DNA of 64,000 nucleotides, taken from contig NZ_FOWQ01000005.1 of the NCBI RefSeq assembly GCF_900115505.1, forward strand, positions 1-64,000, given 5' to 3'. Of the stretch, positions 1 through 64,000 are shown piece by piece. Positions within the stretch are counted from its first letter, which is position 1, and each line of letters begins with the position of its first letter. The translations under genes were made by a program, and so were the position numbers. The notes under the pieces were generated by a model. It was given only the letters and a program-made list of their open reading frames with translations, ran no database searches and was not told the origin of the DNA. Origin of the DNA: Geodermatophilus dictyosporus. GTDB taxonomy: Bacteria; Actinomycetota; Actinomycetes; Mycobacteriales; Geodermatophilaceae.

Positions 1-1
1 C

Positions 2-175
2 TGGCTCGACGGCGGCGAGACCAACCTGGCGAACTCGGCGCTGCTGTGCGAGCGGCACCACACCAAGGTCCACCACGGCTTCCGCGTCGAACGACGACCG
101 GATGGTCGGTGGCGCACCTGGCGACCCGACGGCACCGAGATCAGCGTCCCGCGCCACCTGGCCCCGGCCGCCTGA
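2..175 (+). CDS. C-terminal end of an HNH endonuclease (DUF222-type), partial
   Basis: Only the last 57 residues are in the window; the gene begins upstream of base 1. The readable part carries the zinc-finger-like end of an HNH nuclease: a W-L-D-G-G-x-T stretch, then N-x-A-L-L-C-x-x-H-H and a second V-H-x-G. These are the metal-binding and catalytic residues typical of the C-terminus of actinobacterial DUF222/13E12-repeat HNH proteins. Those families occur in many copies in actinobacterial genomes and may be nucleases of selfish or defence origin; the exact role is unknown. The protein stops at a TGA shortly after the HNH core, as is usual. The N-terminal DUF222 part cannot be checked here. 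Confidence 0.75.
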   Translation, partial: WLDGGETNLANSALLCERHHTKVHHGFRVERRPDGRWRTWRPDGTEISVPRHLAPAA

Positions 176-345
176 TCCGCCGGCCCGGCGTCGCCCGTCC
201 GGGTGGGTCACGGCCCTCCCCCGTACGGGGTGCAGGGGCTGATGTGGACGCACCCGTCCGATCTACGTTTCACCCCGTCGCAGCCGGGCGTGGGCAACGG
301 AGCCGGTCCCCTGCGGTCACCCGATCGCCTCACGAGGGGGAACCC

Positions 346-1014
346 GTGCCTCCAGGTACACCCGTGCTCCGCGCCCGCGCCGCCGGAGCCGCAGCACTCG
401 CACTGTCGGCGGCGCTGCTGACCGGCTGCCAGCTGCCCGACGTCAGCATGAGCCCGGACCTCACCGCCCGGGAGGAGGCCGCCGCCCCGACCCGGGCCGC
501 GAGCACCCAGGCCGCCGTCCGCACCGAAGCCGCCCCGGCCACCGCGACCGTCCCGGCCGCGCCCACCACGCCGGCCCGCCCGGCCGGCGACCTCGACACC
601 GGCGCACTCACCCACGCCCTGTCCGCCGGGGACCGCACCGTGGTCATCGACTACTGGACCACCGGGCAGGCGGCCACCTGGACGGCCGAGGACGACAAGA
701 CCGTCCAGCTGGCCGCCCACGTGGAGGGCGGCGACGAGGACAACGAGGTCCTGGTCACCCGCTTCGCCGTCACCGTCGACGACGGCACCACCCGGGCGCT
801 GGCCGCCGAGGACCGCGGCGAGTTCGCCCTCATGCCGCCCTACAGCTACTCGACCGCGCTCACCCTGCCCGGCGCCGCCCCGACCGCCGAGGCACTGACC
901 CTCGAGGTCCAGTTCGACCTGCTGGTCGAGACCGAGCCCGGCTCGGAGCGCTGGTTCCGCCAGACCGTCCTCGACACTCTCCAGCTCCCGCTCCTCCAGG
1001 AGGACCACTCGTGA
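346..1014 (+). CDS. Secreted lipoprotein of unknown function
   Basis: A 222-residue protein starting at a GTG with a strong GAGGGGG ribosome site six bases upstream. Residues 8-27 form a hydrophobic signal peptide ending in the lipobox L-L-T-G-C, so Cys28 should be lipidated and the protein anchored outside the membrane. Residues about 40-85 are a low-complexity Ala/Pro/Thr/Glu linker. The remaining ~135 residues look like a beta-rich soluble domain with no motif I recognise. The gene overlaps the next one by four bases (GTGA), so it is probably produced in a fixed ratio with the glycosyltransferase and may help it export or anchor a polysaccharide; that role is inference from context. Confidence 0.8.
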   Translation: MPPGTPVLRARAAGAAALALSAALLTGCQLPDVSMSPDLTAREEAAAPTRAASTQAAVRTEAAPATATVPAAPTTPARPAGDLDTGALTHALSAGDRTVVIDYWTTGQAATWTAEDDKTVQLAAHVEGGDEDNEVLVTRFAVTVDDGTTRALAAEDRGEFALMPPYSYSTALTLPGAAPTAEALTLEVQFDLLVETEPGSERWFRQTVLDTLQLPLLQEDHS

Positions 1015-2492
1015 CCCAGCTCGTCGTCCCCGGCATGCGGCGCTCCACCGACCGCGTGCACCTCCTGGCCCGGGGCGGCCAGGAGATCCCCGACATCAGC
1101 TCCCTGGTGCCCGAGGAGTTCGGCGGTCCCGCGGTCCGCGACGCGCAGCGGCACGCCACGATCAGCTGCATCATCCCGGCCTACAACGAGGAGTCGACGA
1201 TCGCCGACGTCCTCACCTCGCTGCTGTCGCAGACCCGGCCGCCGGACGCGATCCACGTCGTCATCAACAACACCGACGACGACACCCCGGAGATCGCCGG
1301 GCAGTACGCCGGCGAGCACAGCCGCGTGGTCAAGGGCGAGACCTACACGACCGTCGTCCACGTGCACGACATCGGCGACAACCCCGACAAGAAGGTCGGC
1401 GCGCTGAACTTCGGCTACTTCGTCAGCCGCGGCTACGACTACATCCTCGGCGTCGACGGCGACACCACCCTCGACCGGCGCTGCGTCGAGTGGATGGAGA
1501 AGGAGATGGTCACCGACCCGCGCATCGGCGGGCTCTCGGCCATCTACACCTTCGACAAGGGCCGGGTGCACGGCGCGATGGCGCGGTTCCTGGTGGCCGG
1601 CCAGCGCGCCCAGTTCGCCGGGTTCAACATGGACAACCTCGTCCGCGGCCGGAACATGGCCGTCCTCGGCGGGCAGTGCAGCCTCTTCAGCGTCCGCGCG
1701 CTCGAGGCCGTCATGTACCGCCACCACCAGTCCGCGCCCTGGGTGCGCGACTCGGAGGTCGAGGACTCCAAGCTCTCGCTGCAGATCAAGGACGCCGGCT
1801 TCAACACCAAGATCAGCGCCCGGGCGCGGGCGTTCGTCGGTCCGATGACCACGCTGCGCGCGCTGCACGGCCAGCAGGTGAAGTGGAACTTCGGCGGCAT
1901 CGACCTGCTCTGGCCCGGCCAGCGCGGCGACACCAAGGGCCAGCCGCTGCACCCCAACCTGCGGCTGCGCTGGTACGAGAACATCGCGATGCTGTTCAAC
2001 ATCAGCGCGCGGATGGGCTTCCTGCTGCTGCTGGCCGCGGCGCTGTCGATCGACGCGTTCGTGTTCAACCCGATCTGGCTGATCCCGCCGGCGGTCGCGA
2101 CGCTGCTCAACCTGCGCATCGCCCTGTCGATGCACGACAAGAGCGCGGTCGACATCTTCTACGCGCTGCTGGTCGCCCCCGCCGAGCTCTACATGTGGGT
2201 CCGCATGGGCCACTTCGTGACCGCGTGGGTGCAGTTCTTCGCGCGGGTGGAGAAGGACAACTGGGCGGCCCAGGCGGCGGCCGAGCGGGGTCGCGGGTCG
2301 GCCTACGTCATGCCGGCCGTGTGCGCCGTCGTCACCTTCGCCGTGCTGATCTTCGCCTGGAGCCAGCAGAGCATCGGCGTGCAGTCGGCGATCCTGTCGA
2401 TCGGCTGGCCGGCGCTGTACCTGCTGACCATCCTGCAGACGGTGTTCATGGTGAAGAAGCTGGTCCGCCGCCAGCGCGGCTTCACGGTCTAG
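1011..2492 (+). CDS. Membrane glycosyltransferase, family 2 (poly-hexosamine/cellulose-synthase-like)
   Basis: A 493-residue GT-A fold processive-type glycosyltransferase. Residues 51-60 give the family-2 opening I-x-C-I-I-P-A-Y-N-E; D149-G150-D151 is the metal-binding DxD; the acceptor/base region D-S-E-V-E-D lies at 247-252; and Q-Q-V-K-W at 288-292 occupies the place of the QxxRW signature, with Lys instead of Arg. After the catalytic domain come four to five membrane helices (about 325-480). Such enzymes polymerise and export an extracellular polysaccharide from nucleotide sugars. The GTG start overlaps the lipoprotein stop and is preceded by AGGAGG. The substrate cannot be told from sequence. 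Confidence 0.88.
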   Translation: MTQLVVPGMRRSTDRVHLLARGGQEIPDISSLVPEEFGGPAVRDAQRHATISCIIPAYNEESTIADVLTSLLSQTRPPDAIHVVINNTDDDTPEIAGQYAGEHSRVVKGETYTTVVHVHDIGDNPDKKVGALNFGYFVSRGYDYILGVDGDTTLDRRCVEWMEKEMVTDPRIGGLSAIYTFDKGRVHGAMARFLVAGQRAQFAGFNMDNLVRGRNMAVLGGQCSLFSVRALEAVMYRHHQSAPWVRDSEVEDSKLSLQIKDAGFNTKISARARAFVGPMTTLRALHGQQVKWNFGGIDLLWPGQRGDTKGQPLHPNLRLRWYENIAMLFNISARMGFLLLLAAALSIDAFVFNPIWLIPPAVATLLNLRIALSMHDKSAVDIFYALLVAPAELYMWVRMGHFVTAWVQFFARVEKDNWAAQAAAERGRGSAYVMPAVCAVVTFAVLIFAWSQQSIGVQSAILSIGWPALYLLTILQTVFMVKKLVRRQRGFTV

Positions 2493-2512
2493 CCGGCACC
2501 CACGAGCCCGGG

Positions 2513-2545
2513 GCCGCCGGGGGACGACGAGGTCCCCCGGGCGGC
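2513..2545. terminator. Bidirectional hairpin terminator
   Basis: A 13/14-base GC stem with one bulged C and a six-base loop, lying between the convergent glycosyltransferase and DinB-like genes. No U-run follows, which is normal for high-GC actinobacteria. Confidence 0.6.
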
Positions 2546-2559
2546 GCCGTCGTGTGTGG

Positions 2560-3360
2560 CTACGGACCGGCCGGGGACGACGGCTGCCGCCCCGCGCCCG
2601 GCGGTCCGGCGAACGCCTGGGCGACGTCGAGCCAGTGGTCGGCGGCCGGGCCGGTGGCGCGCAGTGCCAGGTCGGCGCGGTGCCGGCGCTGGGTGACCAG
2701 CAGGCAGAAGTCCAGCGCCGGCCCGGTGACCCGGTCGGCGGCGTCGGCCGGCCCCCAGGTCCACGTGCCGCCGCCGGGTACGGCCAGCTCCACCCGGACG
2801 GGCCCGTCCGGGGGCTCCTCGCCGTGCACCCGGGAGCTCCAGCCCCGCGTGGCGACGCCGAGGTGGGCGACGTGGCGCAGCCGGTCCGTGGGCTCCCGGG
2901 TGGCCCCCACCGCGTCGACGACGTCCTGGCCGTGCGCCCAGGTCTCCATCAGCCGGGCGGTCCCCGAGGAGGCGGCGCTCATCGGCGGGCCGTACCAGGG
3001 CAGCGACGTCGCGGGGTCCAGGCCGCCGAGGACCCGCAGGTACTCCCTTCGCGCGGCGCGCCACCAGGCCAGCAGGTCCGCCGGTGCGCGGCCGCGGTGG
3101 GCGGCGGCGAGCACGTCGACGAACCCCTCCCCGTGCGCCGTCAGCGCGTCGGCCTCGGCCCGGAAGCCGGCGGGGTCGACCGCCGCGCGGGTGGCCGCCT
3201 CGTCGAACCAGGCGAGGTGGGCGACCTGGTCGGCGACGTCCCAGCCGGCGGCCGGGGTGGGCGTGGCCCACGCCGCGCCGTCCAGCGCGGCGAGCACCCG
3301 GTCGAGGTCGGCGGACTCGGCGGCCAGGTCGGCCACCAGCGCCGGCAGGTCCACGGCCAC
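2560..3360 (-). CDS. DinB/maleylpyruvate-isomerase-type metal-binding protein (TIGR03084-like)
   Basis: A 266-residue soluble protein. The N-terminal 180 residues resemble the DinB/MDMPI four-helix bundle: a W-D-V-A-D-Q-V-A-H-L segment supplies the first metal His (about residue 48), and M-E-T-W-A-H-G-Q-D supplies the second group near residue 145. The C-terminal ~80 residues match the SCP2-like tail seen in these proteins. Members include mycothiol-dependent maleylpyruvate isomerase, and many relatives in mycothiol-producing bacteria are thought to be mycothiol-dependent transferases. The substrate is unknown. The GTG start has GGAAGGGGG upstream. It stands alone between a shared terminator and the VWA operon. 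Confidence 0.72.
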   Translation of the reverse strand: MAVDLPALVADLAAESADLDRVLAALDGAAWATPTPAAGWDVADQVAHLAWFDEAATRAAVDPAGFRAEADALTAHGEGFVDVLAAAHRGRAPADLLAWWRAARREYLRVLGGLDPATSLPWYGPPMSAASSGTARLMETWAHGQDVVDAVGATREPTDRLRHVAHLGVATRGWSSRVHGEEPPDGPVRVELAVPGGGTWTWGPADAADRVTGPALDFCLLVTQRRHRADLALRATGPAADHWLDVAQAFAGPPGAGRQPSSPAGP

Positions 3361-3390
3361 CGGGTGGACCCCCTTCCTGTGAGGTGGGCG

Positions 3391-3449
3391 GCCTCCCTGC
3401 AGGGGCCCACCGCGAGCCTGCGAGTGGTGGGGGGCAGGGAGGTCCTTCT
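3391..3449 (-). repeat. Copy 1 of a 3'-end hairpin family (likely terminator of the VWA operon)
   Basis: Read on the minus strand the element begins inside the TAG stop of the VWA gene: AAGGACC, then stem CCTCCCTGC paired with GCAGGGAGG, with a ~40-base loop containing CCCCCCAC, CTCGCAGGCTCG and GGGCCCCT. Three further copies with the same loop and different stems lie at 22202-22260, 29465-29522 and 45338-45400. Confidence 0.75.
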
Positions 3450-4407
3450 AGAAGAGGCGCTGCAGGCGCCAGGCGGCCAGGCCCAGCCCGCAGGCGAGCA
3501 GCAGGGTGGCCACCCGCACGAACCAGTACGAGACGTCCTGCGGCTCGGTGGTGTAGCCGATCTGGCTGCCCAGGTCGTCGTAGACGGCCTCCAGCTCGGC
3601 GCGGGTGCGGGCCTCGTTGTACTGCCCGCCGGTCTCCTCGGCGATCTGCCGCAGCGCGTCGCGGTCGATGGGCACCGGCGTCACCTCGCCGCCGATCTCG
3701 ATGGAGCCGTAGTCGGTGCCGAAGGCGATGGTCGACACCTCGACACCGGCCCCCTGCGCCGCGGCGATCGCCTGGGTGTTCTCCCGGCCCACGGTGTTGT
3801 AGCCGTCGGAGAGCAGCAGGATCCGCGCCGGCGGCAGCTCCTCCTCCTCGGCCACGTCCAGCGAGGACTGGAAGGTGCTGATCGTGGTCAGCGAGGTGAA
3901 GACCGCCTCGCCGATGGCGGTGGCCTCCGACAGCTCCAGGTTGGCGATCGCGCCGCTGACCTGCTCGCGGTCGGTGGTCGGCGCCACCAGCGTCGAGGCG
4001 GTGCCGGAGAACGACACCAGCCCCAGGTTGATCCGCGGCGGCAGGATCTCGACGAAGTCGGTGGCGGCGTCCTTCATCGCCTCGAACCGGCTCGGGTCGA
4101 TGTCCTCGGCCTGCATCGACAGCGAGACGTCCAGCGCCAGGACGACGGTGGCGGTCTCGCGCGGCACCCGCACCTCGGTGCTCGGCTGGGCCAGGGAGAG
4201 CACCAGCCCGAACAGCGCGGCCAGCGTCAGGCCGAACGCCACGTGCCGCACCCAGCCGGCCCGCCTGGGCAGCAGGCTCTGCGCCAGCCCGGTCTGCGAG
4301 AAGCGCGCCGCGTACACCTTCCGCCGCAGCTGCTTGACCACGTACAGCGCCGCCAGCGCGAGCACGGGGACGATCGCGGTCAGCCACAGCGGTGACTGGA
4401 AACTCAC
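3448..4407 (-). CDS. VWA-domain membrane protein (BatA-like)
   Basis: A 319-residue protein with two N-terminal membrane helices (about 8-23 and 55-73), a von Willebrand factor A domain with the MIDAS metal site D93-V-S95-L-S97, and a final membrane helix (about 300-316). Together with the DUF58 and MoxR ATPase genes upstream it forms the common MoxR/DUF58/VWA module, which in other bacteria acts as a chaperone-like system for maturation or stress tolerance of envelope proteins; no partner is known here. It is the last gene of the operon, 34 bases after the DUF58 stop, with AGAGAGG as ribosome site before the GTG. Only one VWA gene is present, where Bat operons of other phyla carry two. Confidence 0.88.
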   Translation of the reverse strand: MSFQSPLWLTAIVPVLALAALYVVKQLRRKVYAARFSQTGLAQSLLPRRAGWVRHVAFGLTLAALFGLVLSLAQPSTEVRVPRETATVVLALDVSLSMQAEDIDPSRFEAMKDAATDFVEILPPRINLGLVSFSGTASTLVAPTTDREQVSGAIANLELSEATAIGEAVFTSLTTISTFQSSLDVAEEEELPPARILLLSDGYNTVGRENTQAIAAAQGAGVEVSTIAFGTDYGSIEIGGEVTPVPIDRDALRQIAEETGGQYNEARTRAELEAVYDDLGSQIGYTTEPQDVSYWFVRVATLLLACGLGLAAWRLQRLF

Positions 4408-4441
4408 GGGCGGGCCTCTCTGCTACGGCGGGTGGGGGCGC

Positions 4442-5515
4442 TCACCGCGACGCCCCGCCGCTGCCGGCGCGCCGCCGGTCGGCGACGAACCGCACGACGT
4501 CCATCAGCCAGTCGCGGTCGGTGCGCAGCTGCAGGTGCCCGGCACCGGCGCGGCGCAGTCCCGCGGCGACGGCGCGGCGCTGCTCGGCCGCGCCCGCGGC
4601 GAACCGGGCGCGGAACTCCGCGTCGCCGGTGGGCACCTCGAGGGTCTGCCCGCTCTCGGGGTCGACGACGGTGAGCAGGCCGACGTCGGGCAGCTCCAGC
4701 TCGCGCGGGTCGACGACCTCGATGGCCAGCAGCTCGTGCCGGGCGCCCAGGCCGCGCAGCGGGCGCTCCCAGTCGGTGTCGCCGAGGAAGTCGCTCACCA
4801 CCACGACCAGTCCGCGGCGGCGCGGCGGGCGGCGCAGCGTCTCCAGCGCCGCGGCGAGGTCGCCGCGCCGTCCGCTGGTGGCACGCGGGGTGGCGACCAC
4901 GGCGCGCAGCAGCCGGTCGGCGGCCAGCCGGCCGGCCTGCGCCGGGTAGCGGTCGACCCGCTCGCCGGTGGTGACGACGGCGCCCAGCCGGTTGCCGCCG
5001 CGCACCGTGAGGTGGCTGACGGCGGCCAGCCCGGCGATCGCCAGGTCGCGCTTGTCGCACAGCCCGGTGCCGAAGTCCAGGCTGGCCGACAGGTCGACCA
5101 CCGCCCAGGTCTCCAGCTCCCGGTCGGCGACGGTCTCGCGGACGTGCGGCACCTGGGTGCGCGCGGTCACCGGCCAGTCCATCCGCCGGACGTCGTCGCC
5201 GGGGTGGTAGGTGCGCGAGTCGCCGGCCTCGGAGCCCGAGCCGGGCACCAGGCCCAGGTGGTCGCCCTGCAGCAACCCGTCGAGGCGCCGCCGCACCGTC
5301 AGCTCCAGGCGCTGCAGCAGGACGTCGGCGGGGCCCTCGCCGAAGTGCGGCGGCGCCTCGCCGGACCCGGGCGTGAGGGCAGGATCGTCCCCGGCGCCGG
5401 GGTCGACGCCCGAGCCCGGGGTGGCCGCGGTCGCCGTCGGCGTCGCCGGCCCGCCGCCGCCCGCCGGGGGTGCCGGGTCCGCGGACGCGCGGGACCGGCC
5501 GCGACGCCAGCTCAC
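4442..5515 (-). CDS. DUF58-domain protein
   Basis: A 357-residue soluble protein. After an N-terminal Ala/Gly/Pro-rich stretch of about 45 residues comes the DUF58 core with the hallmark Y-H-P-G-D-D-V-R-R-M-D-W motif (about residues 105-120) and a degenerate VWA-like fold. DUF58 proteins nearly always pair with a MoxR ATPase, and here the GTG start overlaps the MoxR stop by four bases (GTGA), indicating coupling. I place the start at this overlap because the conserved domain follows it directly and the long upstream reading in this frame is only a shadow of the MoxR gene. Exact function unknown. Confidence 0.87.
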   Translation of the reverse strand: MSWRRGRSRASADPAPPAGGGGPATPTATAATPGSGVDPGAGDDPALTPGSGEAPPHFGEGPADVLLQRLELTVRRRLDGLLQGDHLGLVPGSGSEAGDSRTYHPGDDVRRMDWPVTARTQVPHVRETVADRELETWAVVDLSASLDFGTGLCDKRDLAIAGLAAVSHLTVRGGNRLGAVVTTGERVDRYPAQAGRLAADRLLRAVVATPRATSGRRGDLAAALETLRRPPRRRGLVVVVSDFLGDTDWERPLRGLGARHELLAIEVVDPRELELPDVGLLTVVDPESGQTLEVPTGDAEFRARFAAGAAEQRRAVAAGLRRAGAGHLQLRTDRDWLMDVVRFVADRRRAGSGGASR

Positions 5516-6807
5516 GCCTGGGGGTTGCCGGGGACGTGCCCGTTGCCGGCGGGCTGGCCACCGGGCTGGACACCGTGCTGGCCGTTCTGCGCCGACGGCG
5601 GCTGCTGCGGGGCGGGCTGGCCGTTGGGCACGGCCGGCGGGGGGAAGCCCGGGCCGTAGGGCGCGCCCTGCGGCGGGCCGTACTGCGGCGGGCCGTACTG
5701 CGGCGCCCCGGGCGGCGGGACGGCGGGGCCGCCCGGCGCCGCGGGCCCGTAGCCGCCGGCGCGCTGGCGCGGGGTGACCTGCGGCAGCGGCACGGTCTGC
5801 AGGATCCGCCTGACCACGTGGTCGGCCGGTACGCCGTCGGCCAGCGCGTCGTAGGAGAGCACCAGCCGGTGGCGCAGCACGTCGGCGGTGACGTCGAGGA
5901 CGTCCTGCGGGAGCACGTAGTCGCGGCCGCGGACCAGCGCCAGGGCGCGGCCGGCGGCGATCAGGCCGAGCGAGGCGCGGGGGCTGGCGCCGTAGGACAC
6001 CCAGGAGGCGACGTCGTCCATGCCGTGCTCGCGCGGCTGACGGGTGGCCACGACCAGCCGGACGACGTAGTCGACGAGCGCGTGGTGCACGAACACCTGC
6101 GAGGCGGTGCGCTGCATGCGGCGCAGGTCCTCGGGGCCCAGCACGGTCTCGGCCACCGGCGGCGTCGAGCCCATCCGGTAGATGATCTCGCGCTCCTCCT
6201 CCGGGCTCGGGTAGTCGACGAGCACCTTCATGAGGAAGCGGTCGCGCTGGGCCTCGGGCAGCGGGTAGACGCCCTCGGACTCGATGGGGTTCTGGGTGGC
6301 CAGCACCAGGAACGGGTCGGGCAGCGGGTGGGTGACCCCGCCGATGGACACCTGCCGCTCGGCCATGACCTCCAGCAGCGCCGACTGCACCTTCGCCGGG
6401 GCGCGGTTGATCTCGTCGGTGAGCACGAAGTTGGCGAACACCGGGCCGAGCTCGGTGTCGAAGGCGTCCTGGCCGGCCTTGTAGATGCGGGTGCCGAGGA
6501 TGTCGGCGGGCACCAGGTCGGGGGTGAACTGCAGGCGGGCGAACCTCCCGCCGACGACCCGCGCCAGCGTCTCGACCGCGAGGGTCTTGGCCACCCCGGG
6601 CACGCCCTCGAGGAGCACGTGGCCGCGGGCCAGCAGGGCGACCAGCATCCGCTCGACCAGGCGGTCCTGGCCGACGATCACGCGCTTGATCTCGAACAGC
6701 GCCCGCTCCAGCCGGGCGGCGTCCGCCGACGGCGGGACGGGAGCCCCGGAGCCCACCGCGGAGGAACCGGCGGTCTTCTCGAGCGGGGTGCTGGCAGCGC
6801 TGGTCAC
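5512..6807 (-). CDS. MoxR-family AAA+ ATPase with Pro/Gly/Gln-rich tail
   Basis: A 431-residue ATPase. The Walker A motif G-V-P-G-V-A-K-T lies near residue 75, followed by L-T-D-E-I-N-R-A-P (Walker B) and the sensor segment L-A-T-Q-N-P-I-E. The C-terminal AAA lid runs to about residue 335. The remaining ~95 residues are a disordered tail rich in P, G, Q and Y, with repeats of the Q-Y-G-P-P type, unusual in length for MoxR and perhaps an interaction segment. The start is the GTG with AGGGAG upstream; earlier in-frame starts would add an Arg/Gly/Ser segment without family similarity. First gene of the MoxR-DUF58-VWA operon. Confidence 0.9.
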   Translation of the reverse strand: MTSAASTPLEKTAGSSAVGSGAPVPPSADAARLERALFEIKRVIVGQDRLVERMLVALLARGHVLLEGVPGVAKTLAVETLARVVGGRFARLQFTPDLVPADILGTRIYKAGQDAFDTELGPVFANFVLTDEINRAPAKVQSALLEVMAERQVSIGGVTHPLPDPFLVLATQNPIESEGVYPLPEAQRDRFLMKVLVDYPSPEEEREIIYRMGSTPPVAETVLGPEDLRRMQRTASQVFVHHALVDYVVRLVVATRQPREHGMDDVASWVSYGASPRASLGLIAAGRALALVRGRDYVLPQDVLDVTADVLRHRLVLSYDALADGVPADHVVRRILQTVPLPQVTPRQRAGGYGPAAPGGPAVPPPGAPQYGPPQYGPPQGAPYGPGFPPPAVPNGQPAPQQPPSAQNGQHGVQPGGQPAGNGHVPGNPQA

Positions 6808-7108
6808 GGGGCTCCCTGTCGTGCCGGTCCGTGGCCCTCCGTCGGTCCACGGGGAGGCCGGGAGCGAGCTCGCTGCCCGTCCCCCCGGCCAGTGTCCCAC
6901 CACGACCTGGGGGGACGTCCGCCGTGCGGGACGCCGCGCCGGGCGCCGTCCCGGGGCACTCCGCGGGGATCCACGATCGATCGGCGAGCCGTGCGCCGGA
7001 CGCTGCGTCCGGGGTGCTCCGGCTGCTAGCGTGGGCGTCGCGTCGGGCAGCTCCCCCCGTGGCTGCCCGACGCCCCACTCCCCCGGTCCGCCCCCGTGCG
7101 CGGGCGGC
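6808..7108. other. Intergenic region between the NlpC/P60 gene and the MoxR operon
   Basis: About 300 bases with no credible gene. It should hold the minus-strand promoter of the MoxR operon, though I find no convincing -35/-10 pair. At 7043-7070 lies the hairpin that ends the NlpC/P60 transcript. A TAGCGT hexamer at 7027-7032 faces the wrong way to serve either neighbour. Confidence 0.6.
7043..7070 (-). terminator. Terminator of the NlpC/P60 gene
   Basis: Nine-base perfect stem TCGGGCAGC / GCTGCCCGA with a ten-base loop, 38 bases past the stop codon. Confidence 0.6.
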
Positions 7109-8503
7109 TCACGCGGCCGGCCGGACCGCTCCGAAGTAGTCGCTGCCGAACCACATCGACGTCACCTTGACCACGTCGCCGCTCTGCGGGGCGTGCACCA
7201 CCTTGCCGTCGCCGAGGTAGAGCGCGACGTGGTAGATCGACGTGTACGAGCTGCCCGAGCCCCAGAAGACCAGGTCACCGGCGCGCAGGTCGGCGCGGGC
7301 GACGGTCGACCCGCGGAAGCGCCACCACTGGTCGCGGCTGGTGCCGCCGATCTGGATGCCGGCCCGCGCGTAGGCGTACTGGGTCAGCCCCGAGCAGTCG
7401 AAGCCGTAGACGCCGGTGTCCGGCGGGATGCCGTAGCTGGGGCCGTTGCTGCCGCCACCGCCCCAGCTGTAGGGCAGGCCGCGCTGCGACAGCGCGGCGG
7501 TGGTCGCGGTCTCCACGGCCGAGGTCGTCGGCGCGCCGGCCGTGGTGACCGACGGCGGGGTGGGGTCGGACGGCGGGGTCCTGGGGACCGGGGCGGGCGC
7601 CGGCGCCGGCGCCGAGGAGCCACCCGAGCCGGGCGACGGCGCCGGGGCCGGCGCGGGTGCGGGTGCGGCCGCGGGGGCCGGCGCGGACGAGGCAGCCGCC
7701 GGGGCGGCGCTCGCCCGGGCGGCGGCCGCCCGGGCCGCGGCCGCGGCGGCGGCCTCGGCGGCGGCCTGCTCCTGCTCCATACCGGCGACCTGCTGCTCGG
7801 CGGCGGCGGCCTGCGCGGCCACGGCGTCGCGCTGCTCGGCGAGCGCGGCGGTCTGCTCCCGCGCCGAGATCTCCTGGGCCTGCGCGCCGGCGAGGCCGGC
7901 CGCGGCCTCGGCCTGCAGCGACTCCGCCCGCGTGGACGCCGCGTCGGCCTCGTCGTGGGCGGCGGCGGCCTGCGCCTGCAGGACGGTCAGCTCGCCGACG
8001 ACGTCGACCCGGTGGGTGCCGGCGGCCTCGAGCAGCGCGGCGCGCTCGACCAGCTGCGCGGGCCCGTCGGCGCTGAGCAGCGCGGCCGCGCCCGGTGCGG
8101 TGCTGCCGCGCACGTAGCTGTCTCGGGCGAAGGCGGCCACCTGCGAGCGACCGGTGCCGAGGTCGGCCTCCGCCTGCGTCGCAGCGGCCGCGGCGGCGTC
8201 GGCGGCCTCGCGGGCGGCGTCGGCGGCGGCCTGCGTCTCCTCGTAGTCCTGCAGCGCGATCTGCGCGTTCTGGTGCGCGGTCGCCGCGGCGGCCTCGGCC
8301 TCGGCCAGCTGCGCGCTGAGCACGCCGACCTGCGCCGCGGCGTCGTCGCGGGCGGCCTCGGCGGCGGCGATCTCGTCGTCGCTGGGCGCGGCCGAGGCCA
8401 CGCCGGGAGCCAGGCCCAGCCCGACCACGGCGGCGAGGACCGTCCCGGCCGCGCGGGCGGCCAGGCGGCCCTGTCGGTGTCGAGTGCGCGCTCGCGTGCC
8501 CAC
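7109..8503 (-). CDS. Secreted NlpC/P60 (C40) peptidoglycan endopeptidase, RipA-like
   Basis: A 464-residue exported protein. Residues 1-38 are a signal peptide ending A-S-A-A. Residues ~40-230 form an Ala/Glu-rich coiled coil of the PcsB/RipA type. A Pro/Ala/Ser linker (about 235-315) leads to the NlpC/P60 domain with the catalytic triad Cys370 (in F-D-C-S-G), His425 (Y-H-V-A) and His437 (V-V-H-A-P). Such enzymes cut the stem peptide of peptidoglycan and help daughter cells separate; the coiled coil usually autoinhibits or docks on FtsEX. The GTG start has a strong GGGAGGGG site eight bases upstream. A structured leader precedes it. Confidence 0.92.
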   Translation of the reverse strand: MGTRARTRHRQGRLAARAAGTVLAAVVGLGLAPGVASAAPSDDEIAAAEAARDDAAAQVGVLSAQLAEAEAAAATAHQNAQIALQDYEETQAAADAAREAADAAAAAATQAEADLGTGRSQVAAFARDSYVRGSTAPGAAALLSADGPAQLVERAALLEAAGTHRVDVVGELTVLQAQAAAAHDEADAASTRAESLQAEAAAGLAGAQAQEISAREQTAALAEQRDAVAAQAAAAEQQVAGMEQEQAAAEAAAAAAARAAAARASAAPAAASSAPAPAAAPAPAPAPAPSPGSGGSSAPAPAPAPVPRTPPSDPTPPSVTTAGAPTTSAVETATTAALSQRGLPYSWGGGGSNGPSYGIPPDTGVYGFDCSGLTQYAYARAGIQIGGTSRDQWWRFRGSTVARADLRAGDLVFWGSGSSYTSIYHVALYLGDGKVVHAPQSGDVVKVTSMWFGSDYFGAVRPAA

Positions 8504-8669
8504 GTCCGGCCCCTCCCGGTGCGGCCGGCCGGTGCCGGCCGCACGTGCTCCCCGGGCACCCGGCGTGGGCGCCTCCCGGACCGGGATCGACCCCCTGCGC
8601 GGGAGGGTTGAGGCCGCCTCCCCCGCAGGGGTGAGCCGGGCTCACCCCCGCGGAGGGGCCAGGGGGGTC
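8504..8669 (-). promoter_or_regulatory. Structured leader/intergenic region upstream of the NlpC/P60 gene
   Basis: The 166 bases between the acyl-CoA synthetase stop and the peptidase start fold strongly. 8628-8648 is a perfect 8-bp hairpin (GGGGTGAG, loop of five, CTCACCCC). 8590-8627 can form a ~13-bp stem around CCTGCGGGGGAGG / CCTCCCGCGCAGG. A GGCCGG-rich hairpin at 8521-8545 lies just before the ribosome site. The first hairpin may terminate the upstream gene. Actinobacterial NlpC/P60 genes often carry c-di-AMP (ydaO-type) riboswitches, but I cannot match that class's conserved core with confidence. Confidence 0.35.
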
Positions 8670-10205
8670 CTAGTGGACCTGGCGCTCGCCGGGCTGCCAG
8701 AAGGCCTCGCGGAGCTTGAACTTCTGGATCTTGCCGGTGGCGGTGCGGGCCAGCTCGTCGCGGAACTCGACCCGCTTGGGGGCCTTGTAGCCGGCCAGCC
8801 GGGCCTTGCAGTGGGCGATGATCTCCTCCTCGGTGGCGCTCTGCCCCTCGGCGAGCACGACCAGCGCGGTGACCAGCTCGCCCCACTTCTCGTCCGGGAT
8901 GCCGATGACGGCGACCTCGGCGACGGCGGGGTGGCTGAAGACGGCGTCCTCCACCTCGATGGAGGACACGTTCTCCCCGCCGGTGATGATCACGTCCTTC
9001 TTGCGGTCGGAGATGGTGAGGTAGCCGCCCTCGTCGAGGCTGCCGCCGTCCCCGGTGTGGAACCAGCCGCCCTCGAGCGCCTCGGCGCTCGCGTCGGGGT
9101 TGTCCCAGTAGCCGGCCAGCACCGTGTTGCTGCGCACCAGGGCCTCGCCGGACCCGCTGACCTGCAGCCGGGTGCCCAGCGCCGGGACGCCGGCCCGCGA
9201 CAGCCGCCTGGCGCGCTCCTCCGGGTCGAGGTCGTCGTACTCCGCGCGCGGCCGGTTGATGGTGACCAGCGGCGCGGTCTCGGTGAGGCCGTAGATCTGG
9301 TTGAACTCCCAGCCCAGCTCGGCCTCGACGCGGGCGATGGTGCGCGAGGGCGGCGGGGCGCCGGCCACGATGATCCGCACCCGGTCGCGCCCGGGCACCT
9401 CGCCGTCCCAGTCGGACGCGGCGTCGAGGACGGCGTTCCACACCGCCGGCGCCCCGGCCATCACGGTCACGCCGTGCTGCTCGACCCGCCGCAGGATCTC
9501 CGCGCCGTCGATCTTGCGGATCACGACCTGGCGGGCCCCGACGCCGGCCGCGCTGAACGGCAGGCCCCAGCCGTTGCAGTGGAACATCGGCAGCGTGTGC
9601 ATGTAGACGTCACGGTCGCCGAGCTGCATGTGCATGGCGAAGGTGACCGCGTTGACCCACTCGTTGCGGTGGGTCATCTGCACGCCCTTGGGCCGGGCCG
9701 TCGTCCCGCTGGTGTAGTTGATCGTGGCGGTGGCGTCCTCGTCGGGCTCGCTCCACGGCCGCGGCTCGGTGTCGAAGGCGAGCAGCTGCTCGTACTCCTC
9801 GCCGGTGCCGAAGCGGTGCTCGGCCTGCACGCCCTTCAGGGAGGTCTCCAGCTCCGGGTCGACCAGCAGCACGCGCGCGCCGCTGTGGCCGACGATGTAG
9901 GAGACCTCCTCCGGGTTGAGCCGGAAGTTGACCGGCACCGCCACCCGTCCCGAGGACGGGACGGCGAGCAGCACCTCGAGCAGCCGGGCGGCGTTGTGGC
10001 TGACGATCGCGACCCGCTCGCCCTCCCCCACCCCCAGCGCGTCGAGGCCGGCCTGCAGCGCGCGGCCGCGGCGGGCCACCTCGCGGTAGGGAACCTCCCC
10101 CAGCGAGGGGGCGGGCTGGTTCGGTTCGTCGACGATGCCGATGCGGTCGCCGTAGACGAGCTCGGCGCGGTCGAGGAAGTCGCGGGTGGTCAGGGGGACG
10201 CGCAT
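8670..10205 (-). CDS. Acyl-CoA synthetase / AMP-dependent ligase
   Basis: A 511-residue adenylate-forming enzyme that activates a carboxylic acid with ATP and CoA. Diagnostic pieces are the phosphate loop N-Y-T-S-G-T-T-A-R-P-K-G, the adenine region Y-G-L-T-E-T, the ribose-binding G-G-W-F-H-T-G-D and the C-terminal catalytic lysine in T-G-K-I-Q-K. It resembles medium/long-chain fatty-acid ligases of the FadD/alkK group. I start at the ATG at 10205, where M-R-V-P-L opens the domain and a GGGAGC site precedes it; an upstream in-frame start adds 20 residues without similarity. A -10-like TAGCGT and a palindrome lie upstream. The acyl substrate is not determined. Confidence 0.88.
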   Translation of the reverse strand: MRVPLTTRDFLDRAELVYGDRIGIVDEPNQPAPSLGEVPYREVARRGRALQAGLDALGVGEGERVAIVSHNAARLLEVLLAVPSSGRVAVPVNFRLNPEEVSYIVGHSGARVLLVDPELETSLKGVQAEHRFGTGEEYEQLLAFDTEPRPWSEPDEDATATINYTSGTTARPKGVQMTHRNEWVNAVTFAMHMQLGDRDVYMHTLPMFHCNGWGLPFSAAGVGARQVVIRKIDGAEILRRVEQHGVTVMAGAPAVWNAVLDAASDWDGEVPGRDRVRIIVAGAPPPSRTIARVEAELGWEFNQIYGLTETAPLVTINRPRAEYDDLDPEERARRLSRAGVPALGTRLQVSGSGEALVRSNTVLAGYWDNPDASAEALEGGWFHTGDGGSLDEGGYLTISDRKKDVIITGGENVSSIEVEDAVFSHPAVAEVAVIGIPDEKWGELVTALVVLAEGQSATEEEIIAHCKARLAGYKAPKRVEFRDELARTATGKIQKFKLREAFWQPGERQVH

Positions 10206-10268
10206 GCCGGGCTCCCGGTTGCCAGGCTGGCCGGCCCGCCCGGTCAGCCGCTCGACGTGGTCCACCTC

Positions 10269-10305
10269 ACGCTAGCGGTGTCCGCCGGGATCGGGTCACC
10301 TGATC
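10269..10305 (-). promoter_or_regulatory. Promoter with palindromic operator candidate for the acyl-CoA synthetase
   Basis: On the minus strand TAGCGT (10269-10274) fits an actinobacterial -10. A near-palindrome GATCAGGTGACCCGATC (10289-10305) would cover the -35 region. A perfect version of the motif occurs at 51811-51827. Confidence 0.35.
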
Positions 10306-10307
10306 GT

Positions 10308-10346
10308 GCAGCGTCCTGCCCGACGGCGGGCGGTGCGGCAGGACGC
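10308..10346 (-). terminator. Hairpin terminator of the sirtuin operon
   Basis: Ten-base perfect stem GCGTCCTGCC / GGCAGGACGC, 22 bases past the membrane-protein stop. Confidence 0.55.
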
Positions 10347-10368
10347 TCTGCGGTGAGGGAGGACGCGC

Positions 10369-10791
10369 TCAGCCGAGGACCAGCCACCCGGCGGCGAGGG
10401 TGCCCGCGGTGGCGGCGAGCACCCGCACGGTGTCCACCCGCAGCAGCGCGCGGAACGCGTCGTCGTCGAACCCGGCGTCCAGCCGCCGGTGCAGCGGCAC
10501 CGCCAGCAGTCCGGTGACCCCGAGGACGACGGCCAGGCACCCCGCGCCGGCGAGCACCGGGAGCAGCGGGACGCCGTCGGGGCGGGCCAGCAGCAGCCAC
10601 AGCGTGGTGACCCCCTGCCCGGCGAACAGCGGCCCGACCACCCGGCTGACCCGCCGCTGGTGCGCCCGCTCGTAGCCGGCGAACGCCGTCCGCGGGACCT
10701 GCGCGAACTGCGGGTACACCAGCCCGCGCACCGTCCACTGGAAGCCGGCGTAGGCCGCCGTCAGCGCCAGGTGGACGACGGCCAGCGTCAC
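10369..10791 (-). CDS. Small four-helix membrane protein (DUF1772-like)
   Basis: A 140-residue integral membrane protein with four predicted helices (about 3-22, 50-68, 74-97 and 121-138) and a short Arg-rich loop after the first. Size and helix spacing are like DUF1772/anthrone-oxygenase-like proteins, but I do not see a decisive motif, so the family is tentative. The GTG start overlaps the stop of the preceding gene by four bases (GTGA), making it the third gene of a coupled set with the sirtuin and a small soluble protein. No function is assigned. Confidence 0.72.
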   Translation of the reverse strand: MTLAVVHLALTAAYAGFQWTVRGLVYPQFAQVPRTAFAGYERAHQRRVSRVVGPLFAGQGVTTLWLLLARPDGVPLLPVLAGAGCLAVVLGVTGLLAVPLHRRLDAGFDDDAFRALLRVDTVRVLAATAGTLAAGWLVLG

Positions 10792-11099
10792 CGCTTCGGC
10801 GGCTTCCCGCGCCAGGCGAGGCTCCGCGCGTCCAGCTCGCGCAGCAGCGGGTCCCCCTCGGCGAGCACCCGCTCGGCCAGCGCCACCGCCCCGGCGAGCT
10901 GCTCGTCGGTGAGCTGGGCGAACGCCGGCGAGCGGCGCCGGTCGAGGTGGTCGTACCAGCGCCCGGACACGGCGTGGTCGAGCACGATCCGGCCGAAGCA
11001 GTGGTCGTTGGTGACCACCCAGCGGCCCGCCCGCGCCCGCCGGGGCAGCTCGCCCAGCACCAGCTCGCGGTAGCGCCGCTCCAGCTCCGCCCGGCTCAC
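10788..11099 (-). CDS. Small conserved actinobacterial protein of unknown function
   Basis: A 103-residue soluble protein beginning V-S-R-A-E-L-E-R-R-Y. Its centre reads T-N-D-H-C-F-G-R-I-V-L-D-H-A and then R-W-Y-D-H-L, and it ends S-L-A-W-R-G-K with a basic tail. I recall similar small proteins in other actinobacteria with the same N-D-x-C-F-x-R-I and W-R-G-K landmarks, but no function for them. The Asp/His/Cys cluster could bind metal or be a catalytic site; that is speculation. The GTG overlaps the sirtuin stop by four bases and its own stop overlaps the next start, so the three genes are translated together. Confidence 0.78.
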   Translation of the reverse strand: MSRAELERRYRELVLGELPRRARAGRWVVTNDHCFGRIVLDHAVSGRWYDHLDRRRSPAFAQLTDEQLAGAVALAERVLAEGDPLLRELDARSLAWRGKPPKR

Positions 11100-11863
11100 C
11101 CCGCTCCCACCAGCCGCGGCAGCGCCGTCGAGATCGGCTCGCGGACGACGAGGTCGGCCAGCCCGTCGAACGGCGTCGGCTCGGCGTTGACGATGACCAC
11201 CCGGGCGCCGTGCGCGGCGGCGACCTCCACCAGCCCGGCGACCGGGTAGACGACCAGCGAGGTGCCGACGGCGAGCAGGACGTCGCAGTCGGCGGCGGCC
11301 TGCGCGGCGGCGTCGAGCACCCGCTCGTCGAGGGCCTGTCCGAAGCTGACCGTCGCCGACTTGAGGATCCCGCCGCACACCAGGCAGGCCGGGTCGGGAT
11401 CGCCGGCGTCGATCCGCGCCAGCGCGTCGTCCATCGACGTCCGGTCGCCGCAGGAGAGGCACTCGACGGCGTGCACGGTGCCGTGCAGCTCGAGCACGTG
11501 CTCCGGCGAGGAACCGGCCGCCTGGTGCAGCCCGTCGACGTTCTGGGTGAGCAGCGCCCGCAGCCGGCCCTGCCGCTCGAGGTCGACCAGCGCGCGGTGA
11601 CCGGCGTTGGGGGCGACGTCGGCCGCGCGGACGTCGGCCCGCACCCGCCACGCCTTGCGCCGGATCTCCGGGTCGGCCAGGTAGTAGGACAGCGTGACGA
11701 GCTTCTCGGCGTCCGGGTCGCGGGTCCAGACGCCGTTGGGGCCGCGGTAGTCGGGGATGCCGCTGTCGGTCGAGATGCCGGCGCCGGTGAGCACGGTGAC
11801 CCGCCGGGCGCCGCTCAGCCAGTCCGGCAGCGGGTCGGGGACGGCACCGGTCACGCTCCCCAC
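11096..11863 (-). CDS. NAD-dependent protein deacylase, sirtuin (CobB/Sir2)
   Basis: A 255-residue class III deacylase that removes acyl groups from lysines using NAD. Visible hallmarks: G-A-G-I-S-T-D-S-G-I-P-D-Y-R-G (27-41) for NAD binding, T-Q-N-V-D-G-L-H (107-113), the catalytic His127 in E-L-H-G, and four zinc cysteines C135, C138, C160, C163. The tyrosine/arginine pair typical of class-III desuccinylases is not obvious here. The start is the GTG at 11863; a second GTG nine bases later is possible. It leads a coupled three-gene set. The acyl-CoA synthetase downstream recalls the known link between sirtuins and acetyl-CoA synthetase control, though the genes are not shown to be linked in function. 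Confidence 0.93.
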   Translation of the reverse strand: MGSVTGAVPDPLPDWLSGARRVTVLTGAGISTDSGIPDYRGPNGVWTRDPDAEKLVTLSYYLADPEIRRKAWRVRADVRAADVAPNAGHRALVDLERQGRLRALLTQNVDGLHQAAGSSPEHVLELHGTVHAVECLSCGDRTSMDDALARIDAGDPDPACLVCGGILKSATVSFGQALDERVLDAAAQAAADCDVLLAVGTSLVVYPVAGLVEVAAAHGARVVIVNAEPTPFDGLADLVVREPISTALPRLVGAG

Positions 11864-11882
11864 GGTAGGGAGCCCCGGCCGG

Positions 11883-13805
11883 TCAGCGCACCAGCGGGGT
11901 CAGCACCGGCACGGCCTCGTCGCGGAAGGCCGCGGTGACCCGGCCCTGGTCGCGGAGCAGCGCCAGCAGCCCGCCCACCTCGGCGCCCTGCTCGAAGACC
12001 GGGAGCTCGGCGGCCGCCCGCAGCGAGACCAGCACCTCGTCGGCGGCGGGCCCGACCTGGCCCGGGTCGCGCTCGACGTCGTCGAGGAGGGCCCGCAGCG
12101 CCTGCTGGGGGCGGGGGTCGGCGAGCTCCCGCAGCAGCGGCAGCGCCACGTCGCGCAGGGTCCCGCCGATCTCCCCGGCCGCTGCCGCGTCGGTCACGTC
12201 GGTGACGAGGGCGGCGGCGCGGTCGGCGGTCTGGTCCGCCGGCACGTCGTGGTCGAGTGCCACCAGCGCGTCGAACAGCCGCGGCCCGGCCGGCCCGAGG
12301 GTCTGCCGGTCGTGGCCGACCGTCTCCACGAGGTCCACCAGCCGGTCGGGCCGGGCCACCTCCGCGAGCACCTGCCGGACCCGGTCGGCGACGGCGGGCG
12401 CCAGCGTCCCCTCCGTCGCGGCGGCCGCCGTCGCGTCCGAGGCGAAGAGCGCGGCCCAGCGCCGGGCGGGCCCGTCCCGCTGCTGCACCTCCCGGAGTCC
12501 CGTGACGAGCTGATCGGCGACGGTGCCCACCGAGCCGGGGTCCGAGGCGAGCGCCTCCTCGACCGCGGTGACGGTCGCGTCCAGCTGCTCGTCCGGCGTG
12601 TCGGCGTCCGCGGGCAGGGCCGGCAGGACGGCGGCCGGGGGATCCGCGTCGGCCGGGGCGGCGCCGGTCGGGGTGCTGCCCGTCCTGGTCAGCACGAGGG
12701 CGAGCAGTGCGCCGACGACGGCCACGACCACCAGACCGGCCGCCGCCAGCCGCCGGGCCCGGCGTCCTCCGGCCCGCCGGGGTGCGACGACGACGCGCAG
12801 GCCGTCGGTCGACGTGCCGCCCGCCCCGGTGGGGAGGTCCGCCTCCCGGTGCAGCAGGGCGGTGCGAGCGGGAGCGTCCGGGGCCACCGCGCCGGGCGGC
12901 GGGGACGCGGCCTCGGCCTCCGTCCGCTCCGGCGTCGCGGCGACCGCGGCCAGCGCGCGCTCCGCGGCCGCAGCGGTGGTGCGAGCCGTCGGGTCACGGT
13001 CGAGCAGCCCCTCGAGCACGGGCGGGAGCGGGCCGGCGCGGCGGTAGGGGGCGTGCTCGCCGAACACCACCCTGGCCAGCGTGGTGACGGCGTCGGGCCC
13101 CTCGAAGGGTGGCCGGCCCTCCACCGCGGTGAACAGCGTCGCGCCGAGCGACCACAGGTCCGAGGCGGGGCCGGCGTCCCCGCCTCGTGCCCGCTCCGGG
13201 GACATGTAGCCGGGTGAGCCGACCAGCATCCCGGTCGCGGTCAGGCCGTCCTGTCCCGGCACGGAGGCGATGCCGAAGTCGGTGAGCAGCACCCGGCCGG
13301 AGGCGCCGTCCCGGCCCGTGACCAGCACGTTGGACGGCTTGACGTCGCGGTGGACGATGCCGCGCTCGTGCGCAGCCCCGAGCGCCTCGAGCAGGGCCAG
13401 CCCCAGCCGCGCGGTCTCCTGCGGCGAGAGCGGCCCGTCCTGCTCGACGACCTCGGTGAGGGTCCGCGCCGGGACGTACTGCAGCACCAGGTAGGTGGTC
13501 GCGCCGTCCTCGACGACGTCGTGGACGGTCACCAGGCCCGGGTGGTCGAGCTGCGCGGCGGCCCGCGCCTCCCGCCGCATGCGCTCGCGCAGCACCTCGC
13601 GCTCGGCGGCCGTGGCGCCGGGCGGGAAGGTCAGCTCCTTGACGGCGACGTCGCGCCCGAGCATCAGGTCCTCGGCGCGCCAGACCGTTCCCATCCCGCC
13701 GCGGCCGAGCGCCACGGCGAGTCGGTAGCGACCGGTCACGACGCGGTCCGGGCCGCCCGCACCCTCGGCGCCGCCGACCACCGTGAGGCGGGGGCCGATG
13801 GACAC
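11883..13805 (-). CDS. Membrane Ser/Thr protein kinase (Pkn family)
   Basis: A 640-residue eukaryotic-type kinase. The kinase domain (about 25-290) has the glycine loop G-R-G-G-M-G-T-V, the ATP-binding lysine K56 in V-A-V-K-E, the catalytic H-R-D-V-K-P-S-N and D-F-G. A Pro/Ala juxtamembrane linker leads to one membrane helix near 348-372, then a ~265-residue extracellular part of helical character without PASTA repeats. I recognise no known sensor in it; it is rich in Asp/Leu/Val and could bind a ligand. The start is the GTG at 13805; the upstream extension runs into the aconitase promoter region. Divergent from acnA, so both promoters share 13806-13995. Confidence 0.9.
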
Positions 13806-13995
13806 CCGTCCGGCGTTACCCGGGTCGGCGCCATCCAACCGTGTGCCACGGAGTGGCGCGGCACCGTCTCGGGACGGTGAGACGCAGCTCACCAGGGAGG
13901 GGAAGGGTCGCCTTCCCAGCGCCCCGCCCACGTGGCCTGGGATGATGGAGGGTGGCATTCAAGCCCGATGGACACTCGAGGGTGAGGCGCAAGCA

Positions 13996-16869
<2,874 letters not shown>

Positions 16870-16874
16870 CCCGC

Positions 16875-17630
16875 GTGGACCTGGGCCTGGGCGGTCGCGG
16901 GTACCTGCTCACCGGCGCGAGCCGGGGGCTGGGCCTGGCGACCGCCCGGGCCCTCGTCGCTGACGGGGCCCGGGTCCTCGTCAGCTCCCGGTCCGCCGCC
17001 TCCGTGGACGCCGCCGTCGCCGGGCTGGGCGACGGCGCGTCCGGGGTGGTGGCCGACCTCGCCGACCCGGGAGCCGCCGAGACCCTGGTGTCGACGGCGC
17101 TCGAGCGGCTCGGCCGGGTCGACGGCCTGCTGGTCAGCGTCGGCGGCCCCGCGACGGGCACGGTGCTCGGGACGCCGGAGGAGGCCTGGCGGGCCGGCGT
17201 CGACAGCGTGCTGCTCGGCCCGCTGCGGCTGGTCCGGGCGCTGGTGCCGCACCTGGGCGAGGGCGCCGCGATCGGCTTCGTGCTCTCCACCTCGGTGCGC
17301 TCCCCGCTGGAGGGCCTGGCGGTGAGCAACGGGCTGCGCCCGGGCCTGGCCATGACCGCCAAGGGCCTCTCCGACGAACTGGGCCCGCGCGGGATCCGGG
17401 TGGTCGGGCTGATGCCCGGCACCATCGCCACCGACCGGGTCACCGAGATCGAGGCCGCCTCCGGCGACCCCGCCGCCGCCCGCGCGCGCACCGAGGCCGG
17501 CATCCCGCTGGGCCGGGTCGGGCAGCCCGAGGAGTTCGGCCGGGTGGCGGCCTTCCTGCTCTCCCCCGCCGCCTCCTACGTCACCGGCACGATGGTCGCC
17601 GTCGACGGCGGCAGGCTGCGCGTGCCGTGA
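16875..17630 (+). CDS. Atypical short-chain dehydrogenase/reductase lacking YxxxK
   Basis: A 251-residue Rossmann protein. T-G-A-S-R-G-L-G (13-20) is the NAD(P)-binding glycine motif and S-S-R-S (37-40) follows strand two, suggesting NADP(H). The serine region S-T-S is at 138-140, but where classical members have Y-x-x-x-K this protein has S151-N-G-L-R155. This S-N-x-x-R pattern is found in a subgroup of SDR proteins annotated as oxidoreductases; without the catalytic tyrosine, activity may differ or be lost. It ends V-D-G-G, the classical SDR C-terminus. Its stop overlaps the GTG of the chelatase gene (GTGA). Confidence 0.88.
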   Translation: MDLGLGGRGYLLTGASRGLGLATARALVADGARVLVSSRSAASVDAAVAGLGDGASGVVADLADPGAAETLVSTALERLGRVDGLLVSVGGPATGTVLGTPEEAWRAGVDSVLLGPLRLVRALVPHLGEGAAIGFVLSTSVRSPLEGLAVSNGLRPGLAMTAKGLSDELGPRGIRVVGLMPGTIATDRVTEIEAASGDPAAARARTEAGIPLGRVGQPEEFGRVAAFLLSPAASYVTGTMVAVDGGRLRVP

Positions 17631-18319
17631 GCGCACCGGTGCTCGTCGCGTGCGCCCACGGCACGCGCCACCCCACCGGACGGCGGCTGGTCGCCGAGCT
17701 GGCGCTGGCCGCCCGCCGGCTGCGCCCCGGCCTGGTGACGACGGCCGCCTTCGTCGACGTCCAGCCGCCCACCGTGGTCGACGTCGTCGCAGGACTGGCC
17801 GCCGAGGGCCGGCCCGCCGTCGTCGTGCCGCTGCTGCTGTCGGGCGGCTACCACGTGCACGTCGACATCGCGGGCGCCGTGGCCGCGCACGACTCCGCGG
17901 TCGCCGCCCGCCCGCTGGGCCCCGACCCGCGGCTGGCCGGGGTGCTGCACGACCGGCTCACCGAGGCCGGCGCCGACCCGCGCGACCCGCTGACCGCCGT
18001 GGTGCTCGCCGCGGCCGGGTCCAGCGACCCACGCTCGGTCGCCGACGTCGAGGACACCGCCGACCTGCTGCAGCGCTCCTGGGCGGGCCCGGTGACCACC
18101 GGCTACGGCTCGGCCGCGCAGCCGCCGGTGACCGACGCCGTCGCCGCGGCGCGCGAGGCGGGTGCCGAGCGCGTCGTCGTCGCCTCCTACCTGCTCGCGC
18201 CCGGCCACTTCCACGGCAGGCTGGCCGAGGCCGGCGCCGACGTCGTCACCGCGCCCCTGTTGCCCGACGAGCGCGTCGCCGCGGTCCTCCTCGACCGCTA
18301 CGACGCCGCCCTGGGCTGA
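17627..18319 (+). CDS. Sirohydrochlorin chelatase/CbiX-like protein
   Basis: A 230-residue class II chelatase with two CbiX half-domains in tandem. The first metal His is in C-A-H-G-T-R-H-P (10-17) and a second pair lies in G-G-Y-H-V-H-V-D near residue 80; the second repeat carries A-A-G-S-S-D-P and A-P-G-H-F-H-G. CbiX/SirB enzymes insert Fe or Co into sirohydrochlorin for siroheme or cobalamin. No other tetrapyrrole gene is adjacent except the heme a/o genes 22 kb away. Translation is coupled to the SDR gene by a GTGA overlap. Confidence 0.87.
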   Translation: MSAPVLVACAHGTRHPTGRRLVAELALAARRLRPGLVTTAAFVDVQPPTVVDVVAGLAAEGRPAVVVPLLLSGGYHVHVDIAGAVAAHDSAVAARPLGPDPRLAGVLHDRLTEAGADPRDPLTAVVLAAAGSSDPRSVADVEDTADLLQRSWAGPVTTGYGSAAQPPVTDAVAAAREAGAERVVVASYLLAPGHFHGRLAEAGADVVTAPLLPDERVAAVLLDRYDAALG

Positions 18320-18339
18320 GCCCGCCGCATCCTGCGCCG

Positions 18340-18387
18340 CACTGCCGGTGCTGCAGCGCCGGCGACGGACGCGGAACCCCGGCAGTG
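18340..18387. terminator. Bidirectional terminator between convergent genes
   Basis: Outer nine-base perfect stem CACTGCCGG / CCGGCAGTG enclosing an inner GC hairpin around GCTGCAGC. Confidence 0.55.
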
Positions 18388-18401
18388 GCGGCCCGGTGGG
18401 C

Positions 18402-18866
18402 TCAGGTGGCGGTGGCGAGCAGGCCGCGCAGCTCGGAGGTGAGCGCCTCGCGAGCCTCGGGGTGCTGGTGCCACGCCGCGGGGGTGGCCTGCAGCAGCGA
18501 GATCCGCCAGCGGCCGCCCTCCTCGACGGCGACCAGCGTGTGGACCGTGTGGAAGCGCGGGTCCACGTCGGTGGTCCCCGGCGGGATCATCCCGGCGTGG
18601 GCCAGCAGGACCGCGACGCCCTGCGCCACGGGCCGCACGCTGCGGATCACCGCCACGTAGGTGGCCGTCTGGTGGCCGCCGAAGATCTGCCGGAAGTCGG
18701 CGGCGATGGCCAGCCGGCCGTGGTGGTGGGTGCCGTCGTAGCCGACCATGTCCCCGTCGTCGGCGAACCCGGACGCCACGGCCGCGCCGCTGCGCCGGTT
18801 CCAGCCGTCGAGGAAGGCGGCGTAGAGCGCGCGGATCGAGGTGTCGTGCGGGTGTGCGGACGTCAC
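18402..18866 (-). CDS. SgcJ/EcaC-type SnoaL/NTF2-fold protein
   Basis: A 154-residue protein with the NTF2-like cone fold: Y-A-A-F-L-D-G-W-N-R-R-S near 15-26, G-H-Q-T-A near 64 and a C-terminal W-R-I-S-L-L-Q strand. The pattern matches the SgcJ/EcaC 'oxidoreductase family' label used for small stand-alone proteins; none has a well-proven reaction, and binding of a small hydrophobic ligand is the safest idea. Its GTG start has AGGAGG eight bases upstream, and TAGCGT at 18900-18905 could be its -10. It lies downstream of the ABC exporter on the same strand. Confidence 0.78.
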   Translation of the reverse strand: MTSAHPHDTSIRALYAAFLDGWNRRSGAAVASGFADDGDMVGYDGTHHHGRLAIAADFRQIFGGHQTATYVAVIRSVRPVAQGVAVLLAHAGMIPPGTTDVDPRFHTVHTLVAVEEGGRWRISLLQATPAAWHQHPEAREALTSELRGLLATAT

Positions 18867-18899
18867 GGAGTTCCTCCTGGTGCTGCTGGGGCAGCAGGA

Positions 18900-18905
18900 A
18901 CGCTA
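18900..18905 (-). promoter_or_regulatory. -10 candidate (TAGCGT) for the SnoaL-like gene
   Basis: TAGCGT on the minus strand, 34 bases before the GTG. The same hexamer appears upstream of the acyl-CoA synthetase and of the second membrane paralogue. No clear -35. Confidence 0.3.
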
Positions 18906-18909
18906 GTTG

Positions 18910-20811
<1,902 letters not shown>

Positions 20812-20893
20812 GGCACGACCTCCTCCCCCGGCGACGGGGACAGCCGGCGGCCTCGACAACAACCGCCGGCCGTCCCCTGTTCCGGCGTCGTGC

Positions 20894-21667
20894 TCAGGTG
20901 CCGGCCAGCTCGGCCAGCCGCCGGGACTGCGCGGCCCGCTCGGCCGCGTCCTGGGCCTCCGGGTCGTTGCGGACGGCGGAGCGCACCAGCGCCGCGGTCT
21001 CCCGGCTGGCCCCCACCGGCGCGGCGGTGATCGCGGCGACCAGACCGGCCACCGCCCCGTCGAGCCCGGCCGCCGGGACCACCGCGTTGGCCAGGCCCGT
21101 GGCGAGGGCCTCGGCCGCCCCCACCGCCCGGCCGGTCAGGCAGATCTCCAGCGCCCGCGAGTAGCCCACCAGCTCGGTGAGCGTGCTCGTGCCGGTCAGG
21201 TCGGGCACCAGGCCGAGGCCGGCCTCCGGCAGCCGCAGCGAGGCGTCCTCGGTGAGCACCCGCAGGTCGCAGGCCAGCGCGAGCTGCGCCCCGGCGCCGA
21301 TCGCGTGGCCCTGCACCGCCGCGACCGACACGATCCCGGGCGAGCGCAGCCACCGGAAGCCCGCCTGGTAGGAGCGGATGCGCTCCTGGGCGAGCTCGGC
21401 CGGCATGGCGCCCAGCTCGCCCAGCCCGCCGGGCGTCGACGGGTCGGTGCTGAACAGGCTGCGGTCGAGCCCCGCGGAGAAGGAGCGGCCGGCGCCCCGC
21501 ACGACGACCACGCGGACGTCGTCGTCGAGGGAGGCGCCGACCTCCGCCAGCGCCGACCAGGTGGCCGGCGTCTGCGCGTTGAGCTGGTCGGGGCGGTCGA
21601 GCGTGACGGTGAGGACGGCGCCGTCGCGGGTGGTGCGGACCCGGCCGTCGACCTCCGCCGCCGTCAC
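20894..21667 (-). CDS. Enoyl-CoA hydratase/isomerase family protein
   Basis: A 257-residue crotonase-fold protein. R-S-F-S-A-G-L-D near residue 65 is the oxyanion-hole segment, and Q-G-H-A-I-G-A-G-A-Q-L-A-L-A-C-D (about 120-135) is the second. At the usual catalytic Glu positions this protein has L-P-E-A-G-L-G near 150, retaining one acid. It could act in beta-oxidation or as an isomerase. The GTG overlaps the stop of the small HTH gene (GTGA), an arrangement that suggests the two are a conserved pair. The ABC exporter starts 82 bases further along the same strand and may be separate. Confidence 0.88.
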   Translation of the reverse strand: MTAAEVDGRVRTTRDGAVLTVTLDRPDQLNAQTPATWSALAEVGASLDDDVRVVVVRGAGRSFSAGLDRSLFSTDPSTPGGLGELGAMPAELAQERIRSYQAGFRWLRSPGIVSVAAVQGHAIGAGAQLALACDLRVLTEDASLRLPEAGLGLVPDLTGTSTLTELVGYSRALEICLTGRAVGAAEALATGLANAVVPAAGLDGAVAGLVAAITAAPVGASRETAALVRSAVRNDPEAQDAAERAAQSRRLAELAGT

Positions 21668-21894
21668 GCGGTCTTCTTGCTGTTCCGGTTCGCCCCGCCA
21701 CGGCTGCGCAGGGTGGCACCCGACTCCGACAGGAGCCGGTGCACGAAGCCGTAGGACCGGTTGGTCGAGGTGGCCAGCGAGCGGATGCTCTCCCCGCCGT
21801 CGTAGCGCTTCTTCAGCTCGTCGGCGAGGGACGTGCGGTCCCCGCCCGTGATGCGCTTGCCCTTGCCGAGGTCCGCCGTACTCGAGTCGGCCAT
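21664..21894 (-). CDS. Small helix-turn-helix domain protein
   Basis: A 76-residue basic protein. The middle reads K-K-R-Y-D-G-G-E-S-I-R-S-L-A followed by R-S-Y-G-F-V-H-R-L-L-S-E-S-G, a Sin/Hin-like helix-turn-helix, ending in an R-G-G-A-N-R-N-S-K-K tail. Near-identical small HTH proteins are widespread in actinobacteria and usually carry only a generic label. It probably binds DNA, possibly as an accessory factor; no target is known. The ATG has GGAGGGGAG upstream. It overlaps the enoyl-CoA hydratase start by four bases. Confidence 0.88.
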   Translation of the reverse strand: MADSSTADLGKGKRITGGDRTSLADELKKRYDGGESIRSLATSTNRSYGFVHRLLSESGATLRSRGGANRNSKKTA

Positions 21895-22133
21895 GACTCC
21901 CCTCCGTCGCCGCCGTCCGCGCCGGTCGACGCCGGCCCGTCGGGTGCTCGTCCGCGTGGTGCCGCCGTCCCCGTGACAGCGAACTCCCGCGTCGATGATC
22001 ACCCAGGGGTGGCCCCTCGGCCACGCGAACGGAGTAATCCCAGGTGAGCCCCCGCGACGGCCGCAGCTGGCGGGGCTCCGGGCACAGGGGACGGCACGTG
22101 GCGCGTACGGGATGGAAGCCGCCCCGCGCAGGA

Positions 22134-22177
22134 CGGCGTCTCCACCGCGGGCCCGGAGGGTCCTGGTGGAGACGCCG
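22134..22177. repeat. 13-bp perfect inverted repeat
   Basis: CGGCGTCTCCACC (22134-22146) pairs with GGTGGAGACGCCG (22165-22177) around an 18-base loop. It may be a second terminator or part of a regulatory RNA. Confidence 0.6.
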
Positions 22178-22201
22178 TGGCCGGGCTCCGCGCGTCGATC
22201 G

Positions 22202-22260
22202 GCCCCGGTGCAGGGTCCCGCGCCGAGCCTGCGAGGCGTGGGGGGCACCGGGGTCCTTCC
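22202..22260 (-). repeat. Copy 2 of the 3'-end hairpin family
   Basis: Minus-strand reading: AAGGACC, stem CCCCGGTGC with GCACCGGGG, loop with CCCCCCACGCC, TCGCAGGCTC, GGCGCGGGACCCT. It lies 41 bases past the ABC-F stop, behind a small hairpin. Confidence 0.75.
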
Positions 22261-22300
22261 GGGCACCTGGCCGCGGTGCGGTCCGGAAGGACCGCAGTGA

Positions 22301-23902
<1,602 letters not shown>

Positions 23903-24033
23903 TGATCCCAGGGTAGGCGCTCGGACGGCGGAACCCGAGCGGTTTGGCGGGTGACGTCCACAGCAGCCCCGCGTGTCCACAGGGGGAGGGAGACCTGTTC
24001 CGCCGGCGCCGGTCGCGCGCCACCATCCGGGTC

Positions 24034-26193
24034 GTGAGCACGCCGACCTGGGCACCGCCCTGTCCCGTCTGCGGCACGCCGGCCGCGCCGGCACCCGCTC
24101 CGTGCGGCACGTGCGGGCTGCCCGCCGTCGCGCAGGCCGCCACCGTGGTGGCCCGGCTGGGCGCGACGATCGACGAGTTCCGCCGCGAGCGCGACGCGCT
24201 GGTCGCCACCCTCCGCGCCGCGGCGGTGGGCGGCCCGGTCGTGGCCTCCCCACCGGTCGTGGCCTCCCCACCGGTCGTGGCCTCCCCACCGGTCGTGGCC
24301 TCACCGCCGGCGGCGCCGCCGCGCCCACCGGCGTGGGCCCCGCCCCTCCCGCCGGCCGTCCCCGCTCCCCCGCCGACGGCCCCGCGGGTGGCCCCGCCCG
24401 CGCCGGCCCCGGTCCCGCGCCGGCGGGTCAGCCCGCAGCAGGTTCTCGTCGGTCTCGGTGCGCTGCTCGTGGTGGCCGCGTCGCTGGCCTTCGTGGCGGT
24501 GGCCTGGACCCGCCTGGGGGTGACCTTCCAGGCGGCGGTCATGGCCGCGGTCACCGCGGCGGCGGCGGGCGCGTCGGCGTGGACCGCGCGCCGCGGCCTG
24601 CGGGCCACCGAGGAGGCACTGGCGGCCGCCGGCGCGGCGCTGCTCGCCGTCGACCTCGGCGCCGCCCACGCGCTGAGGCTGTGGGGTGCTGACGCCGTCC
24701 CCGGGCGGCTGTGGGCGGCCCTGAGCTGCACGCTGGTCGCCCTGGTGGCCGTGGGACTGGGCCGGTCGACCCGCAGCACGGTCACGTGGCCGGTGGTGGC
24801 GCTGCTGGCCGCCCAGCCGGTGGGGCTGCTGCTCCTGCCCGACGGGCAGGACGGCCGGGTCGCGGGTGTCGCCGTCGTCGCCGGGACGGCGCTCGCCGAC
24901 GTCCTCGTGGTGCTCCTGCTGCGCCGGTCGCTGCACCCCCTGGCGCTCGGCCTGGCCGCGCTCTGGGCGGTGGCCGTGGCGCTGCGCGGGCTCGCGCTGG
25001 CGTGGTCGCTCGACCCGGTGCAGTCGTGGACGGCCACGGTCCTGCTCGGGGTGGCCGGCGCCGTCGCGGTGCCCCTGCTGCGGGAGCTCCGGCCGGCCGA
25101 CCCGCGGCTGGTGGCGGCCGTCGCCGCGGGACTGTCCGCGGTGGCGCTGAGCGGTTCGCTGAGCGGTGTCGGCGTGCTCGGTCCGGTCGCGGCCGGAGGC
25201 CTCGGCCTGGTGCTGCTGGCCGCCGCGGCGCCGGTGCGCTCGGCGCCGGCCGTCCTCGCCGCCCTGCTGACCTCCGGGGCGGCCCTGGTGGCCACCGGTG
25301 GCGGGGTGGTCGCCGAGGCCGGCCGGACCGACCTGCTGGCACTGCTGGCCCTGGCCGCCACCGTGCCCGCGGCGCTGGCCGCGGTGCTGCGCCCGGAGCT
25401 GCGGGCCGTGGCCACCGGCGCGGCCCTGGCCGCGCCCGGAGTGGCCGGGGGGCTCGCCTCCGGCACGCTGCTCCGGCCGGAGGCCGCCGGGCTGCTGCTC
25501 GCCGCAGTCGCCGCGGTCGCCTTCGGGGTGGCCGCGCTGCGGGCGCCCTCGCCGGAGGAGGCCGCCGCGGCATCCGTCGGCGGCGCCACCGGCCTCGTCG
25601 CCGGCCTGCTGACCTGGCCGACAGGGGCCCACGGGCTCGTGGCGGTGGACCTGGCCGTCGCCGGTGCGGCCGCCGGCGTCTACGCGCTGGTGACCCGGCA
25701 GCGGCTCGTGGCGGCGCTGGCCGTGGCCGAGCTGGTGGTCGCCGGCTGGATCGCGGCCGCCGGGGCGGAGATCCGGACGCCGGAGGTCTACACGCTGCCG
25801 GCGGCAGCCGGGCTGCTGCTGCTCGCCGTCCCGGCGCTGCGCTCCGGCGCGCCGTCGTGGGCCGCGGAGGGCGCGGCGCTCGCCGTGGCGCTGGTGCCCT
25901 CGGCCGTGGTGGTCGTGGCCGACCCGACGGCGGTCCGGCTGACCGGAGTGGTCGTCGCCGCGGCCGCGCTCACCGTGGCCGGGACGCTCACCCACCGGCA
26001 GGCGCCGTTCGTCGTCGGCGCGGGGACGCTCCTGCTGGTGGTCGCCGGCCGGCTCGGCCCCTACGCGCCGCTGGTGCCGCGCTGGGTCACGCTCGCCACC
26101 GTGGGGCTGGTGCTGCTCGTCGTCGGTGCCACCTACGAGCGCCGCCGCCAGCAGGCACGGGAGGCGGTGGCCTGGGTGGCCCAGATGCGCTGA
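24034..26193 (+). CDS. Large polytopic membrane protein with N-terminal zinc ribbon, paralogue 1
   Basis: A 719-residue protein of a family I cannot name. Residues 9-30 hold two C-x-x-C pairs (C-P-V-C and C-G-T-C), a zinc-ribbon-like head. A short helix follows, then a Pro-rich linker with four V-V-A-S-P-P units (about 69-92), then roughly 18-20 Ala/Leu/Val membrane helices to the end, finishing with a short basic tail. The first helices contain G-L-R-A-T-E-E-A, which recurs as G-L-R-S-T-E-E-A in the next gene, so the two are paralogues. Start is the GTG at 24034, just before the cysteines. Function unknown; the zinc ribbon is cytoplasmic if the N-terminus is inside. Confidence 0.8.
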   Translation: MSTPTWAPPCPVCGTPAAPAPAPCGTCGLPAVAQAATVVARLGATIDEFRRERDALVATLRAAAVGGPVVASPPVVASPPVVASPPVVASPPAAPPRPPAWAPPLPPAVPAPPPTAPRVAPPAPAPVPRRRVSPQQVLVGLGALLVVAASLAFVAVAWTRLGVTFQAAVMAAVTAAAAGASAWTARRGLRATEEALAAAGAALLAVDLGAAHALRLWGADAVPGRLWAALSCTLVALVAVGLGRSTRSTVTWPVVALLAAQPVGLLLLPDGQDGRVAGVAVVAGTALADVLVVLLLRRSLHPLALGLAALWAVAVALRGLALAWSLDPVQSWTATVLLGVAGAVAVPLLRELRPADPRLVAAVAAGLSAVALSGSLSGVGVLGPVAAGGLGLVLLAAAAPVRSAPAVLAALLTSGAALVATGGGVVAEAGRTDLLALLALAATVPAALAAVLRPELRAVATGAALAAPGVAGGLASGTLLRPEAAGLLLAAVAAVAFGVAALRAPSPEEAAAASVGGATGLVAGLLTWPTGAHGLVAVDLAVAGAAAGVYALVTRQRLVAALAVAELVVAGWIAAAGAEIRTPEVYTLPAAAGLLLLAVPALRSGAPSWAAEGAALAVALVPSAVVVVADPTAVRLTGVVVAAAALTVAGTLTHRQAPFVVGAGTLLLVVAGRLGPYAPLVPRWVTLATVGLVLLVVGATYERRRQQAREAVAWVAQMR
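24237..24308 (+). repeat. 18-bp tandem repeat (four units)
   Basis: GGTCGTGGCCTCCCCACC repeated three times perfectly and once with changes, in frame, encoding V-V-A-S-P-P units of the linker. Confidence 0.93.
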
Positions 26194-26199
26194 GCCGGA

Positions 26200-26235
26200 C
26201 GGCCGCCGGGCCCCTAGCGTGGGACCCGGCGGCCG
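26200..26235 (+). promoter_or_regulatory. Inverted repeat enclosing a -10 candidate
   Basis: Eleven-base perfect arms CGGCCGCCGGG / CCCGGCGGCCG flank a 14-base spacer that holds TAGCGT (26215-26220). The second arm ends just before the ribosome site of paralogue 2. It could be an operator around a promoter or an intercistronic hairpin. Confidence 0.4.
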
Positions 26236-26252
26236 AGGGGAGGGGGACGGCG

Positions 26253-28117
26253 ATGGCGTCTGCGCCCGTGCCTCCCCTGCCCTACCCCGGTCGGCCGCCG
26301 CTGGTCCCCGAGCAGGCGCCGGTGCCGGCGCTGCCGGCCCGGCTGCGGCCGCCGCAGGTGCTGCTGGCCGTCGGCGTGGTGCTGCTGGTGGCCGCCGGGG
26401 TGGCCGGGCCGGCGCTGGTCGGGGCGGGTCCCGCCCGCACCGGGGTGCTGCTGCTCGCCGCCGGGGCCGGCGGCGCCTCCGCCTGGGCGGGCCGGGCCGG
26501 CCTGCGCAGCACCGAGGAGGCCTGTGCGGCCGCCGCGGCGGCCCTGGCGCTGACCGGCGCGGCCGCCGGCGACCGCCCGCTCGACGGCGGTCCGGTACCC
26601 CCGCTGCTGCTCGCGGCGGCCCTGCTCGCGCTGCGGCTGCTGCGCCCGGAGCCGCTGTCCTGGCCGCTGGCCGCGTGGGTGGCGCTGCAGGTGGCCGCGC
26701 TGCGCTCGCTGGACCTGGTCGCCGCCGGCGTCCCCCGCACGGCGCTGCTGCTGGCCGTCGCCCTCACCGGTCTCGGCCTCACCGTCGTCGCGCGCCCGGT
26801 GCTCGCCCGGGTGGCCCTGGTGACCGCCGCCACCTGGTGGGTGACCGGGGTCGCCGGCGGGCTGGTCACCGCGGCGACCGCCGACGGCGCCGACCGCTGG
26901 CTGTCGGCCGCGCTCACCGTGGCCGTGGCGGCGGCCCTGCTGCCCGTGCGGCTGGTCCGGGCGGTGGAGCCGCTGACGGGCCCGCCGCGGGCGCTGCCCG
27001 TGCTCGCGGGCCTGGTCGCCGGCGGGGCGGTCGGCGCCGCGCTGTCCACCGACGGGGTCCTGGCGCTGCCCGCAGCCGGGGAGCTGGGCGTGCTGGTGGT
27101 CTCGGTCGCCGCGGGGACGCTGACCGGCTGGCGGCGGGGGATGCTGCTGCCCGCCGCCGGGGCGGCCGGAGGGGTGCTCGTCGTCCTCGCCGTCGCCCAG
27201 CTGACCGCCGGCGCCCGCTGGGCGGCGCTGGTGGTGCTGCTGCTGCTCACCGCGCTGCCCGCGGCCTGGGTGGCCGCCGTCCGGCGCGACGAGCGCCCCA
27301 CGGCGGCGCCCACCGCGCTGGGCTGCCTGGCCGCGGCGGCGCTGCTCGCCGTGCCGGCCGGCCTCCTCCCCCCGGGCGGGTGCGCGGCGGCGCTCACCGC
27401 CCTCTACGCCGCCTCGCTGGCCGCCCGGCCCGGGACGGCCGCCGACGTCCGCGGTCCCACGGGCGCCGTCGGGGCGGTCTGCGCCGCCGCGGCACTGGTG
27501 GTCCTCGCCGCCGACGGCGCGTGGGGGCAGCTGGCCGCGCACCTGGCGGTGCAGGGCGCGCTGACCTGGGCGTGGGGCCTGTACCGGGGACGGTCGACCG
27601 AGGCGGGCTCAGCGGCGGCCGCGGAGTCGGAGGCGGAGGCGTGCCGGCGGGTGGGCGCGGCCGAGGCCGTGGCCGCGGCCTGGACGTGCGCCGCGCTGGC
27701 CGGGTCGACGGTGGTGGAGAGCTGGGCGCTGCCCCCCGCGGCCGGGCTGCTGCTGGCCGCCGGCCCCGGCTGCTCGACGCGGGGTGGCCGTCCTGGCCGA
27801 CGTGGGGTCCGGGGCTGGTCACCGCCGCCGTGCCCTCGACGGTCGCCGCGGTCGTGCAGCCCGGTGCGCTGCGGCCCGTGCTGGTCCTGGTGGTCGCGGC
27901 GGTGGTCATGGCGCTGGCCGGCCGGGCCGCGCTGCGGGCCCCGCTGGTCACCGCGGCGGCCACCGCCGTCGCCCTGGGCGTCGGGCTGGCCGCCGCCGAG
28001 CTGCCGCTCCCGGTGGCCGGCGTCCTGGTCGTCGGCGGGGCGCTGCTCGCGCTCGGCGCGCTGCGCGAGTCCCGCCCGGTCGCCGGTTTCGGTGCCCGGC
28101 TGTCGGAGATGCGCTGA
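26253..28117 (+). pseudogene. Polytopic membrane protein, paralogue 2, interrupted by a one-base frameshift
   Basis: ATG at 26253 with AGGGGGA upstream. The frame reads a multi-helix membrane protein similar to paralogue 1 (shared L-R-P-P-Q-V-L and G-L-R-S-T-E-E-A) but with no zinc ribbon. It runs to L-P-P-A-A-G-L-L-L-A-A-G-P near 27767. There the similarity passes to another frame, which continues L-L-D-A-G-W-P-S-W and membrane helices to L-S-E-M-R and TGA at 28115-28117, matching the end of paralogue 1 (Q-M-R). One extra C in the CCCC run at 27764-27767 would restore a 621-residue protein. Unrepaired, the first frame runs on to about 28490, deep into the opposing protease gene. A real mutation or a sequencing error cannot be told apart here. 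Confidence 0.8.
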
Positions 28118-28138
28118 CCCGAGGCGAGCGCGGAGAGG

Positions 28139-29329
28139 TCAGCGCGGCCCGGGGTACGAGACCCGCGAGACGTCGGCCCCGCCGCCGGCGGAGGGGTGGC
28201 GGGCGAAGGCGGCGAGGTCGGTCAGCTGCAGCAGCCGCGTGACGTCGCTCGGGGACACCACGCCGACGACCCGGCCGCCGTCGAGCACGACCGCCCGGCC
28301 GTCGCTGCAGCCCTCCATCCGGCCCAGCAGGTCGAGCAGCGGGTCGCCCGGGGAGGACACCGGGATCTCCGACAGCGGGCAGGCGACGTCGCCCAGCCGC
28401 GTGGTCGCCCGGGCGTCACCCGGCACCGAGCGCAGCCGGTTGAGCGTCACCAGGCCGGTCAGCGCGCCGGTCCGGTCGACGAGCGGGTAGGTGCTGAACC
28501 GGTGCACCAGCGCGACCTCGTGCAGGAACTGCTCGACCGGCTGGTCGGGGTCGGCGACGAGGACCGGGCCGCCCATCACCTGCCCGACGGTCAGTCCCGC
28601 GAGCCGCCCGGACACCGCGGCGTGCTGCTCCTCGGCACTCGCGGCGTTGACCAGGAACAGGCCGATCAGGCCCAGCCACAGCCCGCCCAGGCCGCTGCCG
28701 GTGACCAGCTGGAGGGCGCCCAGCGCGATGAGCACGAACCCGAGGAACCGCCCGGCCCGGGACGCCGTGACCGCCGACGACCACGGGTCGCCGCGGCGCC
28801 ACCACAGCAGCGCCCGCAGCAGCCGCCCGCCGTCCAGCGGCGAGGCCGGGACCAGGTTGAACAGGGCCAGCGACAGGTTGATGACGGCCAGGTAGTCGAG
28901 GACCGCCACCGGCAGCCCGTCGGCGCCTGATGCCCGCGCGAGCACGGCGGCCGCGGCGAACGCACCGCTGAGCACGAGGCTGGTGAGCGGGCCGACGCCG
29001 GCGATGCGGAACTCCGCCCCCGGCGTCCGGGCGCCGCCGCGCAGCCGGGCGACCCCGCCGAGCAGCCACAGCGTGATGCCCTCCACCTCGACCCCGTTGC
29101 GCCGGGCGACCAGCGCGTGGGCCAGCTCGTGGGCCAGCAGCGAGACGAGGAAGGCCAGCGCCGCGGCCAGCGCGGCGGCGGCGTAGGCCAGCCCGCTGCG
29201 GCCGGGCAGCACGAGCGGGAACCGGCCCGTCGCCAGGCCCACCGCGATGATCAGGACGATCACCAGCACGCTCGCGTTGACACCGACCCGGATGCCGGCG
29301 ATCCGGCCGAGTCGGAAGGTCTCGGTCAT
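28139..29329 (-). CDS. Site-2 protease family (M50) zinc metalloprotease with CBS domains
   Basis: A 396-residue intramembrane protease. The zinc motif H67-E-L-A-H71 lies in the second membrane helix; the third ligand region is S-P-L-D-G-G-R near 165. About six helices precede two cytoplasmic CBS domains (about 245-380), which usually sense adenine nucleotides. This is the Rip3-like group of S2P; targets may be anti-sigma factors or membrane remnants, but none is linked here. The ATG has GAGGAGC upstream. The stop is only 21 bases from the convergent membrane paralogue. Confidence 0.9.
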   Translation of the reverse strand: MTETFRLGRIAGIRVGVNASVLVIVLIIAVGLATGRFPLVLPGRSGLAYAAAALAAALAFLVSLLAHELAHALVARRNGVEVEGITLWLLGGVARLRGGARTPGAEFRIAGVGPLTSLVLSGAFAAAAVLARASGADGLPVAVLDYLAVINLSLALFNLVPASPLDGGRLLRALLWWRRGDPWSSAVTASRAGRFLGFVLIALGALQLVTGSGLGGLWLGLIGLFLVNAASAEEQHAAVSGRLAGLTVGQVMGGPVLVADPDQPVEQFLHEVALVHRFSTYPLVDRTGALTGLVTLNRLRSVPGDARATTRLGDVACPLSEIPVSSPGDPLLDLLGRMEGCSDGRAVVLDGGRVVGVVSPSDVTRLLQLTDLAAFARHPSAGGGADVSRVSYPGPR

Positions 29330-29419
29330 GCGGTGCTCCTCGGGGGCAGGCGGTGCGTCGATCACTGGCGCACTACCCGGTGGCACACCACCGACACCGC
29401 GGGCCGCCGGAACGACGAC

Positions 29420-29443
29420 GGCCCGCACCCCGGGGGGTGCGGA
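29420..29443. terminator. Small hairpin in the S2P/suf intergenic region
   Basis: CCGCACC-CC paired with GG-GGTGCGG, at 29423-29441. It may end suf transcripts that pass the repeat element or sit in the S2P promoter region. Confidence 0.35.
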
Positions 29444-29464
29444 CCGGTCGTGACCTACAGGAGC

Positions 29465-29522
29465 GGCCCGGCTGCGGGGTCCCGCGGCGCACGGAGCGTG
29501 GCGCCGGGGGCAGCCGGGTCCC
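29465..29522 (-). repeat. Copy 3 of the 3'-end hairpin family (suf operon terminator)
   Basis: Begins directly at the sufT stop: GGGACC, stem CCCGGCTGC with GCAGCCGGG, loop with CCCC, GGCGCCACGCTC, CGCGGGACCCC. It is the most diverged copy. Confidence 0.65.
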
Positions 29523-29897
29523 TCACACGCGGAAGCCGAGGGCGCGCAGCTGCTCGCGGCCGTCGTCGGTGATCTTGTCCGGGCCCCACGGCGGCATCCA
29601 GACCCAGTTGATCCGGATGTCGTCGACCAGGCCGGGGCCGGGGCCGCCGGTGAGGGCCTGGCGGGCCTGGTCCTCGATGACGTCGGTCAGCGGGCAGGCC
29701 GCCGAGGTCAGCGTCATGTCCAGCACGGCGACGTTCTGCTCGTCGACGTCGATGCCGTAGACCAGGCCCAGGTCGACGACGTTGACGCCCAGCTCGGGGT
29801 CGACGACGTCGCGCATGGCCTCCTCGACGTCCTCGAGCAGCGCCGACTTGTAGGCCGGCAGCTCGGCGGGGGTCTGGTTCTCGGTCGTCTCGCTCAT
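29523..29897 (-). CDS. sufT: SufT-like metal-sulfur cluster assembly factor (DUF59/MIP18)
   Basis: A 124-residue protein with the DUF59 signature: V-D-P-E-L-G-V-N-V-V-D-L-G-L-V-Y near 32-47, then M-T-L-T-S-A-A-C-P-L (about 61-70) carrying the reactive cysteine. Such proteins help load Fe-S clusters onto target enzymes, and in actinobacteria they close the suf operon. The ATG overlaps the sufU stop by four bases. The repeat element follows at once. Confidence 0.92.
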   Translation of the reverse strand: MSETTENQTPAELPAYKSALLEDVEEAMRDVVDPELGVNVVDLGLVYGIDVDEQNVAVLDMTLTSAACPLTDVIEDQARQALTGGPGPGLVDDIRINWVWMPPWGPDKITDDGREQLRALGFRV

Positions 29898-30348
29898 GCT
29901 CCCTGTCCTCCCCAGGCTCGCGCGGATGCGTCCTTGAGGGCCATCCAGCTCATCAGCGCGCACTTGATGCGCGCCGGGTACTTCGACACCCCGGCGAACG
30001 CGACGGCGTCCTCCAGCTCGTCCTCGAGCTTCTCGGCCACGGCCGGGTCGCCCTTGGACTGCATGAGGGTCATGAAGTGCTCGCCGGTCTCCAGCGCCTC
30101 GGGCACCGAGCGGCCGATCACCAGGTCGTACATCGCCGAGACCGACGCCTGGCTGATCGAGCAGCCCATGCCCTCGTAGGAGACGTCGGCGATGGTGTCG
30201 CCGTCGAGGTGCACGCGCAGCGTGACCTCGTCGCCGCACGTCGGGTTGACGTGGTGCACCTCGGCCTCGAACGGCTCCCGCAGCCCGCGGCCGTGCGGGT
30301 TGCGGTAGTGGTCCAGGATGATGTCCTGGTACATCGACTGCAGCTGCA

Positions 30349-30349
<1 letters not shown>
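29894..30349 (-). CDS. sufU: SufU sulfur-transfer/zinc protein
   Basis: A 151-residue SUF-type IscU-like protein. Cys38, Asp40 (N-P-T-C-G-D), Cys63 (G-M-G-C-S-I-S) and Cys130 (I-K-C-A-L) are the zinc ligands and sulfur-accepting site. SufU takes persulfide sulfur from SufS and passes it to the SufBCD scaffold. The insert between the second and third cysteines typical of SufU is present. The start shares one base with the sufS stop (TGATG); coupling is expected. Confidence 0.94.
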
Positions 30350-32450
<2,101 letters not shown>

Positions 32451-32461
32451 TTTCTCGCTCC

Positions 32462-32815
32462 TCAGTTGCCGGCCGCGAGCGGGAGGCGCCCGTCGGACTC
32501 GGTGTCGACGTAGACGTCTCCCCCCTCCACGCGGACCGGGTAGACGTCGACCGGCTCGGTGGCCGGCAGGTTGGTGGGCTCGCCGGTGCGCAGGTCGAAG
32601 CACGACCCGTGCAGCCAGCACTCGATGGTCGGGGCGCCGTCGAACTCCTCGACGTCGCCCTCCGACAGCGGGACCTCGGCGTGCGAGCAGACGTCCTGCA
32701 CCGCGTAGACGTCGTCCTCGTAGCGGACGACGGCCACGTCGAGGTCGGCGAGCTCCACCCGCAGCGCCCCGTTCTCCGGGACGTCGGAGAGCCCGCAGAC
32801 CCGCTCGAAGGCCAT
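32462..32815 (-). CDS. Rieske-type [2Fe-2S] ferredoxin in the suf operon
   Basis: A 117-residue soluble Rieske protein with cluster ligands C43-x-H45 (C-S-H-A) and C66-x-x-H69 (C-W-L-H-G). It is the non-heme dioxygenase ferredoxin type, often encoded between sufD and sufC in actinobacteria, where it may feed electrons to assembly or carry the new cluster. The proposed role is inference from position. The ATG is two bases after the sufD stop. Confidence 0.92.
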   Translation of the reverse strand: MAFERVCGLSDVPENGALRVELADLDVAVVRYEDDVYAVQDVCSHAEVPLSEGDVEEFDGAPTIECWLHGSCFDLRTGEPTNLPATEPVDVYPVRVEGGDVYVDTESDGRLPLAAGN

Positions 32816-32817
32816 GC

Positions 32818-34167
32818 TCAGGCCACCTCGACCGGCTGCTCGTCGAGGCCGGGCAGTGCGCCCAGGCGGACCTCGATCGAGCGCATCAGCCGGTCCTGCA
32901 GCTCGGGCAGCCCGATCCGCTGGACGACGTCGGCGAAGAAGCCGCGCACCACCAGGCGGCGGGCGGTCTCGGCGTCGATGCCGCGCGAGCACAGGTAGAA
33001 CAGCTGCTCGTCGTCGAACCGTCCGGTGGCGCTGGCGTGGCCGGCGCCGACGATCTCGCCGGTCTCGATCTCCAGGTTGGGCACCGAGTCGGCGCGGGCG
33101 CCGTCGGTGAGCACCAGGTTGCGGTTGAGCTCGTAGGTGTCGGTGCCGGTGGCCTGCGGCCGGATGCGGACGTCGCCGATCCACACCGTGCGCGCACCCT
33201 CGCCCTGCAGCGCGCCCTTGTAGAGCACGTTGCTGGTGCAGTTGGGCACCGCGTGGTCCACCCAGAGCCGGTGCTCCTGGTGCTGGGTCTCGTCGGAGAA
33301 GTAGACGCCGAACAGCTCCGCCGTCCCGCCGGGGCCGGCGTACTGCACGTTGCTGACCAGTCGGACCAGGTCGCCGCCGAGGGTGACCACGACCTGGGTG
33401 AAGGTGGCGTCGCGGCCGACGACGGCGTCGAACTGGCCGCCGTGCACCGCGCCGGGCGCCCACTCCTGCACCGACACCAGCGTCACCTGCGCGCCGTCGC
33501 CCACGAGGACGGCGACGCCGCCGGCGTAGCGGGCCAGCCCGCTGTGGTCGAGGACGACGGTCACCTTCGCGAAGGCGCCGACCTCGACGACCAGCTGGCC
33601 CCAGACGACGGGCGTGTCCGCGGCAGGGTCCGACCCGGTGCCGGACAGGCCCAGGGTGACCGGGCGGTCGAGCTGGGCCTCGGCGGGCACGCGGACGACG
33701 GCCGCGCCGCCGCTGCGCTGCCGGGCCAGGGCGGCGAGCCGGTCGACCGGCTCGGGCAGCCCCTTGAGCAGCGGGTCGTCGGCGTCGACGCTGGTGAGCT
33801 CCACGCCCTCGGGCAGGTCGGTGTCCCACTGCAGGTGGGCGTCCGAGGGGGCACCGTCGAGCAGCGGGCGGATCCGGCGCATCGGGGTGAAGCGCCAGTC
33901 CTCCTCGCGCCCGGTGACGGTCCCGAAGGCCTCGGGGTCGGTGGAGGTGAACCGCTCGGCCGGCGAGCCGGTCGGGGCGGCACCTGCTGCCGCCGGGCCG
34001 CCGTGCGAGTGCGCGCCCGGGGCGGCCTGCCCGGCGGTGCCGGTGCCGGATGCGGGCACCGCCGGGGGGCCGGCCTGGGTGCCGACGCCCTCGCCGAACA
34101 GCTCGCCGGCGAGGGTGGCCGACTCGGTGGTGAGACCGGTGGTGGTCGGGGAGTCGTGCTGGGCCAT
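32818..34167 (-). CDS. sufD: Fe-S cluster scaffold subunit SufD
   Basis: A 449-residue SufD. The first ~75 residues are an Ala/Gly/Thr/Pro-rich tail longer than in model SufD proteins. A D-W-R-F-T-P motif (about 92-97) opens the helical domain, and the right-handed beta helix fills the rest, with S-N-V-L-Y-K-G and the conserved A-S-A-T-G near the C-terminal end. SufD pairs with SufB and SufC; it is thought to help iron entry. Start shares a base with the sufB stop (TGATG). Confidence 0.93.
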   Translation of the reverse strand: MAQHDSPTTTGLTTESATLAGELFGEGVGTQAGPPAVPASGTGTAGQAAPGAHSHGGPAAAGAAPTGSPAERFTSTDPEAFGTVTGREEDWRFTPMRRIRPLLDGAPSDAHLQWDTDLPEGVELTSVDADDPLLKGLPEPVDRLAALARQRSGGAAVVRVPAEAQLDRPVTLGLSGTGSDPAADTPVVWGQLVVEVGAFAKVTVVLDHSGLARYAGGVAVLVGDGAQVTLVSVQEWAPGAVHGGQFDAVVGRDATFTQVVVTLGGDLVRLVSNVQYAGPGGTAELFGVYFSDETQHQEHRLWVDHAVPNCTSNVLYKGALQGEGARTVWIGDVRIRPQATGTDTYELNRNLVLTDGARADSVPNLEIETGEIVGAGHASATGRFDDEQLFYLCSRGIDAETARRLVVRGFFADVVQRIGLPELQDRLMRSIEVRLGALPGLDEQPVEVA

Positions 34168-35609
34168 CAGCCGACGGCACCTTCCATCTGCAGCTCGATC
34201 AGGCGGTTGAGCTCGAGGGCGTACTCCATCGGCAGCTCGCGGGCGATCGGCTCGACGAACCCGCGCACCACCATGGCCATGGCCTCGTCCTCGGACAGGC
34301 CGCGGCTCATCAGGTAGAAGAGCTGGTCCTCGCTGACCCGGGAGACGGTCGCCTCGTGGCCCATCGACACGTCGTCCTCGCGGACGTCGACGTAGGGGTA
34401 GGTGTCCGACCGGCTGATCGTGTCGACCAGCAAGGCGTCGCACTTGACGGTCGACTTCGAGCCGGAGGCGCCCTCGTCGATCTGCACGAGGCCGCGGTAG
34501 CTGGTGCGGCCGCCGCCCCGGGCCACCGACTTGCTGACGATGGTCGAGGAGGTGTTGGGCGCCGCGTGCACCATCTTGGCGCCGGCGTCCTGGTGCTGGC
34601 CCTCGCCGGCGAACGCGATGGAGAGCACCTCGCCCTTGGCGTGCTCGCCGGTCATCCACACCGCCGGGTACTTCATGGTGACCTTGGAGCCGAGGTTGCC
34701 GTCGATCCACTCCATGGTCGCGCCCTCGTGGGCGATCGCCCGCTTGGTGACCAGGTTGTAGACGTTGTTCGACCAGTTCTGGATGGTCGTGTACCGGCAG
34801 CGCGCGTTCTTCTTGACGATGATCTCGACGACCGCGGAGTGCAGCGAGTCCGACTTGTAGATCGGCGCGGTGCAGCCCTCGACGTAGTGCACGTAGGCGC
34901 CCTCGTCGACGATGATCAGCGTCCGCTCGAACTGGCCCATGTTCTCGGTGTTGATCCGGAAGTAGGCCTGCAGCGGGATCTCGACGTGCACGCCCTTCGG
35001 CACGTAGATGAACGAACCGCCCGACCACACCGCGGTGTTCAGCGCGGCGAACTTGTTGTCGCCGCTGGGGATCACCGTGCCGAAGTACTCGCGGAACAGG
35101 TCCGGGTGCTCCTTGAGCGCGGTGTCGGTGTCGAGGAAGACGACACCCTGCTCCTCGAGGTCCTCGCGGATCTTGTGGTAGACGACCTCGGACTCGTACT
35201 GGGCCGCGACACCGGCGATGAGCCGCTGCTTCTCCGCCTCGGGGATGCCCAGCCTGTCGTAGGTGTTCTTGATGTCCTCGGGCAGCTCGTCCCACGAGGT
35301 GGCCTGCGCCTCGGTCGAGCGCACGAAGTACTTGATGTTCTGGAAGTCGATCCCGGACAGGTCCGAGCCCCAGTCGGGCATCGGCTTGCGGTCGAAGAGC
35401 CGGAGCGCCTTGAGGCGGCGCTCGAGCATCCACTCGGGCTCGCTCTTGCGCGCCGAGATGTCCCGGACGACGTCCTCGTCCAGGCCGCGGCGGGCGGAGG
35501 CCCCGGCGACGTCGGCGTCGGCCCAGCCGTACTGGTAGCGGCCGAGCTGCTCGATCTGCTCGTCCTGCGTCAGCGGCGTGCCGGTCACCGGCTGCTGGGT
35601 GCTGGTCAT
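34167..35609 (-). CDS. sufB: Fe-S cluster scaffold subunit SufB
   Basis: A 480-residue SufB, the scaffold on which new clusters form. It lacks an intein, unlike the mycobacterial protein. The N-terminal helical part is followed by the beta helix with the conserved M-E-W-I-D-G-N and S-K-V-T-M-K-Y-P region and the C-terminal [11 protein letters not shown]. The ATG overlaps the regulator stop by four bases (ATGA), so the regulator and the scaffold are coupled. Confidence 0.95.
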
Positions 35610-36424
35610 GCGGGCGTCCTCTCCCGGTCGCTCGTGGGGGTGCTGCGGGTGGTGCTGGTGGACGGGGCGGGGCGCGGGACCCGCGCCGCTCGCTCACCGG
35701 GTACAGGGCCTGCGGGGGTGGTTCTGTTCCCCGCATCGATGTGAGCCCGGGCGCGCGGAGGCCCCGGGATGTGCGTGGTGCAGACGCCGTCTCCGTGGGC
35801 GATGGTGGCCAGCCGCTGGACGTGCGTGCCCACCAGCCGGCCGATCACCGCCGTCTCGACCTCGCACAGCTGCGGGAACTCGGCCGCCACGTGCGCCACC
35901 GGGCAGTGGTGCTGGCAGAGCTGGCCGCCGCTGGCGATCGCCGAGGCCGACGCAGCGTAGCCCTCGGCCGTGAGCGCCTCGGCCAGCGCCTGGGCGCGGT
36001 CGACCGGGGCGCCCGCCGAGCGGGCGACGGCGTCGGAGGCGCGCTGCTCGAGCCCGGCCAGCTGCGCCTCGGCGACGGCGCGGACGGCGTCGGGCCCACC
36101 GGAGGCGGCGACGTACCGCAGCGCGGTGAGCGCCAGGTCGTCGTAGGCGTGCGCGAAGCCGGAGCGGCCGGCGTCGGTGAGGTGGAAGCGCCGGGCGGGC
36201 CGGCCCCTCCCCCGGTGCGCGCCGGCCGCGACCCGCTCCTCGACCCGCCCGCGGGCGGCGAGGGCGTCGAGGTGCCGCCGGACCGCGGCCGGGCTGATGC
36301 CCAGCCGGGCGGCGAGCTCGCTGGCGGTCTGCGGACCGTGCTCGAGCAGCAGCGCGGTCACGCGGTCGCGGGTGCGGACGTCGTCGGCCCGCACCGTCCC
36401 CACCTGTCCCGCGCCGGTTTCCAC
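35606..36424 (-). CDS. sufR: SufR-type Fe-S transcriptional regulator
   Basis: A 272-residue winged-helix repressor of the suf operon. Residues ~17-85 form the HTH ([18 protein letters not shown]). The cluster ligands are C170, C174, C187 and C215, matching the C-x3-C-x12-C-x27-C spacing expected for [4Fe-4S] SufR. After T-H-I-P a ~50-residue Arg/Pro/Thr tail follows that typical SufR proteins lack; it may be a by-product of overlap with the sufB ribosome site. Starts at GTG 36424, 36403 or 36394 are all possible; I give the longest. An inverted repeat lies directly upstream. Confidence 0.9.
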
Positions 36425-36425
36425 A

Positions 36426-36437
36426 ACACGATTGTGT
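36426..36437. promoter_or_regulatory. SufR operator candidate
   Basis: ACAC-GATT-GTGT inverted repeat directly upstream of (and adjoining) the sufR GTG at 36424. On the minus strand it overlaps a CACAAT -10-like hexamer that follows TTGCGG by 16 bases, so a bound repressor would block the promoter. Known SufR sites also use ACAC/GTGT-like half-sites; this is a match by type only. Confidence 0.5.
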
Positions 36438-36478
36438 CCTATTTCGGGGGGCCCGCAAGGAAGGTCGCCCTAACCCAC

Positions 36479-36508
36479 CCGGCCCCCGACCGCGCTGGTC
36501 AGGGGCCG
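36479..36508 (-). terminator. Terminator of the Clp ATPase gene
   Basis: Stem CCGGCCCC-C-GACC / GGTC-A-GGGGCCGG, 12 pairs with one mismatch and a five-base loop, 25 bases after the stop. Confidence 0.65.
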
Positions 36509-36533
36509 GGTGAGCCAGGTCACGCCCGCCGGG

Positions 36534-39068
36534 TCAGCCCTGCGCCGCCACCGGCTCGGCGTCCTCGACCGACAGGTCGAGCGCGCCGTCGCGGACGCCG
36601 ACGTCGACCGTCCGGCCGGCGCCGACGCGGCCGTCGAGCAGCAGCCGCGCCAGCGGGTTGTCGACCTCCCGCTGGATGGCCCGGCGCAGCGGGCGGGCGC
36701 CGAACTGCGGCTCGAAGCCGTGCTCGGCGATCCAGGCCACCGCCTCGTCGCTGAAGCGGACCTCGATGCCCTGCGCCGCCAGCCGGCGGCGGGTCTCGTC
36801 GAGCAGCAGCCGGGTGATCTGCTGCAGCTGCTCGCTCTCCAGCTGCTGGAACACCACGATCTCGTCGATCCGGTTGAGGAACTCCGGGCGGAACGACTCG
36901 CGCAGCCGCCGCAGCAGCCGGTCGCGCAGGCCGGCGTCGGCGGCCGCGCCGTCCCCGGTGCCGAAGCCGAGCGGGGTGTTGCGGCCCTGGATCAGCTCCG
37001 ACCCGAGGTTGCTCGTCATGATCAGCACGGTGTTCCGGAAGTCCACGGTGCGGCCCTGCGAGTCGGTGAGCCGGCCGTCGTCGAGCACCTGCAGCAGGGT
37101 GTTGAAGACGTCGGGGTGCGCCTTCTCGACCTCGTCGAGCAGCACCACCGAGTACGGCCGGCGGCGGACGGCCTCGGTGAGCTGGCCGGCGTCCTCGTAG
37201 CCGACGTACCCGGGCGGGGAGCCCACCAGGCGGCTGACGGTGTGCCGCTCCTGGAACTCGCTCATGTCCAGCCGGACCATCCGGTCCTCGTCGCCGAACA
37301 GCGCCTCGGCCAGCGCCCGCGCCAGCTCGGTCTTGCCGACGCCGGTGGGGCCGAGGAAGAGGAACGACCCGATCGGCCGGTCGGGGTCGCCCAGGCCGAC
37401 CCGCGAGCGGCGCACCGCCTCGGCGACCACGCGGACGGCGTCGTCCTGGCCGACCACCCGCCGGTGCAGGTGCCCCTCGAGGTCGAGCAGCCGCTGCACC
37501 TCCTCCTGCGTCAGCTGGGCCACCGGGATGCCGGTCTGCCGTGACACCACCTCGGCGATGTCCTCGACGCCCACCTCCGGGACGCCGGACTGCCCGCCGC
37601 CGGTCCGGGCCTGCTCCAGCTGCGCCTGCGCCCCGGCGAGCTGGTCGCGCAGCTCCGAGGCCCGCTCGTACTGCTCGGCGGCGACGGCCTGGTCCTTCTC
37701 CCGCTGCAGCCGCTCGACCTCCTGCTCCAGGCCGCGCAGGTCCGTCGGGGGGGTCTTCACCCGCCGCCGCACCCGGGCGCCGGCCTGGTCGATGAGGTCG
37801 ATGGCCTTGTCGGGCAGGTGCCGGTCGGTCACGTAGCGGTCGGAGAGCTCCACCGCGGCGCGGATGGCGTCGTCGGTGAACCGCACGCCGTGGTGGGCCT
37901 CGTAGCGGTCGCGCAGGCCGCACAGGATCTGCACGGTGTTCTCGACGTCGGGCTCGGTCACCAGGATCGGCTGGAACCGCCGCTCCAGGGCGGCGTCCTT
38001 CTCGATGTTGCGGCGGTACTCGTCCAGCGTCGTCGCGCCGATGACGTGCAGCTCGCCGCGGGCCAGGGCGGGCTTGAGCATGTTGCCCGCGCCGCTGGAG
38101 CCCTCGGACGAGCCCGCGCCCACGACGGTGTGCAGCTCGTCGATGAAGACGATGACCTCGTCGGAGTGCTCGCGGATCTCGTCGATGATCTTCCTGACCC
38201 GCTCCTCGAAGTCGCCGCGGTACCGGGTGCCGGCGACCAGGCCGGTCAGGTCGAGCTCGACCAGCCGCCGTCCGCGCAGCGTCTCGGGGACGTCGCCCTC
38301 CACGATCTGCGCGGCGATGCCCTCGACGATCGCGGTCTTGCCGACGCCGGCCTCGCCGATGAGCACCGGGTTGTTCTTGCGCCGCCGGGACAGCACCTCG
38401 ACGGTCTGCTCGATCTCCTGCTCGCGGCCGATGACCGGGTCGATCCGTCCGTCGCGGGCCATCTGGGTGAGGTCGCGGCCGAACTCGTCGAGCGTCGGCG
38501 TGCTCGACCCGCCCTGCCCGGGGGTGCCGGGGCGCCCGCCGCGGGGCTGGGGAGCCCCCGTCGCGGCCTGCTGCAGCGCCTCCGGGGTGACGCCGCGCTC
38601 CCGCAACACCCGCCCGCCCGGGGAGTCGGGGTGGACGGCGAGGGCGAACAGCAGGTGCTCGGGACCGATGTAGGTCGAGCCCAGCGCACGGGAGACCCGG
38701 TGGGCGTCGAGCAGCGCCCGCTTGGCGGCGGGGGTCAGCGACGGCGGCTCGTCGCGGGGCTCGCCGCGCTGCAGCTGGGGCTCGAGCTGGCCGCGCAGCT
38801 GGTCGGGGTCGACGCCGCTGCGGGCGAGGAACTGCCGGGTCGTCCCGTCGCCGGTCATCGCCCACAGCAGGTGCTCGGTGTCGAGGTCGGCGCTGCCGGT
38901 GGCCACGGCCTGGTGCGCCGCGGCGTTGACCAGCTGGCGGGCCTGCTGGCTGAGGAACTGGGTGATGTCCACGCGCTGCCGCTGCTGCGGCGCCCCGCCA
39001 CCCAGGAAGCGGGCGAAGAAGTCGTCGAAGGGGCTCCCGTAGGGGCCCGGGTAGTAGGGGCTGGTCAT
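36534..39068 (-). CDS. ClpC-type AAA+ unfoldase
   Basis: An 844-residue HSP100 protein with two AAA domains. The N domain (about 33-165) has the two Clp-N repeats. Walker A motifs: G-E-A-G-V-G-K-T at 238-245 and G-P-T-G-V-G-K-T near 571. The linker between the AAA domains is short with a UVR segment (E-Q-Y-E-R-A-S-E-L) as in ClpC, not the long coiled coil of ClpB. The ClpP-docking tripeptide L-G-F is at 700-702, so it should feed ClpP. The N-terminal 30 residues are Pro/Tyr/Gly-rich and the linker at 175-190 is Gly/Pro-rich, which suggests a second paralogue and not the housekeeping ClpC1. No HAIR or CIRCE site is seen upstream; a CTCTCGCGAGAG palindrome lies at 39106-39117. Confidence 0.9.
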
Positions 39069-39251
39069 GCCTCACGTCCAAGGGGAGTCGGATCGGTCGG
39101 GAGCGCTCTCGCGAGAGGGGGCACCCGCTGGGACCCCCGTACCCGGATGCACACCGCGACACCGGGAGCGGCTCGCGGCCGCTCGTGCCCGGTACAGCGC
39201 GAAGCCCGCCCGCGGCCTTCCGACCTGTGATCCGCCCTGAGCGAACCGGGC

Positions 39252-39300
39252 GCCCCCGCCGGCCCGGCACCCGCTGCCGAGGTGTCGGGCCGGCGGGGGC
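39252..39300. repeat. 15-bp perfect inverted repeat
   Basis: GCCCCCGCCGGCCCG (39252-39266) pairs with CGGGCCGGCGGGGGC (39286-39300) around a 19-base loop. Confidence 0.8.
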
Positions 39301-39311
39301 GACACCTCCGC

Positions 39312-39452
39312 GTCCGCACGGAGTCGCCGTGAGCGCAGGGGAACCGCCGTCCGCTCACTCCCGGGATGCGGACACCGGTGCTGGGCCGAGGCCTGCTTGA
39401 CCGTCCTCACCAGCCTGTGGTCTGGTGAGAACGACCACACCTCGCACCGAGG
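39312..39452 (+). ncRNA. Possible structured leader RNA (three hairpins)
   Basis: A two-part hairpin: GTCCGCA (39312-39318) with TGCGGAC (39367-39373) enclosing GTGAGCG (39329-39335) with CGCTCAC (39352-39358). Then CTCACCAG (39406-39413) with CTGGTGAG (39422-39429), then CCTCG-CAC-CGAGG (39440-39452). The ribosome site CCAGGGGA follows at once. It does not match a riboswitch class I know. Confidence 0.35.
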
Positions 39453-39470
39453 ACCAGGGGATTTCCGGTC

Positions 39471-39860
39471 GTGAAGAGGTTCCTCGTCGTCGCTGTCGCG
39501 ATGCTCGCCGTCCTGGCGTTCGGCACGTCACCCGCACTGGCGGCCCGTGCCGACAGTCAGGAAGGTCCGAACGGTGCTGCCTCCGCGGTCATCAACGTGT
39601 CGAGTGGGGGCCAGTACAGGGTCGACTACGCCGCTACCGACTACAGCGCCGACAACCTCTACACCGAGACGCGGCTGACCATCATCGATCCCCAGGGGTC
39701 CCGCGAGATCCGCGACGTCAACCGTGGCGGGGACATCACCGACTACCAGACGTTCGACAACCGTGGCCCCGTGACGGTCAGCATCGTCTTCACGTTCCAC
39801 CGGGTCTTCGGCGGGCCGGAGAGCAATGCCGCCGACCCGCTGATCATCAACTACCCCTGA
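39471..39860 (+). CDS. Small secreted protein of unknown function
   Basis: A 129-residue protein with a clean Sec signal peptide (M-K-R-F then a Val/Ala/Leu core) and an A-L-A-A cleavage site near residue 24. The mature ~105 residues are acidic, Tyr/Asp/Ser-rich and beta-like (Y-R-V-D-Y-A-A-T-D-Y), with no cysteines and no known domain. Base use is less GC-extreme than the neighbours. GTG start with an AGGGGA site. Its stop overlaps the next start (TGATG), tying the secreted protein to a soluble partner. Confidence 0.8.
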   Translation: MKRFLVVAVAMLAVLAFGTSPALAARADSQEGPNGAASAVINVSSGGQYRVDYAATDYSADNLYTETRLTIIDPQGSREIRDVNRGGDITDYQTFDNRGPVTVSIVFTFHRVFGGPESNAADPLIINYP

Positions 39861-40303
39861 TGGCCACCCGACTCCCTCTCGAGTTCCCCGTCCGCGTCGA
39901 TGCGTCACGCGCGTGGACGCGAGCCGGTGGGACAGTGGTCCTGCTCGATCCCGAGGTCTACTCCACCGGCGTGCAGTTGAGGGTCCGGGCCCTCCTCCAC
40001 GAACCTCCCGACGCCCTCCGCAGACGACCCGGCCTCGTCCTCGTACCGATGCCGGGTGCAGAGGACTACTCGCTGACCCTGGTGAGCCGAGACGAGCGCC
40101 TGGCCGTCACGAGCACGTGGCCGACCGCGGGACGCACCACGGGGCCGTGCCAGTGGGAGGCCGAGTACTGGCTGCCGCGTTCCGAGTGGAACTCCGTGCA
40201 GTTGCGGCTCACGTGGCCGTTCATCGGTCTGGACGAGGAGGTCCCGCTCTCGGAGGACGCTCTGACCGAGGCGTCCGGGAACGTGGTCGTCGTCCACTGC
40301 TGA
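39860..40303 (+). CDS. Soluble protein of unknown function, coupled to the secreted protein
   Basis: A 147-residue protein with no signal peptide or membrane helix. It opens R-L-P-L-E-F-P-V-R-V-D-A, contains several beta-strand-like segments, two tryptophan-rich stretches (T-S-T-W-P near 82 and W-E-A-E-Y-W near 97) and ends V-V-V-H-C. I do not recognise the family. The ATG shares a base with the upstream stop (TGATG). An immunity-like or chaperone-like partner role for the secreted protein is a guess only. Confidence 0.75.
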   Translation: MATRLPLEFPVRVDASRAWTRAGGTVVLLDPEVYSTGVQLRVRALLHEPPDALRRRPGLVLVPMPGAEDYSLTLVSRDERLAVTSTWPTAGRTTGPCQWEAEYWLPRSEWNSVQLRLTWPFIGLDEEVPLSEDALTEASGNVVVVHC

Positions 40304-40466
40304 GCGCCGGAGGAGAGCTCCCGGAGAGGCGGTGCTCGCGCCCCTCCACCCGCGCCCGGTGCAGTGATCGTCCACCCCTCGCTCGGACACCGACTCACCG
40401 GCACACCGTCGCCGCGCGCACGTCCGCGGTGACCACGGGCACGGCTGGGGTCGGTCGGGGCGGGGA

Positions 40467-40472
40467 TAGCAT
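40467..40472 (+). promoter_or_regulatory. -10 candidate for ctaA, leaderless transcript likely
   Basis: TAGCAT ends six bases before the GTG at 40479, so transcription would start at about the start codon. No -35 of note. Confidence 0.4.
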
Positions 40473-40478
40473 CGACGT

Positions 40479-41420
40479 GTGCCGGTCCTGCCCACCTTCT
40501 CGGCTGCCGCGGTCTCCCGACTGGCGCTGGTCAACCTCGTCGCCAACGGGGCGATCGTGGTCACCGGCGGGATCGTCCGGCTCACCGGATCCGGCCTGGG
40601 GTGCCCGACCTTCCCCCGGTGCACCGAGGACAGCCTGGTGACGACGCCCGAGATGGGTGGCCACGGCGTCATCGAGTTCGGCAACCGGCTGCTCACCTTC
40701 GTGCTGACCGCGGTCGCCGTGGCGCTGCTGGTGGCGGTCTGGCGCTCCGCGCGCCGCGACCTGCGCCCGCTCGCCGTCCTCACCTTCCTGGGCATCCCCG
40801 TCCAGGCGGCCATCGGCGGGGTCACCGTGCTCACCGGGCTGAACCCCTGGACGGTCGCCGTGCACTTCCTCGTGTCGACGGCGCTCATCGCGCTGTCGAC
40901 CGTGCTGTGGCTGCGGTCCCGGGAGCCCGGGGTGGGTCAGCCGCTGGTCCGCCGCCCGGTCGCGCTGCTGGTCGGCGGGATCGCCGCGGTGACGGCAGCG
41001 GTGCTGGTGCTCGGCACGCTCGTGACCGGCAGCGGTCCGCACAGCGGTGACGTCGACGCGAACGACGTCCCGACCGGCGACCGGATCGGCTTCGACCTGC
41101 GCACCGTCAGCCAGGTGCACGCCGACCTGGTGTTCCTGCTCGTCGGGCTCACCGTCGCGCTGCTCGTGGCGCTGTACGCCACCGACGCCCCGGGGCGGGT
41201 CAAGCGGGCCGCGCGCGACGTCCTCGTCGTCCAGCTGCTGCAGGGCGTCGTCGGGTTCGTCCAGTACTTCACCGGGCTGCCGGTCGTGCTGGTGCTGCTG
41301 CACATGCTGGGCGCGGTGCTGGTGACCGTCTCGACCGCCCGCCTGGTGTGGTCGGTGCGCGGCCCGGCCAGCGAGCAGCCCCTCGACACCCCCGCCGTCC
41401 CCGCGGTCGCCACCCGCTGA
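40479..41420 (+). CDS. ctaA: Heme A synthase (COX15/CtaA)
   Basis: A 313-residue eight-helix membrane enzyme that oxidises the methyl of heme O to give heme A for aa3 oxidase. The conserved G-S-G-L-G-C-P at 37-43 and C48 form the Cys pair; the heme-ligand histidines are H62 (G-G-H-G-V-I-E-F), and those in A-V-H-F, Q-V-H-A-D and L-H-M-L. The first E-F/N-R pair is the usual heme o region. GTG start right behind a -10 candidate. Divergent partner of ctaB across a 1.3 kb stretch. Confidence 0.93.
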   Translation: MPVLPTFSAAAVSRLALVNLVANGAIVVTGGIVRLTGSGLGCPTFPRCTEDSLVTTPEMGGHGVIEFGNRLLTFVLTAVAVALLVAVWRSARRDLRPLAVLTFLGIPVQAAIGGVTVLTGLNPWTVAVHFLVSTALIALSTVLWLRSREPGVGQPLVRRPVALLVGGIAAVTAAVLVLGTLVTGSGPHSGDVDANDVPTGDRIGFDLRTVSQVHADLVFLLVGLTVALLVALYATDAPGRVKRAARDVLVVQLLQGVVGFVQYFTGLPVVLVLLHMLGAVLVTVSTARLVWSVRGPASEQPLDTPAVPAVATR

Positions 41421-41435
41421 GCCGCCGGGCACCGC

Positions 41436-41720
41436 GTGCCGACGGCGCCGGATGACGACAGCAGGTCGACACCCGGCGGCACGGGACCCGCTCGACCGGC
41501 CCGGCCCGGGGAGCTGGCCGCGGAGGTGCGCCTCGCCGGCCTCGTCCCGGACGGGCCGGTGGCCGTGGAGGGCCTGGCGGGCTGCGCCGCCGACGTCGAC
41601 GCGCTGCTCGACGACGACGGGACACGGGCCCGGGTGCTGGAGGCCCTGCGCAGCACCGAGCGGGAGCCGTCCCTGCTCGGAGCCAGCAGCCACCTGCTGA
41701 TCGCCGGCCGCCGGGACTGA
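41436..41720 (+). pseudogene. C-terminal fragment of a SAM-dependent methyltransferase
   Basis: A 94-residue reading (GTG 41436) whose last third, R-V-L-E-A-L-R-S-T-E-R-E-P-S-L-L-G then S-H-L-L-I-A-G, is the C-terminal helix-strand of class I methyltransferases as I know them (E-P-S-L-L-G-x-S-x-H-L-L). There is no SAM-binding G-x-G-x-G domain. Either a gene remnant left after deletion or a small real protein. It begins 15 bases past ctaA and may be read through. Confidence 0.5.
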
Positions 41721-41756
41721 GCCGCCTCACCTCCGCCGGCCGGCACCGCCCTCACC

Positions 41757-41802
41757 CCGTGGTGCCCGACCTCACCCCACAGCGCGAGGTCGGGCACCAC
41801 GG
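41757..41802. terminator. 17-bp perfect hairpin, bidirectional terminator
   Basis: CCGTGGTGCCCGACCTC (41757-41773) pairs with GAGGTCGGGCACCACGG (41786-41802), loop of 12. It lies between convergent ctaA-side and ctaB genes. Longest perfect stem in the window. Confidence 0.75.
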
Positions 41803-41864
41803 CGCGCGGGCGGGCGCGGGGCACGAGGCGCGGCACGACCGCGTCCGGGCCGGGCCGGGCGGCC

Positions 41865-42779
41865 TCAGACGAGGACGTCGATGGCGATGGCGATCGACAG
41901 CAGCGTCATGTGCGTGATCGACACGGAGAACAGCCGCATCGGCCGGTCGGGCAGGGCGCTCTGGATGCGGCCCAGCCACTGGTGGGACTCGGCCACGTAC
42001 CAGGCGCCGAGGAGCCCCCCGCCGATGGCGAAGGCCCAGCCGAGGACGGGCGTGATCGAGCCCATCAGCAGGGTCGCCCCCAGGGTGGCCCAGGCCCACG
42101 CGACGGACTGGCGGCCGACGCTCGCCGGGCCGGCGACCACCGACAGCATGGGGACACCGGCGCGGGCGTAGTCCTCGCGGTACCGGCTGGCCAGGGCCCA
42201 GAAGTGCGGCATCTGCCAGCAGAAGACGACGGCGAAGAAGGCGAGCGCCGGCCAGGAGAGGGAGCCGGTCACCGCCGCCCAGCCGATGAGCACCGGCGCC
42301 GCCCCGGGGAAGGCCCCGAAGACCGTGTTGTGCCGGCTGCGGCGCTTGAGCACCATCGTGTAGACGACGGAGTAGGCCAGGATCGCGACCGCGGCCAGTG
42401 CCGTGGCCAGCGGCGTGGTGGCCACCCACAGGAGCGTCAGCGACGCCGCGGCGAGGACCAGCCCGAAGACCAGCGCCGCCCGGGCGGACACCGCCCCGGA
42501 CGGGATCGGCCGGTCGCGCGTGCGCGACATCAGCCGGTCGATGTCGCGGTCGTACCAGCAGTTGAACGTGTTGGCCGCCCCGGCGGCGAACATCCCGCCG
42601 ACCATCGTGGCGCCCACGAGCCGCCAGGAGGGCCACCCGTCGGCCGCCATCATCATCGCCGGCAGCGTCGTGACCAGCAGCAGCTCGACGAGCTTCGGCT
42701 TGGTCAGCGCCACGTAGGCGCCCACGACCTCGGACAGGCGGCGGGCGGAGACGACCGGCCGCTCGGAGACGGCCGTCAC
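41865..42779 (-). CDS. ctaB: Protoheme IX farnesyltransferase (heme O synthase)
   Basis: A 304-residue UbiA-type prenyltransferase with about nine helices. The first Asp-rich motif is N-x-x-x-D in N-C-W-Y-D-R-D-I-D (with D-R-D-I-D the farnesyl-diphosphate site); the second conserved loop has M-P-H-F-W and Y-R-E-D-Y, the heme O synthase hallmark. It attaches farnesyl to heme B; CtaA then makes heme A. I start at the GTG at 42779 because GGGGGAGG sits eight bases upstream; an earlier GTG adds nine residues. Confidence 0.93.
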   Translation of the reverse strand: MTAVSERPVVSARRLSEVVGAYVALTKPKLVELLLVTTLPAMMMAADGWPSWRLVGATMVGGMFAAGAANTFNCWYDRDIDRLMSRTRDRPIPSGAVSARAALVFGLVLAAASLTLLWVATTPLATALAAVAILAYSVVYTMVLKRRSRHNTVFGAFPGAAPVLIGWAAVTGSLSWPALAFFAVVFCWQMPHFWALASRYREDYARAGVPMLSVVAGPASVGRQSVAWAWATLGATLLMGSITPVLGWAFAIGGGLLGAWYVAESHQWLGRIQSALPDRPMRLFSVSITHMTLLSIAIAIDVLV

Positions 42780-43110
42780 CGGACGGCCTCCCCCACGCGC
42801 GCGCACGGGCGGCAGGGCACCACCGGGCAGGACGGCAGCACGGAGGTCCCTTCAGACCGGCGACGGAACGGCTCCCACTGTATCCCGCGGCCACCGCGCG
42901 GACGGGCCGGGATGACTAGGGTTCGATCACGTTGACGCTGCGCGAACAGCGGGTAGGGCCGTCGTCGACGACGACGGAGGTCCCGGGTCACCGACGCCCG
43001 GAGGCCGGGCGCCCGGCCGGGCACCGCACCGCGTCACCCGCCCGGGAGCACGGGACACCGGTCCCCCGGGCGGCCCCGCACACGGCCGACCTCGAGGAGC
43101 ACCGCCCGAC
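42780..43110. promoter_or_regulatory. Divergent promoter region of ctaB and tkt
   Basis: 331 bases with no gene. For tkt: TTGACG (42932-42937), 16-base spacer, TAGGGC (42954-42959). For ctaB on the minus strand: GATACAGT with TACAGT at 42877-42882. A long ~150-base leader separates the tkt promoter candidate from its ATG; I see no known regulatory RNA in it. Confidence 0.45.
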
Positions 43111-45337
<2,227 letters not shown>

Positions 45338-45339
<2 letters not shown>

Positions 45340-45400
45340 AGGACCACCCCTCCCCCCACGCCTCGCACGCTCGGCGCGGGACCCTGAGGGGTGGCCGTTC
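45338..45400 (+). repeat. Copy 4 of the 3'-end hairpin family, between tkt and tal
   Basis: Begins in the TGA stop: GAAGGACC, stem GGACCACCCCT with AGGGGTGGCC, loop CCCCCCACGCC, TCGCACGCTC, GGCGCGGGACCCTG. Only 28 bases separate it from the tal start, so it acts inside the operon, perhaps as a processing or partial-termination site. Confidence 0.75.
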
Positions 45401-45427
45401 CAGCACCTCACCGGAAAGGACCTGACC

Positions 45428-46531
45428 ATGGCACAGAACGAGAAGCTGGCCGAGCTGTCCGCGGCGGGCGTCGCCGTGTGGCTCGACGACCTGTCCCGCG
45501 ACCGCATCCGCAGCGGGAACCTGCAGTCGATGGTCGACGAGTACTCCGTCGTCGGCGTCACCACCAACCCGACCATCTTCGCCGCGGCGATCAGCGGGTC
45601 GGACTCCTACGACGACCAGGTGCACGCCCTCGCGGTGCGCAAGGTCAGCGTCGAGGAGGCGCTGCGCACCATCACCGCCGCCGACGTCCGGGACGCCTGC
45701 GACCTGCTCGCCCCGGTGGCGCAGCGGCAGCCCGGCGACGGGCGGGTGTCGCTGGAGGTGGCGCCGGGCCTGGCGCACGACACCGACGCGACCGCGGCCG
45801 AGGCCGCGCACCTGTGGTGGCTGGTCGACCGGCCCAACCTCTTCATCAAGATCCCGGCCACCGAGGAGGGGCTGGCGGCGATCACCACCTCGATCGCGCG
45901 CGGCATCAGCGTCAACGTCACCCTCATCTTCAGCCCCGAGCGGTACCGCGCCGTCATGGACGCCTACCTCTCCGGGCTGGAGCAGCGGCTGGCCGACGAC
46001 GCCGACGCCGACCTCACCCAGATCGCCTCGGTGGCGTCGTTCTTCGTGTCCCGCGTGGACACCGAGATCGACAAGCGGCTGGAGAAGGCCGGCGCCGACG
46101 AGCTCAAGGGCAAGGCGGCGCTGGCCAACGCGCAGCTGGCCTACCGGGCCTACGAGGAGGTCTTCTCCTCCGACCGCTGGAAGGCGCTCGAGGCCAGGGG
46201 TGCCCGCCCGCAGCGCCCGCTGTGGGCCTCGACCGGCGTCAAGGACCCGTCCCTCCCGGACACCCTCTACGTCAGCGAGCTCATCGCCCCCGGCACGGTC
46301 AACACCATGCCGGAGAAGACGATGAAGGCCTACGCCGACCACGGCGAGGCCGGCACCCCGGTGCAGCAGACCTACGAGGACGCCGCCGCGGTGATGAAGG
46401 CCGTCGCCGACGCCGGGATCGACCTCGACGACGTCTTCCGCGTGCTGGAGGACGAGGGCGTGCAGAAGTTCGTCGACTCCTGGGACGAGCTCACCGCGTC
46501 GGTGAAGAGCGAGCTCGAGGACAAGGCATGA
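45428..46531 (+). CDS. tal: Transaldolase
   Basis: A 367-residue class I transaldolase. The Schiff-base lysine is in N-L-F-I-K-I-P-A-T (about residue 140), the phosphate site in [11 protein letters not shown], and T-T-N-P-T-I-F marks the first strand. Moves a dihydroxyacetone unit between sugar phosphates. ATG with GAAAGGA upstream. Its stop overlaps the pgi start (ATGA). Confidence 0.95.
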
Positions 46532-48126
46532 CCCTGCAGTTCCGCTGCAGCGGCCTCGAGGTCCCCGAGCCGGTCCGTGCCCAGCTGGCCGACGACGACG
46601 TCGCGGCCCGGCTGGTGGGCAAGGACGCCACGCTGTGGGGACCCGAGGCCGAGCCCGAGGCCTCGATCCGGCTCGGGTGGCTCGACCTACCGGCGACCAG
46701 CCGCGAGCTGGTCGCCCGGCTGGCCGACCTGCGCGCCGAGCTCGCCGGCGAGGGCCTCGACCGGGTCGTCCTCGCCGGCATGGGCGGCTCGTCGCTCGCG
46801 CCGGAGGTCATCTGCCGGACGGCGGGGGTGCCGCTGGTCGTGCTCGACACCACCGACCCCGGCCAGGTCGCGGCGGCGATGACCGACCTCGACCGCACCG
46901 TGGTGGTGGTCAGCTCGAAGTCCGGCGGCACGGTGGAGACCGACAGCCACCGCCGGGCCTTCCTCACCGCCTTCGCCGAGGCGGGCCTCGACGAGCAGCA
47001 GGTGGGCCGCCGGTTCGTCGTCGTCACCGACCCCGGCTCCCCGCTGGCCGAGACGGCGGCGGCGATGGGCGCCCGCGCGGTGTTCCTCGCCGACCCCCAC
47101 GTCGGCGGCCGCTACAGCGCGCTGTCGGCCTTCGGCCTGGTGCCCGCCGCGCTGGCCGGCGTCGACGTCGCCGAGCTGCTCGACGACGCCGCCGACCTCG
47201 CCGAGCACCTCGCCGAGGAGGGCAACCCGGCGCTGGAGCTGGGCGTGGCGATGGGCGCGGGCTTCCGCACCGGCCGCGACAAGGTGGCCCTGGCCGACGG
47301 CGGCTCGGGCATCACCGGCTTCGGCGACTGGGCCGAGCAGCTGGTCGCCGAGTCCACCGGCAAGGAGGGCCGCGGCCTGCTGCCCGTCGTCCTGGAGTCG
47401 GTGGACGCGCCGGGCGCCGCGGCGCCGGACGCGCTGCTGGCCGTGGTCGGCGGCGACCCGGTGGAGGGCCGGCCCTCGGTCGGCGTCGCCGGGCCGCTGG
47501 GCGCGCAGTTCCTCGGGTGGGAGTACGCGACGGCGGTGGCCGGGCGGGTGCTCGGGATCAACCCCTTCGACCAGCCCAACGTCACCGAGAGCAAGGAGAA
47601 CACCTCCCGCATCCTCGAGTCCGGGCTGCCCGACGAGCGGCCGCTGGCCACGGTGGGCGCGGTCGAGCTGTACGCCTCCGGCGGCGTCCTCGACGGGGTC
47701 GACCTCAGCGCGCACGACGGGCTGACGCTGGCGCTCGACGCGCTGCTGGCCGCGGTGCCGCCGAGGGGGTACCTGGCGGTCATGGCCTACCTCGACCGCG
47801 AGGCCGACGCCCGTGCCGGGGAGCTGCGGGCGGCCCTGGCCCGCCGCACCGAGCACGCCGTGACCTTCGGCTGGGGCCCGCGGTTCCTGCACTCCACCGG
47901 CCAGTACCACAAGGGCGGGCCGCAGGTGGGCGCCTTCCTGCAGGTCACCGGCGCGGTCACGGACGACCTCCCGGTGCCCGACCGGCCGTACTCGTTCGGC
48001 ACGCTGCAGGCCGCCCAGGCGGCCGGCGACCGGCAGGCGCTGGCCGACCGGCAGCGACCGCTGCTGCACCTGCACCTGACCGACCGCTCCGCCGGCGTCG
48101 ACCAGCTGATGCGAGCCCTCGGCTGA
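46528..48126 (+). CDS. pgi: Glucose-6-phosphate isomerase
   Basis: A 532-residue SIS-fold isomerase; fused transaldolase-isomerase proteins also exist, but here the two are separate though overlapping. [10 protein letters not shown] binds phosphate near 80; S-K-S-G-G-T-V-E-T (about 130) and [12 protein letters not shown] (about 193) are the sugar-binding loops. It is the divergent actinobacterial type found in PPP clusters. Directly followed by a strong hairpin. Confidence 0.9.
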
Positions 48127-48147
48127 CCCCCGCTCCGCGGGACCCCA

Positions 48148-48179
48148 CGCCCGGCCGGGACAGCCGTCCCGGCCGGGCG
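48148..48179 (+). terminator. 14-bp perfect hairpin between pgi and zwf
   Basis: CGCCCGGCCGGGAC / GTCCCGGCCGGGCG, loop AGCC. Only 26 bases remain to the zwf start, too few for a separate promoter, so this is more likely a partial terminator or an mRNA-stabilising stem. Confidence 0.65.
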
Positions 48180-48205
48180 TCCCGCACCCATCTCCAGGAG
48201 GGTCC

Positions 48206-49723
48206 ATGATCCCCAACCCGCTGCGGGACCCGCGGGACCGGCGGCTGCCCCGCGTCCCCGAACCCTGTGCCCTCGTCGTCTTCGGCATCACCGGCGACCT
48301 CGCCCGCAAGAAGCTGCTGCCCGCCGTCTACGACCTGGCCAACCGCGGCCTGCTGCCCACCAACTTCGCGCTGCTGGGCTTCGCCCGCCGGGACTGGGGC
48401 GACCAGGACTTCGCCGAGCTGGCCCGCGACGCCGCCCGCAACGCCGCGCGCACCCCGTGGCGCGAGGAGGTGTGGGAGCGGCTGGCCAGCAGCGTCCGCT
48501 TCGTGCAGGGCTCCTTCGACGACGACAACGCCTTCGACGAGCTGGCCGCCACCCTCGGCGAGCTCGAGGGCAGTCACGGCATCGGCGGCAACGCGGCGTT
48601 CTACCTGTCCATCCCGCCGGCGATGTTCCCGGTCGTGCTCAAGCAGATGCAGCGCACCCGCATGGCCGAGAGCACCCCGGACCGGTGGCGCCGCGTCGTC
48701 GTCGAGAAGCCCTTCGGCACCGACCTGGCCTCCAGCCGCGAGCTCAACGAGCTGGTCGACTCGGTGTTCAGCGCCCAGGACGTCTTCCGCATCGACCACT
48801 ACCTGGGCAAGGAGACCGTCCAGAACCTCATGGCGCTGCGGTTCGCCAACGAGCTGTTCGAGCCAGTCTGGAACGGCCACCACGTCGACTCGGTGCAGAT
48901 CACCATGGCCGAGGACGTGGGCATCGGCGGGCGGGCCGGCTTCTACGAGCGGACCGGCGCCGCCCGGGACGTGCTGCAGAACCACCTGCTGCAGCTGCTG
49001 GCGCTCACCGCGATGGAGGAGCCGGTCGAGTTCTCCGCCGACGAGATCCGCACCGAGAAGCTCAAGGTGCTGCGGGCGATCTCGCTGCCGGAGGACCTGG
49101 GCACCTTCGCCGTCCGCGGGCAGTACGAGCAGGGCTGGCTGGCCGGGCAGCGGGCGAAGGGCTACCGGCAGGAGGAGGGCGTCGACGCGTCGTCGACCAC
49201 CGAGACCTTCGCCGCCGTCCGGCTCGGGGTGGAGACCCGCCGCTGGGCCGGGGTGCCGTTCTACCTGCGCACCGGCAAGCGGCTGCCCCGCCGGGTCACC
49301 GAGATCGCGCTGGTGTTCAAGCGGGCGCCGCACCTGCCCTTCGCCGACACCGACACCGAGGAGCTGGGCAACAACCAGCTCGTCGTCCGCGTGCAGCCCG
49401 ACGAGGGCGTCACCCTCAAGTTCGGCTCCAAGGTGCCCGGCAGCGTGATGGAGGTCCGGGACGTGTCCATGGACTTCCTCTACGGCGAGCAGTTCACCGA
49501 GACCAGCCCCGAGGCCTACGAGCGGCTGCTGCTCGACGTGCTGCTCGGTGACGCCACGCTCTTCCCGCGCAACGCCGAGGTCGAGGCCTCGTGGTCGGTG
49601 ATCGACCCGCTCGAGGAGTTCTGGGCCGGCAGCACGCCCGAGCCCTACCGGGCCGGCGAGTGGGGCCCGCGGGCGGCCGACCAGATGCTCGCCGCCGAGG
49701 GCCGCCGGTGGCGGCGGCCGTGA
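48206..49723 (+). CDS. zwf: Glucose-6-phosphate 1-dehydrogenase
   Basis: A 505-residue enzyme of the oxidative pentose phosphate pathway. F-G-I-T-G-D-L-A-R-K-K-L near 20-31 is the NADP site; D-H-Y-L-G-K-E near 195-201 holds the catalytic His/Asp and Lys; R-T-G-K-R-L is near the sugar site. ATG with CAGGAGGG. Followed by opcA, needed for its activity. Confidence 0.96.
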   Translation: MIPNPLRDPRDRRLPRVPEPCALVVFGITGDLARKKLLPAVYDLANRGLLPTNFALLGFARRDWGDQDFAELARDAARNAARTPWREEVWERLASSVRFVQGSFDDDNAFDELAATLGELEGSHGIGGNAAFYLSIPPAMFPVVLKQMQRTRMAESTPDRWRRVVVEKPFGTDLASSRELNELVDSVFSAQDVFRIDHYLGKETVQNLMALRFANELFEPVWNGHHVDSVQITMAEDVGIGGRAGFYERTGAARDVLQNHLLQLLALTAMEEPVEFSADEIRTEKLKVLRAISLPEDLGTFAVRGQYEQGWLAGQRAKGYRQEEGVDASSTTETFAAVRLGVETRRWAGVPFYLRTGKRLPRRVTEIALVFKRAPHLPFADTDTEELGNNQLVVRVQPDEGVTLKFGSKVPGSVMEVRDVSMDFLYGEQFTETSPEAYERLLLDVLLGDATLFPRNAEVEASWSVIDPLEEFWAGSTPEPYRAGEWGPRAADQMLAAEGRRWRRP

Positions 49724-49751
49724 CCGGCGGCAACCGACGCGAGGAGACGAC

Positions 49752-50915
49752 GTGACGACGCTGTGGGACACCACCGGATCCGCGGTGGTCAAGGAGCTGG
49801 CCGCGCAGCGGCGGACCGGCGGCGCGGTGCTCTCCGGCGTGGCGCTGACGCTGGTCGTCGTCGCCGACGAGGGACGGGTGACCGAGGCCGAGGACGCGGC
49901 CACCGTCGCCGCCGAGCAGCACCCCTGCCGGATCCTGGTGGTGGTGCGCCGGCAGATCGAGGCGCCGGTGCCGCGGCTGGACGCCGAGGTGTCCATCGGC
50001 GGGCGGCTCGGCCCCGGCGAGGCCGTGGTCATGCGGATGTACGGCCGGCTGGCGCTGCACGCCGAGTCGGTGGTGCTGCCGCTGCTGGCCGCCGACGCGC
50101 CCGTCGTCACCTGGTGGCACACCCAGCCGCCGGCGCGGCTGGCCGCCGACGCGCTCGCCGTCATCGCCGACCGGCGGATCACCGACAGCACCTCGGCGCC
50201 CGACCAGCTCGCCGCCCTGCGCACCCGCGCGCAGGACTACGCCCCCGGCGACACCGACCTCGCCTGGACCCGCGCCACCGCCTGGCGGGCGACGCTGACC
50301 TCCGCGGTCGACTCGGTGGCCGGGCGTCGCGGCGACGCCGTCCGGGTGCTCGGCGGCCGGGTCGAGGGGGCCCCCGGCTCGGCCACCGCCCGGCTGCTGG
50401 CCGGCTGGCTGTCCTCGCGCTCCGGGGCGGAGATCGACGTCGTCCAGGCCACCCGCCACCCCGGCGACACCGGCGTCGACTCGGTCGTCCTGCAGCTCGA
50501 CCAGGACGAGGAGGTGCGGGTGCACACCGACCGCCGCGGCGGCGCGGTGATCAGCCAGCCCTACCGGCCCGACGCGACGATGGCGCTGCCCGACCGCTCG
50601 CTGGGCGACCTGCTCGGCGAGGAGCTGCGCCGGCTCGACCCCGACGAGCCCTACGCGGAGGCACTCGAGGTCACCACCGGCCTGTCCGGCCTGACCGGCC
50701 GGGCGTCGCTGCGCTCGCACGTCTGGGTCGACCCCGCCGAGCAGGACGGCCGCCCGGACGGCCCGGACGGCCCGGTCGACGCCGAGTCGGTCGGCGACAA
50801 CAGCCCCCACGGCGCGGCGCCCACCGTCCCGCCGACCTCCGAGGGCACCGACGAGGTGGCCCTGGCCGGCGAGCACGACAGCCCCGACCCGACGGCGCCC
50901 GAGGCGGTCCGGTGA
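49752..50915 (+). CDS. opcA: Glucose-6-phosphate dehydrogenase assembly protein OpcA
   Basis: A 387-residue soluble protein. T-L-W-D-T-T-G at the N-terminus, W-W-H-T-Q-P-P near 120 and the Y-R-P-D near 275 are OpcA landmarks. OpcA assembles and activates Zwf, and in cyanobacteria is redox controlled. The last ~70 residues are acidic and Pro/Gly-rich. GTG start with GAGGAG; stop overlaps pgl (GTGA). Confidence 0.94.
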   Translation: MTTLWDTTGSAVVKELAAQRRTGGAVLSGVALTLVVVADEGRVTEAEDAATVAAEQHPCRILVVVRRQIEAPVPRLDAEVSIGGRLGPGEAVVMRMYGRLALHAESVVLPLLAADAPVVTWWHTQPPARLAADALAVIADRRITDSTSAPDQLAALRTRAQDYAPGDTDLAWTRATAWRATLTSAVDSVAGRRGDAVRVLGGRVEGAPGSATARLLAGWLSSRSGAEIDVVQATRHPGDTGVDSVVLQLDQDEEVRVHTDRRGGAVISQPYRPDATMALPDRSLGDLLGEELRRLDPDEPYAEALEVTTGLSGLTGRASLRSHVWVDPAEQDGRPDGPDGPVDAESVGDNSPHGAAPTVPPTSEGTDEVALAGEHDSPDPTAPEAVR

Positions 50916-51730
50916 CGCTGTCACCCGGCGAGCGGATCGCCGCGCGGCTGGCCGAGCACGCGGACGGGCCGGTGCCCGACGTCGTGGTGGAGCCCGACGC
51001 CGAGCAGCTGGCGCGGGCAGCCGCCGCGGCGCTGGTGGCCCGGCTGACCGCCGCGCAGGCGGTGCACGGGACGGCGTCGGTGGTGCTCACCGGCGGCGGC
51101 GTGGGCACCGCGGTGCTGCGGCACGTGGCCGTCCTGGCCGAGGAGCCGGCCCCCGGCCAGGACGTCGACTGGACGGCGGTCGACGTCTGGTGGGGCGACG
51201 AGCGGTTCGTGCCCGCCGACTCCGACGAGCGCAACGAGGGGGGCGCCCGCGAGGCGCTCCTCGACCGGGTCGGGGTGCCCGCCGAGCGGGTGCACGCGAT
51301 GCCCGCCTCCGACGCCGGCTTCGACACCCCCGAGGACGCCGCGGAGTGGTACGCGGGCGAGCTCGCGGCCGCCGCGCAGGACGGTCCGCTGCCCCGGTTC
51401 GACGTGCTGCTGCTGGGGATGGGCCCCGAGGGCCACGTGGCGTCGGTCTTCCCGCACTCGCCGGCGGCCTCGGACCGGCGTCCGGTGGTCGCCGTCCGGA
51501 ACTGCCCGAAGCCCCCTCCGACGCGGGTGAGCCTCGGGTTCCCCGCGATCACCAGCGCCGAGGAGGTGTGGCTGCTCGTCTCCGGCGAGGGCAAGGCCGA
51601 GGCGGTGGCCGCCGCGCTCGGCGGCGCCGACCCGCTCGACCTGCCCGCCGCCGGTGCCCGCGGCCGCCGGGCCACCCGCTGGCTGCTCGACGCGGCGGCG
51701 GCCGGCAGGCTGCCCGGCGCCTCCGGCTGA
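50912..51730 (+). CDS. pgl: 6-phosphogluconolactonase
   Basis: A 272-residue NagB-fold lactonase. L-T-G-G-G-V-G-T-A near 51-59, W-W-G-D-E-R-F-V near 91-98 and L-L-G-M-G-P-E-G-H-V-A-S-V-F (about 166-179, with the catalytic His) are present. It hydrolyses the product of Zwf. Last gene of the PPP cluster, coupled to opcA. Confidence 0.95.
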   Translation: MTLSPGERIAARLAEHADGPVPDVVVEPDAEQLARAAAAALVARLTAAQAVHGTASVVLTGGGVGTAVLRHVAVLAEEPAPGQDVDWTAVDVWWGDERFVPADSDERNEGGAREALLDRVGVPAERVHAMPASDAGFDTPEDAAEWYAGELAAAAQDGPLPRFDVLLLGMGPEGHVASVFPHSPAASDRRPVVAVRNCPKPPPTRVSLGFPAITSAEEVWLLVSGEGKAEAVAAALGGADPLDLPAAGARGRRATRWLLDAAAAGRLPGASG

Positions 51731-51747
51731 CCGGCGGGGCGCGCCGG

Positions 51748-51827
51748 GATCAGGCGACCTGGTCGTCGCGCGTGCCCCCTCACCGTGGGACGTGAGGGTG
51801 GACGCGACGGGATCAGGTCACCTGATC
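51748..51827. terminator. Convergent terminator region with palindromic GATCAGGT motifs
   Basis: CCCTCAC / GTGAGGG hairpin (about 51778-51799) with outer GTCGCG / CGCGAC pairs. It is flanked by GATCAGGCGACCTGGTC (51748-51764) and the perfect 8-base-arm palindrome GATCAGGTCACCTGATC (51811-51827). Lies between pgl and rbpA. Confidence 0.55.
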
Positions 51828-51842
51828 ACCGCGCGGGGGTGC

Positions 51843-52184
51843 TCAGGCGCCGCGGCGGGCCCGGAGCTTGGCCAGGGCCTCCTCGAGGAGGGCGTCGCCG
51901 TCGGCGTCGCTGCGCCGCTCGCGGACGTAGGCCAGGTGCGTCTTGTACGGCTCGGTGCGCGGCGCCGGCGGGGGCGCCTGCTCGTCCTGACCGGCGGGCA
52001 GTCCGCACCGGGGGCAGTCCCACAGGTCGGGGACCTCGGCGTCGGTGGCGAAGGCCACCTGCGTCTCGTGCCCCTGGCTGCACCAGTAGGACATCCGGTT
52101 GCGCGGCGCGGCCTCACCGCGCTCGGCCTCACCCATCGGACCCGCACCGACCCGGGTCCCCCGGATCGCGTTGCCACCAGCCAC
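51843..52184 (-). CDS. rbpA: RNA polymerase-binding protein RbpA
   Basis: A 113-residue actinobacterial general transcription factor that binds the housekeeping sigma factor and the RNA polymerase clamp. C-S-Q-G-H and C-P-R-C-G are the zinc-type core (one Cys replaced by His, as usual), and the C-terminal T-H-L-A-Y-V-R-E-R-R-S is the sigma-interaction domain. The N-terminal R-G-T-R-V-G region contacts promoter DNA. GTG start with GAGGGGA. TAGACT at 52244-52249 could be its -10. Confidence 0.96.
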   Translation of the reverse strand: MAGGNAIRGTRVGAGPMGEAERGEAAPRNRMSYWCSQGHETQVAFATDAEVPDLWDCPRCGLPAGQDEQAPPPAPRTEPYKTHLAYVRERRSDADGDALLEEALAKLRARRGA

Positions 52185-52243
52185 GAGCGTCCCCTCAGAA
52201 CCGACGTGCCGTCCGTGCCACGGCGCGGTCGCACCGCTCGGGC

Positions 52244-52249
52244 AGTCTA
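52244..52249 (-). promoter_or_regulatory. -10 candidate for rbpA
   Basis: TAGACT on the minus strand, 60 bases before the GTG. A GGGAGT lies about 18 bases upstream, loosely like a SigR -35, but no GTT -10 follows. Confidence 0.3.
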
Positions 52250-52320
52250 TGGCCTGGGGCGTGTACTCCCGGTCACGATCTCGCGGCTTTTCTCGCAGTT
52301 CAGCCTCGGGGAGGGGCCGC

Positions 52321-52554
52321 TCAGACCTTGAGGAGGATGCCCAGCGTCACGATGCAGACCGTCCAGACGAGGCCGGTCAGCACGGTGAGCCGGTTGAGGT
52401 TCTTCTCCACCACGGAGGAGCCGGACAGCTGCGAGGACACCGCGCCGCCGAACATCGAGGACAGGCCGCCGCCCTTGCCGCGGTGCAGCAGGATGAGCAC
52501 CACGAGCAGCACGCTGGTCAGCACCAGCACCACGTTGAGGCCGATCTCGAACAC
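52321..52554 (-). CDS. secG: Preprotein translocase subunit SecG
   Basis: A 77-residue membrane protein with two helices (about 2-22 and 52-72). The loop carries H-R-G-K-G-G-G-L-S-S-M-F-G-G, the SecG signature. It supports SecYE in protein export. GTG start. Its place after gap-pgk-tpiA is common in actinobacteria, but here a lipoprotein gene has come between tpiA and secG. Confidence 0.94.
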   Translation of the reverse strand: MFEIGLNVVLVLTSVLLVVLILLHRGKGGGLSSMFGGAVSSQLSGSSVVEKNLNRLTVLTGLVWTVCIVTLGILLKV

Positions 52555-52589
52555 GACCCCAGGGTAGCGGGTGCCGGGGAGGCCCCCGT

Positions 52590-54401
52590 TCAGCGCACGC
52601 CGGCGGTGGCCAGGTCGTAGCCGGCGTAGGGCTGCATGACCACGCCGTTGTGCAGCCGCTGGCCGGCCAGCAGCTGCACGCGCGCCTCCACCAGCGGCAC
52701 GTAGGCGTCCGTGGCCCGGGCGGCGGTGGCGAGCTCGCGCCAGCCCGACACGGCGGCGCCCGGGTCCGGGGCCGCGCGGGCGGCGTCGACCAGCCCCGAC
52801 AGCGCCGGGTCGGTGAGCCGGGCGTAGTTGGTGTTGCCGGGGTCGCTCACCGACCGGCCGTCGGCCAGCGGCACGAGGAACGAGCCCGGCGTCGGGAAGT
52901 CGGCCCGCCAGGTGACCAGCACGACCCCGTAGCCGTTGCGCGCCACGTTGTCCGGCGAGCCGACGTCGGTGGCGTAGAAGCCGGCCGCCGGCAGCGGGCG
53001 GACCTCCACGTCGATCCCGACGGCGCCGAGCTGGTCGGCGACCTCCTCGGCGACGTCGATGCTGGCCTGCGCGTCGGGGACGGCGAGCACCGTGCTGAAG
53101 CCGTCGGGCCGGCCGCAGGCGGCGAGCGCGGCGCGCGCGGCACCGGGGTCGGGACCGGGGTCGGGCTCCTCGGGCCCGCCGACCACCGCCCGCGGCCACA
53201 GCTGGGAGGTGCGCACGGCGTTGTCCGCCCCGCCGACCGTCTCCTGGACGGCGCCGCGGTCGACCGCCGCGGCCACCGCCGCCCGGCAGTTCGCGTCGTC
53301 CATCGGCGCCACGTCGGTGGGCAGCGCCAGCATCCGCACCGCGCCGCTGGTCACGTCGTCGACCCGGTCGGCCAGCGGCACCTCTCCCCCGCCGCCCTCG
53401 GCCAGCCGGGAGCTGGTGGCCGGGTGCACGCCGGTGCCGGAGACGTCGACGTCGGCCGACCCGGCGAGCAGCGCCTGGTCGCGCTCGAGCTGGGACAGCC
53501 CGGTGCGGACGACGACCCGGTCGGGCAGCGCGGTGCGCAGCACGTCGCTGGCGGGGTCCCACTGCGGGTTGCGGTCGAGCACGATGCCGGTCTCGGGGTC
53601 GACGGTGGTCACCGCGTAGGGGCCCGAGGAGACCGGGTCGCCGCCGTAGCCGGCGCCGGTGTCGTTCTCCACGGGCACCGGGCTGCTCGCGGGCAGCGCC
53701 AGCACGTGGGGGAAGTCCGGCTCGGCGTAGCGCAGCCGGAAGACGATGGTCAGGTCGTCGGGCGTCTGGACCGAGGCCAGCCCGAGCCGGGCAGGGTCCT
53801 CGTCCTGGTAGGGCCCGGCGTAGGGGTTCGCCGGGTCGTCGAGCAGGCCCACCACGTAGGTGGGGCCGCCGACGACGACGTCGGAGGCGAAGGAGCGCTC
53901 GATGCCGTACTTGACGTCGCGCGAGGTGATCGCCCGGCCGTTCTCGAAGCGGGCTCCCTCGCGGAGGGTGAACGTCCAGGTCAGCCCGCCGTCGTCCGTC
54001 GTGCCGGTGTCCGTGGCGAGGTCGGGGACCAGCTCGGCGGTGCTGCCCGGCTCGGAGGAGTAGGTGACCAGCGTGCGGGTGTAGAGCCGCATGAGGTTCC
54101 AGACGCCGGGCTGGTAGGAGACCTGGGGGTCGAGGCTGTCGACGTCGCCGGTGACCACGCGCAGCGTCCCGCCGGTGCGCTCCGAGGCCGCGCGCACGCC
54201 CTCGACGCCGGCGTCGGGACCGTCCCCGAGCACGGGCACGGCGGTGGCCGAGTCGCGCCCGCCGCCGCAGCTCACCGCCAGGACGACCACGAGGACGACG
54301 ACGACGGCCAGGCCGAGCACCCGGCCGGGGGCGCCGCGCAGCCACGCGGGCAGCCGGCGACCGGACCGCGAGCGGGTGGGTCCCTGCAGCGTGCTGTCCA
54401 C
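52590..54401 (-). CDS. Orphan peptide/nickel-type ABC substrate-binding lipoprotein
   Basis: A 603-residue SBP family 5 protein. A membrane-spanning signal (about 28-44) ends in V-S-C45, the lipobox. G-G-T-L-R-V-V-T near 77 opens the binding domain, with L-D-P-Q, the segment T-W-T-F-T-L-R-E-G-A-R-F-E-N-G and P-Y-A-G near the C-terminus, all typical of oligopeptide-binding proteins. No permease or ATPase gene is adjacent, so it must work with transporters encoded elsewhere or have another role. It sits between tpiA and secG, where most relatives have no such gene. Confidence 0.88.
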   Translation of the reverse strand: MDSTLQGPTRSRSGRRLPAWLRGAPGRVLGLAVVVVLVVVLAVSCGGGRDSATAVPVLGDGPDAGVEGVRAASERTGGTLRVVTGDVDSLDPQVSYQPGVWNLMRLYTRTLVTYSSEPGSTAELVPDLATDTGTTDDGGLTWTFTLREGARFENGRAITSRDVKYGIERSFASDVVVGGPTYVVGLLDDPANPYAGPYQDEDPARLGLASVQTPDDLTIVFRLRYAEPDFPHVLALPASSPVPVENDTGAGYGGDPVSSGPYAVTTVDPETGIVLDRNPQWDPASDVLRTALPDRVVVRTGLSQLERDQALLAGSADVDVSGTGVHPATSSRLAEGGGGEVPLADRVDDVTSGAVRMLALPTDVAPMDDANCRAAVAAAVDRGAVQETVGGADNAVRTSQLWPRAVVGGPEEPDPGPDPGAARAALAACGRPDGFSTVLAVPDAQASIDVAEEVADQLGAVGIDVEVRPLPAAGFYATDVGSPDNVARNGYGVVLVTWRADFPTPGSFLVPLADGRSVSDPGNTNYARLTDPALSGLVDAARAAPDPGAAVSGWRELATAARATDAYVPLVEARVQLLAGQRLHNGVVMQPYAGYDLATAGVR

Positions 54402-54431
54402 CCACCCGCCCCCACTGGGCCGCCGGGGCTG

Positions 54432-55259
54432 CTAGCTGCCCTCGGCGGCGATCCGACAGATCTGCGCGAACTCGTCGGCGTCCAGGCTCGCGCCACCGAC
54501 CAGTGCGCCGTCGACGTCCGGCCCGGCCAGGATCCCGGCCGTGTTCGCGGCCTTCACCGACCCGCCGTAGAGGATACGGACGATCCCTGCCGTCTCGGTG
54601 CCGAAACGCTCGGCGAGCCGTGACCGGAGGGCGCCGCACACCTCCTGTGCGTCGTCAGGGGTGGCGACCTCACCGGTGCCGATGGCCCAGACCGGCTCGT
54701 ACGCGATCACGATGCCGGTGCCCTCGCCCGGGCCGGTGAGCTGCTCGGCCGACAGGCCCTCGAGCGCGGCGTCGAGCTGGGCGGTGCAGTGCGGGACGTG
54801 CTCGCCGGCCCGGCGGACGTCGAGCCCCTCCCCCACGCAGAGGATCGGCACCAGGCCGTGCCGCAGGCTGCTGCGCACCTTGGCGGCCACGACCGCGTCG
54901 TCCTCGGCGTGCAGCGCGCGCCGCTCGGAGTGCCCGACGACGACGTAGCGGCAGGCCAGGGCGGCCAGCATGCCCCCGCTGACCTCGCCGGTGTAGGCGC
55001 CGGAGTCCTCCGCCGAGACGTCCTGCGCGCCGTAGCCGACGTCGAGGTCGTCGCCGGCCACCAGGGTCTGCACGCTGCGCAGCGCGGTGAACGGCGGGAG
55101 GACGACGACCTCGGCGGCCTCCAGCTCGTGCTCCTTCAGGCTGAAGACCAGCTTCTGCACCAGGCCGATGGCCTCCAGGTGCGTCAGGTGCATCTTCCAG
55201 TTGCCCGCGATGAGCGGGCGCCGGCCCTCGCGCCGGACCGGCGGCTTGCTGCGTGCCAT
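54432..55259 (-). CDS. tpiA: Triosephosphate isomerase
   Basis: A 275-residue TIM barrel. G-N-W-K-M (19-23), the catalytic His110 in V-G-H-S-E-R-R, the catalytic Glu in [11 protein letters not shown] and the phosphate loop Y-G-G-S-V. ATG with GAGGAGGCG that overlaps the pgk stop region. Third gene of gap-pgk-tpiA. Confidence 0.96.
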
Positions 55260-55269
55260 CTGCGCCTCC

Positions 55270-56463
55270 TCAGTCGGCGAGCACCGCGAGGCCCGGGAGC
55301 TCCCGGCCCTCGAGGTACTCCAGCGACGCGCCGCCGCCGGTGCTGATGTGCCCGTAGGCCGCCTCGTCCAGGCCGAGCACGCGGACAGCGGCCGCGGAGT
55401 CGCCGCCGCCGACGACCGACAGCCCGTCGACGGCGGCCACGGCCCGGGCCACGCCCCGGGTGCCGGCCTGGAACGGCGCGAGCTCGAAGACGCCCATCGG
55501 GCCGTTCCAGAACACCGTGCGGGCGCCGGCCAGCTCGCGACCGAAGGCCTCCACCGTGCGCGGGCCGACGTCGAGGCCCATCTGCCCGTCGGGTATCTCC
55601 TCGACCGGGACGACGCCGGTCTCGGCGTCGGCGCTGAACTCCGGCGCGACGACGACGTCGACCGGCAGCACGATCCGCTCGCCGGCCTCGGCGAGCAGCC
55701 GGCGGCAGGTGTCCACCTGGTCGGCCTCGAGCAGCGACCTCCCGACGCCGAGGCCCTGGGCGGCCAGGAAGGTGAAGCACATGCCGCCGCCGACGAGCAG
55801 CCGGTCGACCTTGGGCAGCAGCGCCTCGATGACGGCGAGCTTGTCGCTGACCTTCGAGCCGCCCAGCACCACCACGTAGGGCCGCTCGGGGTCGGTCGTC
55901 AGCCGGGTCAGCACGTCGAGCTCGGCGGCCACCAGCCGCCCCGCCACGTGCGGCAGCCGCTGCGCGACGTCGTAGACCGACGCGTGCTTGCGGTGCACCG
56001 CACCGAAGGCGTCGTCGACGTAGACGTCGGCCAGCGCGGCCAGCCGGTCGGCCAGCCCGCCGCGCTCGGTGTCGTCCTTGCTGGTCTCGGCCGCCTCGAA
56101 GCGCACGTTCTCCAGCAGCAGCAGGTCGCCGTCGCCGAGGGCGTCGGCCTTCGCGCGGGCGTCGTCGCCGGCGACGTCGGCGGCCAGCGGCACCCCGGTG
56201 CCGAGCAGCTCACCGAGCCGCCCGGCCACCGGGGCCAGCGAGTACTGCGGGTCGGGCGCGCCCTTGGGCCGGCCCAGGTGCGCGGCCACGACGACGCGGG
56301 CGCCGGCGTCGCGCAGTGCCTGCAGCGTCGGGAGGCTGGCCCGGATGCGGCCGTCGTCGGTGATGGCTCGGGTCTGCTTGTCGAGGGGGACGTTCAGGTC
56401 GGTGCGCACCAGCACGCGCCGGCCCGACACCCCCTCGGCGAGCAGGTCGTCGAGGGAGCGCAT
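55270..56463 (-). CDS. pgk: Phosphoglycerate kinase
   Basis: A 397-residue glycolytic kinase. R-T-D-L-N-V-P-L near 21-28, H-L-G-R-P-K-G near 63 and V-G-G-G-D-S-A-A near 356 are present. Start is four bases from the gap stop, so they form one operon. Confidence 0.96.
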
Positions 56464-56467
56464 CGGG

Positions 56468-58621
<2,154 letters not shown>

Positions 58622-59626
58622 TCACCTCTCCCCCTCGTACCGTCCGGGCACCTCGGTCCCGCTCCGGACCCCTCCCCGTTCCCGCAGCCCGGCCACCGGT
58701 GCCATCGCGGCTGCCAGCCGCGCGGGGTCGTGGCGCGGCTGGCCGTCGAGCTCGGCGACCGGAGCCAGCACGAGCTCGGCGCCGCACTCACGCACTGCAG
58801 ACAGCAGACCACAGCGGTCAACCACCGATTCAGCGTCGGCGATCACCGTGTGCAGCGCCACACCGTCCAGGTGGGCCTGCAGCACGCGCAGGTGCTCCTC
58901 CGGCGAGAAGCCGTCGGTCTCCCCCGGCTGCGGTTCCAGGTTGAGCACCACCACGACCCGGGCCGGCGTCTCGGCCAGCGCCCGGCGCAGCCGCGGCACC
59001 AGGAGGTGCGGCAGCACGGAGGTGTACCAGGACCCCGGGCCCAGCGACACCACGTCGGCGGCGGCGATGGCGGCGAGCACGTCGGGGTGCACGGGCGGGT
59101 CGGCGGGTGAGACGAGGATCTCGCGCACCCGGCCGGGCGTGGAGGCGATGGCCACCTGCCCCCGGATGGTGCGGGTGCGCGCCGGGTCGTCGGGGTCGGC
59201 GGTCTCCACCCGCGCGACGAGGTCCAGCGGCACGTCGGCCATCGGCAGCACCCGCCCGCACGCGCCGACCATCCCCGCGACGGCGTCCAGGGCGCGGACG
59301 GTGTCCCCGCCGTGCAGCTCCACCAGACCGGTGAGCAGCAGGTTGCCCACCGGGTGCCCGGCGAGCACGCCGGTCCCCCCGAGCCGGTGCTGCAGCAGCC
59401 GGGCCATCTCCTGGCGGGCGGGCTCCTCCCCCGCCAGCGCGGCCAGCGCCATCCGCAGGTCGCCGGGCGGGAGCACCGGCATCTCGCGGCGGATCCGTCC
59501 CGACGAGCCGCCGTCGTCGGCGACGGTGACGACGGCGGTCAGCTCGGTCGTGAGCCGGCGCCAGGCCGCCAGCGCCGCGGCCAGGCCGTGGCCGCCACCG
59601 AAGGCGACCACCCGGGGCCCGCCCAC
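58622..59626 (-). CDS. yvcK: YvcK/CofD-like gluconeogenesis factor
   Basis: A 334-residue protein with the G-G-G-H-G-L nucleotide loop at 10-15, [11 protein letters not shown] near 36-46 and P-G-D-L-R near 55. YvcK/GlmR proteins bind UDP-GlcNAc and steer carbon to the cell wall. The GTG start shares one base with the rapZ stop (TAGTG). Member of uvrC-rapZ-yvcK-whiA. Confidence 0.94.
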
Positions 59627-60609
59627 TACTCCCGCCCCAGGTCGCGGTGGCGCGCGACCGCGTCGATGCCCTCGGCCCGCAGCCTCCGGGCGAACTCCTC
59701 GGCGATGGCGACGCTGCGGTGCTTGCCGCCGGTGCAGCCCACCGCGAGCGTCAGGTAGCGCTTGCCCTCGCGCCGGTAGCCGGGCACCAGCAGGCGCAGC
59801 ACGTCGGTGTAGCGGTCGAGGAACGGGCCGGCGTCCTCCTGCCCGAGGACGTAGTCGCGGACGTCGGGGTCCTGCCCGGTGTGCGGCCGCAGCTCGGGCA
59901 GCCAGTGCGGGTTGGGCAGGAACCGGGCGTCGACGACGAGGTCGGCGTCCAGGGGCAGGCCGTACTTGAAGCCGAAGCTGAGCACGGTCGCCGTCAGCGG
60001 CGGGGTGCGGCCCTCGCGGGCGAAGGCGTTCTCCAGCGTGGCGCGGAGCTGGTGCACGTTCGTGTCGCTGGTGTCCACCCACAGGTCGGCCTCACCGGCG
60101 ATGCCGGTGAGCAGCTCGCGCTCGGCGGTGATCCCGTCGATGAGCCGGCCGCTCCCCTGCAGCGGGTGCTCGCGCCGGTTGGACTCGTAGCGGCGCACCA
60201 GCACCTCGTCGCGGGCGTGGACGTAGACGACGCGCGGGCGGTGGCCGGCGCCGCGCAGCACCCGGATGGCCTCCTGCAGGTCGCTGGAGAAGGCCCGGCT
60301 GCGGACGTCGACGACGGCGGCGAACCGGCGGACGTCGCCGCGCGCCCCGAGCTCGACCATCGGCAGCAGGAGCGCCGGCGGCAGGTTGTCGACGACGTAC
60401 CAGCCGAGGTCCTCCATCACCCGCCCGGCGCTGTTCTTCCCCGCTCCGGACAGCCCGGTGACCACGACGACCTCGACCGGCGGGGTCTCGGTGCTCGCGG
60501 GGTCCAGCCCGGCGGGCACGCCCGACTGGGGCCCGGCGACACCGTCACCCGGGGACGCGGCGGGACCGCCGGCCGCGGTCTCCGCGCCCGACCCGGTGGG
60601 GGCGGTCAC
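59626..60609 (-). CDS. rapZ: RapZ (YvcJ) nucleotide-binding adaptor
   Basis: A 327-residue P-loop protein. After a ~40-residue Ala/Gly/Pro tail comes [11 protein letters not shown] at 49-59: the Walker A Ser/Thr is replaced by Asn59, followed by Ser60. [11 protein letters not shown] near 66 and the C-terminal [10 protein letters not shown] domain are standard. In E. coli RapZ controls GlmZ sRNA; in actinobacteria its role is open. Overlaps uvrC by four bases. Confidence 0.93.
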
Positions 60610-62708
60610 GAGGCGACCCGGCCGACCTCGGCGGTGTCCCCGGCGCCGGGGCGCGGGGTGCCCCGCTCCGCCGGCCCGGCGGGCGCCGTGGTGCTCTCGA
60701 CGACGGTCTCCTCGACGACGGGCTCCTCGACGACGGCGTCCTCGACGACGGCGTCCTCGGCGACGGCGTCCCCGGCGGCCGGCCCGGCGGCGTCGGCCGC
60801 GGGCTCGGCGACGGCCGCCAGCACCGCCTCCGCCGTCCGCCGGCCGATGCCGGGCACGGCCACCAGCTCGTCGACCGTGGCCGCGCGCAGCCGCTTGAGC
60901 GACCCGAACTGCTTCATCAGCGCCTTCCGCCGCGTCTCCCCGAGACCGGGGACGTCGTCCAACAGGGAGACCAGCATGCTGACCGACCGCTTCTGCCGGT
61001 GGTAGGTGATGGCGAACCGGTGGGCCTCGTCCCGCACCCGCTGCAGCAGGTACAGCGCCTCGGAGGTGCGCGGCAGCACCACCGGGTCGGACTCCCCGGG
61101 CAGCCACACCTCCTCCATCCGCTTGGCCAGCCCGCACACGGCGACGTCGACGATGCCCAGCTCGTCGAGCGAGCGGGCCGCGGCCGCCACCTGCGGGGCG
61201 CCGCCGTCGACGACGAGCAGGTTCGGCGGGTAGGCGAACCGGCGGGGCCGGCCCTCCTCCGCGGCGACGCCCTGCTCGTCGCGCCGGTCGGCCTCCTCCT
61301 TGAGGTGGCGGGCGAACCGGCGGCGGACCACCTCGGCCATCGCCGCGGTGTCGTCGGTGCCGTGCTGGACGGAGAACCGGCGGTAGTCGGACTTCTTGGC
61401 CAGGCCGTCCTCGAACACCACCATCGAGGCGACCACGTTGGTCTGCTGCACGTGCGAGACGTCGATGCACTCGATGCGCAGCGGCGCCTCCGGCAGCTCG
61501 AGGGCCTCCTGCAGCTCCGAGAGCGCCAGCGACCGCGCCGTCAGGTCGCTGGAGCGCTTGACGCGGTGCCGGGCGAACGCCTCCTTGGCGTTGCGCTCGA
61601 CGGTCTCCATGAGGCTGCGCTTGTCGCCGCGCTGGGGCACCCGCAGCGACACCCGGGAGCCGCGCAGCTCCGAGAGCAGGTCCTCGTAGACGTCGGCGTC
61701 GTCGGGCAGCTCGGGGACCAGCACCTCCTTGGGCACCGCCTCCCCCGCCTCACCGACGCCGGTGGCCTCGTCGACGCCGCCGTACACCTGCAGGAGGAAC
61801 TGCTCCACCAGCTCGCCGGTGGTGACCTCCTCGACCTTGTCGATGATCCAGCCGCGCTGCCCGCGCACCCGGCCGCCGCGGACGTGGAACACCTGGACGG
61901 CGGCCTCGAGCTCGTCCTGGGCGAAGGCGACGACGTCGGCGTCGGTGCCGTCGCCGAGCACCACCGCCTGCTTCTCCATCGCCCGCTTGAGCGCGCCGAG
62001 GTCGTCGCGCAGCCGGGCGGCCCTCTCGTACTCCATGGCCTCGGCGGCCTCGGCCATCTCCCGCTCGAGGCGCCGGACCATGAGGTCGGTGCGGCCGGCC
62101 ATGAAGTCGCAGAAGTCGTCGACGATCGCGCGGTGCTCCTCGGCGCTGACCCGGCCCACGCAGGGGGCGGCGCACTTGCCGATGTAGCCGAGCAGGCACG
62201 GCCGGCCGATCTGCCCGGCGCGCTTGAAGACGCCGGTGGAGCAGGTGCGGGCGGGGAAGACGCGGGTGAGCGTGTCGAGCGTCTCGCGGATGGCCCAGGC
62301 GTGCGCGTAGGGGCCGAAGTAGCGGACGCCCTTCTTCTTCGGCCCCCGCATCACCTGCAGCCGCGGGTACTCCTCGTTGAGCGTCACGGCGAGGCTCGGG
62401 TAGCTCTTGTCGTCGCGGTAGCGGACGTTGAACCGCGGGTCGAACTCCTTGATCCAGTTGTACTCGAGCTGGAGCGCCTCGACCTCGGTGCCGACGACGG
62501 TCCACTCGACGCCGGCCGCCGTCGTCACCATCTGGCGGGTGCGCGGGTGCAGGCCGGCGACGTCGGCGAAGTAGCTGTTCAGCCGCTGCCGGAGGCTCTT
62601 GGCCTTGCCGACGTAGATGACCCGGCCGTTGGGGTCGCGGAACTTGTAGACCCCGGGCGACTCCGGGATGCTGCCGACCGCGGGGCGGTACGTCGACGGG
62701 TCGGGCAT
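60606..62708 (-). CDS. uvrC: Excinuclease ABC subunit C
   Basis: A 700-residue nucleotide-excision-repair nuclease. GIY-YIG domain at the start (G-V-Y-K-F and [10 protein letters not shown]), the UVR segment near 205-240, the RNase-H-like C-terminal nuclease (E-C-I-D-V-S-H) and two helix-hairpin-helix motifs (V-P-G-I-G-R-R-T). A ~75-residue acidic tail with V-V-E-[DE]-[APT] repeats extends the usual length. The ATG at 62708 with GGGAG is preferred over a longer reading. Confidence 0.96.
60696..60770. repeat. 15-bp tandem repeat in the uvrC tail (five units)
   Basis: CTCGACGACGGNNTC repeated five times with small changes, encoding V-V-E-D-A-type pentads on the minus strand. Confidence 0.9.
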
Positions 62709-62766
62709 GGCTCCCAGGTTAGGTCGGGCGGACGACACCGGTGTGGTTCGCCCCCCGCGGCGCCGC

Positions 62767-63678
62767 TCACGCGGACAGCCGGCCCTCCAGCCAGGCCACC
62801 AGATCGGCGGTCACCTCGTCGCGGTTGGTCTCGTTGAACACCTCGTGCCGGGCATCGGGGTACACGTGCAGCTCCACCGGCAGGCCCCGGTCGCGCAGCA
62901 GGTCGGCCAGCGCGGTCACGTGCTCGGCCTCCTCACCACCGACCGGGTCGCGGGAGCCGCAGAGCACCAGCACGGGCAGGCCGGCGGGCAACCGGTCCAG
63001 GCTCCCCGGCGAGGCCGACCGGGCGACGAGGGCGAACATGCCGGCGCCGTAGCCGTACGTGGGCGGGACGTCGTCGCCGCAGAGCGGGTCGGCGAGGTAG
63101 GCGTCGACCTCCGCCGGGTCGCGGGACAGCCAGTCGTAGGGGGTGCGCGCGGGCTCGAACGGCGCGTTGAACGCCCCGAGCACCGCCATCGCCTCCTCCC
63201 CCGACCCCGCGGCGACGGCGGCCTCCAGGTCGGGCACGGCCGCGGCGAGGCCCGGCGCGGTGCCCAGCGGCCCGGACAGCACGAGGCCGGCCAGTCCGGC
63301 GCCGTCCCGGGCCGCGGAGGCGAGCGCGACCGCCGAGCCGAGCGAGTGGCCGAGCAGGAACCGCGGGACGCCGGGGTGGTCGGCGGCCAGCCGCTCGCCC
63401 AGGTCGCGGACGTCGTCGAGGACGGCGTCGCTGCCAGCCCCGTCCCCGAACCGGCCGGGCCCCGTCGACTCGGCGGTGCGCCCGTGCCCGCGCTGGTCGA
63501 GCGCGCCGACGGCGATCCCGCGGGCGGTCAGCGCGGCGGCCAGCCGGCCGTAGCGGCCGGCGTGCTCCGACAGCCCGTGCACCACCTGCAGGACGGCCCG
63601 TACCTCGCCGTCGGGCGTCCAGCGGCGCTCGGCGAGCCGGGCGCCGTCGACAGCGGTGGTGGAGGTGGGGTCGGTCAT
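62767..63678 (-). CDS. Alpha/beta hydrolase, monoacylglycerol lipase-like
   Basis: A 303-residue serine hydrolase. H-G-L-S-E-H near 34-39 forms the oxyanion-hole strand, the nucleophile is Ser112 in G-H-S-L-G, the acid lies in G-S-R-D-P-V and the His in D-A-R-H-E-V-F-N-E. This is the pattern of lysophospholipase/monoglyceride lipases (MglL/PldB type). Cytoplasmic, with no signal. It stands 58 bases upstream of uvrC on the same strand. Confidence 0.9.
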
Positions 63679-63718
63679 GGGGCTGGCCTCCTCGGACGTC
63701 GTCGTCGGAGGTCACCCT

Positions 63719-63745
63719 GCCGTGCGGCGGGGCCGGCCGCACGGC
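63719..63745 (-). terminator. Hairpin terminator of the last gene
   Basis: Ten-base perfect stem GCCGTGCGGC / GCCGCACGGC with a seven-base loop, just past the stop at 63753. Confidence 0.6.
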
Positions 63746-63752
63746 CGGCCGG

Positions 63753-64000
63753 TCAGCCGGCGGGACGGGACCGGTGCACCCCGGTCGGGCCGGGGAGGTG
63801 CACCGCGGCGACGGCGCGCTGCCCCAGACGGACACCGCGCGCGCCGAGCGCGAGCGCCGCGACCGCACCCACGCCCCCGGCCAGGAACGCCACGGCACCC
63901 GGGACGGCGTCGCCGGTGACGGCGAGCACCGAGACGGTCACCAGGGCGAGCAGCACGAGGGTCGACCGGACGCCGCCGCCGGAGGGCGGCTTGCCGCAGT
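63753..64000 (-). CDS. Small membrane protein, 5' end missing
   Basis: The reading frame is open to the window edge, so the start is not seen; a GTG at 63956 would give 67 residues. Two membrane helices (L-V-L-L-A-L-V-T-V-S-V-L-A-V and A-V-A-F-L-A-G-G-V-G-A-V-A-A-L) and an Arg-rich end are visible. No family is recognised. Confidence 0.55.
   Translation of the reverse strand, partial: CGKPPSGGGVRSTLVLLALVTVSVLAVTGDAVPGAVAFLAGGVGAVAALALGARGVRLGQRAVAAVHLPGPTGVHRSRPAG

Follow-up and report, generated by a model that had tools for sequence, protein, structure and literature searches.

The window, i.e. the whole stretch of 64,000 nucleotides that was analysed, comes from a genome of 4.69 Mb in 16 contigs. 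Two membrane protein genes, here called paralogue 1 and paralogue 2, lie in tandem on its plus strand and are faced by the gene of an M50 metalloprotease. Among named relatives, Geodermatophilus tzadiensis and G. telluris are the nearest found at this locus. The following features are present at the locus.

24034..26193, plus strand: paralogue 1, an intact membrane protein with a SCO7613_CTERM domain (NF047321, 154.3 bits)
26253..27761, plus strand: head of paralogue 2, the part before the shift, 503 codons with the ATG at 26253 (reading frame, relatives)
27762..27767, plus strand: GGCCCC stretch, one base fewer than in eight relatives aligned as DNA (DNA alignment, phase-split score)
27762..28490, plus strand: unshifted continuation of the first frame, 242 codons, overlapping the M50 gene (open frame)
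27770..28117, plus strand: tail of paralogue 2, the part after the shift, 115 codons plus TGA (28115-28117), end of the SCO7613_CTERM domain (NF047321 match)
28139..29428, minus strand: opposing M50-family metalloprotease with CBS domains (Pfam PF02163, PF00571)

The DUF2157 model of Pfam scores 31.1 bits on paralogue 1, which is below its cut-off of 32.4. Paralogue 1 also carries a short tandem repeat, VVASPP, in four copies (24238-24309 of the window). The repeat comes after the cysteine pairs CPVCG and CGTCG, which are putatively zinc-ribbon-like. The region 24001-28000, which holds both membrane paralogues, has a GC content of 82% and an AT skew of -0.42, and no other of the window's sixteen 4-kb blocks is as extreme. 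The M50 protease gene comes next after paralogue 2 not only in the window but also in the genomes G001, G004, G019 and G023, and it is located elsewhere in nine other members of the genus. Its distribution is patchy, with no close match in 12 of the 26 genus members, including the nearest relatives, G002 and G006.

The coding frame at the GGCCCC stretch

The sequence-only reading had proposed a one-base frameshift in paralogue 2 at the C run 27764-27767. Open frames say little in DNA as rich in GC as this, and codon-position composition was therefore used. Between 26253 and 27782, in steps of 90 bases, the third position of the first frame has 90-100% GC and the second position 53-80%. Beyond 27782 the second position of the first frame climbs to 87-100% GC, and this continues up to 28142. 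The count of A and T at third positions is minimal for a split at 27758-27782 (in steps of six), and a seven-state phase scan of the window places the switch in paralogue 2 at 27756. The window contains 34 same-strand frame switches. In thirty of these the upstream frame is closed by a stop within 75 bases, the pattern of ordinary gene borders. Of the remaining four, three have a segment of less than 200 bases, and the fourth is the paralogue 2 site, at which the upstream frame meets its stop 732 bases further on. It is the only switch in the window with both segments of at least 250 bases and no upstream-frame stop within 75 bases.

The head of paralogue 2 was searched in 61 genomes, including the window's own. 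Matches were obtained in 34 of them, at least one of which (G014) matched to paralogue 1 only. The best 29 matches from relatives, which come from the window's genus and, in five cases, from five other genera of its family, were taken as loci and read as DNA. Outside these 29 there are weaker matches in G028, G030 and G033 and a second copy in G020, which matches residues 10-632 of 632 and contains no stops. Of the 29, locus L029 starts at the edge of a contig, and L034 comes from G017, whose gene is broken elsewhere, and represents the second piece of it. The head shares 47-87% identity with the 29 loci. In all 29 the tail shares its frame with the head, or with the piece of the head that matched, which bears out the frame switch, and the position given for the run is correct. 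No locus ends naturally near 27770 with a conserved tail in the first frame, a result that the sequence-only reading had named as contrary evidence.

The eight relatives aligned as DNA all have one more base within GGCCCC, in agreement with the proposed shift by a single base. The letter in the inserted column varies among them and is T, A, G or C: G006 has five C at the site, and G002 has a T followed by four C. The earlier proposal that one added C restores the frame is thus right as to the one absent base; its identity as C is likely from the run and from the five C of G006, but is inferred. No second lesion was found in the alignment of paralogue 2 with the eight relatives. Just past the lesion, four base differences from G006 lie within seven bases (27780-27786), in a stretch in which two codons are absent in six of the eight aligned relatives.

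Beyond the shift, paralogue 2 continues as the protein-like sequence LLDAGWPSWPTWGPGL from 27770, ends with SEMR and stops at 28117, in the TGA at 28115-28117, as had been described. The span 26253-28117 has 1865 bases, one base short of 622 codons, so that the figure of 621 residues for the restored protein is arithmetically right. The continuation in the first frame had been said to run about 350 bases into the protease gene; this frame is open to 28490, and its overlap with the minus-strand M50 frame measures 352 bases. Similarity to paralogue 1, on which the shift had originally been based, does exist in the tail (36% identity over 101 residues), but at an E value of 0.046 it is too weak to serve as sole proof. 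The best E value of the unshifted tail against paralogue 1 is 8.4.

The model NF047321 (SCO7613_CTERM, 188 positions, cut-off 45) scores 49.9-63.7 bits on the intact paralogue 2 of all four relatives tested. The tail in the window matches positions 73-188 of the model with 44.2 bits, just below the cut-off, and with 42.5 bits in the search of the whole genome. The unshifted product of 745 residues has no NCBIfam match at E 1, and the head of paralogue 2 alone has no Pfam or NCBIfam match at E 0.1. Ser, Arg and Pro abound in the unshifted extension, which contains no hydrophobic segment, whereas the part encoded after the shift is hydrophobic. Structure prediction for an intact relative (L070 together with seven others) was poor, with a mean pLDDT of 55.8 and a pTM of 0.48; the pLDDT of this L070 prediction is below 50 across residues 496-632, with the exception of one residue.

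Age of the loss and dispensability of paralogue 2

G006 is without the loss, and the loss, if real, is therefore younger than the split from G006. The dS of the head between the window and G006 is 0.145. Changes on the branch leading to the window were counted at codons at which G002 and G006 agree. There are 16 synonymous and 10 non-synonymous changes in the head, and 5 and 6, respectively, in the tail, which are small numbers. Of the six non-synonymous changes that the tail shows on this branch, three are found, by our count, at 27782-27787, directly past the lesion. A clean one-base event does not explain this cluster. Since the tail is protein-like and no second lesion accompanies the shift, the loss is either recent or artificial.

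The dN/dS ratios of the paralogue 2 head are 0.43 and 0.51, and those of paralogue 1 in comparison with the same two species are 0.24 and 0.29. By these ratios, the constraint on paralogue 2 is looser than that on paralogue 1. In 23 of the 25 other members of the genus paralogue 2 is present with no detected break, although in G011 it is covered only from residue 78. The single-contig genome G017 carries a one-base loss of its own in paralogue 2 (L034 and L078; contig C1, about 2984990). It resembles the event in the window in being an independent loss of one base, but it is located near residue 256, and the gene of G017 is in frame at the site of the window's lesion. In G014 paralogue 1 was matched (L077, contig C26), and neither paralogue 2 nor the M50 protease gave a match. 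The gene that comes directly after paralogue 1 in G014 is found further on in the window and presumably encodes a SufT-like protein. Because G017 has its own loss and G014 is without a match, paralogue 2 seems dispensable in the genus.

Interpretation of the frame switch

It is highly probable that paralogue 2 has suffered an isolated, non-programmed loss of one base within GGCCCC at 27762-27767, seen only here among the genomes examined, whether as a consensus error or as a recent deletion. The homologues are uninterrupted at the site, and the coding signature switches with no first-frame stop nearby. We propose that the deposited sequence is short of one base here, and that the affected gene encodes an ordinary polytopic membrane protein whose C-terminal domain is of the SCO7613 type. 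If the sequence were translated as deposited, the ribosome would go out of frame about 116 codons ahead of the natural stop. About 240 unrelated residues would then be added, and the last membrane helices would be lost. The feature is ordinary in kind.

Other explanations were considered for the two frames. Programmed -1 ribosomal frameshifting or transcriptional slippage could yield two proteins from paralogue 2, one short and one full-length. The zero-frame codon CCC is preceded by a C, so that one tRNA could slip back, and the sequence around it can be drawn as a GC-rich hairpin. The canonical heptamer for a -1 slip is X_XXY_YYZ, which GGC_CCC_GGC does not fit. With DNA parameters, a 71-base fold is no stronger than those of shuffled sequences, with a z of -0.54 and 57 of 200 shuffles folding at least as well. 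No Rfam family reaches its gathering score in 25800-29500. Conservation under purifying selection is expected of genuine programmed sites, as stated in a part of the GeneTack paper (PMC3711429), yet the shift is present in none of the 29 relatives' loci and the eight aligned ones have not conserved the C run. The unshifted extension lacks a hydrophobic segment and has no match in the comparisons made. Apart from the C ahead of the CCC codon, nothing positive was found in favour of programmed recoding, which is very improbable. We also put very little belief in a related possibility, a real switch restricted to this lineage, in which paralogue 2 would be made in truncated form, its arginine-rich tail encoded antisense to the protease gene, together with a little full-length protein through slippage.

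Phase variation, in which the length of the run would flip the gene on and off within the population, would fit a lesion that lies within a C run of an apparently dispensable gene. The tracts usual in phase variation are far longer than four to five bases, whereas the run here is only that long, and it is not kept in the eight aligned relatives, which differ in the letter at that column. Phase variation is accordingly a most unlikely cause. Practically no credence can be given to the view that paralogue 2 ends naturally in the first frame and that the tail forms a gene of its own or a dead one. The first frame does stay open for 242 further codons, but a good part of this extension lies over the opposing protease gene, and the codon-position composition departs from the first frame at 27758-27782. 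A natural end at the site is found in none of the 29 loci, and a single domain model bridges the junction in the four relatives tested. The isolated loss of one base remains by far the preferred interpretation.

Consensus error or mutation, and comparison with known systems

The isolated loss may have two causes. A consensus error in the GC-rich sequence has about an even chance of being responsible, and a real, very recent deletion of the slippage type in a dispensable gene has a little under an even chance. A long-standing pseudogene is disfavoured because no other damage is seen. The frequency of comparable lesions was assessed by scanning 32 further stretches (640 kb) of the window genome in the same way as the window, 704 kb in total, with at least 250 bases on both sides required for a break. 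Two strong frame breaks were found in these 704 kb, one in 400 kb of G002 and none in 260 kb of G006, counts too small to favour either cause. The second break in the window genome lies in a gene for a DUF5701 protein (G000, contig C10, about 606250; L087:6250-6255). It also occurs at GGCCCC and goes in the same direction. The two parts of this gene match positions 1-81 and 87-204 of Pfam PF18959 in different frames. The gene is in one frame in 13 of 14 relatives' loci, and the fourteenth, L105, has no match to its head. Within the 704 kb scanned, GGCCCC on either strand makes up 0.9% of positions, and 3.8% of positions have it within ten bases on each side. The occurrence of both breaks at GGCCCC is unlikely by chance and suggests a common cause, but the choice of the motif was post hoc.

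Five-base runs of C or G number 207 per 100 kb, compared with 195 and 198 in G002 and G006. Since they are not depleted in relation to these genomes, runs are not generally miscalled, and the presence of only two strong breaks in 704 kb likewise speaks against a general base-calling fault. Paralogue 2 seems dispensable, as judged from G014 and G017, and a real mutation is therefore about as credible as an error. The lesion calls for caution in annotation, because in a GC-rich genome long frames stay open on either side of a one-base loss. Gene prediction could then yield a spurious protein of 745 residues that overlaps its neighbour. If the lesion is real, it would be a further sign that membrane paralogue 2 is expendable in the genus.

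The break in paralogue 2 resembles the singletons of the GeneTack survey of prokaryotic genomes, as a section of that paper describes them (PMC3711429), in that it is a frame switch within a gene, has uninterrupted homologues and is shared by no relative examined. It differs in its source: the GeneTack set comprises 1106 complete genomes, and the present assembly has 16 contigs. According to the same portion of the text, singletons with a frameshift validated by BLASTp are expected to be sequencing errors and not genuine indels, and breaks that both BLASTp and Pfam confirm represent either errors in functional genes or indels in pseudogenes. Close to the 3′ end of a gene, the authors find, the balance tips relatively towards indels and away from errors; the break in paralogue 2 is located about four fifths along the gene.

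The protein itself can be compared with other proteins carrying the SCO7613 C-terminal domain. The intact copies of paralogue 2 in the relatives (four of four) pass the threshold of NF047321, and paralogue 1 matches this model strongly. The paralogue 2 of the window differs from all of these in that its domain is divided between two frames. SCO7613 of Streptomyces coelicolor is reported, in the part of the study that deals with it (PMC8313934), not to be essential; its deletion lowered polyhydroxyalkanoate, an effect that may be indirect according to the authors.
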